64,000 nucleotides of DNA, from contig CAIUPP010000023.1 of NCBI GenBank assembly GCA_903901045.1, positions 62,001 through 126,000 of the forward strand, read 5' to 3'. Position 1 is the stretch's first letter. Each line of letters begins with the position of its first letter. This document shows, piece after piece, positions 1-64,000 of the stretch. The DNA is from an uncultured Planctomycetota bacterium. GTDB taxonomy: Bacteria > Planctomycetota > Brocadiia > CAIUPP01. The translations under genes and the position numbers were made by a program. Below the pieces are notes generated by a model. It saw only the letters and a program-made list of their open reading frames with translations. It searched no databases and was not told where the DNA came from.

Positions 1-55
1 CGGCCCCGCTAAGATGCAGCAGGCTCCGGTCGCGGCAGGCCGGCCCCCGTTTCCA

Positions 56-1099
56 ATGGATAGCGCCATGAGAGCCCCTGAACTTGCAGCGCATCTGAAA
101 GCCGGCATGAAGCCGGTCTACCTGATCTTCGGCCCGGAGGAGTATTTCCGGACGCAGGCGCTGCGCCTCCTGAGGGAGAAGGCGGAGGGGGCGAAGTACG
201 ACGTCTCCGAGCTGGATGGCGCGGAACTGGACCCGCGGAAATTCTTCGACGATCTCCGCACTCCCTCGCTGTTCGCCCCCGACCGGCTGGTGATTGTGGA
301 ACATGCCGAAATGCTCTTCGGCGCGCCGCTGCAGGGGCTGATCCACTACGCCACCAAGCCCTCCCAGCGCACGGTGCTCGCGCTGGCAGCCGAGGAGCTC
401 AAGGCGAAGGGGCCCAAACGCGGTCCGCGCAAGAAGAAGGAGAAGGAGGAGTCCCCCGCCGACCTGCCCACGCTGCTGCACAAAGTGACGCCGGTGGATT
501 GCCCCGTGCTGAACCGGCGCGAGTTGCCGCTCTGGTGCATGGCGCGCGCGAAGGAGTTGGGGAAGAGGATGGACCCGGCGGCGGCGGGGATGCTGATCGA
601 ACTGGCCGGCACCAACCCGGGAGCGCTGAGCGGGCAGATCGATTCACTGGTCTCCTTCTGCAAGGAACGCCCCTCCATCAGCAGCGACGATGTCTCGCGC
701 CTCGTGGGCGGCGACCACATGCGGACGATCTGGGAGCTGCTCGGCGCGGTGAGCGAGCGCAAGCCGGCGGCCGCGCTGCGCGCGCTGGACCGCCTGACGC
801 GCGACGGGGAGTACACGGCGAGCGGCATGATCGGCTACCTCTCGCAGGAGGTGCGGCGGACGTTGATCGTGAAGCGCCTGCACGATTCGGGCGCCCCCGC
901 CGCGAAGATCGAGCAGGCAACGCACGCGCAGGGCTGGCTGATCGAGAAGATTCTGCGCACCAGCCGAGGCGTGAGCGTCGAGGAGTTGAAGAAGCATCTT
1001 CACCTGCTCGTCCAAGCGGATTACGATATCAAGACGGGGGCCGGAGGGGACGGCTGGGTGATGGAGCGGCTGGTGATGCAGCTTTGCGGAGGAAAGTGA
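56..1099 (+). CDS. holA: DNA polymerase III subunit delta
   Basis: ORF 14..1099; KPVYLIFGPEEYFRTQALRLLREK Walker-like N-terminus and C-terminal helical domain typical of HolA. Start at 14, 56 or 68 is uncertain. Confidence 0.85.
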   Translation: MDSAMRAPELAAHLKAGMKPVYLIFGPEEYFRTQALRLLREKAEGAKYDVSELDGAELDPRKFFDDLRTPSLFAPDRLVIVEHAEMLFGAPLQGLIHYATKPSQRTVLALAAEELKAKGPKRGPRKKKEKEESPADLPTLLHKVTPVDCPVLNRRELPLWCMARAKELGKRMDPAAAGMLIELAGTNPGALSGQIDSLVSFCKERPSISSDDVSRLVGGDHMRTIWELLGAVSERKPAAALRALDRLTRDGEYTASGMIGYLSQEVRRTLIVKRLHDSGAPAAKIEQATHAQGWLIEKILRTSRGVSVEELKKHLHLLVQADYDIKTGAGGDGWVMERLVMQLCGGK

Positions 1100-2935
1100 T
1101 TGCTCACTCATGATGCTGAAGTCTTGGGGACGAGGCATAGTATTTGTTATCACCATCCGCAATCATCTTGCAGTGGCCGTCTTTATTCCGCACGAACTTT
1201 CGTGGCGCCATTCATTCGCGCAGATCGCCGCGGATGTGCAGGAAGCACCCGCGCCACAGTATTGCTCTTCCTGTTGTCCCTCCTGATTGGAGCGCTGTGT
1301 CTTACAGGGTTCCTTGTTCTCCCGGCTTGGCACGTTCTAGTCGCACGGAACTGGGTACAAACCCCCTGCACAATCGTCTCCAGCAAAGTGGTCCGGGAAT
1401 CCGGCTACAGGGTGGACATTCAGTTCACCTATGTTGTTGCCGATGCAAATTACCGTTCCAATCGGTACGACGTCTGCACGCCGGGGCACTCATCGAGCGG
1501 CATCGGCCACCCGCAGGCGGAAGAGGAGATCGTTCGGCGATACCCATTCGGAAGCGCCACCTTCTGTTACGTTAACCCCCTTCTGCCGAACGAGGCGCTG
1601 CTGCAAAGGGGCTGGCCATCGGGTCTGGGCTTTCCTATCGGCATATCCCTTTTCTTCATTCTCGTTGGCGCAGGGGGAATGTGCTTTGCAGTCCGCTCGG
1701 GCAGGATCATGAAAAAGACTGCCCGGGCTCGACAGCTTTACCCCGACAAACCCTGGATGTGGCGGGACGACTGGGCAATCGGGCAAGTCAAGTCCACAAC
1801 GCGCTCCCTCCTGCTGATCCTGTGGGAAATCGCAGTCTTTTCAAACCTACTCAGTCTGCCAGTCCTGACATTGGTGCCGGGCGAGATCGCGCGCAAGGGC
1901 GACAAGATGCTCTATATTGCGTTTGTCTTCCCGCTCATCGGATTCGGGCTTCTTGCTGGAGCGATCTGGGCGACGGTGCGTCGGCTGAAGTTCGGCAACT
2001 CGGTGTTCGCGATGCTAACGGTACCCGCCGCCTTGGGTGGAGCGTTGGCGGGGACCATCCGGCTCGGAAGGCCGCGCGCTGCACTCGGCGAGGTGAAGCT
2101 TAGGTTGGTCTGTAGCAACTGTGTTACGACCGGATCGGAGAAGACCAGCAGCAGATCGGAGACGGTCTTGTGGGCCAACGAGCAAACTATGCCGCCCGGT
2201 ACGGACAACCATGTGCCCATCCTCTTTGCCCTGCCCGCCGATGGGCGTGAGACGGACATGCGCAATCTGAGCGATTCGATTGTATGGCGTCTGGAAGCGC
2301 GGTCGAGCGTGCCCGGCATTGACTACTCTGCGCAATTCGACGTTCCGGTATTTCGAGCGGAGTTCACGCCGGAGCAGGCGCGGCTGGGACAGGCGGCGTG
2401 CGACCATGAACGCATTGAAGTCGAACAATATCAACCTTCACCCACCTCGCGAATCCATGTCCACGAATCCCCGCATGGGGGGATGGAGTTCTACTTCCCT
2501 GCGCCGCGGCACCTCCTCCTGTCCATTGTCCAATCAGTGTGTCTCGTTATATTCATGGGTGGACTCTGGGCGCTCATCCATTTCCATGTCCAAGTCATGG
2601 TCGCAGGTTTTGTTGTTCTGTTCGCGAGCATCCTGGCACCCGCGGCTTTCTGCTCCTGTTTCCGAGCCGTGCGTGTCACCGCCGACGCCACCGGCATCAC
2701 CGTGACCAACAATCTGCGTCTTTTCACCCTCACAAGAGTAATTCCATCCTCCGACATTGAGGAGATCAGGGTGAATTGCGGGATGCACGACGGTATTGCC
2801 CAATACCACGACATCAAGATCATCTGCCAATCCGGAAGGGTAGTGACCGCCGGCAACTACATACGGGACAAACAGGAAGCGGATTGGCTGGCGCGCCGAA
2901 TGGCGCACTGCATCGGCAAAGAACCGACGCCCTGA
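1100..2935 (+). CDS. DUF3592-like membrane protein
   Basis: ORF 611 aa; several TM segments and a TPCTIVSSKV...YRVDIQFTYVV...YNPLLP-type DUF3592 signature. The exact start is unclear (TTG at 1100 or an internal GTG). Confidence 0.6.
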   Translation: MLTHDAEVLGTRHSICYHHPQSSCSGRLYSARTFVAPFIRADRRGCAGSTRATVLLFLLSLLIGALCLTGFLVLPAWHVLVARNWVQTPCTIVSSKVVRESGYRVDIQFTYVVADANYRSNRYDVCTPGHSSSGIGHPQAEEEIVRRYPFGSATFCYVNPLLPNEALLQRGWPSGLGFPIGISLFFILVGAGGMCFAVRSGRIMKKTARARQLYPDKPWMWRDDWAIGQVKSTTRSLLLILWEIAVFSNLLSLPVLTLVPGEIARKGDKMLYIAFVFPLIGFGLLAGAIWATVRRLKFGNSVFAMLTVPAALGGALAGTIRLGRPRAALGEVKLRLVCSNCVTTGSEKTSSRSETVLWANEQTMPPGTDNHVPILFALPADGRETDMRNLSDSIVWRLEARSSVPGIDYSAQFDVPVFRAEFTPEQARLGQAACDHERIEVEQYQPSPTSRIHVHESPHGGMEFYFPAPRHLLLSIVQSVCLVIFMGGLWALIHFHVQVMVAGFVVLFASILAPAAFCSCFRAVRVTADATGITVTNNLRLFTLTRVIPSSDIEEIRVNCGMHDGIAQYHDIKIICQSGRVVTAGNYIRDKQEADWLARRMAHCIGKEPTP

Positions 2936-2945
2936 ATGACAGGGG

Positions 2946-3001
2946 GGAAAAGGGGTCAGGCATCTTTTCGCACCGGCGAAAAGCAGCCTGGCCCCTTTTC
3001 C
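2946..3001. repeat. 56-bp REP-like palindrome, copy 1
   Basis: GGAAAAGGGGTCAGGCATCTTTTCGCACCGGCGAAAAGCAGCCTGGCCCCTTTTCC; about 26-bp arms; 52/56 identical to 20482..20537. Confidence 0.85.
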
Positions 3002-3002
3002 T

Positions 3003-3476
3003 TCACTCCGGGCGTCGGTTGCAGTGGCAGATGGCGACGGCGAGGGCGTCGGCGGCGTCTTCGGGTTCGGGGATTTCGGGCAGCCCCAGCAGCAGGCGGA
3101 CCATTTCCTGAATCTGTTCCTTGTGCGCGCGTCCGTTGCCCACCACCGCCTTCTTCACCTCGGCGGGGGTATATTGGAAGAGCGGCTTGTCGTGCAGCGC
3201 GGCGGCGAGGATCGCCACCCCGCGCCCCTCACCCATCCGCAGGGCGCTGGCGGCATTCTTGCCGTAGAACGCTTCCTCGATGGCCACCTGATCGGGCCGG
3301 TGCGTCACGATCACCTGCGTCAGGCCATCGTGGATGCTCCGCAGGCGCTTGCCATAGTCATTCTTCATGTCGGCATAGATCACCCCATGCGTCACGGGGC
3401 GCATCTGGTTGCCGACCAGATCCACGACGCCGTAACCCACGATGCGCGTGCCGGGGTCTATGCCCATGATACGCAC
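3003..3476 (-). CDS. ruvC: Crossover junction endodeoxyribonuclease RuvC
   Basis: MRIMGIDPGTRIVGYGVVD, AIEEAFYGKNAASALRMGEGRG, ...DAADALAVAICH. Confidence 0.95.
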   Translation of the reverse strand: MRIMGIDPGTRIVGYGVVDLVGNQMRPVTHGVIYADMKNDYGKRLRSIHDGLTQVIVTHRPDQVAIEEAFYGKNAASALRMGEGRGVAILAAALHDKPLFQYTPAEVKKAVVGNGRAHKEQIQEMVRLLLGLPEIPEPEDAADALAVAICHCNRRPE

Positions 3477-3511
3477 GGAATGCCCTCAAACGGAGCAATA
3501 GAGAGTGAGGA

Positions 3512-3556
3512 CCACGCCCATAGGGCGTGGCCTCAGGAAGGCCCCCCAAGGGGGCC
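3512..3556. repeat. Two adjacent perfect palindromes
   Basis: CCACGCCCATAGGGCGTGG (3512-3530) and GGCCCCCCAAGGGGGCC (3540-3556). Confidence 0.7.
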
Positions 3557-3677
3557 TAACGGAAAAAGGTACGGCTATGTTCCTCGATCCGTCTCCAGAT
3601 TCAATATGTACGTTGGCACAAGGAAAGCACGTTACTTGCAAACCTATCGCACATGCGACATACGCTGCCCGTCGTGC

Positions 3678-3729
3678 ATTAGGCTCTCCTTTCGTGGCTT
3701 GGCCGGGCCTTCGATTGTGAGAGCCTAAT
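3678..3729. other. Inverted repeat in divergent intergenic region (possible structured RNA or regulatory element)
   Basis: ATTAGGCTCTC ... GAGAGCCTAAT, 11-bp perfect arms, 30-nt GC-rich loop. Confidence 0.4.
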
Positions 3730-4092
3730 TCTACTTACGGCCTCGCTGGAACGGCAAAGCCTTCCAGCGTCGCACGGCCAGAGGCCGTGGTTTCAACAAT
3801 TAATGACGAATAGCCAATTGCGAATTGCGAGTGAACGGCAAAGCAGCGCCGTCCGAGTAGCGCCGCAATGCTGTCCCGGGAGTCTAGCAGCAAGACCGGG
3901 GGTCCGCAAGGGACGGAGCAACGGTGAATTGCTGATGGCCGATTGCGAACTGGAAATGAACGGCAGCAACGCCCGTGACCGAAGAGCGCCGGGACATTGG
4001 CCATTCGCAATTCGCTATTCCCAACTCGCTATTGATTCGTCTCTCTGGCTTTGACGCTTCCCCCCCGGCGCTGCTAGAATCAGTGGAGGGAA

Positions 4093-5166
4093 ATGGAGTG
4101 GATGATGGCCCGCACTGATGAAGAGAAGCAATCCCTCGTGACGGTGCGCTGCGGCGGCTGCCAGGGCGTGTTCCGGAGCATCGCCTGGACGCCGGGGCAG
4201 GCCTGCACCCGTTGCGGCTCCACGGATTTGTCGCCGGTTATGGCGCGCGGCCAGTCCGACTATGAGCGCGCCGACCGCTCCGCCGGCTACGCGATCGAAG
4301 ACATCCGCTTCGGGCGGCTCGCTCAGTGGGCGGAGTTCGTCACCCCCAAGCAGGTGCAGTGGGCGCTGCACATGCAGAACCAACTCGCGCGCACGGGGCA
4401 GAAAGTCCCCGACATGGCCGCCATGCTGCTGCGCGAGAAGTTCATCGACCGCAAGCACGTCGACTTGGTGCTCAGCGCGCGCCGCATCAAGCCTTCGAGC
4501 AAGGAAGATGTGGACCTCGGGCAGGCCGCCAAGCGAATGGGGTACGTGACCGACGCGCAACTGGCTGACCTGTTCAGCAAGCAGGAGGCGGTCGACCTGG
4601 CCGGCAACGACGCCGCCCCCCTGCCGCTGATGCTCGTGGAACGGCGGTACGTGCAGGAGAACCAGATGCTCGCGCTGCTGAAGGCGGCGGAGCGCCAGGG
4701 GACCGGCCTGCTGTATCGCACGAAACGCGCTCCGGGAGCGGACGAAGCGGGCGGATCGTCGCTCACGGGAAAGATTTTCGGCGGCAGTCCGAGCCAGCGC
4801 AAGAGCAAGCTCGCGCTGGCGGTGCTGATTCCGATCCTCTTGATTATTCTGCTCAGCCGCGTCGCGGTCCTCGCCCCGGTCTACGCCACCGTGAAGTGCA
4901 CGAAGTGCGGCGCGGAATTCGCCGCGCCCGCCAACTCCGTCTGGCCGATCAAGTGCCCCGACCGGGGAGAAATCTCCGTGTACCCCCTGGCCATGTGCAC
5001 CCAATGCGGCACGCGCTATCCGATCGTCGGCATGGGCTACGGCGCCGTCTGCCCCAAGTGCCGCTCCTCCGAACGGATCATGCTGCAAAGCGACAATACG
5101 GAAGAAGTCAAACGCATTCTTGAGAAGATCAAGACCCAGACGCTCCACCAGGAAGTGAGCGAGTGA
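4093..5166 (+). CDS. Zinc-ribbon membrane protein of unknown function
   Basis: CGGC...CTRCG, KCTKCG and MCTQCG...CPKC motifs; one TM segment (LALAVLIPILLIILLSRVAVL). Confidence 0.6.
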   Translation: MEWMMARTDEEKQSLVTVRCGGCQGVFRSIAWTPGQACTRCGSTDLSPVMARGQSDYERADRSAGYAIEDIRFGRLAQWAEFVTPKQVQWALHMQNQLARTGQKVPDMAAMLLREKFIDRKHVDLVLSARRIKPSSKEDVDLGQAAKRMGYVTDAQLADLFSKQEAVDLAGNDAAPLPLMLVERRYVQENQMLALLKAAERQGTGLLYRTKRAPGADEAGGSSLTGKIFGGSPSQRKSKLALAVLIPILLIILLSRVAVLAPVYATVKCTKCGAEFAAPANSVWPIKCPDRGEISVYPLAMCTQCGTRYPIVGMGYGAVCPKCRSSERIMLQSDNTEEVKRILEKIKTQTLHQEVSE

Positions 5167-5924
5167 TGCGCGCGATCATCAGCGACGTCCACAGCAACAT
5201 CGAGGCGCTCCATGCGGTGATGGCGGACATTGCCACCCAGGGGGCCGAGGAGATTCTCTGCCTGGGGGACGTGGTGGGGTACGGCGCCGACGTGGAGGAG
5301 TGCATCGACCTGATCGAGAAGATGACCCGCTTCTGCCTTTCGGGCAATCACGACTTCGCCGTCATCACTCTGCCGGATCGATTCAACCCGCTCGCGGTGG
5401 AGGCGATCAACTACACCAAGCATCTCATGAAGCCCTCCGCGCTGAGCCTGGGGCGAAAGCGCGCGCGCTGGCACTTCCTGGAAGGACTGCCCACGCGCCA
5501 GCAGGAGGGGGACGTCCTGTATGTGCACGGCTCCCCCCGCGACGACCGCAACGAGTACATTCTGGAGAGCGATATCGTCTTCGGCAACGTGGAGAAGATA
5601 TCCCAGGTGTTCGACATGATCCCGCGCCTGCTGTTCGTGGGGCATACCCACGTGCCGGGGGTGATCGGAACGGATATGACTTTCTGGCACCCCGATGACA
5701 ATCAGAGCGCCTACACGCTCGATCCGCAGAAGCGATATATCGTCAACGTCGGCTCCGTCGGCCAGCCGCGCGACGGCGACAACCGCTCCTGCTATCTCCT
5801 CGTGGATGGCACGCGCATTATCTACCGGCGCGTCCCCTACGACTACCGCCAGACGATGGCAAAGATGGCGCGCGTCGGCCCCATCAGCCGCGACTCGGCG
5901 GACCGGCTGGAGTACGGGCGCTAG
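5163..5924 (+). CDS. Metallophosphoesterase (YfcE/MJ0936-like)
   Basis: ISDVHSNIEAL, CLGDVVGYG, SGNHD, VGHTH motifs; ATGA overlap with the upstream ORF. Confidence 0.88.
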   Translation: MMRAIISDVHSNIEALHAVMADIATQGAEEILCLGDVVGYGADVEECIDLIEKMTRFCLSGNHDFAVITLPDRFNPLAVEAINYTKHLMKPSALSLGRKRARWHFLEGLPTRQQEGDVLYVHGSPRDDRNEYILESDIVFGNVEKISQVFDMIPRLLFVGHTHVPGVIGTDMTFWHPDDNQSAYTLDPQKRYIVNVGSVGQPRDGDNRSCYLLVDGTRIIYRRVPYDYRQTMAKMARVGPISRDSADRLEYGR

Positions 5925-5955
5925 GCGGGATCTGGCTGACCGAACGGAGGGGAAG

Positions 5956-7425
5956 ATGGGGCGTGAACGGTTTCTCTCCTGCGCCTGCGCGCTAGCGCTG
6001 CTCCTTCTGCTCTGCGCCGGCTGCGCGAATGCGCGGCGCTCGACGCTGGAGGAGGAGTGGTCGTCGATCTCCCTCAACGGCGCGCGCATCGGCTACGCGC
6101 ACACCCTCACCGCGCGCACACCGCCCCCCGACGCGCGCGTGGTCACCTCCATCTTCACCGAATTCCGCATCAAGCGGCTCGGCCTGACGCTCTCCTCCCG
6201 AAATACGCTCGAATTCACCGAGGACCTGCAAGGCCGGCTGCTGGCCGCCATCTCCTCCAGCGACTCCTTCGGCAGCAAGGTCAGCACGCAGGTTTTCGTG
6301 AACGGCGACACAGCGCGCCTGCGAACGCAGACCGCTGGCCCGCCGCGCGAAAGCAGCATCCCCTGGGATGAGCAGGTGCTGGGCCCCTGGGCGCAGACGC
6401 GTCGCATCCGCGAGTCGGCGATGAAAGAGGGGACCGTGATCGAGTGCAAGCTCTTCGTGCCGGAACTTCAGCGCGTCTCGCTGAGCCGCGTCACTTTGGG
6501 CGGGATGGAGACGCTGACCCTCGACGGACGCCCGCTCCCGTTGCGCAGGGCAACGATGACGCTGGACGTGCTGCCGGACCTCCCCACGGAACTCTGGCTG
6601 GACAGCGAAGGGAACGCCGTAAAGAGCGTGACAAACCTCCTCGGCCGGCTTGAGACGCTGCGCTGCACGAAGGAGGAGGCGCTGCAGACCATTCTCCCGG
6701 GGCAGATGGCGGACGTGCTCAATGACTTCATGATCGTCTCGAACCGCATCATCGACGAGCCGCGCAAGGTCGTAACGGCGCGGTACCGGATCGAGGCGCC
6801 GGCGGGCGCGCTGGGCCGCCTGCATCTGGAGGACCGGCGGCAGAAGATTGAGGAACACAGCGAGACCAGCGTCCTCCTGCGCGTGACCGCCATGGGCCCT
6901 GCCGACGCGCAAGCTCCGTTCCCCGCCGCAAAGTATCTGGCCGCGTCTCCCTACGTCCAGTCGGACGACCCGGAACTGGCGCGCACGGCGCTGGCGGCCG
7001 CGGGCGACGCCTCCTCCCCCGCCGAGAAGGCGCAGCGCCTGAGGCAATGGGTCTTCTCGCACATGACGAAGAAGGACTACGGCGTCGGGCTGGCCTCGGC
7101 CAAACAGGCGCTCCTGAGCCGCGAAGGGGACTGCACGGAGCATGCCGTGCTGCTGACGGCGTTGCTGCGCGCGGCGGGGATTCCCGCGCGCGGAGCCATC
7201 GGGGTGGTGTACTGGAAGGGGAAGTTCGCCTACCACATGTGGACGGAGGCTTTCCTGACCGACTGGACGGCGCTGGATGCGACGTTGCAGGAGGAACGCG
7301 TGGACGCAACGCACATCCGGCTCGCGACAGCCGATCTGGACAGCGGCTCCGTCGGGGACGCCATCCTCGACCTCGCGCAGGTCATGGGGAAGATGAAGAT
7401 TTCGGTGCTGGATGAGAGCGACTGA
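5956..7425 (+). CDS. Transglutaminase-like superfamily lipoprotein
   Basis: Lipobox LLLCAGCANA; GDCTEHAVLLTALLRAAGIPARGAIGVVYW with WTEAF...DWTALDAT (Cys-His-Asp). Start taken at ATG 5956 inside ORF 5695..7425. Confidence 0.8.
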   Translation: MGRERFLSCACALALLLLLCAGCANARRSTLEEEWSSISLNGARIGYAHTLTARTPPPDARVVTSIFTEFRIKRLGLTLSSRNTLEFTEDLQGRLLAAISSSDSFGSKVSTQVFVNGDTARLRTQTAGPPRESSIPWDEQVLGPWAQTRRIRESAMKEGTVIECKLFVPELQRVSLSRVTLGGMETLTLDGRPLPLRRATMTLDVLPDLPTELWLDSEGNAVKSVTNLLGRLETLRCTKEEALQTILPGQMADVLNDFMIVSNRIIDEPRKVVTARYRIEAPAGALGRLHLEDRRQKIEEHSETSVLLRVTAMGPADAQAPFPAAKYLAASPYVQSDDPELARTALAAAGDASSPAEKAQRLRQWVFSHMTKKDYGVGLASAKQALLSREGDCTEHAVLLTALLRAAGIPARGAIGVVYWKGKFAYHMWTEAFLTDWTALDATLQEERVDATHIRLATADLDSGSVGDAILDLAQVMGKMKISVLDESD

Positions 7426-7442
7426 CGACGCGCGGCGGCCCA

Positions 7443-8597
7443 CTACTCCTTGAGCAGATCATCCCCGAGGTGCGCGTAGTTTCCGGCGAACTGGAAGATG
7501 TGGTAGGCGATGACGCCGGCAACGACGAACCAGACCAGCCACCCCAGCATGATGGTCAGCGTCTTCATGGCCAGGTCGAACTTCTCGTTATAGAGGCGCG
7601 ACATGCGCCGGAAGAGGTCCGGCATGGAGCCGGACTCGGTCCCCACATGCACCATCTCGATCAGATCGTCCGGAAAAAGGCCGCTGCTTTGAAGCGACTC
7701 CGCCAGCGGGACGCCCGCCTTGAGGTCCCCGACGATTCGCGGAGCCAGCGCGACATACGCGCCGTTGGCGGTGGACTCCAGGCTCCAGGTGACGGCGTTG
7801 AAGATGGGCACCCCCGCGTTCAGCATCAGGTCCATGGACCAGCAGAAACGCGACAGCGCCAGCGTGCGGAATATCCCCCCGACCATGGGAATCCGTATGA
7901 TCACTTCGTGGACCGCGCGCGCCCCCCCCACGGAGCGCGTGATGAGGAAGTAGGCTATGATCGGCAGACAGCCGACGCCCACCCAGAACCCCAGCACTTT
8001 GAGCGCCGCATTTTCGGGGGAGCCGCCGTTGCCGAGCATGGTGGTGACGTAGGCGACAATCGCCAGCACGAGCGCCATGGCGAGGTATTCGAAGACGGGA
8101 TAGATCAACTGGCCGATCATTTTGCGCCAGATGGAGCGCACGAAATCGTAGTAGTCGGCGAGTTGCTTGAGGACGATGTCCAGGCCGCCGCTGCTCTCCC
8201 CCACCGTGATGAGCCGCCTGAACATCACCGGGAAAGCGCGCCCCTGGCGTTCCAGCGATTCGCCGAAGGTCGCCCCGCCTTCCAGGTCGGAAATCAGCCT
8301 GTTGTACATGCGCAGGTCCGCCCCGCGGCTGTTGCGCGACATGACCTGCAGCGCCCTGAGCAGCGGAATTCCCGCTTCGAGCGACGTGGCCAGCCGGCGG
8401 CTGAAGTTGGCCAATCGCTTCGCACTCAGGCGGAAAGTCAGCGTCTTCGGCGGCGGCGGCAGTACGGAGCCGCCCGCCCTGATCGGGATGGAGGGACTTT
8501 GCGTGACGCTCTGGCCGGATGCGACGTCCTGGCCGGCCGCGACGCTCTGCGCGGATTGCTCGCGCTTAGCGGGGACTCCGGCTTTCTCGGTATCCAT
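7443..8597 (-). CDS. Type II secretion/type IV pilus inner-membrane platform protein (GspF/PilC family)
   Basis: FSRRLATSLEAGIPLLRALQVM...SGGLDIVLKQLADYYD...GVPIFNAV...GTESGSMPDL; start taken at 8597 because the ORF extension to 8672 is repeat-derived. Confidence 0.85.
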   Translation of the reverse strand: MDTEKAGVPAKREQSAQSVAAGQDVASGQSVTQSPSIPIRAGGSVLPPPPKTLTFRLSAKRLANFSRRLATSLEAGIPLLRALQVMSRNSRGADLRMYNRLISDLEGGATFGESLERQGRAFPVMFRRLITVGESSGGLDIVLKQLADYYDFVRSIWRKMIGQLIYPVFEYLAMALVLAIVAYVTTMLGNGGSPENAALKVLGFWVGVGCLPIIAYFLITRSVGGARAVHEVIIRIPMVGGIFRTLALSRFCWSMDLMLNAGVPIFNAVTWSLESTANGAYVALAPRIVGDLKAGVPLAESLQSSGLFPDDLIEMVHVGTESGSMPDLFRRMSRLYNEKFDLAMKTLTIMLGWLVWFVVAGVIAYHIFQFAGNYAHLGDDLLKE

Positions 8598-8642
8598 GTT
8601 CTGATTACTTAATGAACGCCATACAAGCAGCTTATCACGCCG

Positions 8643-8670
8643 GCAGGGGCAAGGCATTCCCTGCCCCTGC
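8643..8670. repeat. GGGGCAAGGCATGCCTTGCCCC-family palindrome, diverged copy
   Basis: GCAGGGGCAAGGCATTCCCTGCCCCTGC upstream of the gspF-like gene; same core as 14824 and 44133. Confidence 0.75.
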
Positions 8671-8726
8671 AAACCTCGGCGACTCGGACTTCCTCATCCC
8701 GTAATCAGCGATGGTCCGGTTCCCCG

Positions 8727-9824
8727 TCACTCCGCCGCATGCGCCATGATTTCCTTGTCCACGTCAAAGACGCGGGCGATGAGCGCGGCGCGAATCCACA
8801 TGCCGTTGCGCTCCTGGCGCCAGTAGACCACGCGCGCGTCCTCGACATAGTCGAGCTCGGAGTCGATTTCGTTGATCTTGGGGAGCGGGTGGAGCAGGCA
8901 GGATTTCTGCTTCATCCGGCCCAGGTATTCCTTCTTGAACACGAAGCGCGGGTCGTACTTGGCGTCCTGGGTGGTCGCGCCGGCGGCCTTGTCCCACTCC
9001 CACTGGATGCGGGTCATGTAGACGGCGTCCACGATGGGGATGATCGCTTCCAGGTTGTCGCTCTCGGTGTAGCGGATGTGCTGGCGCTTGAGGAACTCCT
9101 TGATGTCGTCGCCGATGCGCAGGCGCTCCGGGGCGACGTAGTAGATTTCCACTCCCTTGTAGTTCTTCATCAGGTAGCTCAGGGAGCGCACGGTGCGGCC
9201 GCGCATGAGGTCTCCCACCATGGCGATCTTCTTGCCGTCGATCTCACCGAGGGATTTCTGCAGGGTGTAGATGTCGAGCAGCGCCTGGGTGGGGTGCTGG
9301 TCCTGGCCGGAACCGCCATTGAAAACGGGGATGCGCCGGTCGGCCATGTTCATTTCATAGGCGGCGAGTTCGGCGGCGCCGCGGTCGGGATGGCGCATGA
9401 CGATCAGGTCCACGTAGGAGCTGAAGGTGCGGATGCTGTTCTGGAGGGTTTCGCCCTTGGCCTGCGAGCTGGTGGAGACGTCGCGGATATCGCTGGTGGG
9501 CATGCCGAGGTTCTGCTCGGCCAGCTGGAAGGACATCCAGGTGCGCGTCGAGGGCTGCGCGAACAGGTTCATCGCCGTCCGGTGCGACAGGCGCGCGCGG
9601 AGGAAATCGGCCCCCTCCTTGGTCTTGTGCAGCTTGCGGATGTGGTCCGCCAGGAGGCAGAGCTCGTCGAGCACCGGCCGGCTGAACTGCTGGGCATAGA
9701 GGACGTGAAACGGTTCGGCGGGGTCGTTCTCCTTGCCGAGGTGCGGGATGCGATCCGACACGGTGAGGTTGGTGAACTCCGTCCAAGAGATACGCTTCAT
9801 CTTGATCCTCCTCCATGCGCTCAT
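8727..9824 (-). CDS. pyrB: Aspartate carbamoyltransferase catalytic subunit
   Basis: AQPSTRTWMSFQLAEQNLG, FNGGSGQDQHPTQALLDIYT, DLMRGRTVRSL; likely start at MKRISW (about 9800). Confidence 0.9.
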   Translation of the reverse strand: MSAWRRIKMKRISWTEFTNLTVSDRIPHLGKENDPAEPFHVLYAQQFSRPVLDELCLLADHIRKLHKTKEGADFLRARLSHRTAMNLFAQPSTRTWMSFQLAEQNLGMPTSDIRDVSTSSQAKGETLQNSIRTFSSYVDLIVMRHPDRGAAELAAYEMNMADRRIPVFNGGSGQDQHPTQALLDIYTLQKSLGEIDGKKIAMVGDLMRGRTVRSLSYLMKNYKGVEIYYVAPERLRIGDDIKEFLKRQHIRYTESDNLEAIIPIVDAVYMTRIQWEWDKAAGATTQDAKYDPRFVFKKEYLGRMKQKSCLLHPLPKINEIDSELDYVEDARVVYWRQERNGMWIRAALIARVFDVDKEIMAHAAE

Positions 9825-9908
9825 GTGGCAGGTCCTTGTTTCGAGACCGGGTTGGCCTCAAAATCAGCCGGATTATACGGGGCGCGGGGCGCCCTTTCAA
9901 GCGGACGG

Positions 9909-10250
9909 CTACCTTCTGTTGCGAACCGGCGGCTTGGGCTGCGCGGGCGTCGTGACGCGCTCGCCTTCGGCGACCGGGTTATTGGGATAGAAATCCGCCG
10001 GGCTGAAGGGATGGGCGTTGATGGGAGGCGTCTCCCACGCGGCGAACACCCGGCCCGAGAGTTCCTGCGGATTGCGCGAACGCGGCGGCAGGTCATTCTT
10101 GTTCGCATGCTCGACCAGTTTCGCCGCCTCGTCGAAGGCGCGCGACACCACCAGGTTCAGGCGCGCCGTGGAGGAGACCTCCAGCAGCAGCGCCAGCACG
10201 AGCAGCGCGACGCCCCCCAGCAGCACGAGTTTGTCCAGGTTGCGCATCAT
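9909..10250 (-). CDS. Small single-TM protein in pilus-like cluster
   Basis: 113 aa; N-terminal TM; start overlaps the stop of the upstream gene (10247). Confidence 0.5.
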   Translation of the reverse strand: MMRNLDKLVLLGGVALLVLALLLEVSSTARLNLVVSRAFDEAAKLVEHANKNDLPPRSRNPQELSGRVFAAWETPPINAHPFSPADFYPNNPVAEGERVTTPAQPKPPVRNRR

Positions 10251-11119
10251 TTGGGCTGAGCACCTCCGCTCGGGGCCGCAGCGTCCGGTTTCTCGGCCTT
10301 CTCGACCTTCTTGAGCAAAAGGATATACCCTTCCAGTTGCAGCGCACAGATCTGATTCGACGCATCTCCCGTGGGCGTCAGCTTGAAACTGGTCAACTGG
10401 AACACGGGGCGGTCCGTGATGGTCGGCGAGGCGGAGAGCAGGTTGCTGACCAGCCGGGTCACCGCCCTGGGGTCCACCGTCACAGTGACCAGGAAGGGCA
10501 CCCCCTCGAAGTCCGGCGCGCGATCGATGGGCACCGTATCGCGCACTTCCAGCCGGGCCACCTGCGTCACGGCGGGCCCCCCACTCTTCCCCATGAAGGC
10601 CCGGTAGAGGTAGTACCGCGACCAGTAGTCGCGCAGCACCGATTTGTACTCGGCGGGGTTCGGCAACGCGGCCGTGGTCACCCAGGCGTAGCTCTTGTAG
10701 GCCTTGGCGGGATCGGGCACCACGCGCGTCTTGATCATCTCGTTGCGCTGCGCCTCGATTTGGAGGAGGTAAGCGTTCTTGAAGTCGCCCGGGCTGACGG
10801 CCCCCTGCCCGGCGAGGGAGGCTTCCATCAACTGCGTGCTGTTGGCGAAGAAACTGCGCACGTATTCGGTCTGCGCATCCACGAACGAGGTGCGAAAATC
10901 CTGGCGCTCATTCACCGTCTTGCTGGAGGGGATTTTCGCCGCATCCAGCTTGAGCGTTTCGAGGTCCTTCAACTGCGTTTGCCATTCCGTGGCCGCCTCG
11001 GTGGAGGCGCTCTGCGCCGGGATGACCCAGAGCGTCAGGAGGAGCAGGATCAAGGCCGTAACGCCGGCGATGGCCCCCCAGAAAACGCGGCTGCTGCTGA
11101 GGTTGATTCGGAGGCTCAT
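10247..11119 (-). CDS. PilO-like/Amuc_1100-like pilus assembly protein
   Basis: N-terminal TM, coiled coil, C-terminal ferredoxin-like region (PFLVTVTVDPRAVTRLVSNLL...); directly downstream of the pilM-like gene. Confidence 0.45.
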   Translation of the reverse strand: MSLRINLSSSRVFWGAIAGVTALILLLLTLWVIPAQSASTEAATEWQTQLKDLETLKLDAAKIPSSKTVNERQDFRTSFVDAQTEYVRSFFANSTQLMEASLAGQGAVSPGDFKNAYLLQIEAQRNEMIKTRVVPDPAKAYKSYAWVTTAALPNPAEYKSVLRDYWSRYYLYRAFMGKSGGPAVTQVARLEVRDTVPIDRAPDFEGVPFLVTVTVDPRAVTRLVSNLLSASPTITDRPVFQLTSFKLTPTGDASNQICALQLEGYILLLKKVEKAEKPDAAAPSGGAQPK

Positions 11120-12819
11120 GGCGTTGCCTCCCGCGGCGGGACGACGTCAAAGCGCATCTGGACCACGTAGTAGGTGCGGACCGCGCCTCCGCCGGGATAA
11201 CTGAGCGTGGCCGAGGAGTTGAAGCCGGTCTCGACCACGTTGCGGAACATGCCGGAGGTATCCCCTTCCAGCGGCGTCTTCAGCGTGGTGCGCGCGAAGG
11301 CGGCGTGCTGCCCGTCCAGACGCCACAGCGTGCCGGCCTCCAGCGTCCCTTCATACGTTCCCGGCACGTTCGCCTTGGGCTTCAGGGAGAGGCTGATCAG
11401 CCATACTTTCTTGGTGCCGGGCGTCGAGGGGCTGTTGTTGTCGTCCGGAAGGATGCGCGCCACCTTGTCCAGCACGAGGAGGCAGAGGGAGCGGGAGGCG
11501 GCCATGTCGCGGATGCCGTCGAGCCACTTCTCGGAATCGCCGCGTCCTTCCAGCTTCTTGAACTTGATCCAGCGCTGCGAGACCGGGCCGAGCAGGTCGG
11601 TGCGCATCTGCTCGGCGGCTTTCCGGTAGGCCACGGCGCGCCATGTGGCGAACACGCCCAGCAACAGGACCAGCATCAGCGCGACCACCGCGCCGGCGAC
11701 GGCGCTGCGCCGCAGCATCGTCTGGCTGCGGCGCTCGACGAGGGTCGCCCCCACCATGTTGACGCGGGTGGCGGCCTGCCCCATCGCCTGAAGCCCCAGC
11801 CCGATGGCCGTCGCGAGGACGGGCAGGTTGCCATGAACGTAGGCGGGGTCCACGGAGTCGGCCAGCTCGATCCGTCCCAGGCCGGCCGGGACGACGACGC
11901 GCAACTTCAACTCATCCCCCAGCAGGCGCGGCAGGCCGTAGGTGGCGCTGCCCCCCCCCACCAACATGAGGCGCTCGAAGTGGAGCTTGTGCTCCTGTTT
12001 CAGCAGGTTGATCCCGTTGCGCAACTCCCCCACGAAACCGCGCATGGCCGGGGCGATCTTCTCGATCACCTCGCCGCGCCGGGTGAGCAGCGGCAGGGAG
12101 CGCTTCATATCCTCGGCGTCCTCGGCGCTGACCTCATGCGGCTGGAAGGCGCTCTGGATGGCCGCGGTCATGAAGCCGCCGCCGATGTTGAGAGTGCGCA
12201 GCCAGTAACGCCTGCCGCTGATCGCCAGCAGGGTGGTATTCGCCGCGCCGATGTCCGCCACCAGCATCGGCTCGGAGGGCTGCAATTCGTAACTGATGAA
12301 GTTGTAGAGCGCCAGCGGCGCGGCCTGGAGTTGCGCCGGCTCGATGCGGGAGGCGGAGAGGCTCAGGAGGTAATTGTTGAGCACTTCCTTCTTGATGGCG
12401 AAGAGCAACCCCTGGCGGTCGCGCGCGTTGGGGTCCGGCGGCTGGAAGACTTCGTAGTCCCAGAGGACGGCGTCCAAACCGAAGGGAATCTGCTGCTCCA
12501 TCTCGAAGCGGACCAGTTCCGCCTCGGTGCGGTCGCCGACGAGGAAGACATTGAAGGGACGCATGAAGAAGATGGAGCCGGGCAGCCCGACGGCAACGCG
12601 CGCGCGCCCGATGCGGTGCAGCTCATTGAATCGGTGGAGCGCCTGCCAGATGCGGCGGTCGCGCCCGGGCGCATCCTCCGGCGGCTCGGGGCCTTCGAAT
12701 GGGATGATCTCCGCGTCCAGCAGTTCAACGCGCTCCCCCTCCATGCGCATTTGAACGCCCTTGACGGCTGACGCTGAGATGTCCAGCCCCCAGACGCTCT
12801 TGGAGATCGATTTCGACAT
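11116..12819 (-). CDS. PilM-type actin-like ATPase with C-terminal TM/PilN-like extension
   Basis: VWGLDISASAVKGVQM...; FEMEQQIPF; VADIGAANTTLLAI; GGGSATYGLPRLLGDEL; then TM VAGAVVALMLVLLLGVFATW and about 200 aa. Confidence 0.75.
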   Translation of the reverse strand: MSKSISKSVWGLDISASAVKGVQMRMEGERVELLDAEIIPFEGPEPPEDAPGRDRRIWQALHRFNELHRIGRARVAVGLPGSIFFMRPFNVFLVGDRTEAELVRFEMEQQIPFGLDAVLWDYEVFQPPDPNARDRQGLLFAIKKEVLNNYLLSLSASRIEPAQLQAAPLALYNFISYELQPSEPMLVADIGAANTTLLAISGRRYWLRTLNIGGGFMTAAIQSAFQPHEVSAEDAEDMKRSLPLLTRRGEVIEKIAPAMRGFVGELRNGINLLKQEHKLHFERLMLVGGGSATYGLPRLLGDELKLRVVVPAGLGRIELADSVDPAYVHGNLPVLATAIGLGLQAMGQAATRVNMVGATLVERRSQTMLRRSAVAGAVVALMLVLLLGVFATWRAVAYRKAAEQMRTDLLGPVSQRWIKFKKLEGRGDSEKWLDGIRDMAASRSLCLLVLDKVARILPDDNNSPSTPGTKKVWLISLSLKPKANVPGTYEGTLEAGTLWRLDGQHAAFARTTLKTPLEGDTSGMFRNVVETGFNSSATLSYPGGGAVRTYYVVQMRFDVVPPREATP

Positions 12820-12962
12820 CCGTCCTCGCCATCAGAAAAAGCGCAACCGCGTCAGCAGTCATTGGCGCAATTATAGGCGGGGTGTTCGGGGTAAGTCAAT
12901 TTCCTTTCCCACGGCGAAGGTGGATAATTGACGCGGGGTTATCAATCTCTTCCCTTCCGCGG

Positions 12963-12991
12963 TTGAAATCGCATCGGCGGAGAAGTATCCT
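12963..12991 (+). promoter_or_regulatory. Putative sigma70 promoter for L,D-transpeptidase gene
   Basis: TTGAAA - 17 nt - TATCCT. Confidence 0.4.
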
Positions 12992-13042
12992 ATGGCGACG
13001 TGGGCCGTCTCGAAGTTTTGCGCATCCTATAGAAAGTCCGCT

Positions 13043-14044
13043 ATGAAAAATAGAGACAGTATAAAGGTCGTGACGCTCGTGGCCGGGACGATGGCCGTTG
13101 CCGGTTGGCTCTGTTTCCAGCTTCTGCCGGCGCGAGGCGGCGCATCCGCGCCTAATCTCCGCGCTTCTGCGGCCGCCTCCTCGCAGCCCGGCGCGCGCCG
13201 CGAGGCGGCGCGCTTGCTCATCCCTGTCCGCGCGGAGATGGGGGTCGACTTGGCGGCTCCCGCCGCGCCCGCCGCCGAAACGACGCCGGCCGCGCCGGCG
13301 ACTCCCGTGGAAAAAGCGTCCCCCTCCGTGACGGAGCAGGCGAAGAAGCTCATCGCCGATGGGAAAAAGCCCGAGGCGCGCGCGGCGCTGACGGAGGCGA
13401 TTCTCGCGGCAGCCGAGGGGCCGGCGCGCGACGAGATGCGCCAGACGCTCGACCTGATCAACGCCGAGCTCTTCTTCTCCCGCTCTCCCTCGCCGGACTG
13501 CATTTTCTACAAAGTGAAGGAGCGCGATACGCTGGGGCAGATCGCCACGCAGCAGAAGAAGGACCCCTACTTCGCGAATGTGATCATGCTGGTCAACGGG
13601 ATTTCAAATGCGAAGAAAATCCGGCCCGACCAGAACCTGAAGATCCCCCAGGGCAGTTTCTCCGCCATCGTCCAGAAACGCGCGCACCGCCTGATCATCC
13701 TGCTCAACGGCCAGTACATCAAGGAATACCCTGTGACGCTCGGCGCTGCGGCCACTCCGACGCCTGAGGGGACGTTCTTCGCGGACACCAAGCAGGTGAA
13801 CCCGGACTGGTACGCCCCCGACGGGACGGTGTACAAGTTCGGCGATTCGCACAACATCCTGGGCACGCGCTGGATCGGCCTGAAGGGGGCTCCGGAGTAC
13901 CAGGGCTACGGCGTCCACGGCACGACCGACCCGCAGAGCATCGGCAAAGACGCCTCCAACGGCTGCGTGCGCATGCTGAACCCGGATGTGGAGGAAGTCT
14001 TCGGGATGCTGATGGCGGGCGATAAGGTCAGCATCGTCAAGTGA
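13043..14044 (+). CDS. LysM domain L,D-transpeptidase (YkuD family)
   Basis: YKVKERDTLGQIA (LysM); YGVHGTTDPQSIGKDASNGCVRMLNPDVEEVF (YkuD HxxxSHGCVR-type site). Confidence 0.88.
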   Translation: MKNRDSIKVVTLVAGTMAVAGWLCFQLLPARGGASAPNLRASAAASSQPGARREAARLLIPVRAEMGVDLAAPAAPAAETTPAAPATPVEKASPSVTEQAKKLIADGKKPEARAALTEAILAAAEGPARDEMRQTLDLINAELFFSRSPSPDCIFYKVKERDTLGQIATQQKKDPYFANVIMLVNGISNAKKIRPDQNLKIPQGSFSAIVQKRAHRLIILLNGQYIKEYPVTLGAAATPTPEGTFFADTKQVNPDWYAPDGTVYKFGDSHNILGTRWIGLKGAPEYQGYGVHGTTDPQSIGKDASNGCVRMLNPDVEEVFGMLMAGDKVSIVK

Positions 14045-14087
14045 ACGGATTCAACGTTGAACGTTGAATGTTGAGCGTTGAGTCCGT
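14045..14087. repeat. TTCAACGTTGAACGTTGAATGTTGA-type imperfect palindrome
   Basis: ACGGATTCAACGTTGAACGTTGAATGTTGAGCGTTGAGTCCGT; related unit at 58462-58558. Confidence 0.7.
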
Positions 14088-14107
14088 AAGTCCCCCAAGG
14101 AAAGCGC

Positions 14108-15823
14108 ATGCCATCCCATGCTTCCCCGGCGCTGGAAACGCTCTCTTCGCGCGGGGATCGCCGTCCGCTGCTGCTGATCGGCTGCGCGCTGGTGCTCTGC
14201 GCCTGGGGTTTGATGTGGGGGCTGCCTTATTCGTTCGACCCCGCGCAGGACAGCGTAGTGCCGATCGGGCAACTGGCGGAGCGCGGGTTCGGCTTCGAGC
14301 AAATCACGGCGTACCGCTATCCCCCCTTCCATTTCCTATTGCTGCGCGCGGCGTTCCTCCCTGCGCGCGGGCTGCTTCACCTCGCGCCGGACCTCGCCGA
14401 TAACCCGAAGGTCAGCGCCACCGCATTTATCCTCACCGCCCGCCTGGTCAGCCTGCTGATGGCGCTGGGGACGGTCTGGTTCCTCTATCGTATCGGCCGG
14501 CGGCTGTGGGAGGAGTGGGCGGGGCTCGCGGCGGGCGCGGCGCTCATCCTCTCCCCGGTGACGCTCTACTATGCAAAAAACGCGAACCTCGACGGTCCGA
14601 TGATCTTCTGGCTCGCCGCCGCGCTGCTGCTGTACGTGCGCGTGCTTCAGGAGCAGCGGACTCTGGATTACCTTTGGCTTGGGGTCCTCTGCGCGCTGGC
14701 GGTCTGCACGAAGGACCAGGCGTACGGCTTCATTCTGCTGATGCCGCTGCCGATCTGCATTGCGCTGTGGCGGCGGCGCAAACGGCAATTGCGCAGCGAG
14801 GCGGGAAGCACAACCCGATGCAAGGGCAAGGCATGCCTTGCCCCTACGGAGGCGGACGAACCATACATCTCGACCACGCCCGCATGGAAGAAACTGCTGC
14901 TGGGGTTTCTCGGCTTCGCCGTTCCGTTTGTCCTCATCCACAACATCCTGTTCGATCCGCAGAATTTCCAGCGGCACGTGGAGACGGTCCTCGGACCGGG
15001 GTCGGCCCCGTGGCGCGAATGCGCGCGCGGATCGATGGGGCAGCTTCGGCTGCTGACGGAGAGCCTCCTGCGGCTGATGGATGCCTGGACGCTGCCGGGG
15101 TTGCTGCTGGCAGGGTTCGGGCTGGCGCTCGCGCTGCGCCCGGGAGCAGGCCGGTTCGAGCGCGCGGCGCTGCTGGTTCCGGCCGTCTCGTATCAACTCT
15201 CTTTCCTCGCGCCGATCGGATACGTCTATCCGCGCTTCATGCTCCCAACGATGCTCACTCTCGCGCCGTTCGCCGGATACGGCGCGCTCCGCCTCTGGCG
15301 GCGGTGGGGGAAACTCGGCCCCGTGCTCACCGTCGCGGCGCTGGCATGGATGGGGCTGGCGGGGCTTTCGGTGGATTACGTCATGGGTGAATCGCCGCGT
15401 TATGAAGCGCAGCGATGGCTGGAGGAGACCGTCCCGCAAGGGCCGTCGCTGCAAATCTACTACATCGGCGAACTGCACGACATGCCGCGCTTCAACGCGC
15501 CGCTGGATGCCGTCCAGATCGAGGCGACCCCCGAGGCGCTGGCGAAACTTCCTTCCCCGTCGAGCCTGCTGGTGCTATCGCTGGATGCCGGCCAGCCCGC
15601 GCTGGGACCGGGATCCTGGCGGTTGGCTTCCATCCTCAGGCGGCATCTGGGAGAATGGGGATTATCGCCGGAGCGCCGGGCGGCTGACCCGTTCCACGAG
15701 CAGTTGCTCTCAGGGAAATTCGGATTCGTGGAAGTGAAGCGCTTCAGGTCGCCGGTGGCATCAGCCGTGCCGGAGGTGGCCGAGTCGGTGAACCGGACGA
15801 TCATCGTCATGCGCCGGCAATAA
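14108..15823 (+). CDS. Glycosyltransferase family 39/ArnT-like integral membrane protein
   Basis: Multiple TM segments; PYSFDPAQDSVV...AYRYPPFHFLLL; YYAKNANLDGPMIFWLAAALLLY. Confidence 0.75.
   Translation: MPSHASPALETLSSRGDRRPLLLIGCALVLCAWGLMWGLPYSFDPAQDSVVPIGQLAERGFGFEQITAYRYPPFHFLLLRAAFLPARGLLHLAPDLADNPKVSATAFILTARLVSLLMALGTVWFLYRIGRRLWEEWAGLAAGAALILSPVTLYYAKNANLDGPMIFWLAAALLLYVRVLQEQRTLDYLWLGVLCALAVCTKDQAYGFILLMPLPICIALWRRRKRQLRSEAGSTTRCKGKACLAPTEADEPYISTTPAWKKLLLGFLGFAVPFVLIHNILFDPQNFQRHVETVLGPGSAPWRECARGSMGQLRLLTESLLRLMDAWTLPGLLLAGFGLALALRPGAGRFERAALLVPAVSYQLSFLAPIGYVYPRFMLPTMLTLAPFAGYGALRLWRRWGKLGPVLTVAALAWMGLAGLSVDYVMGESPRYEAQRWLEETVPQGPSLQIYYIGELHDMPRFNAPLDAVQIEATPEALAKLPSPSSLLVLSLDAGQPALGPGSWRLASILRRHLGEWGLSPERRAADPFHEQLLSGKFGFVEVKRFRSPVASAVPEVAESVNRTIIVMRRQ
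14824..14843. repeat. GGGCAAGGCATGCCTTGCCC palindrome inside coding sequence
   Basis: Perfect 20-nt palindrome, in frame (CKGKACLAPT); same core as 44133..44154. Confidence 0.9.
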
Positions 15824-15912
15824 GTGGGGACACAATACTTTCGTCCGCGCTGGGACCGGCGGGTCGCGCTGGAAGCGGTGCGCACTCATTTCCTCATGCA
15901 AAGGGCGGGCCC

Positions 15913-16248
15913 ATGAAGAGCATGTTTCTCGTGCGCAGCGAACACCTGAACCACCAGGGGCACCTGTTCGGCGGCGACCTGATGGCCGAGAGCGACACCA
16001 TCGGCTACTGCCTCCTGCGGCAGGAGTACGGTCACAAGGCGTTCGTCACGCGCGCGGCGGAGATCAGTTTCGATCATCCCGCGCGGCTGGGGGATGTGAT
16101 TGAGTTCGAGGCGCACCTCCTGAAGGTGGGAAACACCTCCGTGCAGGTGGAAGTGACCGGGACGGTGGGGAAAGTTCAGATCAGCAGCGCGCGGCTGGTG
16201 TACGTCAGCGTGGGAGCGAAGGGGGAGAAGACGCCGGTGGGCGCCTGA
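15913..16248 (+). CDS. Acyl-CoA thioesterase (hotdog fold, YciA-like)
   Basis: HLNHQGHLFGGDLMAESDTIGYCLLR...VTRAAEISFDHPARLGDVIEFEAHL. Confidence 0.85.
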   Translation: MKSMFLVRSEHLNHQGHLFGGDLMAESDTIGYCLLRQEYGHKAFVTRAAEISFDHPARLGDVIEFEAHLLKVGNTSVQVEVTGTVGKVQISSARLVYVSVGAKGEKTPVGA

Positions 16249-16250
16249 GG

Positions 16251-16736
16251 TCACTCCCACCCGTGCTCGTAGAGGTTCCTCCAGCCGCTCACGTCGCGGG
16301 TTTCGATTCGCAACGGGGTCAAGCTCACGAGGAGCCAGCGGCCGTCCGCCTCGCGCTGGAATTGCATCTGCCAGACCGACACCCCCGACCCTCGCCCCGA
16401 TTCGCCCGCCAGCACGCGCACCTGCGCCATGGCGGCGGCTCCCGAGACATTCACGCTCACATCGCGAATATTGATCGAGAGTTCGTCATGGCGCCGGAGG
16501 AAGGCGTCCGCAAGTATCCGCAGTTTCTCGTAGGAATGCGATTCGTCGACGTACATCGGAGAGATGTGCGAGAAGAGTTTGTCCACGTCCCCCTGCTCGG
16601 CGGCGGAGGCCATCTGCCCGATGGCGGCGCGAATCCGCTTCTTGTCGGTCATGATCAGCCGGTCGGCGGCCAGCCAGAGAAGGACGGCGGCCACGGCGAA
16701 GCCCAGCATGGTCAAATGGCGGCTGGTGATGTTCAT
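16251..16736 (-). CDS. Hypothetical membrane-anchored protein (NTF2-like)
   Basis: N-terminal TM; IRAAIGQMASAAEQGDVDKLFSHISPMYVDE...RRHDELSINIRDVSVNVSG. Confidence 0.55.
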   Translation of the reverse strand: MNITSRHLTMLGFAVAAVLLWLAADRLIMTDKKRIRAAIGQMASAAEQGDVDKLFSHISPMYVDESHSYEKLRILADAFLRRHDELSINIRDVSVNVSGAAAMAQVRVLAGESGRGSGVSVWQMQFQREADGRWLLVSLTPLRIETRDVSGWRNLYEHGWE

Positions 16737-16799
16737 GCACTCTCCTTGGCTATTATGATATCATCGGGGGGAGAGAAGGGACAAGGAGCGCTGGAATAA

Positions 16800-17231
16800 A
16801 TGCGAGTGCTGGGAATCGATTACGGCGGGCGGCGCATCGGGCTGGCGATCAGCGACCCGATGGGGATGATCGCGCATGGGTTGCCGACGCTGAAGAACGA
16901 GTCGGAGGAGCAGGTGCTCAAGGCGCTCGGGGCGCTGATTCAGGAGCGCGAGGTGGAGGCGATTGCGCTGGGATTGCCCCGGAATATGAATGACACGCTC
17001 GGCCCGCAGGCGCAGAAGGTGATGCAGTTCGCCGAGAAGCTTGCGGTGTTCGGGAAGCCGGTGCACCTGGTGGATGAGCGGTTGACATCGGAGCGCGCGC
17101 ACCGCGCGATGGACGAGGCGGGATTCTCTTTCGCCAAGCAGAGGCGCAGCGTGGACCGGATGGCGGCGCAGTTCATCCTTCAACTCCACCTGGACTCCAC
17201 GCGCAGCAAAGCCGCAGATGCCGCCCAGTAA
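16800..17231 (+). CDS. ruvX: Putative pre-16S rRNA nuclease/Holliday junction resolvase YqgF
   Basis: LGIDYGGRRIGLAISDP, GLPRNMNDTLGPQAQKV, VDERLTS. Confidence 0.93.
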   Translation: MRVLGIDYGGRRIGLAISDPMGMIAHGLPTLKNESEEQVLKALGALIQEREVEAIALGLPRNMNDTLGPQAQKVMQFAEKLAVFGKPVHLVDERLTSERAHRAMDEAGFSFAKQRRSVDRMAAQFILQLHLDSTRSKAADAAQ

Positions 17232-17353
17232 TCTTTCATCCTTCCTGCTTCATCCCGGATTTCCCGGATGAGAATGGATTTCGAGTATAATGAGCCATTA
17301 TTGGAGCGTATGGATAAAGGGTTTTCTCTCTGTCAGAGACAGGAAACCGGCAG

Positions 17354-18700
17354 ATGTCAATGAGTGAAGCGCGAAAAGGGGCTGTGCGGGTGAGTTTTGA
17401 CAGCGGCCTCAAGCTTGAATTTCACGGCTCGAAGGTGACCAGCGACGCGGGACTTTTGGCGTATCGTGAGATTGATGAAGCGCTGGGTCTGACTACGATG
17501 GCCAGCGGCATGATTCAGGATTGGCGCACGGGCAGGAACACTCGGCACACGGTCACGGGTTTGATGCGACAGTCGACGTTCGGTCGTCTCGCCGGATACG
17601 AAGACACCAACGATGCTGAACGGTTGGCTGTTGATCCGGCGATGCGACATGTTGTGGGTGGCCGGGCAAAGACCCGCCATGCCGCCTCAACCAGCCAAAT
17701 GGGCCGGTTCGAGACCGAAGTGCTGACGCAACCGGCCAACTTGGATGCGTTGGTGGAATTGTCCGGCCAATGGATTGACCGCGTGAGGCAGCGCAAACCA
17801 ACGGACGAGATTATCCTGGACATGGACAGCTCTGTCAGCGAGACTTACGGCCAGCAGGAAGGTTCAGCCTACAACGGACATTTCAGTTGCACCTGCTACC
17901 ATCCGCTATTCTGCTTCAACCAGTTCGGCGACTTGGAGCGGATGATGCTGCGCAACGGCAATGTTCACAGCGCCGATGACTGGCGCTCCGTACTGGAGCC
18001 GGTGGTGGCCCGGTATCGCGACGGGGAGATGCAGCGCTTCTTCCGGGCCGATGCCGCTTTCGCCAACCCGAAGGTGTACGAGTTTCTGGAGAAGGAAGAA
18101 TATCTGTACGCGATTCGGCTGCCCGCGAATGATGTGCTCCAGCGGGAAATCAAACATCTCCTGACTCGTCCGGTCGGTCGTCCGCCGAATCGTCCGGTGG
18201 TGCTCTACGCCAGCTTCTCCTATCAAGCGGCCAGTTGGGACAAATCTCGTCGCGTAGTCGCCAAGGTCGAGTGGCACGCGGGTGAGTTGTTTCCGCGTGT
18301 CGGATTCATCGTCACGAATCTGAGGCGGGACGAAGAAGCGGTGGTCCACTTCTACAACGGACGGGGGACGGCGGAGCAATGGATCAAGGAAGGCAAGAAT
18401 GCTCTGAAGTGGACGCGGTTGTCTTGCCACGACTTCGCGGACAACCATGTCCGGCTGCAACTGTTTGCCCTGGCGTACAACCTGGGCAACTTTCTGCGAA
18501 GGTTGGCGCTCCCCGAAGGCGTAAAGCACTGGTCGCTGACGACGCTGCGTGAGAAGCTGGTCAAGATCGGAGCCAAAGGCGTGACGACCGCTCGGGACGT
18601 CATCTTCCAGATGGCGAAGGTGGCGGTGCCGAGGAAGTTGTTCCGCGCGATTCTGGAACGGATTGGACGCCTTCGAGTGCTGACGCTGACGCCGGGATGA
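17354..18700 (+). mobile_element. IS1380-like DDE transposase (insertion sequence; ends not resolved)
   Basis: 448-aa intact [62 protein letters not shown] motifs of IS1380 transposases. No convincing TIR/TSD found by eye. Confidence 0.85.
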
Positions 18701-18793
18701 CGGCGGCTAGACGAAACCCTGCCGGGTGACGTGAAGCGATGGGCGAACTCCGTCCCGCAATAGCGAAATACGGCTGCGGACCTCGGAAGAACC

Positions 18794-19192
18794 GTGATCG
18801 CCGTCGTCCGAATGCACGGCGAACCGGTCGGGATGAAGATTCGGTTGCTTTTTCCGTCTGCGGAAGGGAAAATGCGCGCAAGAAGGTTCACGGCGGTCGT
18901 GAACTGCAAGTCATCTGGGAAATACCGGTTGGATATTCTCTACCAAGAGAAGCGTGCGCATTCAATGATAGCAGCCATTTGCCTGCACGAGGACGAATAT
19001 CTTATGCGATTGGCGAATGATCCTGTGATCTGTCGTCGATTGTGGGAACTAGCTTGCAGTGCGATTGGTCGTCAGTGTCCAACTCAGTACGTGGAGGAAC
19101 TCAAAGTAGTGCTTTCCATTACGGACTTGACCACCCCACCCCCCGCCGCGCGTGACGCATCGGCGCATCCATACGGAACCCGGAGGCCCTGA
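18794..19192 (+). CDS. Hypothetical protein, possibly spurious
   Basis: 132-aa ORF downstream of the IS; no recognised motif. Confidence 0.25.
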   Translation: MIAVVRMHGEPVGMKIRLLFPSAEGKMRARRFTAVVNCKSSGKYRLDILYQEKRAHSMIAAICLHEDEYLMRLANDPVICRRLWELACSAIGRQCPTQYVEELKVVLSITDLTTPPPAARDASAHPYGTRRP

Positions 19193-19198
19193 AATGCG

Positions 19199-20068
19199 AT
19201 GGTCGACCCTCCCCCGCAAATCAAATTTCCTATCAGTGATGCATTCTGGCGCGATACCATTTCACGCGCGCAAGCGACACCGCTGGAGGCCCGTTGCGAG
19301 CCGGAAATCAATCCACGGCCGTACTTCACCTTCCGCGTCACCTACCGCAGCCTTGGCGGCGAGAACATCACCGCGTTGCTCGGTGTTCCGATACGCGACC
19401 GTGAGAATCAGCGCCTGCCGGCGATTATCACCGCGCCCGGATACGGCGGCTGGGAGCACGGCGTCACCTTGAGCGACTGCCAGCGCGGTTATCTCATCCT
19501 GCAGATTTCTCCTCGCCAGCAGGGCGAATCCAGCGGGTTGCCGCGCTATGAACGCTGGCAGGGAGAAGGGCCGCTCCTGCGCGGCATCAAGCAGCCGGAA
19601 GGCTACTTCTACCAGGGCGCGTATATGGACATGCTGCGCGGCGTCGATTATCTCCTTACGCGGGACGATGTCGACCCGGAGCGCATCGGCGCCATGGGCA
19701 CCAGCCAGGGCGGGGGGATCGTGCTCGCGTCCAGCGCACTCATCCCGCGGATCAAAGCGGTCGTCGCGCACGTCCCGTACTTTTGCGACATGCGGCATAA
19801 CACGGCCTTCGCCACCGGCGAACTCGACACGCCGGAACATCTGGCTACTTTCGATTACTTCGATCCGGTTCAGCTGGCGCATCGCTTGCACGCGCCCACC
19901 CTGCTAAGTTCGGGCGGGAAGGATGCCACTTGCCCAGCGGAGACGATCCGCGCCGTCTTTGATCAGCTGCCCGGCATCAAAGGATTGCTGCATTATCCGG
20001 AACTCATCCATACCTCGTCACTCGGTTTCTACCGGGCGAGTTGGGAGTGGATGGCGACTTACCTGTGA
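19199..20068 (+). CDS. Acetylxylan esterase (AXE1/cephalosporin-C deacetylase-like alpha/beta hydrolase)
   Basis: GYGGW, GAMGTSQGGGIVLASSAL nucleophile elbow, GKDATCPAETIRAVFDQL, H near C-terminus. Confidence 0.8.
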   Translation: MVDPPPQIKFPISDAFWRDTISRAQATPLEARCEPEINPRPYFTFRVTYRSLGGENITALLGVPIRDRENQRLPAIITAPGYGGWEHGVTLSDCQRGYLILQISPRQQGESSGLPRYERWQGEGPLLRGIKQPEGYFYQGAYMDMLRGVDYLLTRDDVDPERIGAMGTSQGGGIVLASSALIPRIKAVVAHVPYFCDMRHNTAFATGELDTPEHLATFDYFDPVQLAHRLHAPTLLSSGGKDATCPAETIRAVFDQLPGIKGLLHYPELIHTSSLGFYRASWEWMATYL

Positions 20069-20111
20069 TGACCTGACGAATCACCCTTCATACCTCACAC
20101 TTAAAAGAGTC

Positions 20112-20150
20112 GCCCCGCTCAGTGCGGTGATCCGCATCACCGAGCGGGGC
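20112..20150 (-). terminator. Hairpin terminator
   Basis: GCCCCGCTC-AGTGC-GGTGAT-CCGC-ATCACC-GAGCGGGGC; on the minus strand it is followed by GACTCTTTT. Confidence 0.55.
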
Positions 20151-20165
20151 TTGCATATCGTCAGG

Positions 20166-20270
20166 TTACTTCTTGGCCTTCTTCTTCTTGGTCACCTTCT
20201 TCTTTCCCGAAGCGATTTTCTTGGCGATCTTCTTCGACTTCCTCTTCTTCAGGGCCTTCTTCTTTGCCAT
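20166..20270 (-). CDS. 34-aa lysine-rich basic mini-protein (histone H1/nucleoid-protein-tail-like)
   Basis: ATG 20270 to TAA 20166: MAKKKALKKRKSKKIAKKIASGKKKVTKKKKAKK; purine-rich upstream region AGGAGAGGGGGGG; terminator downstream. Below the length cut-off of the ORF track. Confidence 0.65.
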   Translation of the reverse strand: MAKKKALKKRKSKKIAKKIASGKKKVTKKKKAKK

Positions 20271-20481
20271 CAATAATCACCCCCCCTCTCCTGGCGTGAA
20301 AAAGGGATGAACTTCTCAGGGGCGGACACCGCCATGGCGCCCGCCAGCCCGTCGAACTAACGGACTATCGATGCGCAACATCTTGGGACTACCACCAGTT
20401 CATCCACTACATCCTGTACTAACAAGATTCTAACTGCGGGAATCTCTATGTCAAGGGAAAAATGGGGGTGGGCGCGGAAAT

Positions 20482-20537
20482 GGAAAAGGGGGCAGGCATC
20501 TTTTCGCGACGGCGAAAAGCAGCCTGACCCCTTTTCC
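20482..20537. repeat. 56-bp REP-like palindrome, copy 2
   Basis: GGAAAAGGGGGCAGGCATCTTTTCGCGACGGCGAAAAGCAGCCTGACCCCTTTTCC. Confidence 0.85.
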
Positions 20538-20608
20538 GCCCCTTCTACGCGATCCGCTTTCTGCGAACCGCTTTCCGCGCCCCCTTTCCGGTCAGTACGA
20601 TCTCCCGT

Positions 20609-22702
20609 TCACTTCAATTGTCCGAGCGCCGCGCGCGCCTGGGCGGCGGCGGGAGATTCCGGCCAGCGCTCGCCCACGACTTTGAGATAGGCGCGCGCCT
20701 CAACCGGACGCTTGGACTGAACGCAGGCGAGACCGGCATAGAGGTTCGCCTGCGGAAGGAAATCCGCATCGTCGGCGCAGGCGATGTACTGATCCGCCTG
20801 CTTCTTCACCTCATCGAAATTCTTCGTCAGCATATTCGCTTTGAGCCGCAGGAGCATCGTCTCGCCGTCGAGGCGGTGCGTGGGGAGCGCCCAGAGCCAC
20901 TGTTCGAGCGAGGTCAGGGCGGACTGCCCGTCCCCCTGCCCGAGGTAGGCCTCCACCTCATGGCGGTAGCGCCCGTCGGTCACCGCGCGCGGTTCCTTGA
21001 GCGGGAATGCGGGGTCGGCCTCGGCCTGCGAATAGAGGCGGCGCGCCTCGTCGGGATGCTTCTGCAGGCGCTCCAGGTCGCCAAGGCGCACGAGCGCGAC
21101 GCGGCGGCGATCCTTGTCCGACTCCGGTAGATCGCGCCTGAGTTGCTCATACCCCTGACGCGCGCGCGCGGGGTCGTTCGCATAATAGAAATAGATGTCC
21201 GCGATGCGCAGCCGCAGGTCGGGCTGGCGCTCCGCCGGGGAATTGGAGAGCGCCACCTGGAGGCAGCGTTGCGCATCCTGCCACTGGCGGAGCGGGTCCA
21301 GATAGTAGTCTGCCAATTCCTGCTCCAGCGCGGCGACCTGGTCGCGCGAGAGTTCGCTGCGGCGCTTGTCCAGTTCCACGTCGGCATCGAAGAGAAGGCG
21401 GCGTGCCTCATTGGCCTTCGCAAGATCACGCAGCGCAAGGAGATGCGGCGTCTTCAAGGCGGCAGGCTGCGCGTCGCGGCACCACTCCGCGAACTTCTGC
21501 TGTTTGGCCAGGGTGAATTCCAGGTCGTTCCAGAGCGGCAGGACGGACACCGGCAGGTCGAACGAATCGCTCCCGCCGGCGGAGGCAGCGACGGTGAGCG
21601 TCACGGTGTAATTCCCCGACTCCAGGTAGACGTGGACCGGCTTATCGCCGACGGCGCTCTGCCCGTCGCCGAAGTTCCAGGAGCATTTCGTGATCTGCCC
21701 GACGCGCGCGGAGCCGAGCGAGGTGAACTGCATGGCGACCATTTTGCGTTCGTCGAGTTCAAGGTACTGCAGCGGGAGGAACCGGAAGCCCGCCGTGACA
21801 GGTTTTTCCGCCTCCTCGCAGATCTCCTCCTGTGCGGTGCCGACGCCGACGAAGGAGGAGGCGGGGATGACGGAGAAACGCCCCTCCCCCGGCGGCATCC
21901 AGGCCGCGAGCATGCGCTTTGGGCCCTTCACCGAGAAGCCGATATAGGTGAATCCGTGCCTGCCGGCTTTGAGGTCCACTTTGCCGCCATGCTGCCCGTG
22001 CCGGCCTGTGTTGACGTCGTGCCCCCGCCCGGGCCACTGCGCCACGAGCGCGCCATCCACCAGAAGGAAAGAGGCGTCGTCGCTGACGGTGGCGAACTGA
22101 TAAGAGCCATCCTTCGGGCAGTCCAGGCGGCCATCGTATATGCTGACATAGTTGACGTCGGGGCTGAAGGGGTTCGCCGAGTCGAAGACCTGGTTCCAGA
22201 GCGCCGCGCCGTAGGCCGCGGGCGCGGTCGCCAGCGCCTTCTGAGCGTCCGCCCAACTATCCATTTTCGCATCCGGCGCCAGCGGAAATGTCCTGAGGAA
22301 GAGGCCCGAGGGAGCTTGCAGCGGCGCCGGCGCGCCCCCCTCCGGGTTGCCGTAGTAGGCAGCATAGAGACCCTTTTCGCCCTTCTCCGCCTTGAAAACG
22401 AGGAGGTGCCGCCCTTCCGGGGAGGAGCAGAGAATCTTGCTCGGCAGCGACCTCCCCTTGGGTCCGATGATCCAGATGTCCGAGCCGTCGCGCTTGGCGC
22501 GCGGGCCGGTCTCCAGCCAGACGCAGAACTCCTCCGGCCCAATGGCCGTCGGCGACAGGAGCGTGCGATAGTGCCACGCCCCCTGCCACCAGGGCGGGCG
22601 CTCCTGCGCGCGCAGCGGCGCAGCGGCCATGCAGAGGGCCAGCGCGCAGAACAGCAGAACAAGATGGAGCCGATTCGACGGATGCGCCTGATTGGTTCTC
22701 AT
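20609..22702 (-). CDS. Secreted PKD-domain and TPR-like protein
   Basis: Signal peptide; CSWNFGDGQSAVGDKPVHVYLESGNYTVTLTV (PKD); C-terminal repeats of TPR type. Confidence 0.7.
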   Translation of the reverse strand: MRTNQAHPSNRLHLVLLFCALALCMAAAPLRAQERPPWWQGAWHYRTLLSPTAIGPEEFCVWLETGPRAKRDGSDIWIIGPKGRSLPSKILCSSPEGRHLLVFKAEKGEKGLYAAYYGNPEGGAPAPLQAPSGLFLRTFPLAPDAKMDSWADAQKALATAPAAYGAALWNQVFDSANPFSPDVNYVSIYDGRLDCPKDGSYQFATVSDDASFLLVDGALVAQWPGRGHDVNTGRHGQHGGKVDLKAGRHGFTYIGFSVKGPKRMLAAWMPPGEGRFSVIPASSFVGVGTAQEEICEEAEKPVTAGFRFLPLQYLELDERKMVAMQFTSLGSARVGQITKCSWNFGDGQSAVGDKPVHVYLESGNYTVTLTVAASAGGSDSFDLPVSVLPLWNDLEFTLAKQQKFAEWCRDAQPAALKTPHLLALRDLAKANEARRLLFDADVELDKRRSELSRDQVAALEQELADYYLDPLRQWQDAQRCLQVALSNSPAERQPDLRLRIADIYFYYANDPARARQGYEQLRRDLPESDKDRRRVALVRLGDLERLQKHPDEARRLYSQAEADPAFPLKEPRAVTDGRYRHEVEAYLGQGDGQSALTSLEQWLWALPTHRLDGETMLLRLKANMLTKNFDEVKKQADQYIACADDADFLPQANLYAGLACVQSKRPVEARAYLKVVGERWPESPAAAQARAALGQLK

Positions 22703-23670
22703 TTGATCACCGGGAATTCATCCTCCGTGGTGGGCGCGACCGGCATGGATTTCTTCGGCTCAGGAGCCTGGGGAGGCGGCGGGGCCGTGATCGCCTCATG
22801 GCCGATGACCTCCAACTGGGCGTTGTCGAACTCGTAAATGCCCGCCGGCCAGTAAGCGTACAGGTCCACGCGCAGCCAATCGGGCTGGAGCGGCTTGTAA
22901 TTGTTCATGGATTTCCAGCGCGCGGGATGGAAAACGCAGACCCATCGCTTCCAGTTCTCATTGCACTTGACCAGCGTGAGCATGGCGTTGCCGGCGTCGC
23001 GCTTGATCACCGTCCGCCCCTGGTCGGTCGTGATGCTCTCGTCGAAGAACCCCTTGATGAAGACCTTCGGCTCCCCGCCGGCCGTCGTGCGCGCGTCCAC
23101 GATGAAGCGGTAGATCGCGCCGGGGTCCAGCTTGATGAAGTCGCTGCGGTAATGGATGCCATGGTTCCCCCCCACCGTGTCGTAGTAAGGCGCCTGCGTC
23201 GGGAGCTTCTGCGGCGGCGCGGGGATCGGATCCATTGCAAGGGAATCGGGGTTTCCCTGCGCGCGAAGCAGCGCCGCGTCGCCGAGCTTCAGCGCCTTCG
23301 TGTTCCATTCGGCCCATTGGGTGTCCTGGATGTTGGTGTCCATCCGCAGGCAGCGTTTCCCCTCCGTGCCTCCTTCCACCCAGAGCGTGCCGAACTTGTC
23401 GACCGGCTCCCAGTGCGCGGGCCAGAATTTCCCCGTTTCAAAACCGCCGTTCTGAAGGAGGTTGGCGGTCAGCGCGGGGGCGCTCATCATGCCGGGAGCG
23501 TCGGGCTCGGCAAAGGGGACGTCGGCGGCGTACAAAGAGGATGCTGCGAGGAAAGCGAGAAGACAGGCGGACAAACGATTTGCGATTACTGATTTGCGAT
23601 TACTGATTGCCGATTTAACGGCAAGCGCGCCGCGCAAGAGCATTTCTCCGCCGCATTCTGCATTCCGCAT
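22699..23670 (-). CDS. Exported hypothetical protein (carbohydrate-binding-like)
   Basis: NLLQNGGFETGKFWPAHWEPV motif; ATGA overlap with the downstream gene; 5' end is built of interspersed repeats so the start is uncertain. Confidence 0.55.
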   Translation of the reverse strand: MRNAECGGEMLLRGALAVKSAISNRKSVIANRLSACLLAFLAASSLYAADVPFAEPDAPGMMSAPALTANLLQNGGFETGKFWPAHWEPVDKFGTLWVEGGTEGKRCLRMDTNIQDTQWAEWNTKALKLGDAALLRAQGNPDSLAMDPIPAPPQKLPTQAPYYDTVGGNHGIHYRSDFIKLDPGAIYRFIVDARTTAGGEPKVFIKGFFDESITTDQGRTVIKRDAGNAMLTLVKCNENWKRWVCVFHPARWKSMNNYKPLQPDWLRVDLYAYWPAGIYEFDNAQLEVIGHEAITAPPPPQAPEPKKSMPVAPTTEDEFPVIK

Positions 23671-23673
23671 TCT

Positions 23674-26600
23674 CTATTCCTTCGCCGCGTCTTCGGACAG
23701 CGCCTTGAAATACCCGTTCACCAGTTCACGGTACTGCTCCGGCACTTCCTCCCCGGCGGAGGCGGCGATCTCGTCGCGCATCTCCTTCGGCAGGGAAGCG
23801 TTGCTCCGGTTGACCACCTTCTGCCGCGAGACCACATCCTTCACGTCGCGCAGGTTGGAGAGGATCACTTTCTGGCTCGAACCGGCGGTCGAGAGCATCT
23901 TGCCCGAGTCGAATTGCTGTTGGACCTGCTGCATCAATTCAATCGTCTTGGGCAGTTCGCCGCGCGGACATTGATATTTCTGGAGTCCGAAATCGATGCG
24001 CTTGGCCTGGTCGATCAGTTGCTGCTGCTGGTTGGCCATGCGCTTGAGTTGCTTCTGCACGGCAGCGGGCACGGGGCCTTCGAGCCCTTCCTGACCGAAG
24101 CCGCTGGCCTTGCCGCCGCCGCTGGAGCCGGTGTTGGCCTCCGGGCCGGTGTCCTTGATGACGCCCGCCTCGAAGGGGTCCTGGGTGAGGCGCGTCGGGG
24201 TCTGCCGCCCCCCCTTGCCGACGGAGGTTTCCTCGACATACTGTCCGCTGGACTTGCCGGTGCGTCCCTCGCCGCTGCGGCCGCCCACCTCCTGCTGGTT
24301 CGGGAGCATGTTGCCGGTGACCCCCTTGGCGCTCATGTCGCTGATCGGCCCGTCCATCGCCGTCCAGCCGACTCCCTTGTCCATGCTGTCCAGCCAGGCG
24401 CTGGTGGCATCCTCGGCTTCCGCGAGAAGGTCATCCTCTTTCTCCATCAGGTCGCCGACGATATCCTCCAACTGGTCCGGAAGATCGGCCAGCGGCACAT
24501 CGTAATCCTGGACCGGGTCCTCCATCTTCCAGGCAATCCGGTCGGGCGTCTCCATGAGCCATTTTTCCAGGTTGGTCTCGATGCTCTTGGCCAGTTCCAG
24601 CCCTCCCTGCTCCAGAGGGACGGCCAATTCGACGGTCTTCATCTGGTCGGCATCCGCGGCTTTCTTGACCTCGCTGTAGATTTCCACGTACTCCTTCGCC
24701 AGGTTCGGGATGGAGAAGTCCTGCGGCGGCAGCTTGCTTAGGTCGGTGGCGGCCTCCTGGAAATACTTGGCCCACTTGGCCTCCGCGTCGACGACCTTCT
24801 GTAGCGTCTTGTCATCCTCCTTGGTGAAATCATCCACCGCAATCTCGCCGAGGCGTTTGCTCAGGCCGATCACCTCTTTCTGCTCCTCCTGGAACTGCTT
24901 GAGCGCGTCGACCATTTTCTCCACGCGCTGACGGTTCTGGTTGAGGTCGTCGGGCTTGTCAGCGGCTTTCTCCTTCTGCGCGGAGGCGGCAAGCCGCTCC
25001 GCCAGAAGCGCTTTCGGGTCGGCCAGGAGCTTCCTGAGTTGGTCAATCACCTGAGTCTGAACATCCGCGGCGGCGAGGGCGAGGGACGCCTCATGGTCGT
25101 TCGCGGCAACGGCGCGCAGAGCGTTGAGCCGCTCGACGGATTGGGTGATTTCATGCGCCGCGATGGAGGCGAGCGCTTCAAGCGCTTCGGGGGTCTCCAG
25201 GTCGCTGAAAGCCCGAACGGAGTCGCGGGCCTGCGAGTAGAGCTCCTCCTCCGCCTTGACCAGCGGCCCCACGCGCCCCGCAAAGGCCGTGCGCGCGGCG
25301 CTGTCGGCCGCCAGATCCGCCTTGGCCGAGGCGGGCCACTCGGCGGTCTGCTTCGTCGCGGCGAGGTTCGTCTCCTGCAAGCCGATCAACTTGCGCACCA
25401 GCGTCAGGAACGCCTCCTGCTCCGCTTTCTGCTTCTGCTCGACGGCGGCCTTGTCCATCACGGTGATCGTATAGGTGCGAGAGCGCCCCTCGGAAGCCGC
25501 GCGTCCGGGCTTGCCGTCGTCGGCGACGAAATAGTAGCTCAGCGCCTCTCCCGCGGCGCATCCGATTTCATCGAGCCGGAGCACGACCCCCTCCGCCCCC
25601 TCGCGCCGGGGCGTCGGGTACTTCCACTCCGCCTGCTTCTTCCACTCCGCTCCGGCGCGGAGTTGGACGAAGAGCGAGAGCCCGCGCAGCGAGAAATCGT
25701 CGCGCGCGGCGGCGGCGACGGAGATGCGGTCGCCGGGCGCAGCCACAATGTCCTTCGCCGGATCGGTGATGCGCACGACCGGCGCCTCATCGACCGCGGC
25801 GACCAACTGCGCCGTCACCGGCTTATTGGCGACCCCCGCAGCGTCCTTCACTTCGATGAGGTACTGACCGCTTCGGGCCAGTTCGAGTTTGCCCGATGCG
25901 CTCGACCCGGCGACGGACATGGGCGTGCGGCTCGCCTCCGCCTCCTGCCCCGGCGCTGCGGCGCGCACGGCCAGCGCGGCGGTGGAGATCGGCCGGTCGG
26001 CCACGGCTTCGAGCGCGACGGTCATTCCGACCGGTCCGGAGATGTTCCCGATGGGGCTGGTCTCATTCTCAACGGCGCGGCCCATGTACTCCGGGAAAGT
26101 GCGGACCAGCTTCACCTCCTTGACGGCGGGTCGCGTGCGCACGGAGACGCGGAACAGGTCGCTGGCGGCGTCGCCGGCCTGGACGCGATACTGGAAGGGG
26201 TTCTGCACTCCGCTGAAGCGCCAGGCGAAGACGCCCCCTTCGAAGGGCATCACATGCTCCGCGCTGGATCCGTCCGCCTCGGTGTAGCGCACCAGCGCCT
26301 TCTCGGGAAGCATCCCGTCGACCCGCGCCTCCACTTCCAGCGTCTCCCCCTGAAGCAGGTCGGCGTTGCCGGGGGAGACCGTCAGGCGCGTCGCGGTGAG
26401 CGGCGCAATGAAGCGCGTGGGGTGCGCGTAGCGCTGCAGGGCGTTGGCAAAGCGGTCGGCGAAGAGGAGGGCGTACAGCCCGGTGGCCGCGGCGGCAATG
26501 CAGGCCCATGCGGCCCAGGTGCGGAAGGCCCTCTGCTCCGGCAGCCGCTTCCGCTCCTTCAGCGCCCGGACGGTCTCCAGCGTCTCATCGAACTGACGCT

Positions 26601-26985
26601 CCGCCATCCGGCGCGTCAGCGGGTCCTCGAACTGCTCCTTCTTCAGAAGCACGGCGTTGATGAGATGGTTTTCCATCCCGCCCGCGGCGCGCTCGAGATG
26701 CACGGCCACCATTTCGTCGGTCAGCGGGCGCGCAAGGTTGTAAACGAGGCGCAGGACGAAGACGGTCGCCGCCCCGGCCGCCAGCGCCACGGCGAACGCC
26801 GCGCGCAGCCAGCCCGGCAGAGCGAACAGGTTGTCCGCCGCCAGCGCGAGGAAGCAGCCCGCCAGCAGCAGCGTGGTCCCGCGCAGCAGGTCGCGCAGCG
26901 TGAAGCCAAGCCGCCAGGTCCGCCGCGCCCGCGCGAGCCGTTCGCCGATCTGCGCCATTGAGGATGATGCTTCGGGCCGATTCAC
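23674..26985 (-). CDS. DUF4175-like large membrane protein
   Basis: 1103 aa; N-terminal TMs, long periplasmic coiled-coil region, C-terminal VPEQYRELVNGYFKALSED. Confidence 0.6.
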   Translation of the reverse strand: MNRPEASSSMAQIGERLARARRTWRLGFTLRDLLRGTTLLLAGCFLALAADNLFALPGWLRAAFAVALAAGAATVFVLRLVYNLARPLTDEMVAVHLERAAGGMENHLINAVLLKKEQFEDPLTRRMAERQFDETLETVRALKERKRLPEQRAFRTWAAWACIAAAATGLYALLFADRFANALQRYAHPTRFIAPLTATRLTVSPGNADLLQGETLEVEARVDGMLPEKALVRYTEADGSSAEHVMPFEGGVFAWRFSGVQNPFQYRVQAGDAASDLFRVSVRTRPAVKEVKLVRTFPEYMGRAVENETSPIGNISGPVGMTVALEAVADRPISTAALAVRAAAPGQEAEASRTPMSVAGSSASGKLELARSGQYLIEVKDAAGVANKPVTAQLVAAVDEAPVVRITDPAKDIVAAPGDRISVAAAARDDFSLRGLSLFVQLRAGAEWKKQAEWKYPTPRREGAEGVVLRLDEIGCAAGEALSYYFVADDGKPGRAASEGRSRTYTITVMDKAAVEQKQKAEQEAFLTLVRKLIGLQETNLAATKQTAEWPASAKADLAADSAARTAFAGRVGPLVKAEEELYSQARDSVRAFSDLETPEALEALASIAAHEITQSVERLNALRAVAANDHEASLALAAADVQTQVIDQLRKLLADPKALLAERLAASAQKEKAADKPDDLNQNRQRVEKMVDALKQFQEEQKEVIGLSKRLGEIAVDDFTKEDDKTLQKVVDAEAKWAKYFQEAATDLSKLPPQDFSIPNLAKEYVEIYSEVKKAADADQMKTVELAVPLEQGGLELAKSIETNLEKWLMETPDRIAWKMEDPVQDYDVPLADLPDQLEDIVGDLMEKEDDLLAEAEDATSAWLDSMDKGVGWTAMDGPISDMSAKGVTGNMLPNQQEVGGRSGEGRTGKSSGQYVEETSVGKGGRQTPTRLTQDPFEAGVIKDTGPEANTGSSGGGKASGFGQEGLEGPVPAAVQKQLKRMANQQQQLIDQAKRIDFGLQKYQCPRGELPKTIELMQQVQQQFDSGKMLSTAGSSQKVILSNLRDVKDVVSRQKVVNRSNASLPKEMRDEIAASAGEEVPEQYRELVNGYFKALSEDAAKE

Positions 26986-27001
26986 TTCTGTTCTCCTGAC
27001 A

Positions 27002-28192
27002 TCAAGGCTTGGCCGCCTGGGAAGACAATTGCAGGCTGACTTCCACGTTCGGCGCCTCGCGGCTGATCTTCAGCCCCGCAAGCTGCGGACAATACGAGAA
27101 CGCCCGCGCCGGGACGTCCGCCTTCTTGAGCATCTCGCGGTAGACGAAGAAACGCGATTTGATGCGCCATTCGCCGGCCGGCTTCTCCATCAGCCAGACC
27201 TCGTACCGGCGATCCAGTTCGCCTCCTTCGAGCGTCATATTGCCGCGCCGTTCCATCGCAACAAGCACAAAGGCCGAATCGGTATTCCCGGCCCCGTAGA
27301 GGGGGGCATGGGAAGTGAAGAAATCGTTGACCTGCGCAGCCCAGTCCGCGACCTCCTTGAGCGCCGCCGCGTCGAACCGCGCGCACCCCGGGGCCTGTTC
27401 GCGGCTGGTGCTGTAATAGACCGCCTTGTCCGTGACGGCGGCGATATCGTACGTGCCCGCCGTCAACTGCGCGAATTGGAACCGCCGCTTCGGGAGCAAT
27501 GTGGCGTTGAAGGAGGCACTCTTTTCCTGGTGGATGGCGGCCATGCCCTGGAGAGTTTCACCGGAGGGCAGGGCGGCCGCTCCGCTGATGCAGCCGAGCG
27601 CGCCCGCCGATGCGCCTCCCTGGAAGGTGATCTTCCGGATGAAGACCAGGTCGTCCAGCTTCTGTCCCACCTCTCCCTCCATCTTGCGCGGGAGGAAGTA
27701 GCGGCGGTTCTCTTCCCCTTCCTGGAGCGTGAGGGTCGAGGAGATCAGATGGCCTTCGAGCGTCCGCCCGTCATGGAAGGTGACGCGGCCCGTGAATTCC
27801 TTGATCGGCCAGGTTTCGCCGGTGTACACCTTCTCGTCGTTCCCCCCTTCCTTGAAGAACCACTTGCGCTCCATCACCTCGCGCTCGATGACCGCCTCAA
27901 ACGTCCGGACCTCGTCGCCGCCGATGATGACGCGCCGCTTCTGCTGATCGCTGTACAGAATGAGTTGATCGTTCGTGAGCAGCGCCTTTCCCGCAAAGGT
28001 GCGCCCGTCGCTGAACTCGACCGTGGCGTCGCGCCAGGCCAACTCGGCGCGCGCCGCCTGTGCGGAGAACAGCAGGAGGAAACCACCGAGGAACAGGGAT
28101 GCGCTCGGATACGGGAAACGACAACGAGGATTCCGGCCGCGGAGCAGCGCGGCAACGCGCAGATACGGCAATAGAACGCCAAGAATACTCAT
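27002..28192 (-). CDS. Exported hypothetical protein
   Basis: Signal-like N-terminus; FSDGRTFAGKALLTNDQLILY...; colinear with the vWA operon. Confidence 0.55.
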   Translation of the reverse strand: MSILGVLLPYLRVAALLRGRNPRCRFPYPSASLFLGGFLLLFSAQAARAELAWRDATVEFSDGRTFAGKALLTNDQLILYSDQQKRRVIIGGDEVRTFEAVIEREVMERKWFFKEGGNDEKVYTGETWPIKEFTGRVTFHDGRTLEGHLISSTLTLQEGEENRRYFLPRKMEGEVGQKLDDLVFIRKITFQGGASAGALGCISGAAALPSGETLQGMAAIHQEKSASFNATLLPKRRFQFAQLTAGTYDIAAVTDKAVYYSTSREQAPGCARFDAAALKEVADWAAQVNDFFTSHAPLYGAGNTDSAFVLVAMERRGNMTLEGGELDRRYEVWLMEKPAGEWRIKSRFFVYREMLKKADVPARAFSYCPQLAGLKISREAPNVEVSLQLSSQAAKP

Positions 28193-28193
28193 G

Positions 28194-30458
28194 TCAATTC
28201 AACCCGCTGCGGCGGCGAAGAATCCATTCCGCCGTCACGCAGCCCAGGAAGATCATGAAGAACTCCGGACCATTCCAGAGATTCTTTTCCTCGCGATACA
28301 CCACCTGCCGGCTGCGCTGAGTCAGGTCGTCCGGAATGCGCGCCGCCGTGGCGAAGTTGTAGCAGCGTCCGCCGGTATCGCGCGCGAGCGCGCTCATCGC
28401 CGATTCATCCGCGTCGACGGAGTCGAATTCCCCCGCCACGCGGCCGACCATGAAATCGAAGCGCGCCTCCCCCAGGGGGCGCTGCTTCTCCGCCGCACTG
28501 ACGACGGCATGATACACTCCCCCCGCCGCGGGGCGAAAGGAGGCCTGATATTTCCCGGCGGAGAGCGGGACGGCTTCCAGCCGCATCTCCATCGGCGCGG
28601 GGCCGGCGGAGGGGGACTCGACGCGCAGCGTCAGGTCGGCGCGCTCCCTGGGCTGGCCGGACTCGTCGCGCAACTGCGCCTCGACCAGCACCGGCTCGCC
28701 GGGCTCGTACTCCACCTTGGCCGTCCAGGCCGAGAGTGCAACGCCGGGGGCGTGCGCGGCGTCCTTGCGCGCGGCGAGCCAGCGCAGGGACTGCCGCCAG
28801 AAGCGGTAATAGGGCGAGGCCTGGCCGCGCCCTTCGTACTGGAACTTCCATTTCCAGGTGGTATCGGTGGTGACCGCCAGGACGCGCCCGTCGCCGTAGC
28901 GCTGCTCGACCACCACCGGCAGCGGGTCGCTCCCGGCGAGCGCGGTGGGATGCTGCAGAAGCACCGAGGCGCCCGGCTTGGCGCCAAGCACTCTGCTCGC
29001 GCCATCCAGCGTCACTTCCCCGGCGCCGGGGCGGAAGAACTCATCGCAGCCCAGGAAGATGGGATGCCCCGCCCCCGCCGCCGTGAGTTTGGGCGCAAAG
29101 GTTCCCTCGCACTGCCCGTCGCCAGGACCGCCCATCCGCACCGGCAGCAGCTCCTCCAGCGGGCTTCCCACGTAGCCGCCGGGTCCGAAGGCGTGATACC
29201 CCCCCATCGCCAGCAGCGCGCCCCCCTCCGAGACGAAGCGCTTCAGGAGGGACAATTGCTCGTCGCTGAACTCCTCGCGCGCGATGTCCCCCAGGATCAC
29301 CACGTCAAACTTCTTGAACTCCTCCGCGCGCGCGGGAAGCCCCTTGCTCAAATCCACCCCGACGACGGCCCCCTGCTGAAGGAAGACATCCTTGCGCAAT
29401 TTGACGACGCTGGTCAGTTCGATGCTCGGGTCGCTGCTCAGGACGTGGTAGAGGAAGCGGTACTCGCTGCGCGCGACTCCTTCGACCATCAGCGTGCGTA
29501 TCTTCGGGTCGATGACGTTGACCATAAAGTCGCGGTGGTTGTTCTCCGCCACGCTCTCCCCGGCAATGGGGGGCAGTTCGGCGCGGAGCATGACCAGGCC
29601 GACCTCGCGCGGGACGAACTCCACCTCCACGTCGCGCGCGCCGTTGGCGGCGGGGAACTGCACCGGCGCGCTGCCGACGACCTGCTCCCCCTTCTTCAGC
29701 GTCAGCGTGACCTGCCGGTCCGTCGCCGAGAGCGCCTCCAGCCCCTCGTTCGAGAGACGCAGCTTGAGTTTCGCGGTGTTGTTGACGATCAGCTCCGGAT
29801 TGTGCGGCGCGCCCGCGATGCCGATGTCGAGGAAGCGCCCCTTCTCCGCCATGCGCCCCCCCAGCACGACGGGGATGACCGGCACGCCGATTGAGCGCGC
29901 AACCTTCCGCACATCCTCCCCCATCGTTGAGACACCGTCGCTGAGCAGCACCACGGCGGCAAGCCCCTCCGCCCCGACACGCGCCACGGAGTCGCGCAGC
30001 GCGTCGCCGATGGCCGTGCCTTTCGCGTCGGCCTTCAGCGGCGCGTCCAACGGCGTTTCGGAAAGCGTCTCGCCGAAGGTGAAGAAGTGGACCTGATGCT
30101 CCTTCGCAAGCCGCTTGAGCAGAGCGTGCTGCGAGTCGTGCAGGAGCAGTTCCGACGTCTCCAGGCGGCTCTTCTCCTCGAACGCGTCGCGGATGCTCAT
30201 GCTCTGCGAGACATCCTGGAGAACGATCACCTGCTGGCGCTCAAGGCGGGTGTGGCTGAAGCGCAGCACGGGTTTGAGAAGAAAGAGCGCGACGGTGAGC
30301 ACAGCGAGCAGGCGGAACCATAGCAGGGCGTGGTATCGCCACGGGGCGAGCTGCGCCCGCTTCCGGCGGTAGCAGGCCCAGACGGCAACGCCACCGGCCA
30401 GCGCGAGGAGGATGATGATCCCCGCAGGCCATTGACCGCTGAATTCAAATTGCCACAT
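28194..30458 (-). CDS. vWA-domain membrane protein (BatB/glutamine-amidotransferase-like)
   Basis: VIVLQDVSQSMSIRD, GTAIGDALRDSV, VVLLSDGVSTMGED. Confidence 0.75.
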   Translation of the reverse strand: MWQFEFSGQWPAGIIILLALAGGVAVWACYRRKRAQLAPWRYHALLWFRLLAVLTVALFLLKPVLRFSHTRLERQQVIVLQDVSQSMSIRDAFEEKSRLETSELLLHDSQHALLKRLAKEHQVHFFTFGETLSETPLDAPLKADAKGTAIGDALRDSVARVGAEGLAAVVLLSDGVSTMGEDVRKVARSIGVPVIPVVLGGRMAEKGRFLDIGIAGAPHNPELIVNNTAKLKLRLSNEGLEALSATDRQVTLTLKKGEQVVGSAPVQFPAANGARDVEVEFVPREVGLVMLRAELPPIAGESVAENNHRDFMVNVIDPKIRTLMVEGVARSEYRFLYHVLSSDPSIELTSVVKLRKDVFLQQGAVVGVDLSKGLPARAEEFKKFDVVILGDIAREEFSDEQLSLLKRFVSEGGALLAMGGYHAFGPGGYVGSPLEELLPVRMGGPGDGQCEGTFAPKLTAAGAGHPIFLGCDEFFRPGAGEVTLDGASRVLGAKPGASVLLQHPTALAGSDPLPVVVEQRYGDGRVLAVTTDTTWKWKFQYEGRGQASPYYRFWRQSLRWLAARKDAAHAPGVALSAWTAKVEYEPGEPVLVEAQLRDESGQPRERADLTLRVESPSAGPAPMEMRLEAVPLSAGKYQASFRPAAGGVYHAVVSAAEKQRPLGEARFDFMVGRVAGEFDSVDADESAMSALARDTGGRCYNFATAARIPDDLTQRSRQVVYREEKNLWNGPEFFMIFLGCVTAEWILRRRSGLN

Positions 30459-30512
30459 AACGGCTCACAGACAAGGACATAAGGGACTGCAACGACGACG
30501 GCAACGAACGGC

Positions 30513-32639
30513 TTAGTGCTTTACAAAGACATTTGCCAAAAAGGCCTCCAGGACCACGAGGGCCAGCGCGGCCAGAAGAAGGTAATCCCAGAGAGGGAGG
30601 CCCTGGCGCTGGAGCTGCACGACCGTCGCAAGATGGTCGGGCTTGTCGGTGTAGATCAGGTTCGACCGGCCCAGGTTGGTTTTCGCCTCGGCCGGCTGCC
30701 AGCGCGCGAGGTCGCTCTCGCCGGGAGGGGCGTTCACCGCGAAGGCCTCGCGCACCTGGCGCTCGCCCGCGGCGAACTCGACGCGGTAGATGCCCGGACG
30801 CTGGGTGCCGTTGAACTGCGCCTTGTTCTCCGCCCCGGCGACGGCGCTGCGCAGCAGGATCGGCTGCGGCTTATCGTCGGGCCGGGCGGGAGGCGGCAGG
30901 AGCTTCACCTCAACCGGTTTCTCCCCCGCCACCTTGATCGTCCTGGGCATGCCAACCGTCACGGCGCCCGGCTCCGAGCCGGAACCGCTGAGGTAGTAGA
31001 CGATCTGGTGCATGAGTGGGAGGAACCAGGTTTTGAGCGGCATGTTGCTCCAGAGCGGAGTGCAGGAGGTGGCGCAGAGGATCACGCGCCCCGCGCCGAA
31101 ACGGCGCTCCAGCATCAGCGGGCCGCCGTCGCTCTTGAGCAGAATGGCGGCCTCCGCGTCGCTGGGCGGCTGACAGGCCAGCAGCGAAGTCACCTGCGTC
31201 GTGCCCAGGTCCATGCCGGAGAATATTTCGCGCAGCGCCGGATGGTCACGGTCCGCTTCCTGGATGCGGAAGAAGCACGGCTCCGCCCCCGCTTGCGGCG
31301 TCCGGACCTCCCCCAGCGCGGCGGGGAGCAGCCGGTGAGACTCCACGGCAGTCGGCCCAAGCGCTGCGTTGTATGCGAAGGGATTCACCCGCTCCCCGCA
31401 GAAGAGCAGCAACCCGCCCCCGCGCCGGACATAATCGGCGAGGCGGTCCGCCCACCCCTCCCCCGTCGCGGGCACGTCGGCGAGGATAACGCAGGCGTAT
31501 TCATCCAGCCGCTTGGAATCGAACTCCTCCGGGCGCGCGATATCGACGGTGATCGGCGAGGAGGCCCCCTCCTGCCCATTCCTCTGGAGCGCGAGGCGCA
31601 GGAAAAACGCGCCGTCGAGATGCCGCACGACGGAGGGCGCGCCATCCACCAACAGCACCGGCAACTTCTCCAGCACCGGAATCGTGAAGTAGCAGCGGTC
31701 GTCCGAGGGACAGCCATCGGGACTGAGTTCCACCCGCCCGGTATGCACTCCGGCGCTCTTGAAGGCATAGCGGAAAAGCAATGTCTGCGCGCCGCCGGGG
31801 ACCGCCGCGACCGGCTGCTCCGCGACCTTCTCGTCATCCACGATCAGGGAGAGCGTCCCCCCCGTGGCGCTGCGCGAGCCGGTGTTCTCCACGCGGCAGG
31901 AGAGGCCGAACGGCGCCCCCACGGCGTGGACCGCCAGCCCCGCATCCAGCCGGGTGACGGCGAGATTGCACGGCGTTTCCGCGCCCGCGTCCACGAGATA
32001 AACGGGGACCTCGCGCGGGATGCGCGCGGCAATCTCCTTGATCGCGGGGGAGATGGCGGAGCGCTGAAGGTCGGTGAGAATGTACAATTCTTTCGCCGGG
32101 TTGGGGCTCTTTTCGAGCAGTTCCACTGCGCGCTGGAGCGGGCTGCCCAGTTCGCCTCCGCCATAGCCGCATTCCAGCGCGGCGACGCGCGTGCGCAGTC
32201 CCGCGAGGTCGCTGGTGGAGACGGGCGCTTTTTCAGCGCCGGGGTCGCTGAGGACCAGCGCGGCGGTGTCCTCGGACTTCAAACCGTCCACCACCTGCAG
32301 CGCGGCCCCTTTGGCGCGTTCAAAGGCGCTGGATCCCTGGCTGACGGCCTGCATGGAGCCGCTGTTGTCCAGGAGGATGACGGCGGTGGCCGGAACGCCG
32401 CCGCCGCGCGAGTTGAGCGACTTGAGGATTGGCCGCTCCAGCGCGCCGACCAGCGCCGCGAGCACCGCCAGCCGCGCCGCCAATAGCAGGAACTCCCGCA
32501 GCCGCTGCCGCCGCGCAACGCGCTGATCCAGCATGCGCAGGAAAAGGAGTGTGCTGAACGGCATCGGTTTCGCCTTGCGGCGATGGACCAGGTGCACGAT
32601 GATCGGAATGGCTAGGGACAGCCAGAGCAGGTGGATCAT
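30513..32639 (-). CDS. BatA-domain and vWA protein
   Basis: N-terminal BatA motif LSLAIPIIVHLVHRRKAKPMPFSTLLFLRML; VILLDNSGSMQAVSQG. Confidence 0.8.
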   Translation of the reverse strand: MIHLLWLSLAIPIIVHLVHRRKAKPMPFSTLLFLRMLDQRVARRQRLREFLLLAARLAVLAALVGALERPILKSLNSRGGGVPATAVILLDNSGSMQAVSQGSSAFERAKGAALQVVDGLKSEDTAALVLSDPGAEKAPVSTSDLAGLRTRVAALECGYGGGELGSPLQRAVELLEKSPNPAKELYILTDLQRSAISPAIKEIAARIPREVPVYLVDAGAETPCNLAVTRLDAGLAVHAVGAPFGLSCRVENTGSRSATGGTLSLIVDDEKVAEQPVAAVPGGAQTLLFRYAFKSAGVHTGRVELSPDGCPSDDRCYFTIPVLEKLPVLLVDGAPSVVRHLDGAFFLRLALQRNGQEGASSPITVDIARPEEFDSKRLDEYACVILADVPATGEGWADRLADYVRRGGGLLLFCGERVNPFAYNAALGPTAVESHRLLPAALGEVRTPQAGAEPCFFRIQEADRDHPALREIFSGMDLGTTQVTSLLACQPPSDAEAAILLKSDGGPLMLERRFGAGRVILCATSCTPLWSNMPLKTWFLPLMHQIVYYLSGSGSEPGAVTVGMPRTIKVAGEKPVEVKLLPPPARPDDKPQPILLRSAVAGAENKAQFNGTQRPGIYRVEFAAGERQVREAFAVNAPPGESDLARWQPAEAKTNLGRSNLIYTDKPDHLATVVQLQRQGLPLWDYLLLAALALVVLEAFLANVFVKH

Positions 32640-32889
32640 CGGACCCTCGGCACGAACGACGGAAGGGAACCGCCGATGAACGCCGATGAACGCGGATACG
32701 GATTACGGCGAACGAGAGCAACGGCGACAGGGGACAACGACGTGAAACCACGGATGAACAGTGATACACACGGGTACGAGGGGAGGGAAACGGCGAAGGG
32801 GACCGCAGATAAACACGGAAACGCGCAGATACGAGAGAGACCTCTCTGTTCTGCATTCTGCACTCTGCATTCTGCACTCTGCATTCTCC
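32640..32889. repeat. Composite spacer of at least three short-repeat families
   Basis: GAACGCCGATGAACGCGGATACGG; CCGCAGATAAACACGGAAACGCGCAGATACG; TTCTGCATTCTGCACTCTGCATTCTGCACTCTGCATTCT. Confidence 0.75.
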
Positions 32890-33789
32890 TCACCCGCCTT
32901 TCTCGCGCTTCCTCAGGTACTCCGCCAGCATCACTTCGAACGGCGTGGCGGTGGAGAGCATCTGGTAGTCGACTTTGGCGCGAGTGGTGTCGCGGCGGTA
33001 GCGGTCGACGAAGGCGGCGAACTTGCTCCGGTACTCGTCGCCCAGCACCTCGGCGCGCAACTGCATCTTCTCGCGCGTCTCCAGATCGCGGAACTCGATG
33101 AGGCCGCTGAACGGGAATGCGATCTCCGCCGGGTCGAACAGGTTCATCACGATCAGTTCATGCCGCTCGTGGCGGAAATGCTCGAAGGCGTTCATCACCG
33201 CGTCCTGGTCCTCGACCAGGTCGCTCAGGACGATCACGAGCCCGCGCCGCTTGAGGCTCTCGGCGATGAGGTGCAGCGAGGAGGCGATGCCGGTCTTGCC
33301 CCTGGGAACGACCTTCTCCAGCCGGTCGATCACGTACTTCATGTGCGCGGGGCTGCTGCGCGGCGGAATGCGCTCGCGGAGGGATTCATCGAAGATCACC
33401 AGCCCCACCTGGTCGCGCTGCTGCGTCATCAGGAAGGTGAGCGCCGCGGCCAGCGCGCAGCCGTACTCCAGCTTGCTGCAGCCGTCGGAGCGGTAGCCCA
33501 TGGAAGCGCTGGCGTCGAGGAGGATGGTGCAGGTCATGTTGGTCTCCTCCTCGTACTCGCGCACGTAGCGGCGGTCGGAGCGGGCGAAGACCTTCCAGTC
33601 GAAATGCTTCAGATCGTCGCCGGGCATGTACTCGCGGTACCCGGCGAACTCGGCGCTGAAGCCTTTGAAGGGGCTGTGGTGCAGGCCGCTGATGTACCCT
33701 TCCACCACCGTCCGGGCGAGCATCTGCAGGTTGCCCAGCCGGGCGAGCTTGGAAGGGTCGTAGTATTTGCTGTAGAGACCTTTGGACAT
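32890..33789 (-). CDS. DUF58 domain protein
   Basis: YMPGDDLKHFDWKVFARSDRRYVREYEEETNMTCTILLDASASMGY. Confidence 0.9.
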   Translation of the reverse strand: MSKGLYSKYYDPSKLARLGNLQMLARTVVEGYISGLHHSPFKGFSAEFAGYREYMPGDDLKHFDWKVFARSDRRYVREYEEETNMTCTILLDASASMGYRSDGCSKLEYGCALAAALTFLMTQQRDQVGLVIFDESLRERIPPRSSPAHMKYVIDRLEKVVPRGKTGIASSLHLIAESLKRRGLVIVLSDLVEDQDAVMNAFEHFRHERHELIVMNLFDPAEIAFPFSGLIEFRDLETREKMQLRAEVLGDEYRSKFAAFVDRYRRDTTRAKVDYQMLSTATPFEVMLAEYLRKREKGG

Positions 33790-33845
33790 TTTAACGACCG
33801 ATTTGCGATTTCTGATTACTGAATTGCGATTTCAGATTTGACGAA

Positions 33846-34907
<1,062 letters not shown>

Positions 34908-34972
34908 GGGAGGAAACCTTTACAGCAAAACAAAGGACATAGAGGACTGCAAGGACTACACGGACAACGGCA

Positions 34973-36490
34973 CTAATGTGTGAGGGAATACAAGATAATA
35001 TTCACGCCCAGTTTCCCCGCGTCGTCGGCGGCGAGGTCCTTGCCGAACGGATGGTCGAAGCCGCGCCAGCCGCCGAGGCCGTAGGGACAGTAGACGACCG
35101 AGGTGGTGCCCCCCAGCACGATGCCCTGAAGCGGCAGCGCGGGGAGCGTCTCGCCGGAGTTCTCCGCATAGGGGGTGTAGGCGACCTCTTTGATTCGGCC
35201 CAGGAGGGTGTAGATCGGATGGTCGGCGGGCAGCGGTTGCAGCGACGTTCCCGGGAGAACGCGCGCAATTTCGCGCCGGAAAGCCAGGTCGAATTCCCTG
35301 GCGCCGCAGCAGGGGCTGGCCAGGAGGAAGCCTCCGCCGGCGAGGAAGTTCTTCAACCCCTTCACCTCGGCGTCGGTCAGAACGAAATTGTTGTGCCCGG
35401 TGATGTAAATGAAGGGGTACTTCATCACCGAGTCGGAGGAGAGATCCACGATGTTGCGCTCGAATTTGATCTCGGCGCTGGTGTGGGTGGCGACGGTTTT
35501 GAGCAGGCTGGCGATGGCGTTGGCCTGGCAGTCCCAGTTCTCCCCCACGCGCGCCTGCGCGAAGAGGAAGTCGCCGCGCGGTTGCGCCTCCTGCTCGTAA
35601 TAGAGCTTCTCGGTCGCCTGGTAGAGGGCGATCTCGTGGGTCGCGAGGGCGTAGGAGATCATATTGACGCCGATCTGGCGCGCGTCGTTCGGCTCGACGT
35701 TGAATGCCCCGGCGCGGATGTGCCCGTCCCAGCCGCAGCAGAGGCCGTAGCGCGAAAGGACGATGGCGGTGCGGCAACCCAGGTCGACGCCGAAGAGCAT
35801 CGGCTCGCCGTTGGGGGCGTCCGGCACGGGGCGAGTGTATTTCACCTTCTGTATCTGATAATAGCTGTTCAGCAAGGGATGCTCCGCCGGGAGCTTGTGA
35901 AAATGGCGGTCCGGCATGACCTTGCCCATCTCTCGCAAGAAGGCGGAGAAGAAGAGGGGGTTGCCATAGGCGGTGTCGCCCCAGATCGTGCCGCCATTAC
36001 GGATGAACTCGCGCAGGCGCGCCACGTCGGCATCGCTGAGCGTGAAATCCTCGCTGCCGCTGTAGTAGTAGATGGGATACTGCGACGGATCGGTGGTGAA
36101 GGCGCTCAGAGGGCCGGCCTTCCAGGTGTAGTTCATGTGGAGACTGAGGTTGGCGACGTTCAGCAGCACGGCGGCGTCGCCGGGGTCGAGGTTCCAGTCA
36201 TTGTACTTGATGGCCTGCCCGTCGATGGTCATTTCCTTCACGCTGCCGTAGGCGATCTTGGCGATAAGCGGCGGCGGAGAGGGCGGGCGCTTCTTTTCGG
36301 AGCGGCGCAGAGGCGTGGCCGGGAGCGGCAGCGGCGGCACCCCCTCGCCACCCTTCTGGCGCTGCTGCTGAGCGGGAGGCTTCGTGCCGCAAGGGCCTTT
36401 GGGCAGTTCGAGGTCCGCGCAAAGTGCGGGCGCGGCGATCAGCGCAGTAAGCAGAAGGAGAATCTTTTTGCGCTTCATGCCCATCATCAT
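34973..36490 (-). CDS. DUF4159 domain protein
   Basis: Two tandem DUF4159-like halves: YYYSGSEDFTLSDADVARLREFIRNGGTIWGDTAYGN and YITGHNNFVLTDAEVKGLKNFLAGGGFLLASPCC. Confidence 0.75.
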   Translation of the reverse strand: MMMGMKRKKILLLLTALIAAPALCADLELPKGPCGTKPPAQQQRQKGGEGVPPLPLPATPLRRSEKKRPPSPPPLIAKIAYGSVKEMTIDGQAIKYNDWNLDPGDAAVLLNVANLSLHMNYTWKAGPLSAFTTDPSQYPIYYYSGSEDFTLSDADVARLREFIRNGGTIWGDTAYGNPLFFSAFLREMGKVMPDRHFHKLPAEHPLLNSYYQIQKVKYTRPVPDAPNGEPMLFGVDLGCRTAIVLSRYGLCCGWDGHIRAGAFNVEPNDARQIGVNMISYALATHEIALYQATEKLYYEQEAQPRGDFLFAQARVGENWDCQANAIASLLKTVATHTSAEIKFERNIVDLSSDSVMKYPFIYITGHNNFVLTDAEVKGLKNFLAGGGFLLASPCCGAREFDLAFRREIARVLPGTSLQPLPADHPIYTLLGRIKEVAYTPYAENSGETLPALPLQGIVLGGTTSVVYCPYGLGGWRGFDHPFGKDLAADDAGKLGVNIILYSLTH

Positions 36491-36677
36491 AGCAGTTCAA
36501 CCTCCGACGGACAACGACTGTAGGCCTTTCCAACACGCGGGCAAAGGCCGGCTCCCTCCGTTGTGTTGAGTACCACCACAAAACCGTGAACTGAACAGGC
36601 TTGCAGTGACCGTATGCAACTAGCGTGCCGTTGCCCGGCGTATCTGTCTTTACTGGCCTCTTTTGGCCTGCGTTGGG

Positions 36678-36705
36678 TTGCATTATCCCAAATCGGGCGT
36701 ATAAT
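36678..36705 (+). promoter_or_regulatory. Putative sigma70 promoter for the Ehr/Hyf-like operon
   Basis: TTGCAT - 16 nt - TATAAT. Confidence 0.5.
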
Positions 36706-36719
36706 AAAAGTGCCGTGTG

Positions 36720-36733
36720 TCGTCATATGACGA
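36720..36733. promoter_or_regulatory. 14-bp perfect palindrome just downstream of the -10 (operator candidate)
   Basis: TCGTCATATGACGA. Confidence 0.45.
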
Positions 36734-36811
36734 AATGCTGAATTGGCCCCATTAACTATGAGGTTTGCCGACATGGACTGCGGCTTACCGAGGACTCGGG
36801 GATAGCGTTCG

Positions 36812-38818
36812 ATGTCCCCCTTCATGCTCGGCATTCTCATCCTCTTTATCAGCGCGCTTCTGGCTCTGGCACTCCGCAGGGAACATGAGGCCGCTTCCCG
36901 TGTCGGCGCGTTCGGCGCCATGCTGGGATGCGCCGTGGCGACCATACCGGTCCTTCGCGCGATGGCAGGCGCGGAAATCCCTTCGCTGATCCTTCCCTGG
37001 AGCATGCCCTGCGGATCGCTGATCTTCCGAATCGACCTGCTCTCCGCCCTCTTCCTCCTGCCGATCCTGCTGGTCTCCGCGCTGGGCGCGCTGTATGGGC
37101 TGGCATACCTCCGCCCCTATGCCGACCGCAAGCCCGTCGGCAGCCTGGGCCGATGCTGGTTCTGGTATAACCTGCTGGTCGCGGGGATGCTGCTGGTCTG
37201 CGTCTCGCACAACGCGCTGATGTTCCTGGTGGCGTGGGAATTGATGTCGCTGGCCTCCTTCTTCCTCGTGGCGTTCGACGACGAGAAGACCGAAGTGCGC
37301 GACAGCGCCTGGACCTACTTCATCGCCACCCATCTGGGGACGGCGTTCATCATCGCGCTCTTCCTCACGATGGGCGTTGCCGCCGGCTCTTTCGACTTCG
37401 CCGATTTTCACAAGGCAACGCTGGGACCGGGGGTGATGGGGGTGCTCTTCCTCTTCGCGGTCATCGGCTTCGGCACGAAGGCGGGCTTCATGCCCTTCCA
37501 TGTCTGGCTGCCGGAGGCGCATCCGGTGGCGCCGAGCCACGTGTCGGCGGTGATGTCCGGGGTGATGATCAAGACGGGGATTTACGGCCTGCTGCGGATG
37601 CTGATGCTCATGGGGCATCCGCCGGCGTGGTGGGGATGGACGCTGATCGGCATCGGCCTGGTCTCCGGCGTGCTGGGGGTGTTGTTCGCCCTTGCGCAGC
37701 ATGACCTGAAACGGCTGCTGGCTTACCACAGCGTGGAGAACATCGGGATCATCGCGATGGGGTCGGGACTGGGGATGCTGGGAATCAGCATAGGCTCCCC
37801 CCTTCTGACGACGCTGGGGTTCGCGGGCGCGCTGCTCCATGTCATCAACCACGCCCTGTTCAAGAGCCTGCTCTTTTTCGGCGCCGGGGCGGTGCAGCAC
37901 GGAGCGGGGACGCGCGAGATGGACCACCTCGGCGGACTGCTCAAGCGGCTTCCGCTGACCGGCCTCTTCTTCCTGATCGGCGCGGTGGCCATCAGCGGGT
38001 TGCCCCCCCTCAACGGATTCGTGAGCGAGTTCCTGATCTACCTGGGCGCTTTCCATTCCGGCGCGACGCTGCACGGCACGGCGGCGCTCAGCGGCGTGGC
38101 GGTAATCACCGGGCTGGCGCTGATCGGCGGGCTGGCCGCCGCCTGCTTCACCAAGGTGTTCGGGACCGTCTTCCTCGGCGCGCCTCGCACCGAGCATGCC
38201 GCGCACGCGCATGAGTGCGGAATCCTCATGTGGCTCCCGATGCTGACGCTGGCGGCGCTCTGCGCGGCGATCGGGCTGTGCGCCCCCCTCGCGGCAAACG
38301 CCATGGCGCCGGTCGTCGCCAACATGACCGGCCTCGCGCCGGAACAGACCGCGCTCGCCGTCACGTACGCCCAGTGGCCGCTGACGGGAGTGGTCACGGC
38401 GGCGGTGGCGCTGCTGCTGGCCCTTTGCCTGCTCGCGCTGCTGCGCCGCCGCCTCCTGGCGCGCCGGAGCGTGGGCGCAACGGGCACCTGGGATTGCGGC
38501 TATGCCCGCCCCACCGCCCGCATGCAATACACCTCTTCCTCTTTCGCCCAACCGATCACCGACTGCTTCCGCATGTTCCTGGGGACGCGCACGTCGTTGC
38601 GCGCGCCGGGGGAGCCGTTCCCGCAGCAGCCGGGGCGGTTGTCGACCGAGACCCCCGATATTTTCATCGCGCGGTTCTATCGCCCCCTCTTCAGTTGGAT
38701 CACCCGCCCTCTGTCCTGGACGCTGAACGTCCAGCACGGACGCGTTCAGCTTTACGTCCTCTACGTCGCTCTCACACTGGTGGCGCTGCTGATCTGGGCG
38801 CTGGGGTGGCCGCAATGA
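36812..38818 (+). CDS. Proton-pumping antiporter-like subunit (HyfB/HycC, NuoL/N-like)
   Basis: AWELMSLASFFLVAFDDEKTEVRDSAWTYFIATHLGTAFI; GFGTKAGFMPFHVWLPEAHPVAPSHVSAVMSGVMIKTGIYGLLR; AYHSVENIGIIAMG. Confidence 0.9.
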   Translation: MSPFMLGILILFISALLALALRREHEAASRVGAFGAMLGCAVATIPVLRAMAGAEIPSLILPWSMPCGSLIFRIDLLSALFLLPILLVSALGALYGLAYLRPYADRKPVGSLGRCWFWYNLLVAGMLLVCVSHNALMFLVAWELMSLASFFLVAFDDEKTEVRDSAWTYFIATHLGTAFIIALFLTMGVAAGSFDFADFHKATLGPGVMGVLFLFAVIGFGTKAGFMPFHVWLPEAHPVAPSHVSAVMSGVMIKTGIYGLLRMLMLMGHPPAWWGWTLIGIGLVSGVLGVLFALAQHDLKRLLAYHSVENIGIIAMGSGLGMLGISIGSPLLTTLGFAGALLHVINHALFKSLLFFGAGAVQHGAGTREMDHLGGLLKRLPLTGLFFLIGAVAISGLPPLNGFVSEFLIYLGAFHSGATLHGTAALSGVAVITGLALIGGLAAACFTKVFGTVFLGAPRTEHAAHAHECGILMWLPMLTLAALCAAIGLCAPLAANAMAPVVANMTGLAPEQTALAVTYAQWPLTGVVTAAVALLLALCLLALLRRRLLARRSVGATGTWDCGYARPTARMQYTSSSFAQPITDCFRMFLGTRTSLRAPGEPFPQQPGRLSTETPDIFIARFYRPLFSWITRPLSWTLNVQHGRVQLYVLYVALTLVALLIWALGWPQ

Positions 38819-39720
38819 ACTCATTGATCCATCCCCTCCTGGCGCTGCTGCTGGCCCCCCTGCTGCTGGGGATCATCAACCGCACGAAGGCGCTCTTTGC
38901 GGGGCGCACGGGCCAGCCCTTGCTCCAGGCGTACTTCGACCTCGCGAAGCTCCTGCGCAAGGGGGCGGTGTACAGCGAGACGACGACGTGGGTCTTCCGC
39001 GCCGGGCCCATCGTGGGGGTGGCGGCGCCGGTGGTCGCTATCGCGCTGATCCCGTTCGGGGGAATCCCCGCGCTGCTGAATTTCCCGGGGGATTTGATTC
39101 TCTTCGCTTACCTGTTCGGGCTGATGCGCTTCATGACCGTGGCCGCGGCGCTGGACACCGGCTCCGCCTTCGAGGGGATGGGCGCCAGCCGCGAGGTGCA
39201 GTTCAGCGCCCTGGCCGAACCGGCGCTGCTGCTGGGGCTGGCCGCGCTCGCGCGGCTGACCGGCGACCTTTCGCTGAGCGGCATTCTCGGCTCGCTGACG
39301 CCCCAGGATTGGGCGCACGCCGCGCCCGCCCTCGCGCTGGTGACGGCGGGGCTGCTGGTGGTGTACCTGGCGGAGAATTCGCGCATTCCCGTGGACGATC
39401 CAAACACGCACCTGGAATTGACGATGATCCATGAGGTGATGGTGCTGGACCACGGCGGGCCGGATTTCGGGCTGATTCTCTACGGCGCGTCGCTGAAGCT
39501 CTGGGCGCTGGGAGCCATCCTCACCGGAGTGGTCCTCCCCTTCCACGATGAACGCCTCTGGCCGGGGATCGTGATCGCCCTCGGCGGCATGTTCGGCCTG
39601 GCGGTCTTCGTCGGCGTGGTGGAGTCCTCCATGGCGCGGCTGCGGCTGCTGCGCGTGCCGCAGTTGCTCGTGGCGGCGATGGTGCTTTCGGCGCTGGCGC
39701 TGGTGCTGCTGATGAGGTGA
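38815..39720 (+). CDS. Respiratory complex I subunit 1-like protein (HyfC/HycD/NuoH-like)
   Basis: AYFDLAKLLRKGAVYSETTTWVFRAGP; RIPVDDPNTHLELTMIHEVMVLDHGGPD; ATGA overlap. Confidence 0.9.
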   Translation: MNSLIHPLLALLLAPLLLGIINRTKALFAGRTGQPLLQAYFDLAKLLRKGAVYSETTTWVFRAGPIVGVAAPVVAIALIPFGGIPALLNFPGDLILFAYLFGLMRFMTVAAALDTGSAFEGMGASREVQFSALAEPALLLGLAALARLTGDLSLSGILGSLTPQDWAHAAPALALVTAGLLVVYLAENSRIPVDDPNTHLELTMIHEVMVLDHGGPDFGLILYGASLKLWALGAILTGVVLPFHDERLWPGIVIALGGMFGLAVFVGVVESSMARLRLLRVPQLLVAAMVLSALALVLLMR

Positions 39721-39721
39721 A

Positions 39722-39960
39722 CTGTGGGCGCAGCGTGCTGCGCCCCTGCGGGGGATGTCGCGGGCGAAAGTCCGCACGACGGAAACGACGGTCGCGGGCT
39801 GAAGCCCGCGCTACACACGGATGACGGAAACGAGGGCGCAGCGTGCTGCGCCCCTACGGCGGATGTCGCGGGCTAAAGCCCGCGCTACCCACGAATGACG
39901 GAAACGTGGGCGCAGCATGCTGCGCCCCTACGACGAAGACGCGGATTGAAGTCCGCGCTA
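39722..39960. repeat. Alternating array of two palindrome families between hyfC- and hyfE-like genes
   Basis: GGGCGCAGCRTGCTGCGCCCC at 39726-39746, 39834-39854, 39908-39928; CGCGGGCTgAAGCCCGCG-like at 39760-39775, 39793-39810, 39867-39884, 39940-39957; spacers GACGGAAACG. Confidence 0.9.
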
Positions 39961-39982
39961 CACGGTTCGCAACGAGGTGAGC

Positions 39983-40624
39983 ATGAGTAGCTGGATCGAT
40001 GGCGTGATGGTGGTGCTGATCCTGACGAACCTGGCGCTGCTGGGGACGAGCCGGATCACCGTCTGCATCCGCATCATCGCACTCCAGGGGGTGGTGCTCG
40101 GCACTCTGCCGATGCTGGCCGGCGAGGAAGTGACGCTGCGCCTGGCGCTTCTGACGACGGCGACGGTGCTGCTGAAAGGCGTGGTCTTCCCCTGGCTGCT
40201 GCTGCGCGCGATGCGCAAGGCGGAGATTCAGCGCGAGGTGGAGCCGTACGTCGGCTATATTCTCTCCGTGATGGTCGGGCTGTTGTCGCTGGGAGGCAGC
40301 GTCTGGCTGGCGCAGGGTCTCCCGCTTCCGGGGCCGATGGCCGGCACGCTGGCGCTGCCGGTGGCGCTGTTCATGATCTTCGTCGGCTTGTTCACCATCT
40401 GCAGCCGGCGCAAGGCGATCAGCCAGATTCTCGGGTACATCGTCGTGGAGAACGGGATGTACGCCTTCGGCGCCGTGATCCTCGACGAAGTGCCGACACT
40501 GGTGGAATTGGGCGTGCTGCTGGACGTGTTCGTGGCGGTGTTCGTCATGGGTGTGGCGATCTACCACATCCGGCGCGAGTTCGATCACATGGACGTGGAC
40601 CAGTTGGATACCCTGAAGGGATAA
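39983..40624 (+). CDS. HyfE-like membrane subunit (NuoK-like)
   Basis: 214 aa, multiple TM; KAISQILGYIVVENGMYAFGAVI; FVAVFVMGVAIYHIRREFDHMDVDQL. Confidence 0.85.
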   Translation: MSSWIDGVMVVLILTNLALLGTSRITVCIRIIALQGVVLGTLPMLAGEEVTLRLALLTTATVLLKGVVFPWLLLRAMRKAEIQREVEPYVGYILSVMVGLLSLGGSVWLAQGLPLPGPMAGTLALPVALFMIFVGLFTICSRRKAISQILGYIVVENGMYAFGAVILDEVPTLVELGVLLDVFVAVFVMGVAIYHIRREFDHMDVDQLDTLKG

Positions 40625-40652
40625 GACGGTTCCGGCGGATCGGACCGATGGA

Positions 40653-42140
40653 ATGACGATGAACGAGATGGCAATATTCTGGCTCCTGCTGCTCCTGCCG
40701 ACCGCCTGCGCGGGCCTCTGCCTGCTGCTGCGGTCGCCGCAGGCCATCATGCGCGTGGTGGGCGCGGGCGCGCTCTGCCAGGGGGCGGTTGGCGCGGCGG
40801 CGGCGCTGAAGGTGCTGCGCGGGGGGCAGGCCATTCTCTCGTCGAACGGCTGGTTCAACCTGGACGCCCTGTCCGCATTCCACCTGCTGGTGATGATGAT
40901 CGTCTTCAGCCTGAGTTCGCTCTTCGCGTGGGGGTACTTCCACGAGGAGATGAGCGAGGGCCAGTTGCGGCTTCGGCTGGCGCGGCGGTTCGGCGCGCTC
41001 TGGTTCGGCTCGATGGCGGCCATGACGCTGGTGCTGATCTCCAACAACCTGGGGATTCTCTGGGTGGGCATCGAAGCGACCACGCTGCTGACCGCCTTCC
41101 TCATCTGCATCCACCGCACCGCCGCCTCGCTGGAGGCGATGTGGAAATACCTGATCATCTGCTCGGTGGGCGTCGCCTTCGCCTTCATGGGGACGCTGCT
41201 GGTCGCCGCCTCGACGGCGGGCGTGCTGCCCAGCGACGAAGCGCTGCTCTGGACGCGGCTGGTGGCCTCGGCGGGGCAACTGAACCCGATGATGCTGAAA
41301 GCGGGGTTCCTCTTCCTGCTGGTGGGATACGGCACGAAAGCGGGCCTCGCCCCGATGCATACCTGGCTGCCGGATGCGCACAGCCAGGCGCCCGCCCCGG
41401 TCTCCGCGATGTTCAGCGGCTTCCTGCTCAACAGCTCGCTCTACTGCATCCTGCGCTACCTGCCGATCATGGAAGGCGGGGCGGGGATGGCGGGCTGGGG
41501 ACCGCGGTTGCTGCTGCTCTTCGGACTGGTCTCGATCCTCGTGGCCGCCGTGTTCATCTACTTCCAGCGCGACGTGAAGCGGTTGCTGGCGTACAGCACG
41601 GTGGAGCATATCGGCATCATGGCGGTCGGCGTGGGGCTGGGGGGCGCGGGCGCGGCGGCGGCGATGTTCCACATGCTCAACCACTCGATTGCCAAGTCCC
41701 TGACCTTCTTCGGCGCGGGACGGGTGGGGCAGCATTACGAGACGCACGAAATCGGGAAGATCCAGGGGATGCTGCGCAGTTGCCCGGCCTGGGGAGCGGG
41801 ACTGTTCGCCGGAGTGCTTGCGCTGATCGGCGCGGCCCCCTTCGCCATTTTCATGAGCGAGTTCCAGGTGCTCAAGGCCGCGGCGGGGAGCCATAGCTGG
41901 TGGACGCTGGGGCTGTTCCTCGGCGGCGCGGGGATGGTCTTTATGGGCGCGCTGCGGCACCTGATTGCCATGGCGTGGGGCGACCCCTCCATCACGCGCG
42001 TGCAGCGGACGGGCTGGCTTGAAGGAGCGATTGTAGTCGTGCCGTGCCTGGCGCTGCTGGCGCTGGGGATCTGGATGCCGCAGGGGCTCCAGGATGCCGT
42101 CCGCCAAGCCGCCGCCGTCATTGCGGGGGGCAAGCCATGA
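40653..42140 (+). CDS. Proton-conducting membrane transporter (HyfF/NuoN-like)
   Basis: ISNNLGILWVGIEATTLLTAFLICIHRTAASLEAMWKYLIICSVGVAFAFMGTLL; GTKAGLAPMHTWLPDAHSQAPAPVSAMFSGFLLNSSLY. Confidence 0.9.
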   Translation: MTMNEMAIFWLLLLLPTACAGLCLLLRSPQAIMRVVGAGALCQGAVGAAAALKVLRGGQAILSSNGWFNLDALSAFHLLVMMIVFSLSSLFAWGYFHEEMSEGQLRLRLARRFGALWFGSMAAMTLVLISNNLGILWVGIEATTLLTAFLICIHRTAASLEAMWKYLIICSVGVAFAFMGTLLVAASTAGVLPSDEALLWTRLVASAGQLNPMMLKAGFLFLLVGYGTKAGLAPMHTWLPDAHSQAPAPVSAMFSGFLLNSSLYCILRYLPIMEGGAGMAGWGPRLLLLFGLVSILVAAVFIYFQRDVKRLLAYSTVEHIGIMAVGVGLGGAGAAAAMFHMLNHSIAKSLTFFGAGRVGQHYETHEIGKIQGMLRSCPAWGAGLFAGVLALIGAAPFAIFMSEFQVLKAAAGSHSWWTLGLFLGGAGMVFMGALRHLIAMAWGDPSITRVQRTGWLEGAIVVVPCLALLALGIWMPQGLQDAVRQAAAVIAGGKP

Positions 42141-43732
42141 CGGGGGAGAATTTTGCCGTGCTCCAGAACGCGCAGGCGATTCCCCTTTCCGCCATCCCGG
42201 TGGTGGCCGAGCAGGAGTTCCGCAACCGCGTGCTTTCCGAGGTCGAGAACGGCGCGCGCCTCAGCGCGTTCTTCGGCTCTCCCCAACCTTGCGAAGACTC
42301 GGCCGGTCCTTCGCAAGGATCGTCCGCCGCCAAGCGCGTGCGGTTGTACTGCGTGCTCGCGCGGGATTCGGCCAGAGGATTGGCGGTCCTCGCCACCGAC
42401 GTCGGCGACACCTATGAGGCGCTCACTCCCGACTGCGCGCAGGCGCACTGGTTCGAGCGGGAGATCGCCGAGCAATGGGGCGTCCGACCCGAGGGGCATC
42501 CATGGCTCAAGCCGATACGGTTCCACGCAAGCTATCGTCGGAGGAATCCTGAGCGCGCTGGGGACAGCGCGCTCCACCATGACGCCTGGGGACGCTCGGC
42601 GGATGCGGAGATTCTGCCGGGGGTGACCGATTACTACCGCATCGAGGGGGAAGAGGTCCACGAGGTGGCGGTCGGGCCGGTGCACGCCGGGGTGATCGAG
42701 CCGGGGCATTTCCGCTTCCAGTGCCACGGGGAGAACGTGTACCACCTGGAGATATCCCTCGGCTACCAGCATCGCGGCGTCGAGCGCGCGCTGATCGGCG
42801 GGCCGGACAGGCGGACGGTCCATTTCATGGAGACGCTCGCCGGGGACACCACGATCGGGCACGCCGTGGCGTATGCGCAGAACGTCGAGTCGCTGGCGGG
42901 CATCTCAGTGCCCCTCCGCGCCGCGGTGCTGCGCGTGGTCGCGCTGGAGATGGAGCGCCTGGCGAACCACGTCGGCGACATGGGCGCGCTGGCCAACGAC
43001 GTCGGCTACCTCCCGACCGCCTCCTATTGCGGGCGATTGCGCGGCGACATGCTGAACATCACCGCGCTGATCTGCGGCAACCGCTTCGGCCGGGGACTCG
43101 TGCGGCCCGGCAGCGTGGAATTCGACCTGCGCCCCACGCACGTCGCCGAACTCCGCCAGCGCCTGCAAGCCGCCTACCGCGACACGAAGAACGCGGTGGA
43201 GTTGCTCTGGAACACCCCCTCCGTGCTGGCGCGGTTCGAGGAGACCGGCGTGGTGACGGCCGACTTGGCGGAGGAACTCGGTCTGGTGGGCCCGGCGGCT
43301 CGCGCAAGCGGGCTGCAGCGCGACGTGCGCGCCGACCTGCCGGCGGGATTCTATCGCGAGGTGAAAATGCCGACGGCCCGGATGCAGACCGGGGATGTCT
43401 ACGCGCGCGCAATGGTGCGCTGGCAGGAGATCGAGAATTCGGTGGGTTACGTTCTGGACTGCCTCGAAGTGCTACCCGCGGGGACGGTGCGCGCCGAGAT
43501 GCGCGAACTGCGCCCGGAGTCGCTGGCGGTGTCGCTGGTCGAGGGATGGCGCGGCGAAATTTGCCACGTCGCGCTGACCGACGCGCGCGGACGCTTCGCG
43601 CAGTACAAAGTAGTCGACCCCTCCTTCCACAATTGGATCGGGCTGGCGATGTCGTTGCGCGGGCAGCAGATTTCCGATTTCCCCCTCTGCAATAAGAGCT
43701 TCAACCTCTCTTATTGCGGGCATGATTTGTGA
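42137..43732 (+). CDS. NuoC-NuoD/HyfG-like large subunit lacking canonical NiFe cysteine motifs (Ehr-type)
   Basis: NuoC-like N-terminus (WFEREIAEQWGVRPEGHPWLKPIRFH), NuoD-like GYQHRGVERAL...FMETLAGDTTIGHAVAYAQNVE; C-terminus DFPLCNKSFNLSYCGHDL. Two in-frame palindromic insertions. Confidence 0.88.
   Translation: MTGENFAVLQNAQAIPLSAIPVVAEQEFRNRVLSEVENGARLSAFFGSPQPCEDSAGPSQGSSAAKRVRLYCVLARDSARGLAVLATDVGDTYEALTPDCAQAHWFEREIAEQWGVRPEGHPWLKPIRFHASYRRRNPERAGDSALHHDAWGRSADAEILPGVTDYYRIEGEEVHEVAVGPVHAGVIEPGHFRFQCHGENVYHLEISLGYQHRGVERALIGGPDRRTVHFMETLAGDTTIGHAVAYAQNVESLAGISVPLRAAVLRVVALEMERLANHVGDMGALANDVGYLPTASYCGRLRGDMLNITALICGNRFGRGLVRPGSVEFDLRPTHVAELRQRLQAAYRDTKNAVELLWNTPSVLARFEETGVVTADLAEELGLVGPAARASGLQRDVRADLPAGFYREVKMPTARMQTGDVYARAMVRWQEIENSVGYVLDCLEVLPAGTVRAEMRELRPESLAVSLVEGWRGEICHVALTDARGRFAQYKVVDPSFHNWIGLAMSLRGQQISDFPLCNKSFNLSYCGHDL
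42287..42318. repeat. CCTTGCGAAG...CTTCGCAAGG palindrome inside coding sequence
   Basis: 10-bp perfect arms, 12-nt loop with CGGCCG core; in frame within the NuoC-like domain. Confidence 0.8.
42551..42574. repeat. GAGCGCGCTG-GGGA-CAGCGCGCTC palindrome inside coding sequence
   Basis: 10-bp perfect arms; same family as 61574-61631. Confidence 0.9.
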
Positions 43733-43786
43733 ACGGCACGAAACGTCTCTCACCGCAAAGGCCGCGAAGAACGGATATGAGAGCCT

Positions 43787-44650
43787 ATGATTAAAGCTCT
43801 ATACGCGCGAATATTGCAGGGACACCGGACGGTCCGGTTCCCGAAGCAACCGCCCACGCTGCCGGAACGCTATCTCGGCCGGCCGGTGCTGAACCTTTCG
43901 GCCTGCGCGAAGGAGTGCCGCCGCTGCGTGGAGCTCTGCCCCTCCGGAGCGATGAAGGCGGATGCGCGCGGCGGGGTTCAGTTGGACTTGGGCCGCTGCA
44001 TTTTCTGCGGCGCCTGCTCCCGGGCCTGCCCCACCGGCGCGCTGAAGCACACCCGCGAGTACCGCATGGCCGTGCGCAAGCGCGATGAAATGATCCTGGG
44101 CAGGTGCTCCGGCGAGGCCGATTCCGTCTGTAGGGGCAAGGCATGCCTTGCCCCCGCAACGAGCATGGCGTCCGATCTCGCGGCGCAAGGGGACCTGCGC
44201 AGCCGGGAGTATCAGCTCGCGGAGGCGCTGGAGCGCAAGAGCCGCCGGCTGTTCGGGCGGTCGCTGAAGCTGCGGCAGGTGAGCGCGGGCGGCTGCAACG
44301 CCTGCGAGGCGGATAACAATGTGCTGACGACGGTGGTCTTCGACCTCGGGCGGTTCGGCATCCAGTTCGTCGCCTCCCCCCGTCATGCCGATGGGCTGCT
44401 CATCACCGGCACGGTGCCGCAGAATATGACCCTGGCGCTGAAGAAGACCTACGACGCCGTGCCCGCCCCCAAACTGGTGATCGCCGTCGGCGCGTGCGCC
44501 ATCAGCGGCGGACTGTACGCAGGGAACGCGGTCGCGGGAACGGGGGCAGACACGCACCTCCCGGTTGACCTCTATATCCCCGGCTGCCCGCCGCACCCGG
44601 TGACGATCCTCGACGGGTTGCTGCGGCTGCTGGGGCGGATTGAGGGGTAG
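43787..44650 (+). CDS. Fused 2x[4Fe-4S] ferredoxin (HyfH/NuoI-like) and 20-kDa (HyfI/NuoB-like) subunit
   Basis: CAKECRRCVELCPSGA, CIFCGACSRACPTGA, then GGCNACEADNNV, VGACAISGG, IPGCPPHPVTILDGLL. Confidence 0.88.
   Translation: MIKALYARILQGHRTVRFPKQPPTLPERYLGRPVLNLSACAKECRRCVELCPSGAMKADARGGVQLDLGRCIFCGACSRACPTGALKHTREYRMAVRKRDEMILGRCSGEADSVCRGKACLAPATSMASDLAAQGDLRSREYQLAEALERKSRRLFGRSLKLRQVSAGGCNACEADNNVLTTVVFDLGRFGIQFVASPRHADGLLITGTVPQNMTLALKKTYDAVPAPKLVIAVGACAISGGLYAGNAVAGTGADTHLPVDLYIPGCPPHPVTILDGLLRLLGRIEG
44133..44154. repeat. GGGGCAAGGCATGCCTTGCCCC palindrome inside coding sequence
   Basis: Perfect 22-nt palindrome between ferredoxin and NuoB domains; encodes CRGKACLAPA. Confidence 0.92.
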
Positions 44651-44729
44651 GCGGCGGCCTTTCTCACCACGGAGACGCGGAGTGAGCACGGCGCACCCGC
44701 CGTCTCTGCGGCGAGAATGCCGTACCGTC

Positions 44730-44759
44730 TTGACACCACCTTGCTGCTGCCGCTATAGT
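44730..44759 (+). promoter_or_regulatory. Putative sigma70 promoter of argG
   Basis: TTGACA - 18 nt - TATAGT. Confidence 0.65.
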
Positions 44760-44827
44760 GATTCCTCAATATGGGAGCGGCATAGTGCCCCCCTTCCATC
44801 GCATCACCCAAGCTTGGAGACTGCGTC

Positions 44828-46099
44828 ATGGCCGACTGGCAGGAAATCTGGAAAAAGGTCGAGGCCGCCGAGGTGCCGAAGGTTCAGAAGTGCGCGCTGG
44901 CGTTCTCCGGCGGGCTGGATTCATCGCTGGGCATCGAGTTGCTCCGCCGCAAGTACAAGGTGAAGGACATCGTCGCCATCAACATCGACGTCGGCCAGGG
45001 GGACCAGGAGCAGGACGAGATGAAGATGAAGGCGAAGCTGCTGAAGGTCAAGCCGATCATCATCGACGCAAAGAAGGAGTTCGCCGAGGAGTGGCTCCCC
45101 AAGGCGATCCGCGCGAACAGCGACTACAACGGCTACCCCGTCAGCACCTCCATGACCCGCCAGCTCGTCGCGCGGATCGTGGCGGAGAAGGCGCTGGAGC
45201 TCGGCTGCGATTCGCTCATGGAAGGCTCGACGGGCAAGGGGAACGACCAGTACCGCATGCACAACGTTTTCAAGCTCGTGGCCCCCAAGCTGGAAGTGCT
45301 GGTGCCGGTGCGCGATTTCGACCTCACCCGCGCGCAGGAGACGGAGCTGTGCAAGGCGTTCGGCGTGCCGGTGACCGAGCAGATCACGGGGGGCGACGAC
45401 AAGACCCTCTGGTGCCGCTCGATCGCCAGCGGCGCGGTGGACCTCAACCAGGAAATCCCCGAAGACGTCTGGATGTGGAAGAAGCCGCTGGAGAAGACGC
45501 CCGACAAAGCGGATTACGTGGACATCCAGTTCCGCGCCGGCCTACCCGTGAGTCTGAACGGCAAGACGATGCGGCTGGACGACCTGATCAACGCGCTGAA
45601 CGTCATCGCCGGGAACGCGGGCGTTGGGTTGATCGACATGTTCGAGGACGGCATCATGGACCTCAAGAGCCGCGAGATTTACGAGGCCCCCGCCGCTCAC
45701 GTCCTGCTCAAGCTGCACCGCGACCTGGAGCAGTACTGCCTGACCAAGGATGAGATCCAGTTCAAGAAGAGCGTGGATGCCAAGTGGGCGTTCCTGACCT
45801 ATCACGGCATGTGGTATCACCCGCTCAAGAAGGCGCTGGATGCCTTCATCGCCAGCACGCAGGATGTCTGCAACGCGGACTACCGCGTGAAGCTGTACAA
45901 GGGGAACATCGTCATCGCGCATCGCGAGTCGTCGACGAGCCTGTTCAGCCCGGAGATCCGCTCGATCAAGGCCAGCGGTTTCGACCAGCGCTGGTGCGCG
46001 AACGCCTCCAAGGTGCGCGGGCTGCCCTTCGAAATTCTCGCCAAGCGCGAAAAGGCGATGGACGCGTTCAAGGCGGCGCAGAAGAAGGGAAAGAAGTAG
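44828..46099 (+). CDS. argG: Argininosuccinate synthase
   Basis: ALAFSGGLDSSLGIELL; STGKGNDQYRM; STSLFSPEIRSI. Confidence 0.9.
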   Translation: MADWQEIWKKVEAAEVPKVQKCALAFSGGLDSSLGIELLRRKYKVKDIVAINIDVGQGDQEQDEMKMKAKLLKVKPIIIDAKKEFAEEWLPKAIRANSDYNGYPVSTSMTRQLVARIVAEKALELGCDSLMEGSTGKGNDQYRMHNVFKLVAPKLEVLVPVRDFDLTRAQETELCKAFGVPVTEQITGGDDKTLWCRSIASGAVDLNQEIPEDVWMWKKPLEKTPDKADYVDIQFRAGLPVSLNGKTMRLDDLINALNVIAGNAGVGLIDMFEDGIMDLKSREIYEAPAAHVLLKLHRDLEQYCLTKDEIQFKKSVDAKWAFLTYHGMWYHPLKKALDAFIASTQDVCNADYRVKLYKGNIVIAHRESSTSLFSPEIRSIKASGFDQRWCANASKVRGLPFEILAKREKAMDAFKAAQKKGKK

Positions 46100-46107
46100 G
46101 CTGATGC

Positions 46108-46140
46108 TTATCCGTCTGGTCCGTCCGATCCGTCGGATAA
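46108..46140. repeat. TCCGTC/GGATCCGAC-family imperfect palindrome
   Basis: TTATCCGTCTGGTCCGTCCGATCCGTCGGATAA. Confidence 0.65.
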
Positions 46141-46159
46141 AAGCCGTTTCTTGACTTTC

Positions 46160-46205
46160 AGGGACCCGGATGGCACACTGATGCCGTTTGGGTCCCTGTT
46201 TTTTT
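46160..46205 (+). terminator. Rho-independent terminator after argG
   Basis: AGGGACCC..TGGCA..TGCC..GGGTCCCT followed by TTTTTTT. Confidence 0.85.
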
Positions 46206-46218
46206 CGGAGACAGAATT

Positions 46219-46458
46219 GTGACATCCCGCATGGTCTTCAAGTTCGTTTTCGTACTCGCCATGTTGCTGTTCATGGTGCAGATGGGCATGTCCAACGGCA
46301 CGGGCAACGCGGACTTCAGGCTGAATCTGATCAACTACAAGACCCAGACCCAGCCGGCGATGATGTACTTCATTTTCTTCGGCGCGGGACTGCTCACCGG
46401 CGGCGTGCTGGCCCTGGGCGGCGGCAAGTCCGGCGGTTCGAGGAAGAAGGAATCCTGA
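46219..46458 (+). CDS. Small membrane protein (two TM, LapA-like)
   Basis: 79 aa: VFVLAMLLFMVQMGMSN...MMYFIFFGAGLLTGGVLALGGGKSGGSRKKES; start may be 46231. Confidence 0.6.
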   Translation: MTSRMVFKFVFVLAMLLFMVQMGMSNGTGNADFRLNLINYKTQTQPAMMYFIFFGAGLLTGGVLALGGGKSGGSRKKES

Positions 46459-46513
46459 GAGCGCGCCGCAACAAACTCGGATTTCCCCCTCTCCCACTCT
46501 GCCCGGAGGCGCC

Positions 46514-47392
46514 ATGACTCCATTCGCCGACCGCCTGCACGACGCCATCGCCCAGAAGAAATCCTGCGTCCTCGTGGGATTGGACCCGCGCGCCGATGCC
46601 ATGCCGGAGGAGTATCAGAAAGCGCTCTCCGGCTCCCGCGCCGATGCGGCGGACGCCGTGCTGCGGTTCAACCTGAAAGTGATGGATGCCGTCGCCCCCT
46701 GCGCGGTGGCGGTGAAGCCGCAGTCCGCCTTCTACGAGGCGCTGGGATGGGAGGGGGTGCGCGCGTACTCCGAGACGGTCCGCGCCGCCGCCGAGCGCGG
46801 GCTGCTGGTGATCGGCGACGTGAAACGCGGCGACATCGGCTCGACGGCGGAAGCCTACGCCGAGGCGCACCTGGACCTGATCGGCGCGGACGCAATCACC
46901 GTGAACCCCTACCTCGGCATCGACGGCATCGCGCCGTTCATCAAGCGCGCCGCCGCCGGCAAGGGGCTGTTCATCCTGGTCAAAACCTCCAATCCCTCCT
47001 CGGGCGAGTTGCAGGACCTCAAGGTCGGCGAGGAAATGGTGTACGAGCGGGTGGCGCAGTTGGTCGCCGCCTGGGGCAAGGAGAGCGTGGGCCGGAGCGG
47101 CTACAGCGCGGTGGGCGCGGTGGTGGGCGCGACCTACCCGGAAGCCGCCGCGCGGCTCCGCGAAATGATGCCACACGCCATCTTCCTGGTGCCCGGCTAC
47201 GGGGCGCAGGGAGGCAGCGCGAGGGATTGCCGCCCCTGTTTCGACCGTCAGGGCGGCGGTGCCATCGTGAACAGTTCCCGGGGAATCATTTTCGCCTACG
47301 GGAAGAGCCGCGGGCCCGGCTGGGAGAAGGCGGTGGCCGATGCGGCGCGCAAAATGCGGGACGAACTGGAAGCGGTGCGCCGCGAAGGGTAG
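46514..47392 (+). CDS. pyrF: Orotidine 5'-phosphate decarboxylase
   Basis: LVGLDPRADAMP; VIGDVKRGDIGSTAEAYAEAHL; VGATYPEAAARLREMMPHAIFLVPGYGAQGG. Confidence 0.92.
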   Translation: MTPFADRLHDAIAQKKSCVLVGLDPRADAMPEEYQKALSGSRADAADAVLRFNLKVMDAVAPCAVAVKPQSAFYEALGWEGVRAYSETVRAAAERGLLVIGDVKRGDIGSTAEAYAEAHLDLIGADAITVNPYLGIDGIAPFIKRAAAGKGLFILVKTSNPSSGELQDLKVGEEMVYERVAQLVAAWGKESVGRSGYSAVGAVVGATYPEAAARLREMMPHAIFLVPGYGAQGGSARDCRPCFDRQGGGAIVNSSRGIIFAYGKSRGPGWEKAVADAARKMRDELEAVRREG

Positions 47393-47475
47393 CCGGCGCG
47401 GATGGTTTCATCACAGCCTCCATAGCGCGGCATTCATACACGCCCCCCCCTTGTGACGCGGCAGCCATTAAATTA

Positions 47476-47504
47476 TTGACCATCCGCCGCGCTTCTGGTA
47501 GCAT
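47476..47504 (+). promoter_or_regulatory. Putative sigma70 promoter
   Basis: TTGACC - 17 nt - TAGCAT upstream of the HEAT-repeat gene. Confidence 0.4.
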
Positions 47505-47565
47505 TGCACGCGCTGGTCGAGGCCACCTCCAGCGGTCGCGAATCGCTTAACTACGGCGGAATGCA

Positions 47566-49608
47566 ATGCACTTGAGATCTCTTGTACGCACCGTATCCCC
47601 ATGCCCCCTGCTTCTCGCGCTCGCCCTTCTCCTGCTGCTCCTGCCGGGCGCGACGGCCTCCGCCGCGTCGGCGAGCAAACGCCAGCTCGCGGAATGGACG
47701 CGCCTGCTCAGCTCCGACGACCCGCAGAAACGCTCCTCCGCCGCCACCTCGCTGCTGGCGGTGGACAACGACGCCGCACTCTCGGTGCTGATGGCAGCGC
47801 TGGACCCCAAGCAGCCGAAGAACGGGCGCATCAGCGTCATCACCGCGTTCGGCGTCAAAGGGGACGACCGCGCGGTGAAGCAGATCGTCGCCGCCATCGG
47901 GGACCAGGATCAGGACGTGCGCGAGGCCGCCTCCTCCGCGCTCCAATCCATCAACTCCCCTGCCGCCGTCCAGGCGCTCGTCGAGGCGGCCACCGACGAC
48001 AAGCGTCCCGTCCAGTCCCGCACACAGATCATAGGCATTCTGGGCGACATGCGCGCCATGGATGCGATCCCGACGCTCATCACCCTGCTTTCCGACGCGG
48101 ACCCCGGCATCGGCAAGAACGCGCGCGCCGCGCTGGAGCGGATCACGCTGCGTTCCTTCGACACGCCCGGGGGCTGGGCCGCATGGTGGAAACACAGTTC
48201 CGCCCTGAGCCGCGATGAGATGCTCGCGGAGTTGGCGCTCCTCCAGGCCCAGAAACTCGCCGATCTGAAGCAGCGGCTGGAAAGCCTGCAATTGCTCGCC
48301 ATCCATGACCATCCCGCGGACCAGGCGCTGCTGATCGGCGTCCTCGGAGAGAGCGAGTCGGTGAAGGTCAAGCTGGAGGCGATCAAGAACCTCAATCCGC
48401 TGCGCGGGGCGCCGGTGGCGGATGCGCTCATCGCTGCGCTGGGGGACACCGACCCCGCCGTGCGCTCGGCCGCCTGCGAAGCGCTCGGGGCGCAAGGGGA
48501 CATCCGCGCGATCGCTCCCCTCATCAAAGCGCTCGCCGACGACATGGTCGTGGTGCGCAGCGGCGCGGCGAAAGCGCTGGGCGCGCTCAAAGCGAAGGAG
48601 GCGCTGGCCGCGCTGTGCGACCGGCTCAATGACGCATCCCCCGACGTTGCGGCGGCCGCCGCAGGGGCCTTGGGAGAACTTGCCGACTCCAAGGCGCTGG
48701 ATGCGCTGATCGCAGCGGTCAGCTCCGACAAAACAGCGGCCCCGGTGTTTGAGGCGGGGGTGAATGCTCTGGCGAAGATTCACGACCCTCGCACCGCACC
48801 GACTCTCATCAAGCTGCTCGACAGCAAGAACGAGAAAGCGCGCTGGACGGCGGTGGATGCGCTGGGCAACCTGGGAGCGCAGGAGGCGTCCAACGCCATC
48901 TGCGCCATCGTGGCCAAGGACCCGAACGCGCAGATACGCAAGACCGCCCTGGCCGCCCTCAGCAAAATCGCCGCGCTCTCTTCGCTGCCCGCCATGGTGG
49001 ACGCCCTGGCGGATGCGGATCAGGGCGTGGCCGACCAGGCGCTGCGCTCGCTGCTGATCCTGGCAGGCGGCGATGCCTCAAGCTACGACAAGGCGTTGGA
49101 CCGGCTCCTGGCGGCCAAGCGATACGCCCTCGCGGACAAGGTGCTGCAGAACGGCCTGGAGCAGGTGGGCAAGCAGGGGAACCATCTCACGGAGCTTGCC
49201 GAGATGCGCTACCGGATGGCCACGGGCCTGGTGGCGGCCAAGGAGTGGAAGCTGGCGCGCCCGCACCTGGAGACGCTGGTGGCCAAGTCTCCCGGCGAGG
49301 CGCGCTATATCAAGGACCTCGCGGCCTGCCTGGCCGGTCAGGGGGAGCTGGACGCGCTGCTGCAAGTGCTCGCGCAGGCGCGCAAGTCCGCCCCGGACAA
49401 GGCCGATCTCTGGTGGCAGGAGACGGTGAAGGCGGTCGAGTTGGTCGCCGGCACGAATGACCCCGGCAAGGTAGTGGCGGCTGTGGACATGCTGGAGAAG
49501 GAGAGCCCCGAGTTGGGCGGCGCGTCGCCTGCGGCGCGCCTGCGCGACCTGCGCACCCAGGCCAAAGCCAAGATTCCCCCCGCCGCGGCGCGCCCCCCCG
49601 CGCAGTGA
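47566..49608 (+). CDS. Secreted HEAT/PBS-lyase-like repeat protein
   Basis: Signal peptide and repeated DPAVRSAACEALGAQGDIRAIAPLIKAL units. Confidence 0.85.
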   Translation: MHLRSLVRTVSPCPLLLALALLLLLLPGATASAASASKRQLAEWTRLLSSDDPQKRSSAATSLLAVDNDAALSVLMAALDPKQPKNGRISVITAFGVKGDDRAVKQIVAAIGDQDQDVREAASSALQSINSPAAVQALVEAATDDKRPVQSRTQIIGILGDMRAMDAIPTLITLLSDADPGIGKNARAALERITLRSFDTPGGWAAWWKHSSALSRDEMLAELALLQAQKLADLKQRLESLQLLAIHDHPADQALLIGVLGESESVKVKLEAIKNLNPLRGAPVADALIAALGDTDPAVRSAACEALGAQGDIRAIAPLIKALADDMVVVRSGAAKALGALKAKEALAALCDRLNDASPDVAAAAAGALGELADSKALDALIAAVSSDKTAAPVFEAGVNALAKIHDPRTAPTLIKLLDSKNEKARWTAVDALGNLGAQEASNAICAIVAKDPNAQIRKTALAALSKIAALSSLPAMVDALADADQGVADQALRSLLILAGGDASSYDKALDRLLAAKRYALADKVLQNGLEQVGKQGNHLTELAEMRYRMATGLVAAKEWKLARPHLETLVAKSPGEARYIKDLAACLAGQGELDALLQVLAQARKSAPDKADLWWQETVKAVELVAGTNDPGKVVAAVDMLEKESPELGGASPAARLRDLRTQAKAKIPPAAARPPAQ

Positions 49609-49646
49609 CGGCCGCCGCTGATCCGTCCGTTCTTCCGCCCCCGGGA

Positions 49647-50318
49647 CTACTTCTCCCGCCGCTCCGCTTCACGCCGTAGGTTCGCCAACTGCGTATCATG
49701 CCCGAAGACAACGAGGGTTGATTCCGCGTTGATGACCCGGTCGGGCGAGGGGATCGCCTCCAGCCGTTCGCCGCGCGTCTCGCGGACGGCGAGCACCTCG
49801 ACGTTGTACCGGTCGCGCAGCCCGGAATTCCGGAGGCTCTTGCCGACCACCTCTTCCGGCGGGCTGACCTCCATAATGCTGTAGCCGCTGGACAATTCGA
49901 CCATTTCCACCACGTTGGTCCAACTGATTTTGTTGGCGACGCGGATGGCGCTATCCTCCTCGGGATTGACGATTTCGGTCACCCCCAGCGCGCTGAGCAC
50001 CTTCGCATGGTCCTCGTTCTCCGCTTTGGCGAGTATCCGCTCGACCCCCAGTTCCTTGAGCCGCAGGACGGCAAGGACGGAGGTGGGCATGGGGCTGCTC
50101 GTGGCGATAATCACGGCATCCATCGCCAGCAATCCCATCTTCTCCAGGGCGGCGGCATGCGTCATGTCGGCGATGATGACGTGGTCCACCTCATCTTTCA
50201 GCGCCTCAATGCGTGTGCGGCTGATGTCCACCGCCAGGACGGACACTTTGTTCTTCGTGAGTTGGCGCACCAGCGCGGCGCCGAAATCCCCCAGGCCCAA
50301 CACGGCGACTTGTTTCAT
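49647..50318 (-). CDS. Potassium uptake regulatory subunit TrkA/KtrA (RCK)
   Basis: MKQVAVLGLGDFGAALVRQLTKNKVSVLAVDIS; RCK_C domain. Confidence 0.92.
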   Translation of the reverse strand: MKQVAVLGLGDFGAALVRQLTKNKVSVLAVDISRTRIEALKDEVDHVIIADMTHAAALEKMGLLAMDAVIIATSSPMPTSVLAVLRLKELGVERILAKAENEDHAKVLSALGVTEIVNPEEDSAIRVANKISWTNVVEMVELSSGYSIMEVSPPEEVVGKSLRNSGLRDRYNVEVLAVRETRGERLEAIPSPDRVINAESTLVVFGHDTQLANLRREAERREK

Positions 50319-50330
50319 GGGACACCTCCC

Positions 50331-51776
50331 TTAGCCAATCTGGACGTCCTCTTCCGGGAACCTGAGCAGCGGCCGGGCGCCCAGCAAGGCGGCCGATACG
50401 AGCCCGAGCGGGCCGACGCGCCCCACGTACATCAGCACCATCAGTCCGACTTTCCCCGCAGCGCTCAATCCGGCCGTGATGCCGGTGGAGAGCCCCACCG
50501 TGCCCAAAGCGCTGGTGGCCTCGAACAGATAGGCCAGGAACCAACCATGGTCAGCGGACCGAGAGGTGCCGCCGGTCTCGACCAGGAGCAGGTACAGCGT
50601 GCCCACGACCACGAGGCTCCCGGCAATGAAGAAAAGGACGATGGCGCTGCGAACGGTGGCGCGATCGAAGGAGCGGCTGTACATGCTCGGATCGCTCTCC
50701 GGACGCAACGCGCCCACCGCCTGCGTGAAGATCACCGCAAAGGTGGTGGTCTTGACGCCGCCGCCGGCGGACCCCGGGGAGGCTCCGATGAACATGAGCA
50801 TGACCAGCACGACCAGCGAGAAGGAGGAGAATTTGCCCAAGTCCGCCGTGTTGAATCCCGCCGTGCGCGCGCTGACGGAGTGGAAGAAGGCGACCAGCCA
50901 CTGCTCCGTCATCGGCCGCTGCGCCACGCCGGGGGCGCTCCCCTCCACCGTCACAATCTGCTGCGCCGCGAGAGGATCGGAGGGGTTGTTCAAACGCTCC
51001 CCGAGCCAGATCAGCGTCGCCCCGCACACGATCAATCCGGCGCTGATCAGTAGCACCACCTTGGTCTGGAAGGGCACCTTGTAGCGCTCGGTGCGCCGGA
51101 GGGAGCGGAACCACGCCTCGATGTCCACCAGCGCAAAGAACCCCAGCCCCCCCGCGACGATCAGAGCGCAGATGACGAGGTTGACCCACCAGTCTCCCGC
51201 GAACTGCATCAGGTTGTCATCCCAGGTGGAGAAACCCGCGTTGCAGAAAGCGCTGACGCTGTGGAACAGCGCCTGCCAGAAAGCGTGCGGCGCGTACGGG
51301 AGCCAGGCGGTCTCCGGCGGCCGCACCATGCTGAAACGCACGAAGAGCAGCGCCACGCCAACCCCCTCGCAGGCGGCAACGAGGCGCATGCAACTCAGGA
51401 GGTGGCGAGGTAGGTCCTCCGCGCTCGTGGCGGCGAGCGACTCGCGCAGGTAGTTGGCCTCCGAGAGCGTCGCCTTGCGGCGCAGTTGCATCAGCAGGCT
51501 GGAGGAGAGGGTCATGAAGCCCAGGCCGCCGATCTGGATCAGGATGAGGATCACGATCTGGCCCAGCAGGCTGTAGTCGTTGCCGATGCTGACCACGGCA
51601 AGCCCCGTCACGCAAACGGCGCTGACGGCGGTGAAGAGATGGTCGAGGGGGCGGACGCTGTGGCCGGGAGCGACCATGCCGGGGGCGTTGAGCAGCAGAA
51701 ATCCCAGCGCAATCACCAGCGCAAAACTCAGGCACAGCCGCGCGTAAGAACTCAGGCGCAGTTTCGGCAAGGGCAC
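50331..51776 (-). CDS. Potassium transporter TrkH/KtrB
   Basis: LDHLFTAVSAVCVTGLAV, HSVSAFCNAGFS, SVSARTAGFNTADLG, ATSALGTVGLSTG pore loops. Confidence 0.93.
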   Translation of the reverse strand: MPLPKLRLSSYARLCLSFALVIALGFLLLNAPGMVAPGHSVRPLDHLFTAVSAVCVTGLAVVSIGNDYSLLGQIVILILIQIGGLGFMTLSSSLLMQLRRKATLSEANYLRESLAATSAEDLPRHLLSCMRLVAACEGVGVALLFVRFSMVRPPETAWLPYAPHAFWQALFHSVSAFCNAGFSTWDDNLMQFAGDWWVNLVICALIVAGGLGFFALVDIEAWFRSLRRTERYKVPFQTKVVLLISAGLIVCGATLIWLGERLNNPSDPLAAQQIVTVEGSAPGVAQRPMTEQWLVAFFHSVSARTAGFNTADLGKFSSFSLVVLVMLMFIGASPGSAGGGVKTTTFAVIFTQAVGALRPESDPSMYSRSFDRATVRSAIVLFFIAGSLVVVGTLYLLLVETGGTSRSADHGWFLAYLFEATSALGTVGLSTGITAGLSAAGKVGLMVLMYVGRVGPLGLVSAALLGARPLLRFPEEDVQIG

Positions 51777-51962
51777 GGTTCCTTATTTGCGGTGAGAAAC
51801 GGAGAGCGCAAGCCATTCTTTGCCGGCAACACTGTGAGGCAATATAGACGGCCTTCTTCCAGGAGTCAATACGGGCCGTCCGATGCGGCGCAGCCGCCCT
51901 GGGGCGCAACTTCTTGACGTCCCCACAAGGGGGGAGTACAATCCGGGTTGGAGGTGATACGC

Positions 51963-52649
51963 ATGAAACGATGGCTGTTTGCGCTGGCGGTGTTCGCCAT
52001 CGCCGCCCCGGTCGCGACGGCGCAGATGTCCGAGGGCTTGCCTGCCTGGAAATTCATACTCCAGGACCGGCTGGCGCAAAGGACGAGCATCGCCGTTCAA
52101 GGCGCTCCGCTGACGGAAGTGCTCGACATTCTGCGCGGCGCACTCAAGGTGAATATCGTCCTCGATTCGGCGGATGCCGCTGCGGGCGAAAAGCTGATCA
52201 CCCTGAACCTTCAGGATGTGCAGGGGGACCGCATTCTCTCATGGGTCGCCCAACAGGCCGGTCTGGAGTATGCGCTGGCGAATCAGGCGGTCTATTTCAG
52301 CGCGCCGGAACGAACGCGCGCCATCGAGCCAAGGACGCTGGTCTCCTACGAGGTCACGGACGTTATCTTCACCGCACAGGCGCTCGCCGCCATCGGCTCG
52401 AACGGCAACTCGAACAGCAATTCCAGCAACAACAACTCCGGCAACAACAACTCCAACAGCAACAACAACGGAAACAACAATAACAACGGCAACAACAATA
52501 GCTTTTCGAGCGCCAACGCCGGCAGCGACCTGCTCGCGCTGATCGTGACTCTGACGGGCAGGGAGAACTGGGACCAGGTGGCGGTGCTCGGAACGACCAA
52601 TAACAACAACACGACCAACGACAACAGCTCCAAGGAAAACCTCTTTTGA
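51963..52649 (+). CDS. Exported secretin-N/STN-like protein with Asn/Ser/Gly-rich tract
   Basis: Signal peptide; VQGAPLTEVLDILRGALKVNIVLDS...ILSWVAQQAGLEYAL; then (N/S/G)n about 40 aa. Confidence 0.6.
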   Translation: MKRWLFALAVFAIAAPVATAQMSEGLPAWKFILQDRLAQRTSIAVQGAPLTEVLDILRGALKVNIVLDSADAAAGEKLITLNLQDVQGDRILSWVAQQAGLEYALANQAVYFSAPERTRAIEPRTLVSYEVTDVIFTAQALAAIGSNGNSNSNSSNNNSGNNNSNSNNNGNNNNNGNNNSFSSANAGSDLLALIVTLTGRENWDQVAVLGTTNNNNTTNDNSSKENLF

Positions 52650-53665
52650 CAGCCGATCAGCCGGCGCGCCCGCTGCCCGCGAAAGCGAGGCATCTGATTC
52701 AATGCATTGAGGCGGCCCGCCGGCCGCTGCTGGTCTCGCACATCCGGCTCGATGGGGACGCCCTCGGCTCGGAGCTGGGTCTGTTTCACATCCTGAGGCA
52801 GCGCGGGGCCGCGCCGCATGTTGTCAACGACGGGGCGATCCCCCGCATGTACCGCTTCCTCCCGGGCGCCGACGCCGTGGGCCTCTCCCCCGCCGCGCTG
52901 ACCGGCGAATACGATCTCGCCGTACTGCTGGATACGGGCGAATGGGCGCGCGCCGGCGCGATCCGGCAGGCGCTCCCCCCCGATCAACGCACGGTCTGCA
53001 TCGACCACCATCCCCCCGTCAAGCCGCCCGCCGACTGGCAATGGGCGCAGCCGGCTTACTGTGCCGCGGGTGAGATGGTGTACGACATGGCCCGCGCGGC
53101 GGGATGGCCGATCACCCCCGAGGCGGCCACCTGCCTGTACACGGCGATTATGACCGACACCGGGCGCTTCACCTTCCCCAACACCACCCCCAGCGCCTTG
53201 CGCGCCGCGGCGGACCTGATGGAACGGGGCGCGCAGGCCGTCCTGGCCGCCGACTGCGTATACGAGGATTCTCCGCGCGGCCTGGTGCTGCTGCGCGCCG
53301 AGGTCATCCGCAGCGCGCGTTTCTACGCCGGCGACCGGATCGCGGTGATGAGCGCCAACCTGGAGCAATTCGAGCGCTTCGGCGTGGACCCGATGGACAC
53401 GCAGGAGATGGCGGACTACCCGCGCGCCATCGAAGGGGTGCGGATCGGCGTGCTGCTGCGCGAAATGAAGGGGAACAAGGTGAAGGTGAGCCTGCGCTCG
53501 CGCGCCGGGGTCAATGTGGAGCCGGTCGCGCGCAAGTGCGGCGGCGGGGGACACCCGCAGGCTTGCGGTATCGAGATGAACGGCCGCATCGCCGAGGTGG
53601 AACAACTTGTCGTCACCGACCTGCTGTCCGTGGCAGCCGAAGGCGAGTCCCATGGGAAACGCTGA
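52646..53665 (+). CDS. nrnA: DHH/DHHA1 phosphoesterase (NrnA-like)
   Basis: LVSHIRLDGDALGSELGL, DTGEWAR, IDHHPPV, MTDTGRFTFPNT, GGGGHPQACG; TTG start overlaps the upstream TGA. Confidence 0.85.
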   Translation: MTADQPARPLPAKARHLIQCIEAARRPLLVSHIRLDGDALGSELGLFHILRQRGAAPHVVNDGAIPRMYRFLPGADAVGLSPAALTGEYDLAVLLDTGEWARAGAIRQALPPDQRTVCIDHHPPVKPPADWQWAQPAYCAAGEMVYDMARAAGWPITPEAATCLYTAIMTDTGRFTFPNTTPSALRAAADLMERGAQAVLAADCVYEDSPRGLVLLRAEVIRSARFYAGDRIAVMSANLEQFERFGVDPMDTQEMADYPRAIEGVRIGVLLREMKGNKVKVSLRSRAGVNVEPVARKCGGGGHPQACGIEMNGRIAEVEQLVVTDLLSVAAEGESHGKR

Positions 53666-54467
53666 CCCCCGCCGGGAACTGGCCCGGCTGGCCGCCGCGG
53701 CGCGCCAACTCGCGGAGTTGGAAGCTTCGTCCGGCGCCGACCGAATTCCCTTCACTCCGGCTTCCGTGAAACGACATCGAGAGGAAATCATGGCACAACG
53801 CCGCGCGCGAACCGCTCCGCCGCCTCCCGCGCCCCGTCCCGCGCCCGCCGCCGCGCCCTCCGGCGCCCTGCAGGAGAAGGCCGCCGCGCTCGATACGATC
53901 CGCCGCGAACTGACCAAGTGCTGCTGCTGCGAATTGGGGAAGACGCGCACGAACCTCGTTTTCGGCGACGGCACCGCCGCGGCGGGGCTGATGTTCATCG
54001 GCGAAGCGCCCGGCGAGAGCGAAGACCTTCAGGGCATCCCCTTCGTCGGCAAGGCGGGGCAATTGCTGACCAAGATCATCGAGGCGATCGGCCTGAACCG
54101 GCAGGAAGTGTACATCGCGAACATCTGCAAATGCCGCCCGCCGAACAACCGCCTGCCGCTGCCCGAGGAGGTTCAGGCATGCCTCCCCTACCTCATGCGG
54201 CAGATCGAGATCATCCGCCCCGCGATCATCGTGACGCTGGGCAACCTCTCCACGCAGACGATGCTCCAGACAATGACCGGCATCACCAAGCTCCGCGGGC
54301 ATTTCGTGGATTGGAACGGCGCGCTGGTGATGCCGACGTTCCACCCCTCCTACCTCCTGCGCAATCCCCCCGCCAAGAAAGAGGTGTGGGAGGACATGCA
54401 GGCCGTTCATGCGAAAATGCGGGAGTTGGGGCTGAAGGTCGGAGAGTTGAAGAAGGGGAAGCAGTAA
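53652..54467 (+). CDS. Uracil-DNA glycosylase, family 4
   Basis: CCCCELGKTRTNLVFGDGTAAAGLMFIGEAPGESEDLQGIPFVGKAGQLL; CKCRPPNNRLP; PTFHPSYLLRNP. Confidence 0.92.
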   Translation: MGNADPRRELARLAAAARQLAELEASSGADRIPFTPASVKRHREEIMAQRRARTAPPPPAPRPAPAAAPSGALQEKAAALDTIRRELTKCCCCELGKTRTNLVFGDGTAAAGLMFIGEAPGESEDLQGIPFVGKAGQLLTKIIEAIGLNRQEVYIANICKCRPPNNRLPLPEEVQACLPYLMRQIEIIRPAIIVTLGNLSTQTMLQTMTGITKLRGHFVDWNGALVMPTFHPSYLLRNPPAKKEVWEDMQAVHAKMRELGLKVGELKKGKQ

Positions 54468-54470
54468 GGC

Positions 54471-54702
54471 GATTCACCGCGGAGCCGCGGAGAACGCAGA
54501 GAACGGCGGGAACGGAACAACGGCACGAATCATTGGGGACAGGATAACGGGGATCATAGAGATATCCGTCAACGACCTATGGAAGCCGTCGTCTCGCTCC
54601 TCCGTTTCGCCAATATCCCTGTTATCCCGTTATCCCGTTCCAAAACGTCGTCGTACCTTGCTGTTCTCCGTGCTCTCTGCGCCTCTGCGGTGAAATCCCC
54701 CC
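54471..54702. repeat. Nested inverted interspersed repeats between convergent genes
   Basis: TTCACCGCGGAGCCGCGGAGAACGCAGAGAAC ... GTTCTCCGTGCTCTCTGCGCCTCTGCGGTGAAA (outer) and GGACAGGATAACGGGGATCATAGAGATATC ... AATATCCCTGTTATCCCGTTATCCC (inner). Confidence 0.8.
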
Positions 54703-56058
54703 CTAGAGTATCGGCAGATACCGGTCGATCTCGTACTTGCTGACCTGGATCCGGTAGCGGTCCCATTCGATCTTCTTGTTGGCGATGAACTTAGTGAAGA
54801 CGTGGTCGCCGAGCGCTTCGCGGACGAGATCGCTCTTCTCCGCCAGCAGCACGGCGTCGTAGAGGTTGCCGGGGAGGCTGGCGATGCCGTGGTCGCTCTG
54901 CATGGTCGCGTCCATCTCGAAAACGTTATCCTCAATCGGAGCGGCGAGCTTGTAGCCGCGCTCCATGCCGCGCAGGCCGGCGGCCAGGGCGACGGAGAAG
55001 GCCAGGTACGGGTTGCAGGAAGGATCGGGCGCGCGGAACTCGATGCGGGTGGCCCCCTCCTTGCCCGGCTTGTACATCGGCACGCGCACCAGCGCCGAGC
55101 GGTTGCGCCTCCCCCAACTGACGTACGCGGGCGCCTCGTAGCCGGGCACCAGCCGCTTGTACGAGTTCACCCACTGGTTCGTGACCGCCACGATCTCCGG
55201 AACGTGCTTCAGCAACCCGGCCATGAACGCCTTGGCGGTGGCGGAAAGGTGGTACTTGTCCTTGGCTTCGAAGAACGCGTTGCGCTCCCCTTTGAACAGG
55301 GACATGTGGATGTGCATCCCGGAGCCGTTCTCGCCGAAGAGCGGCTTGGGCATGAAGGTCGCATACACTCCATGCCGCGCGGCGACTTCCTTGACGGCGT
55401 AGCGGTACATCATCACGTTGTCCGCCATGGTGAGCGCGTCGCGGTAGCGCAGGTCAATCTCGTGCTGGCTGGGGGCGACCTCGTGGTGGCTGTACTCGAC
55501 GCCGATCTCCATCTCCTCCAGCGCCAGGGCCGTCTCGCGGCGCAGGTCGCTGCCCATATCCGGCGGCACCTGGTCGTAATAGCCCATCTCGTCCAGAATC
55601 TCCGGCTGCCCCTGCGCCTTGCGGAAATAGAAGTACTCCAGTTCCGGGCCGACGTAGTAGGTGAAGCCCAGTTTCTCCGCCTTCGCGATATTGCGCTTGA
55701 GGGCGTAGCGCGGGTCGCCCGGATAGGGACTGCCGTCGGGCTGGCAGACGTCGCACATCATGCGCGCCATGGCGACGTTCCCCTCATGCCGCCAGGGGAG
55801 AATGACGAAGGTGGCGGGGTCGGGCCGGAGGATGACGTCGCTCTCCTCGATGCGGGCGAAGCCCTCGATGGAGGAGCCGTCGAAGCCGAGCCCTTCGCTC
55901 AGCGCCTTGGGCAGTTCGCCCGCGGAGATGTCGCAACTCTTTTGAAAGCCCAGGATGTCCGTGAACCAGAGGCCGATGAACTTGACGTTGTGGTCGGCGA
56001 CGGCGCGCAGAACGTATTCGGCGTCCTTCTTCACGGTCGGAGCGATGCTCTTAGCCAT
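54703..56058 (-). CDS. glnA: Glutamine synthetase type I
   Basis: GLGFDGSSIEGF, VGPELEYFYF, NGSGMHIHMS, APAYVSWGRRNRSALVRVP; C-terminus NLYDAVLLAEKSDLVREALGDHVF. Confidence 0.93.
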   Translation of the reverse strand: MAKSIAPTVKKDAEYVLRAVADHNVKFIGLWFTDILGFQKSCDISAGELPKALSEGLGFDGSSIEGFARIEESDVILRPDPATFVILPWRHEGNVAMARMMCDVCQPDGSPYPGDPRYALKRNIAKAEKLGFTYYVGPELEYFYFRKAQGQPEILDEMGYYDQVPPDMGSDLRRETALALEEMEIGVEYSHHEVAPSQHEIDLRYRDALTMADNVMMYRYAVKEVAARHGVYATFMPKPLFGENGSGMHIHMSLFKGERNAFFEAKDKYHLSATAKAFMAGLLKHVPEIVAVTNQWVNSYKRLVPGYEAPAYVSWGRRNRSALVRVPMYKPGKEGATRIEFRAPDPSCNPYLAFSVALAAGLRGMERGYKLAAPIEDNVFEMDATMQSDHGIASLPGNLYDAVLLAEKSDLVREALGDHVFTKFIANKKIEWDRYRIQVSKYEIDRYLPIL

Positions 56059-56080
56059 TGTTCTTCTCCTTGCGGCGGCC

Positions 56081-56857
56081 TCAAGGCGCGGGGTGCGCCT
56101 TCATCCAGGCGGCTGCTGTTTCCTTGTCGAGCGTAAAAGTGAAGACTTCTTCCGTCCAATTTTCCCGCTGCAGTTTCAGGCGAAAGGTCTGGCCGGTCGT
56201 GGCCATCGACGGGCGGAAATACGGCGCGAGGTCATACCGCACGACCCCTTTGTCGTCGCTGACGGCCTTCATCAACTCCTGGTCCTCCAGCGCCAGCAGC
56301 ACCGTCCGGCCCGCCACGGGCTCAGCGCGTTCAGCCACCGGGAACTCTCCGCGCTTCGTTCTTATCAGCCGTTCCTCTGTTTCGATCTGGCGCGGCCCGA
56401 TCGGCATGCCGGAGCAGATGTTGAACCAGGCGATGACGTCCCTGCCGTAATCGCGCAATCTCCAACTGCCCCCGCCATGGCTGTGCGGATCATGGAATGA
56501 AAGGTACAGGGGAGGTATGACGGTGATCGCGATGATCGGCTTGACCAGCGGCGAGTACCAGGTGCAGGGGACGTAGCTTCGATAGCCGTAGGTTTCGCGC
56601 CGGGCGGGTCCGAAAGTCACCCACTGCTCTTCCACGAGCACCGCAAGCCGGAGGGCTTCGGGCGTGACTGGCGCGGCCAGCCGCATCGTTTCCGTCCCGG
56701 CGGTGCGCTGGGAACGCCCCTCCCCCTGTTCCGGAATGATCGCCGAGCGGACCCCGACATACCCGCACGGGTGGCGGCAGCCCGCAAGGAGCAGAATCGC
56801 CAGGCCGGCGGCGAGGCCGCCCAGCGCAATCGCAGAACTATTCCGTCGGCTCTTCAA
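56081..56857 (-). CDS. Hypothetical lipoprotein
   Basis: Lipobox ILLLAGCRHPC; TTG start at 56857 preceded by GGAGAG. Confidence 0.6.
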   Translation of the reverse strand: MKSRRNSSAIALGGLAAGLAILLLAGCRHPCGYVGVRSAIIPEQGEGRSQRTAGTETMRLAAPVTPEALRLAVLVEEQWVTFGPARRETYGYRSYVPCTWYSPLVKPIIAITVIPPLYLSFHDPHSHGGGSWRLRDYGRDVIAWFNICSGMPIGPRQIETEERLIRTKRGEFPVAERAEPVAGRTVLLALEDQELMKAVSDDKGVVRYDLAPYFRPSMATTGQTFRLKLQRENWTEEVFTFTLDKETAAAWMKAHPAP

Positions 56858-57091
56858 GACAACTCTCCAACCCTGGATTGGGTCAGTATAGGGGGCGCGG
56901 GGAAGGAATGCAACCGATGCGATCAACGGGCCGGGCCGCCCCCTGCCGTTCCATTGGCCACTCGACATTCGCCACGCCCCGCTCGCGGCTCATCCATTGC
57001 CGCACCTCGGTTGCATTGCGCTCATGGGTCGTGATAGCCTCCTTACAGGAGCCGGGCGCGGGCCTTTCAGCACACTCATCGAGCGGGGACT

Positions 57092-58459
57092 ATGAAGCCG
57101 AACGCGAACCTCACCGAAGGCAGCATCTTGAGCGGCCTCTCCACGCTGGCGGCGCCCATGCTGGTGGGCGCGTTGCTGCAGAACCTCCAGAGTCTGATCA
57201 ACCTGTTCTGGGTGGGAGGACTGGGTAAGGAGGCGGTGGCGGCGGTGGCGATGGGCGGCACGATTCTCATGGTGCTGTTCCCGATGCTGATGGGGGTTTC
57301 GACCGGGACGGTGGCGCTGGTGGCGCGCGCGGCGGGGGCCAGGCGTTTCGACGAGGCCAGCGCGGCGACGGGGCAATCGCTGATCATCTCCCTGGTTCTC
57401 GGGCTGATCTTCGGCGGCATCGGCTGGTTTCTGTCGGACACGATGTTCTGGCTGCTGGGGGCGACGCCGGCCGTGACCGAGGTGGGGGTGGAGTACCTGC
57501 GCATCTCGCTGCTGGGAATGTTCACGGCGTTCATGCTCTTCACCCTCTGCGCGGCGCTGCAAGGGGCGGGCGATGCGCGAACGCCGATGTACGTCATGGG
57601 GATCGCGAACGTGTTGAACGTGGGGCTGGACCCGCTGTTCATCTTCGGGCTGGGACCGGTGCCGCGGATGGGGGTGGCCGGCGCGGCGCTGGCGACGGTG
57701 CTCTCCCAGGCGGTGGCGGCGACCATCGTGGCGTACATCCTGTTCGGCGCGCGGTCGCACCTGCACGTGCGCATGGCGCACCTGAAGCCGCACGCCGTCC
57801 TGGCATGGCGGATTTTGCGCATCGGCATTCCCGGCGCAGGCCAGATGCTCGCGCGCAGCCTGATGGGCGCGGTGCTGATGTACCTGGTGGCCACGTGCGA
57901 GGCGCTGGAGCCGGCCCGGACGGCGGCCCCGGCGGCCTACGGCGTGGGGCTGCGCATCCATATGGTGATCCTGCTCCCGGCATTCGCGCTCGGGGGCGCG
58001 GCGGCGACGATGGTCGGGCAGAACCTCGGTGCGAACGAGCCGGGCCGCGCGCGCCATGCCGCATGGCTGGCCACCGCCATCGACGGGCTGTTCATGGCGG
58101 TCGCCGCCATCGCGCTGATGGTGTTTGCGCCGCAGATCATCTCCATCTTCAACCGCGACCCGGCCGTGGTCGAAATCGGGTCGCATTACCTGCGCATCGT
58201 CTCCCCCTTCTACATCTTCGCCGCGCTGGGAATCGTTCTGGGGCGCGCGCTGAACGGCGCGGGGGACAGCATGGGGCCCATGGTGATCACCGTCGTCACC
58301 CTCTGGGGCTTGCAGGTTCCGCTAGCCGTCCATTTCAGCCATATCTGGCACCCGGCCACGCAGGGAGTCTGGTGGGCGATGTCCGCCGCGATGCTGGTGC
58401 AGGGGCTGCTGGTGATGGGGTGGTTCGAGATGGGGAGGTGGAAGCGGCTGGAGGTTTGA
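57092..58459 (+). CDS. MATE-family efflux transporter
   Basis: GSILSGLSTLAAPMLVGALLQNLQSLINLFWVGGLGKEAVAAVAMG; 12 TM. Confidence 0.9.
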   Translation: MKPNANLTEGSILSGLSTLAAPMLVGALLQNLQSLINLFWVGGLGKEAVAAVAMGGTILMVLFPMLMGVSTGTVALVARAAGARRFDEASAATGQSLIISLVLGLIFGGIGWFLSDTMFWLLGATPAVTEVGVEYLRISLLGMFTAFMLFTLCAALQGAGDARTPMYVMGIANVLNVGLDPLFIFGLGPVPRMGVAGAALATVLSQAVAATIVAYILFGARSHLHVRMAHLKPHAVLAWRILRIGIPGAGQMLARSLMGAVLMYLVATCEALEPARTAAPAAYGVGLRIHMVILLPAFALGGAAATMVGQNLGANEPGRARHAAWLATAIDGLFMAVAAIALMVFAPQIISIFNRDPAVVEIGSHYLRIVSPFYIFAALGIVLGRALNGAGDSMGPMVITVVTLWGLQVPLAVHFSHIWHPATQGVWWAMSAAMLVQGLLVMGWFEMGRWKRLEV

Positions 58460-58461
58460 AC

Positions 58462-58558
58462 GGAATCAACGTTCAACATCCAACGCTCAAGCGACGGAAA
58501 CGACGGCGGCATTCGTACGGAATATCCCATCCTGCATTGGCCATTGAACGTTGATTCC
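58462..58558. repeat. 15-bp perfect inverted repeat
   Basis: GGAATCAACGTTCAA (58462-58476) and TTGAACGTTGATTCC (58544-58558). Confidence 0.85.
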
Positions 58559-58743
58559 CTGCTCAGGCGAAGCCTCCCGGCCGCCGAACCTGGAGTTGAA
58601 AGAACCGGGCGGAGTTGCGCCGCGCCGCTCGGTGATTTGAAGCATTCCCGCCACGCCGATATAATGCGGACAATGCATTTTGATCAAGCCTGGCGCGCGA
58701 GCCTCCCCGCACGGCGCGGCCGCGGTCGCAGGAGCTTTCCCGG

Positions 58744-59853
58744 ATGCCCTCATCGCACGCGCTGCGGAACTTCGACTGGCTCTTCTTCGGCGTCGTCCTG
58801 GCCATGGTGGCGCTCGGAGTGCTGTTCATCTGGAGTTGCACGCACTGGACGCCTGAACGGGCGGGCATGGCGGCGCAGCAATTGCGATGGTTCGCCGTCG
58901 GGCTGCTGGCGATGCTGCTGGTCCTGGCGGTGGATTACACGATCCTGGAATGGCTGGCGTGGCCCGCCTATGCCGCTTCCCTGGCCGGGCTGGCGCTGGT
59001 GATGGTCATCGGCGTGACGGTGAACAACGCCCGGCGATGGATTCAACTGCCCGGCTTCATGGTCCAGCCCTCCGAGGTGGCCAAGATCGCCGTGATCCTG
59101 GTGATGGCGCGCTATCTGATGCACCGCGACCTGCGGGCGTGGCGGAGCCTGATCATCCCGCTGCTGATCGTCGGCGTGCCGATGGGGATGATCCTGGTGG
59201 AGCCGGATCTGGGGACATCGCTGACGCTCCTGCCGGTGCTCTTCGGGATGCTGCTGGCGGCCGGCGCGCCGCCGCGCAAACTGATGGGGCTGATCGGCGC
59301 AGGGCTTCTCGCCGCGCCGGTGTTCTGGTTCTTCATAATGGGCAACGCGCAGAAGGGGCGCATTCTCAGTTTTCTCTGGCCCGAGGCGGACCCCTCCGGC
59401 ACCGGCTGGCACGTGCGCGAATCGCTGCTGGCGATCACCGCGGGCGGGGTGACCGGGATGGGCTACTCCTCCGGCTCGCCCGTGCTGCTCAACCGCGGCT
59501 TCGCGGGGCATACCGATTTCATTTTCGCGGTCATCGCGCACGAATGGGGGTTTGTCGGCGCGCTGCTGGTGGTGCTGCTGCTGTTCCTGTTCTTTTCGCG
59601 AGGGTTCGCCATCGCCGCGTCGACCCGCGAGCCGTTCGGGCGGCTGGTCGCCACGGGGATTCTCTCCCTCCTGGCGTTCCAGGCGCTCGTGAACCTGTGC
59701 ATGACGGTGCGACTCTGCCCCGTCACCGGCATCACGCTGCCGTTCATCAGCTACGGCGGATCGTCCTTGTTGATCAGCTTCATTATGGTCGGACTGGTGC
59801 TCAACATCGGCCTGCGCCGGAGGTCCAGTTCCATTCCGCGGGAATACGCATGA
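58744..59853 (+). CDS. SEDS-family peptidoglycan polymerase (RodA/FtsW)
   Basis: VNNARRWIQLPGFMVQPSEVAKIAVILVMAR; PDLGTSLTLLPV; GMGYSSGSPVLLNRGFAGHTDFIFAVIAHEWGFVGALLV; LPFISYGGSSLL. Confidence 0.93.
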   Translation: MPSSHALRNFDWLFFGVVLAMVALGVLFIWSCTHWTPERAGMAAQQLRWFAVGLLAMLLVLAVDYTILEWLAWPAYAASLAGLALVMVIGVTVNNARRWIQLPGFMVQPSEVAKIAVILVMARYLMHRDLRAWRSLIIPLLIVGVPMGMILVEPDLGTSLTLLPVLFGMLLAAGAPPRKLMGLIGAGLLAAPVFWFFIMGNAQKGRILSFLWPEADPSGTGWHVRESLLAITAGGVTGMGYSSGSPVLLNRGFAGHTDFIFAVIAHEWGFVGALLVVLLLFLFFSRGFAIAASTREPFGRLVATGILSLLAFQALVNLCMTVRLCPVTGITLPFISYGGSSLLISFIMVGLVLNIGLRRRSSSIPREYA

Positions 59854-59884
59854 CCCGCAGGTCGCATTCTTCGAGGAGCGTTGA

Positions 59885-61825
59885 GTGAGCGATTGCAGAG
59901 AAAGGTTGTTCCGGGAGATACTCCCCTGCGTGCAGGGGCCCGGCCAGTACGTGGGAGCGGAATGGAACATGGTGCGCAAGACGCTGACCCCGGAGATGCT
60001 CCGGTTCTGCCTGGCCTTCCCGGACACCTACTCGGTGGGGATGTCCTACGGCGGACTGCACGTCCTGTACGGCGCTCTGAACCAGCGGAAGGACGTGTAC
60101 GCCGAGCGCGTGTTCACCCCCTGGGTGGACATGCAGGAACAACTCCGCGCCGCCGGCCAGCCGCTGTGCAGCCTGGAGACGTTCACCCCCCTGCGCGAGT
60201 TCGACGTGCTCGGCTTCTCCCTTCAGTATGAAATGGGGTACACGAACGTTCTGGATATGCTCGAACTGGGCGGCATCCCCCTCCTGACGCGCGACCGCGG
60301 CCCCAGGGACACGCTGGTCGTCGCGGGCGGCACCTGCACGTTCAACCCCGAGCCGCTGGCGGACTTCGTGGACCTGTTCGTCCTGGGGGACGGAGAGGAT
60401 CGCATCAACGACCTGGCCGAGGCGTGCCTGGAGATCAAGCGGCGCGGCGCGCTCTCGCGCGAGGAGATGCTCTGCCGGCTGGTCGAACGCGTTCCCAACA
60501 GCTACGCCCCGGCGCTCTACGAGCCGCGCTACACCCTTGAGGGGAACTTCGACGGCATCCGCCCGCGCGCCGGGCTGCCGACGCGCCCGCCGGAGCGCAT
60601 CGAGGCGGCGCTCGTCGAGGACCTGGAGAATGCCTACGCGCCCGACCGCCCCATCGTGCCGTTCGTCGACACCGTCCATGACCGCATCTCCATCGAGATC
60701 ATGCGGGGATGCACGCGCGGCTGCCGCTTCTGCCATGCCGGCATGACGCGCCGCCCCGTGCGCGCGCGCTCCATCGAAAAGATCGTCGCGCTCTGCGAGG
60801 CGCAGTACACCTCCACCGGCTACTCGGAAATCTCGCTGGCATCCCTGAGCACCAGCGACTACCCCGACCTGCCCGGCCTGGTGAAGGAAGTCTCCTCGCG
60901 CTTCGCCGGACGCGGAGTCAGTGTGGCGCTGCCTTCCCTGCGCGTGGACGATCAGCTCAGCGATATCCCCGCCATGATCGGCGGCGTGCGCAAGTCCGCA
61001 CTGACCATCGCCCCGGAGGCCGCGACCGACCGCCTGCGCCGGGTGATCAACAAGGATATTCTGGAGGAGGATCTCTACCGCGGCATCGAGGCGGCGTTCC
61101 AGCGCGGCTGGAGCCACGTGAAGCTCTATTTCATGGTGGGGCTGCCGACCGAGACCGACGCCGACGTGGCGGCGATCATCCACATGGCCGAGGGGGTCAG
61201 CCAGTTGCGCCGCAAGATGGGCAAGGGACCGGCGCAGGTGAACGTGTCCGTGGCCCCCTTCGTGCCGAAGCCGCATACCCCGTTCCAGTGGGAGCCGATG
61301 GTCACACTGGAACGGCTCAAGGAAATCCGCTCCCTGCTGCACCGCACGCTCCGCCTGAAGACCGTGCGCGTGCACATGCACCAGCCGGAGCGGAGCGTCC
61401 TGGAGGGGGTCTTCGCCCGCGGCGACCGCCGGCTGGGAGAGGTGCTGCGGCGCGCCCACGCCCTGGGATGCAGATTTGATGCTTGGGATGAGCAGTTCGA
61501 TGCGGTAAAATGGGATAGCGCATTTGAGGCGGCCGGGGTCCGGCCGGAGGAGTACGTTCAGCGCACACTGGTGGAGCCGGCTGTCTCCAGCCGGCTCGTA
61601 GATGGTTCCAGCGCGCTGGGGACAGCGCGCTCCACCGAAGCGCCAGGGAAGCTGCCCTGGTCGCACCTCAGCGCGGGGGTGGATGAGGCGTTCCTCCTTC
61701 GCGAGCGCGAGCAGGCGCTGCGCGGAGAGTTCAGCCCGGACTGCCGTTTGGGGGTCTGCCGCAAATGCGGAGCGCCGAGTTGCGCGCATCGGAAACCGGT
61801 GAATATGACTTCGGGACCAGGGTGA
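59885..61825 (+). CDS. B12-binding-type radical SAM protein, TIGR03960-like
   Basis: IEIMRGCTRGCRFCHAGMTRRPVRAR (CxxxCxxC); FSLQYEMGYTNVLDMLELGGIPLL; C-terminal DCRLGVCRKCGAPSC. Confidence 0.88.
   Translation: MSDCRERLFREILPCVQGPGQYVGAEWNMVRKTLTPEMLRFCLAFPDTYSVGMSYGGLHVLYGALNQRKDVYAERVFTPWVDMQEQLRAAGQPLCSLETFTPLREFDVLGFSLQYEMGYTNVLDMLELGGIPLLTRDRGPRDTLVVAGGTCTFNPEPLADFVDLFVLGDGEDRINDLAEACLEIKRRGALSREEMLCRLVERVPNSYAPALYEPRYTLEGNFDGIRPRAGLPTRPPERIEAALVEDLENAYAPDRPIVPFVDTVHDRISIEIMRGCTRGCRFCHAGMTRRPVRARSIEKIVALCEAQYTSTGYSEISLASLSTSDYPDLPGLVKEVSSRFAGRGVSVALPSLRVDDQLSDIPAMIGGVRKSALTIAPEAATDRLRRVINKDILEEDLYRGIEAAFQRGWSHVKLYFMVGLPTETDADVAAIIHMAEGVSQLRRKMGKGPAQVNVSVAPFVPKPHTPFQWEPMVTLERLKEIRSLLHRTLRLKTVRVHMHQPERSVLEGVFARGDRRLGEVLRRAHALGCRFDAWDEQFDAVKWDSAFEAAGVRPEEYVQRTLVEPAVSSRLVDGSSALGTARSTEAPGKLPWSHLSAGVDEAFLLREREQALRGEFSPDCRLGVCRKCGAPSCAHRKPVNMTSGPG
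61574..61631. repeat. Head-to-head pair of palindromes (BIME-like) inside coding sequence
   Basis: GAGCCGGCTG-TCTC-CAGCCGGCTC (61574-61597) and AGCGCGCTG-GGGA-CAGCGCGCT (61610-61631), flanked by GGTGGAGC...GCTCCACC. Confidence 0.88.
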
Positions 61826-61880
61826 CAAGAGGGCCGTGCCTCTCGCGCCGGGTCGAGCGGCTCATTACGGATGGGCAAGA

Positions 61881-63029
61881 ATGATCTTTCGCGGAACCTT
61901 GTTTGATCGCGAGTTCGCGCGCCAGGCGCTGGCCGAGCATCGCCTGACGGAATCGCAGGTCAACGAAATCATCGGCGCGCAGATGGGGCAATTGGATCGC
62001 GGAATCCAGCATGCCCTTCCCATCATCGCGCATGAGATGGACTTCCTGAGCCGTCCGCTGGTGGAGCAGTTGATCCGCCACGTCCTGCTGCGCATGCACC
62101 GCGTGCACCTGGGCGGGTACGACCTTCTGCGCCAGATCGGGCGCGGCGGGATGGGCGTGGTGTTCCTCGCCGAGCAATTGAGCCTCAAGCGCCCGGTGGC
62201 GCTCAAGCTGCTCATCCGGCGCGACATGAGCCAGCGCTTCGTGGACCGGTTCAAGCGCGAGGGGCGCGCCTGCGCCCAGATTCGCCACCAGAGCCTCGTC
62301 GCCGCGTTCGACGTCGGCTCCGCCGACGGCTGGAACTACTTCTCGATGGAATACGTGGACGGCCCCACCATCAGCCGTCTCGTGCGCGAAGGGGGCGCCC
62401 TCTCCGAACTGGAGGCGATCGGCATCGCCCGGCGGATCTCCGAGGCGCTCGCCTGCGCCCACGACGCCGGGATCATCCACCGCGACGTCAAGCCCGGGAA
62501 CATCATGATCGGCTCCGCGGGCGTCCCCAAGCTGTGCGACCTGGGGCTGGCGCGCATCCGCAACGTGGATGAATCGGAATTGTACGAGCCGGGAACCACG
62601 CTGGGCAGCCGGCGGTACATGTCCCCGGAGCAGGCGCGCGGCCTGGCGGGGGTGGACGCCCGCAGCGACATCTACTCCCTCGGGCTGACGCTCTTCTTCA
62701 TGCTCACCGGCGTGCCCCCCTTCTCCGACGTGCCGAAGGACCAGGTGATGCTGGAGCATATCCGCGGGCTGCTGGAGTGGCCCGCCGATATCAACCCCAA
62801 CATCAGCGATGAAGTCTCCGCCATCGTCTGGCGGATGGCGGCCAAGGAGCCGGACCGGCGTCCGCAGAGCGCGCACCAGGCGGTGGAGGAATTGCGCAAG
62901 CTGGAAGAGAAGCTGAAGAAGGCCGTGGACTTCGGCCCCGCCAACACCGATACCTCCAAGCCCCCCACCGTGCGCGAAATTCAGGACGCGCGCGACCAGT
63001 CCGACGGGCCGAGAGAGAAGCCGCAGTGA
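61881..63029 (+). CDS. Serine/threonine protein kinase
   Basis: IGRGGMGVVFLAEQLSLKRPVALKLL; IIHRDVKPGNIMI; LCDLGLAR (DLG in place of DFG); SPEQARG. Confidence 0.92.
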   Translation: MIFRGTLFDREFARQALAEHRLTESQVNEIIGAQMGQLDRGIQHALPIIAHEMDFLSRPLVEQLIRHVLLRMHRVHLGGYDLLRQIGRGGMGVVFLAEQLSLKRPVALKLLIRRDMSQRFVDRFKREGRACAQIRHQSLVAAFDVGSADGWNYFSMEYVDGPTISRLVREGGALSELEAIGIARRISEALACAHDAGIIHRDVKPGNIMIGSAGVPKLCDLGLARIRNVDESELYEPGTTLGSRRYMSPEQARGLAGVDARSDIYSLGLTLFFMLTGVPPFSDVPKDQVMLEHIRGLLEWPADINPNISDEVSAIVWRMAAKEPDRRPQSAHQAVEELRKLEEKLKKAVDFGPANTDTSKPPTVREIQDARDQSDGPREKPQ

Positions 63030-63039
63030 ACCGCCCTCT

Positions 63040-63074
63040 GTGATCGGTCGGATCCGACGAATCCGACTGGTCAC
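63040..63074. repeat. TCGGATCCGAC-family hairpin between convergent genes
   Basis: GTGATCGGTCGGAT-CCGACGA-ATCCGACTGGTCAC. Confidence 0.7.
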
Positions 63075-63824
63075 TTAAATGCCCACAATGCCCTTGCATT
63101 CCGGGTAGCCGGAGCAGCCCCAGAACTGCTTTCCAGCGTTCTTGCCTTTTTGGGCGGTGCGCAGGGACATGGGTTTGCCGCATTGGGGGCATGGGGGGAT
63201 GGTATCCGACCGTTCCGACGGACCGGACGGATGGTCGCTCTTTTGGCGGTTGCGCTCGGCCAGACGGGCGGTGGCCAGTTGTTCGCTGTACCCGCCCTCT
63301 TTGATAAATTGCGCTTCCAACGCCGCTATCTGCTTGTCGAGCAAGTAGTTGGCCTGGTTGATGAGACACAGCAGGGCATTCGCGCGAATGGCTGGATCAT
63401 CGTGGTCGAGCCATTGCGCGTAGAGCGCGTGGCGCTGTTCATCGGAAACATCCGTCGGATCCGACTGATCCGACGGATGTTTCTGGCCAACTTGCCGGAC
63501 CGCCAGCGCTTCGGGCGCGCCCGGCGCCCATCTTTGCAGACGACGGTGCCGCAGAAAGTCTTCGTAGTCAAGCAGCAGTTCCTCCAGGCTGGCGCGCGCG
63601 ACGTTGATCAACCGAAGTTCAGTCTGGGAGGAGGTGGCGGATGCGCGGCTGCCCTCGGCGATATTCTGCCGGCCACTGCGCGCGGCCTGCACCATTTGGT
63701 CGCTCATTCGCGAACGCGGTTCCAGGAAGCGCTCGCAGAACCAGTAGGTGGCATCGTAAATGAGGGTCGCAATCTGGAAACTGCGCAGATCGCGGTAGCC
63801 TCCGCTGGGCCTGATTTTCGCCAT
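63075..63824 (-). CDS. Four-helix-bundle (S23/Avd-like) protein with C-terminal topoisomerase-type C4 zinc finger
   Basis: YRDLRSFQIATLIYDATYWFCERFL...RMSDQMVQAARSGRQNIAEGSRAS; CPQCGKPMSLRTAQKGKNAGKQFWGCSGYPECKGI. Confidence 0.85.
   Translation of the reverse strand: MAKIRPSGGYRDLRSFQIATLIYDATYWFCERFLEPRSRMSDQMVQAARSGRQNIAEGSRASATSSQTELRLINVARASLEELLLDYEDFLRHRRLQRWAPGAPEALAVRQVGQKHPSDQSDPTDVSDEQRHALYAQWLDHDDPAIRANALLCLINQANYLLDKQIAALEAQFIKEGGYSEQLATARLAERNRQKSDHPSGPSERSDTIPPCPQCGKPMSLRTAQKGKNAGKQFWGCSGYPECKGIVGI
63445..63483. repeat. 17-bp perfect-arm palindrome inside coding sequence
   Basis: GAAACATCCGTCGGATC-CGACT-GATCCGACGGATGTTTC; encodes KHPSDQSDPTDVSD on the minus strand. Confidence 0.92.
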
Positions 63825-63833
63825 ATTGTCCCC

Positions 63834-64000
63834 TCACATCTGCGGCGCGGTTTCCAGATAGAACTGCCCGTTGTTCCCGATCCGGAAGAGATAGATCAGC
63901 CCCGGCTTGAGTTGCTGATAGACATCGTTGCCATACACAGCGCTGATCCCGGCGTCGTGAAGCCGCAGCGGGTCGTTCGACAATTTCCATATCTCCGTCC
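63834..64000 (-). CDS. 3' end of a protein truncated by the window edge
   Basis: Open minus-strand frame ...TEIWKLSNDPLRLHDAGISAVYGNDVYQQLKPGLIYLFRIGNNGQFYLETAPQM*; stop at 63834-63836, 10 bp upstream of the four-helix gene. Confidence 0.5.
   Translation of the reverse strand, partial: TEIWKLSNDPLRLHDAGISAVYGNDVYQQLKPGLIYLFRIGNNGQFYLETAPQM

Follow-up and report, generated by a model that had tools for sequence, protein, structure and literature searches.

GTAG-tagged hairpins in frame within core genes of an uncultured Planctomycetota bacterium

The repeat and its copies in the window

The window analysed here, a stretch of 64,000 nucleotides, holds a gene for a ferredoxin-NuoB fusion (Fd-NuoB) and one for a membrane glycosyltransferase, both carrying a short palindrome in frame (Table 1). 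A sequence-only reading had described this palindrome, a diverged copy upstream of a gspF-like gene and the peptides CRGKACLAPA (Fd-NuoB) and CKGKACLAPT (glycosyltransferase), all of which are present as claimed. The 22-nt palindrome GGGGCAAGGCATGCCTTGCCCC was confirmed at 44133–44154 and further matches were detected at 14823–14844 (1 mismatch) and 8646–8667 (2 mismatches), with a mean of 0.01 matches expected from 100 shuffles; a fourth match at 51808 is weak and at chance level. The limits of the repeat, however, had to be revised. The unit that stays invariant from copy to copy is 24 nt rather than 22, a GTAG head plus a 20-nt perfect palindrome (GTAGGGGCAAGGCATGCCTTGCCC; the palindrome after GTAG is GGGCAAGGCATGCCTTGCCC in an alignment of 90 copies), hereafter F1, and the second copy, given earlier as a 20-nt core at 14824–14843, has a perfect core of 16 nt. 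The copy near 8643 is probably intergenic, since the minus-strand gene likely begins at an ATG (~8598), with the copy upstream of this start.

Table 1. Position of hairpins, insertions and host genes in the window; REP assignments are probable.
Feature	Position	Strand	Basis
Decayed F1 copy upstream of gspF-like gene (GCAGGGGCAAGGCATTCCCTGCCC); probably intergenic	8642..8665	+	sequence match
Host gene: PMT_2-type membrane glycosyltransferase, 571 aa	14108..15823	+	Pfam
33-aa lineage-specific insertion with REP in glycosyltransferase	14789..14887	+	gap in G001 orthologue
F1 REP on the strand opposite to its host gene, giving KGKACLAP	14824..14847	-	exact 24-nt match
F2-like hairpin, intergenic REP cluster	39722..39745	+	4 mismatches; repeat families D4/D7
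F3 REP (GTAGCGCGGGCTTCAGCCCGCG)	39793..39814	-	exact
F3 REP	39867..39888	-	1 mismatch
F2 REP (GTAGGGGCGCAGCATGCTGCGCCC), F1 sister family	39908..39931	-	exact
F4-like REP	39940..39961	-	2 mismatches
Host gene: 2x4Fe-4S ferredoxin - NuoB (Oxidored_q6) fusion, 287 aa	43787..44650	+	Pfam
33-aa lineage-specific insertion with REP, ferredoxin/NuoB interdomain linker	~44102..44200 (edges uncertain by a few codons)	+	orthologues, pLDDT
F1 REP (GTAG head and 20-nt palindrome), encoding RGKACLAP in frame	44130..44153	+	exact 24-nt match

An intergenic cluster of F2/F3/F4-type hairpins (families described below) spans 39719–39961, amid genes of a hydrogenase/complex-I-like region. A 56-nt palindromic repeat (GGAAAAGGGGTCAGGCATCTTTTCG...CGAAAAGCAGCCTGGCCCCTTTTCC) is also present in the window in two copies, 93% alike (2946–3001 and 20482–20537).

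Copies across the genome and within genes

The 18-nt core of F1 has 96 copies in the genome and its reversed control none; 90 of the 96 were read as sequence stretches. The GTAG head is present in 83 of these 90 and the alignment has a sharp left edge. The tag is one-sided, since its mirror image CTAC is rare at the far end, with only four symmetric GTAG..CTAC units in the genome. Flanking sequences are unique; among the 77 copies whose flanks are non-redundant, only a TT directly before the unit and a YTGC directly after it are clearly favoured, less strongly than the unit itself. The nearest relative, a Planctomycetota MAG of the same family (G001), has no F1 copy, and three other genomes of the class carry the core as single copies. 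A search for a clean empty site among paralogous flanks returned only arrays and partly shared flanks, none of them clean. Copy number and lineage specificity suggest that F1 has been mobile. The genome is a draft metagenome assembly of 4.77 Mb (154 contigs, ~3% contamination), and one may ask if the repeat arose through faulty assembly or binning. However, copies are spread over dozens of contigs, including the longest, and host genes match their G001 orthologues over the full length, before and after the element, making such an artefact extremely improbable.

Some copies lie in larger repeated units. Three follow one another in a tandem repeat at intervals of exactly 177 nt (L050, G000:C44, at 150, 327 and 504). 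Those in L045, L049, L167, L186 and L191 have part of a longer flank in common, which contains CTTGACG and CATAATTA-like motifs; here F1 may have been taken up by a larger repeat.

Only 16–19 of the 90 F1 copies are coding, compared to 65–76% of random positions (codon-usage test), hence insertions into genes are strongly purged. Approximately 17 genes carry F1 in frame. By Pfam, the hosts include MnmA, an aminotransferase, a radical SAM protein, a ThiI-like protein, DUF2400, PriA, three PMT glycosyltransferases, OppC, an RluD-type pseudouridine synthase, MutY, IleS, AddB (two copies), a DinG-like helicase (two copies), a heptosyltransferase and the Fd-NuoB fusion. MutY, PriA, RluD and DinG contain hairpin pairs 28–83 nt apart. 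Copies of the sister family F2 were found inside MurD and LpxK and in the linker of MutL (identified from sequence).

Counting frames genome-wide revealed no preferred one. Among coding F1 copies, in both orientations, RGKACLAP and VGARHALP are about equally common; in the third sense frame the TAG of GTAG would be a stop codon. A preference for the same frame, as the two window copies had seemed to indicate, is therefore ruled out. Both do read RGKACLAP, but they lie in opposite orientations, and since GKACLAP and GARHALP are both used genome-wide, the shared peptide arose by coincidence from two open frames. These counts also bear on the idea that a RGKACLAP module with its cysteine was selected, for instance for metal binding or as a flexible segment, the DNA palindrome being a by-product. 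The identical peptide of the two window copies fits this, but coding copies divide about evenly between the two peptides in unrelated host proteins, the majority of copies lie outside genes, and F2 retains the hairpin yet encodes GAACCAP or GAQHAAP. We regard a selected peptide as very unlikely; the conserved entity is the hairpin, not the peptide.

Host genes compared with their orthologues

We compared 13 host genes with their counterparts in G001, which itself lacks F1. In all 13 the element is absent from the G001 orthologue and the source genome has an insertion at that point, of 12, 25, 23, 22, 28, 5, 49, 44, 22, 19, 22, 33 and 33 aa, the weakest case being PMT162 with 5 aa net. The proposed presence/absence pattern is seen in every gene compared, but not as a clean difference of 22–24 nt, with inserts ranging from 5 to 49 aa. 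The REP contributes eight residues (~10 with weak edges) to a mean insert of 26 aa.

In Fd-NuoB the insertion is 33 aa, again larger than the palindrome alone. Neither the insert nor the RGKACLAP peptide, whose presence at this site in repeat-free orthologues would have spoken against insertion, was found in any of 93 other orthologue sequences from several phyla (92 distinct, as L053 and L095 represent one gene). Residues 109–134 are the sole stretch with pLDDT < 50 in an AlphaFold2 model built with 31 orthologues, and the insert is predicted to be an unstructured linker joining two well-predicted domains. The earlier view that the palindrome entered in frame at places tolerant of insertion is supported by the 13 lineage-specific insertions and by the predicted disorder in Fd-NuoB.

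As the inserts exceed the REP, the palindrome could be an eight-residue passenger in loops whose length was already hypervariable and which grew through local duplication, slippage or the like. The extra insert DNA is unique, and the RluD insert contains an imperfect local duplication (DEGKSAHAERKG / DEGKSVHTERRG), both in keeping with this explanation. However, insertions at the elements total 337 aa, against 50 aa in 14 events elsewhere in the same 13 proteins (5333 aligned residues), the Fd-NuoB linker varies little in length among the 93 orthologue sequences, and the main insertion coincides with every REP site. Loop expansion with the hairpin as passenger is therefore unlikely, although it keeps more weight than the other alternatives.

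The remaining insert DNA was searched for its origin. Four host genes have a clear second REP copy; beyond these, decayed second REPs were not above control. The rest is unique and without hairpin excess, which rules out flanks made of repeated or hairpin-rich DNA, and a decayed F5 hairpin in the IleS insert is ruled out by its DNA sequence. Co-transfer of flanks or later growth of the loop are possible sources of the additional residues. In E. coli, TnpA-REP cleaves at CT both before and after the hairpin (PMC8266576).

Hairpin families, RAYT genes and the nature of the element

Several GTAG hairpin families coexist in the genome: F1, F2, F3/F4 (GTAGCGCGGGCTTCAGCCCGCG and relatives) and F5 (GTAGCGCGGGTTATCAAACCCGCG). 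F2 (GTAGGGGCGCAGCATGCTGCGCCC) is a sister family of comparable size; with ≤1 mismatch allowed, it has 53 matches on the forward strand and 67 on the reverse, a few of them counted on both. The stem triplets that distinguish F1 from F2 are compensated (AAG/CTT versus GCA/TGC), and the same framework occurs in other genomes of the class with the stems ACG/CGT and ACA/TGT. The two families alternate in arrays with a period of ~69 nt. Such alternation every 69 nt, within the same surrounding repeat, was observed in L164 (2027–2118 and 4658–4889) and L165 (1785–2015) (G000:C54), where the arrays start with two half-palindromes cut near ATGCC.

F1 has the features of GTAG-type REPs: it is a short dispersed palindrome with an unpaired GTAG at one end, mostly extragenic, and occurs in dimers and clusters. 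A one-sided GTAG beside a hairpin is the hallmark of REPs, which are recognised by RAYT (HUH) transposases (PMC3733652, PMC8266576). The GTAG head, the unique flanks, the F1/F2 arrays and RAYT genes with similar flanking hairpins led us to identify the repeat as a GTAG-type REP that has spread in this Planctomycetota lineage and landed in frame in genes, a reading to which we assign a probability of about 0.88.

Three RAYT genes in the source genome exceed the NCBIfam cut-off, and all three are adjoined by GTAG/GTGG hairpins of other families. F5 flanks the C29 gene on either side, F3 lies upstream of the C139 gene, and the C7 gene has related hairpins plus a decayed F1 ~350 nt away. None of the three has an intact F1 or F2 beside it, hence the F1 mover may have been lost, may be unassembled, or may be one of these three acting in trans. 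Adjacent to a RAYT gene is also the MutL gene (L213, 3219–5135, minus strand), in which two linker segments are F2-derived (VVGAQH... and RAQHAAPL).

GTAG REPs inside genes were already described in 2013 by Di Nocera et al., in the highest number in Opitutus terrae, itself of the PVC group, with repair, tRNA-synthetase and pseudouridine-synthase genes among the hosts (PMC3733652). The window repeat is therefore a further case of a known phenomenon. Shared features are a hairpin of 20–40 nt tagged by GTAG at one end, the presence of several families in one genome, the mostly intergenic position, dimers or clusters, in-gene copies and occurrence in the PVC group (PMC3733652). Neither the F1 stem sequence nor the host lineage was found in that text, and our insertions were, in addition, tested against orthologues. 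By gene lists, our hosts PriA, MutY, AddB, DinG, MutL, IleS, MnmA and RluD match the published repair and tRNA hosts strikingly.

The resemblance to Rickettsia palindromic elements (RPEs) suggested earlier holds in how the repeat works, as in both cases palindromes lie in frame in unrelated genes and encode extra protein segments. It does not extend to kinship: F1 is a GTAG-tagged REP in a RAYT-bearing genome, whereas RPE-4 and RPE-6 were assigned a CGTC head (PMC3733652), and its 24-nt unit (versus ~150 bp), mostly intergenic position and different phylum, with a Planctomycetota MAG as nearest relative, also set it apart. Membership of the RPEs is ruled out by the head, the unit length and this nearest relative, and RPEs are an analogue of F1, not its family. 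Compared with REPtron/REPIN systems, RAYT genes with flanking GTAG hairpins and the hairpin pairs within MutY, PriA, RluD and DinG are shared; the differences are that no RAYT for F1/F2 was found in the source genome and that a RAYT subfamily of related genomes has its own REP inside the gene. Classical MITEs are units of 70–300 bp with terminal inverted repeats and a target-site duplication. F1 does not fit this description, as its unit is 24 nt long and the 77 non-redundant copies have no conserved or shared flank beyond TT/YTGC.

The REP reading implies a sequence of events in which a RAYT would have recognised GTAG and the hairpin in single-stranded DNA and then pasted hairpin copies around the genome. 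Insertions that shifted the frame, placed the TAG of GTAG in frame or fell in structured parts would have been purged, and those in loops and linkers may have survived as neutral spacers.

The RAYT subfamily with an internal REP comprises eight genes (L293, L294, L298, L299, L301, L305, L308 and L309) from five genomes of family f6 in the same class (G060, G061, G024, G026 and G050), each gene holding a full in-frame GTAGGGGC...GCCCCTAC palindrome. The internal REP begins 11–19 codons past the start of the MPNHxH (HUH) motif. Six distinct stems were observed, fully complementary bar one mismatched pair in L293, and two reading frames are used. Related palindrome-free RAYTs (L285, L292 and L297) lack the extra residues. 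As L301 and L309 are near-identical and come from two genomes, there are ~7 independent cases. A matching stem (0–1 mismatch) adjoins five of the eight genes. No PDB relative of a palindrome-bearing RAYT was found by sequence. A partial literature search found no description of the internal REP or its peptides, and it is possibly new. We tentatively consider, with more doubt than belief, that the internal hairpin is functional, either because the RAYT binds its own gene or mRNA and so limits itself, or because the gene is a source copy which keeps REP and recogniser matched. A RAYT domain also lies within a very long open frame of G001 (L287, C209), where repeated VAQPPSAV / AEGGCAT segments are encoded by a different palindromic repeat (GGCACAGCCGCCCTCGGCTGTGC).

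These results provide a quantified case of selfish hairpins tolerated in core proteins, including IleS, MnmA, PriA, MutY, AddB and a ferredoxin-NuoB subunit, and independently repeat the published pattern that in-gene REPs are often found in repair and tRNA genes. As the compensated stem changes show, DNA structure is kept while the encoded peptides change. If the internal hairpin is functional, the host-gene insertions of the window would be fallout of a RAYT system with an internal REP. RAYT genes with a matching REP inside would allow a direct test of REP-transposase co-evolution.
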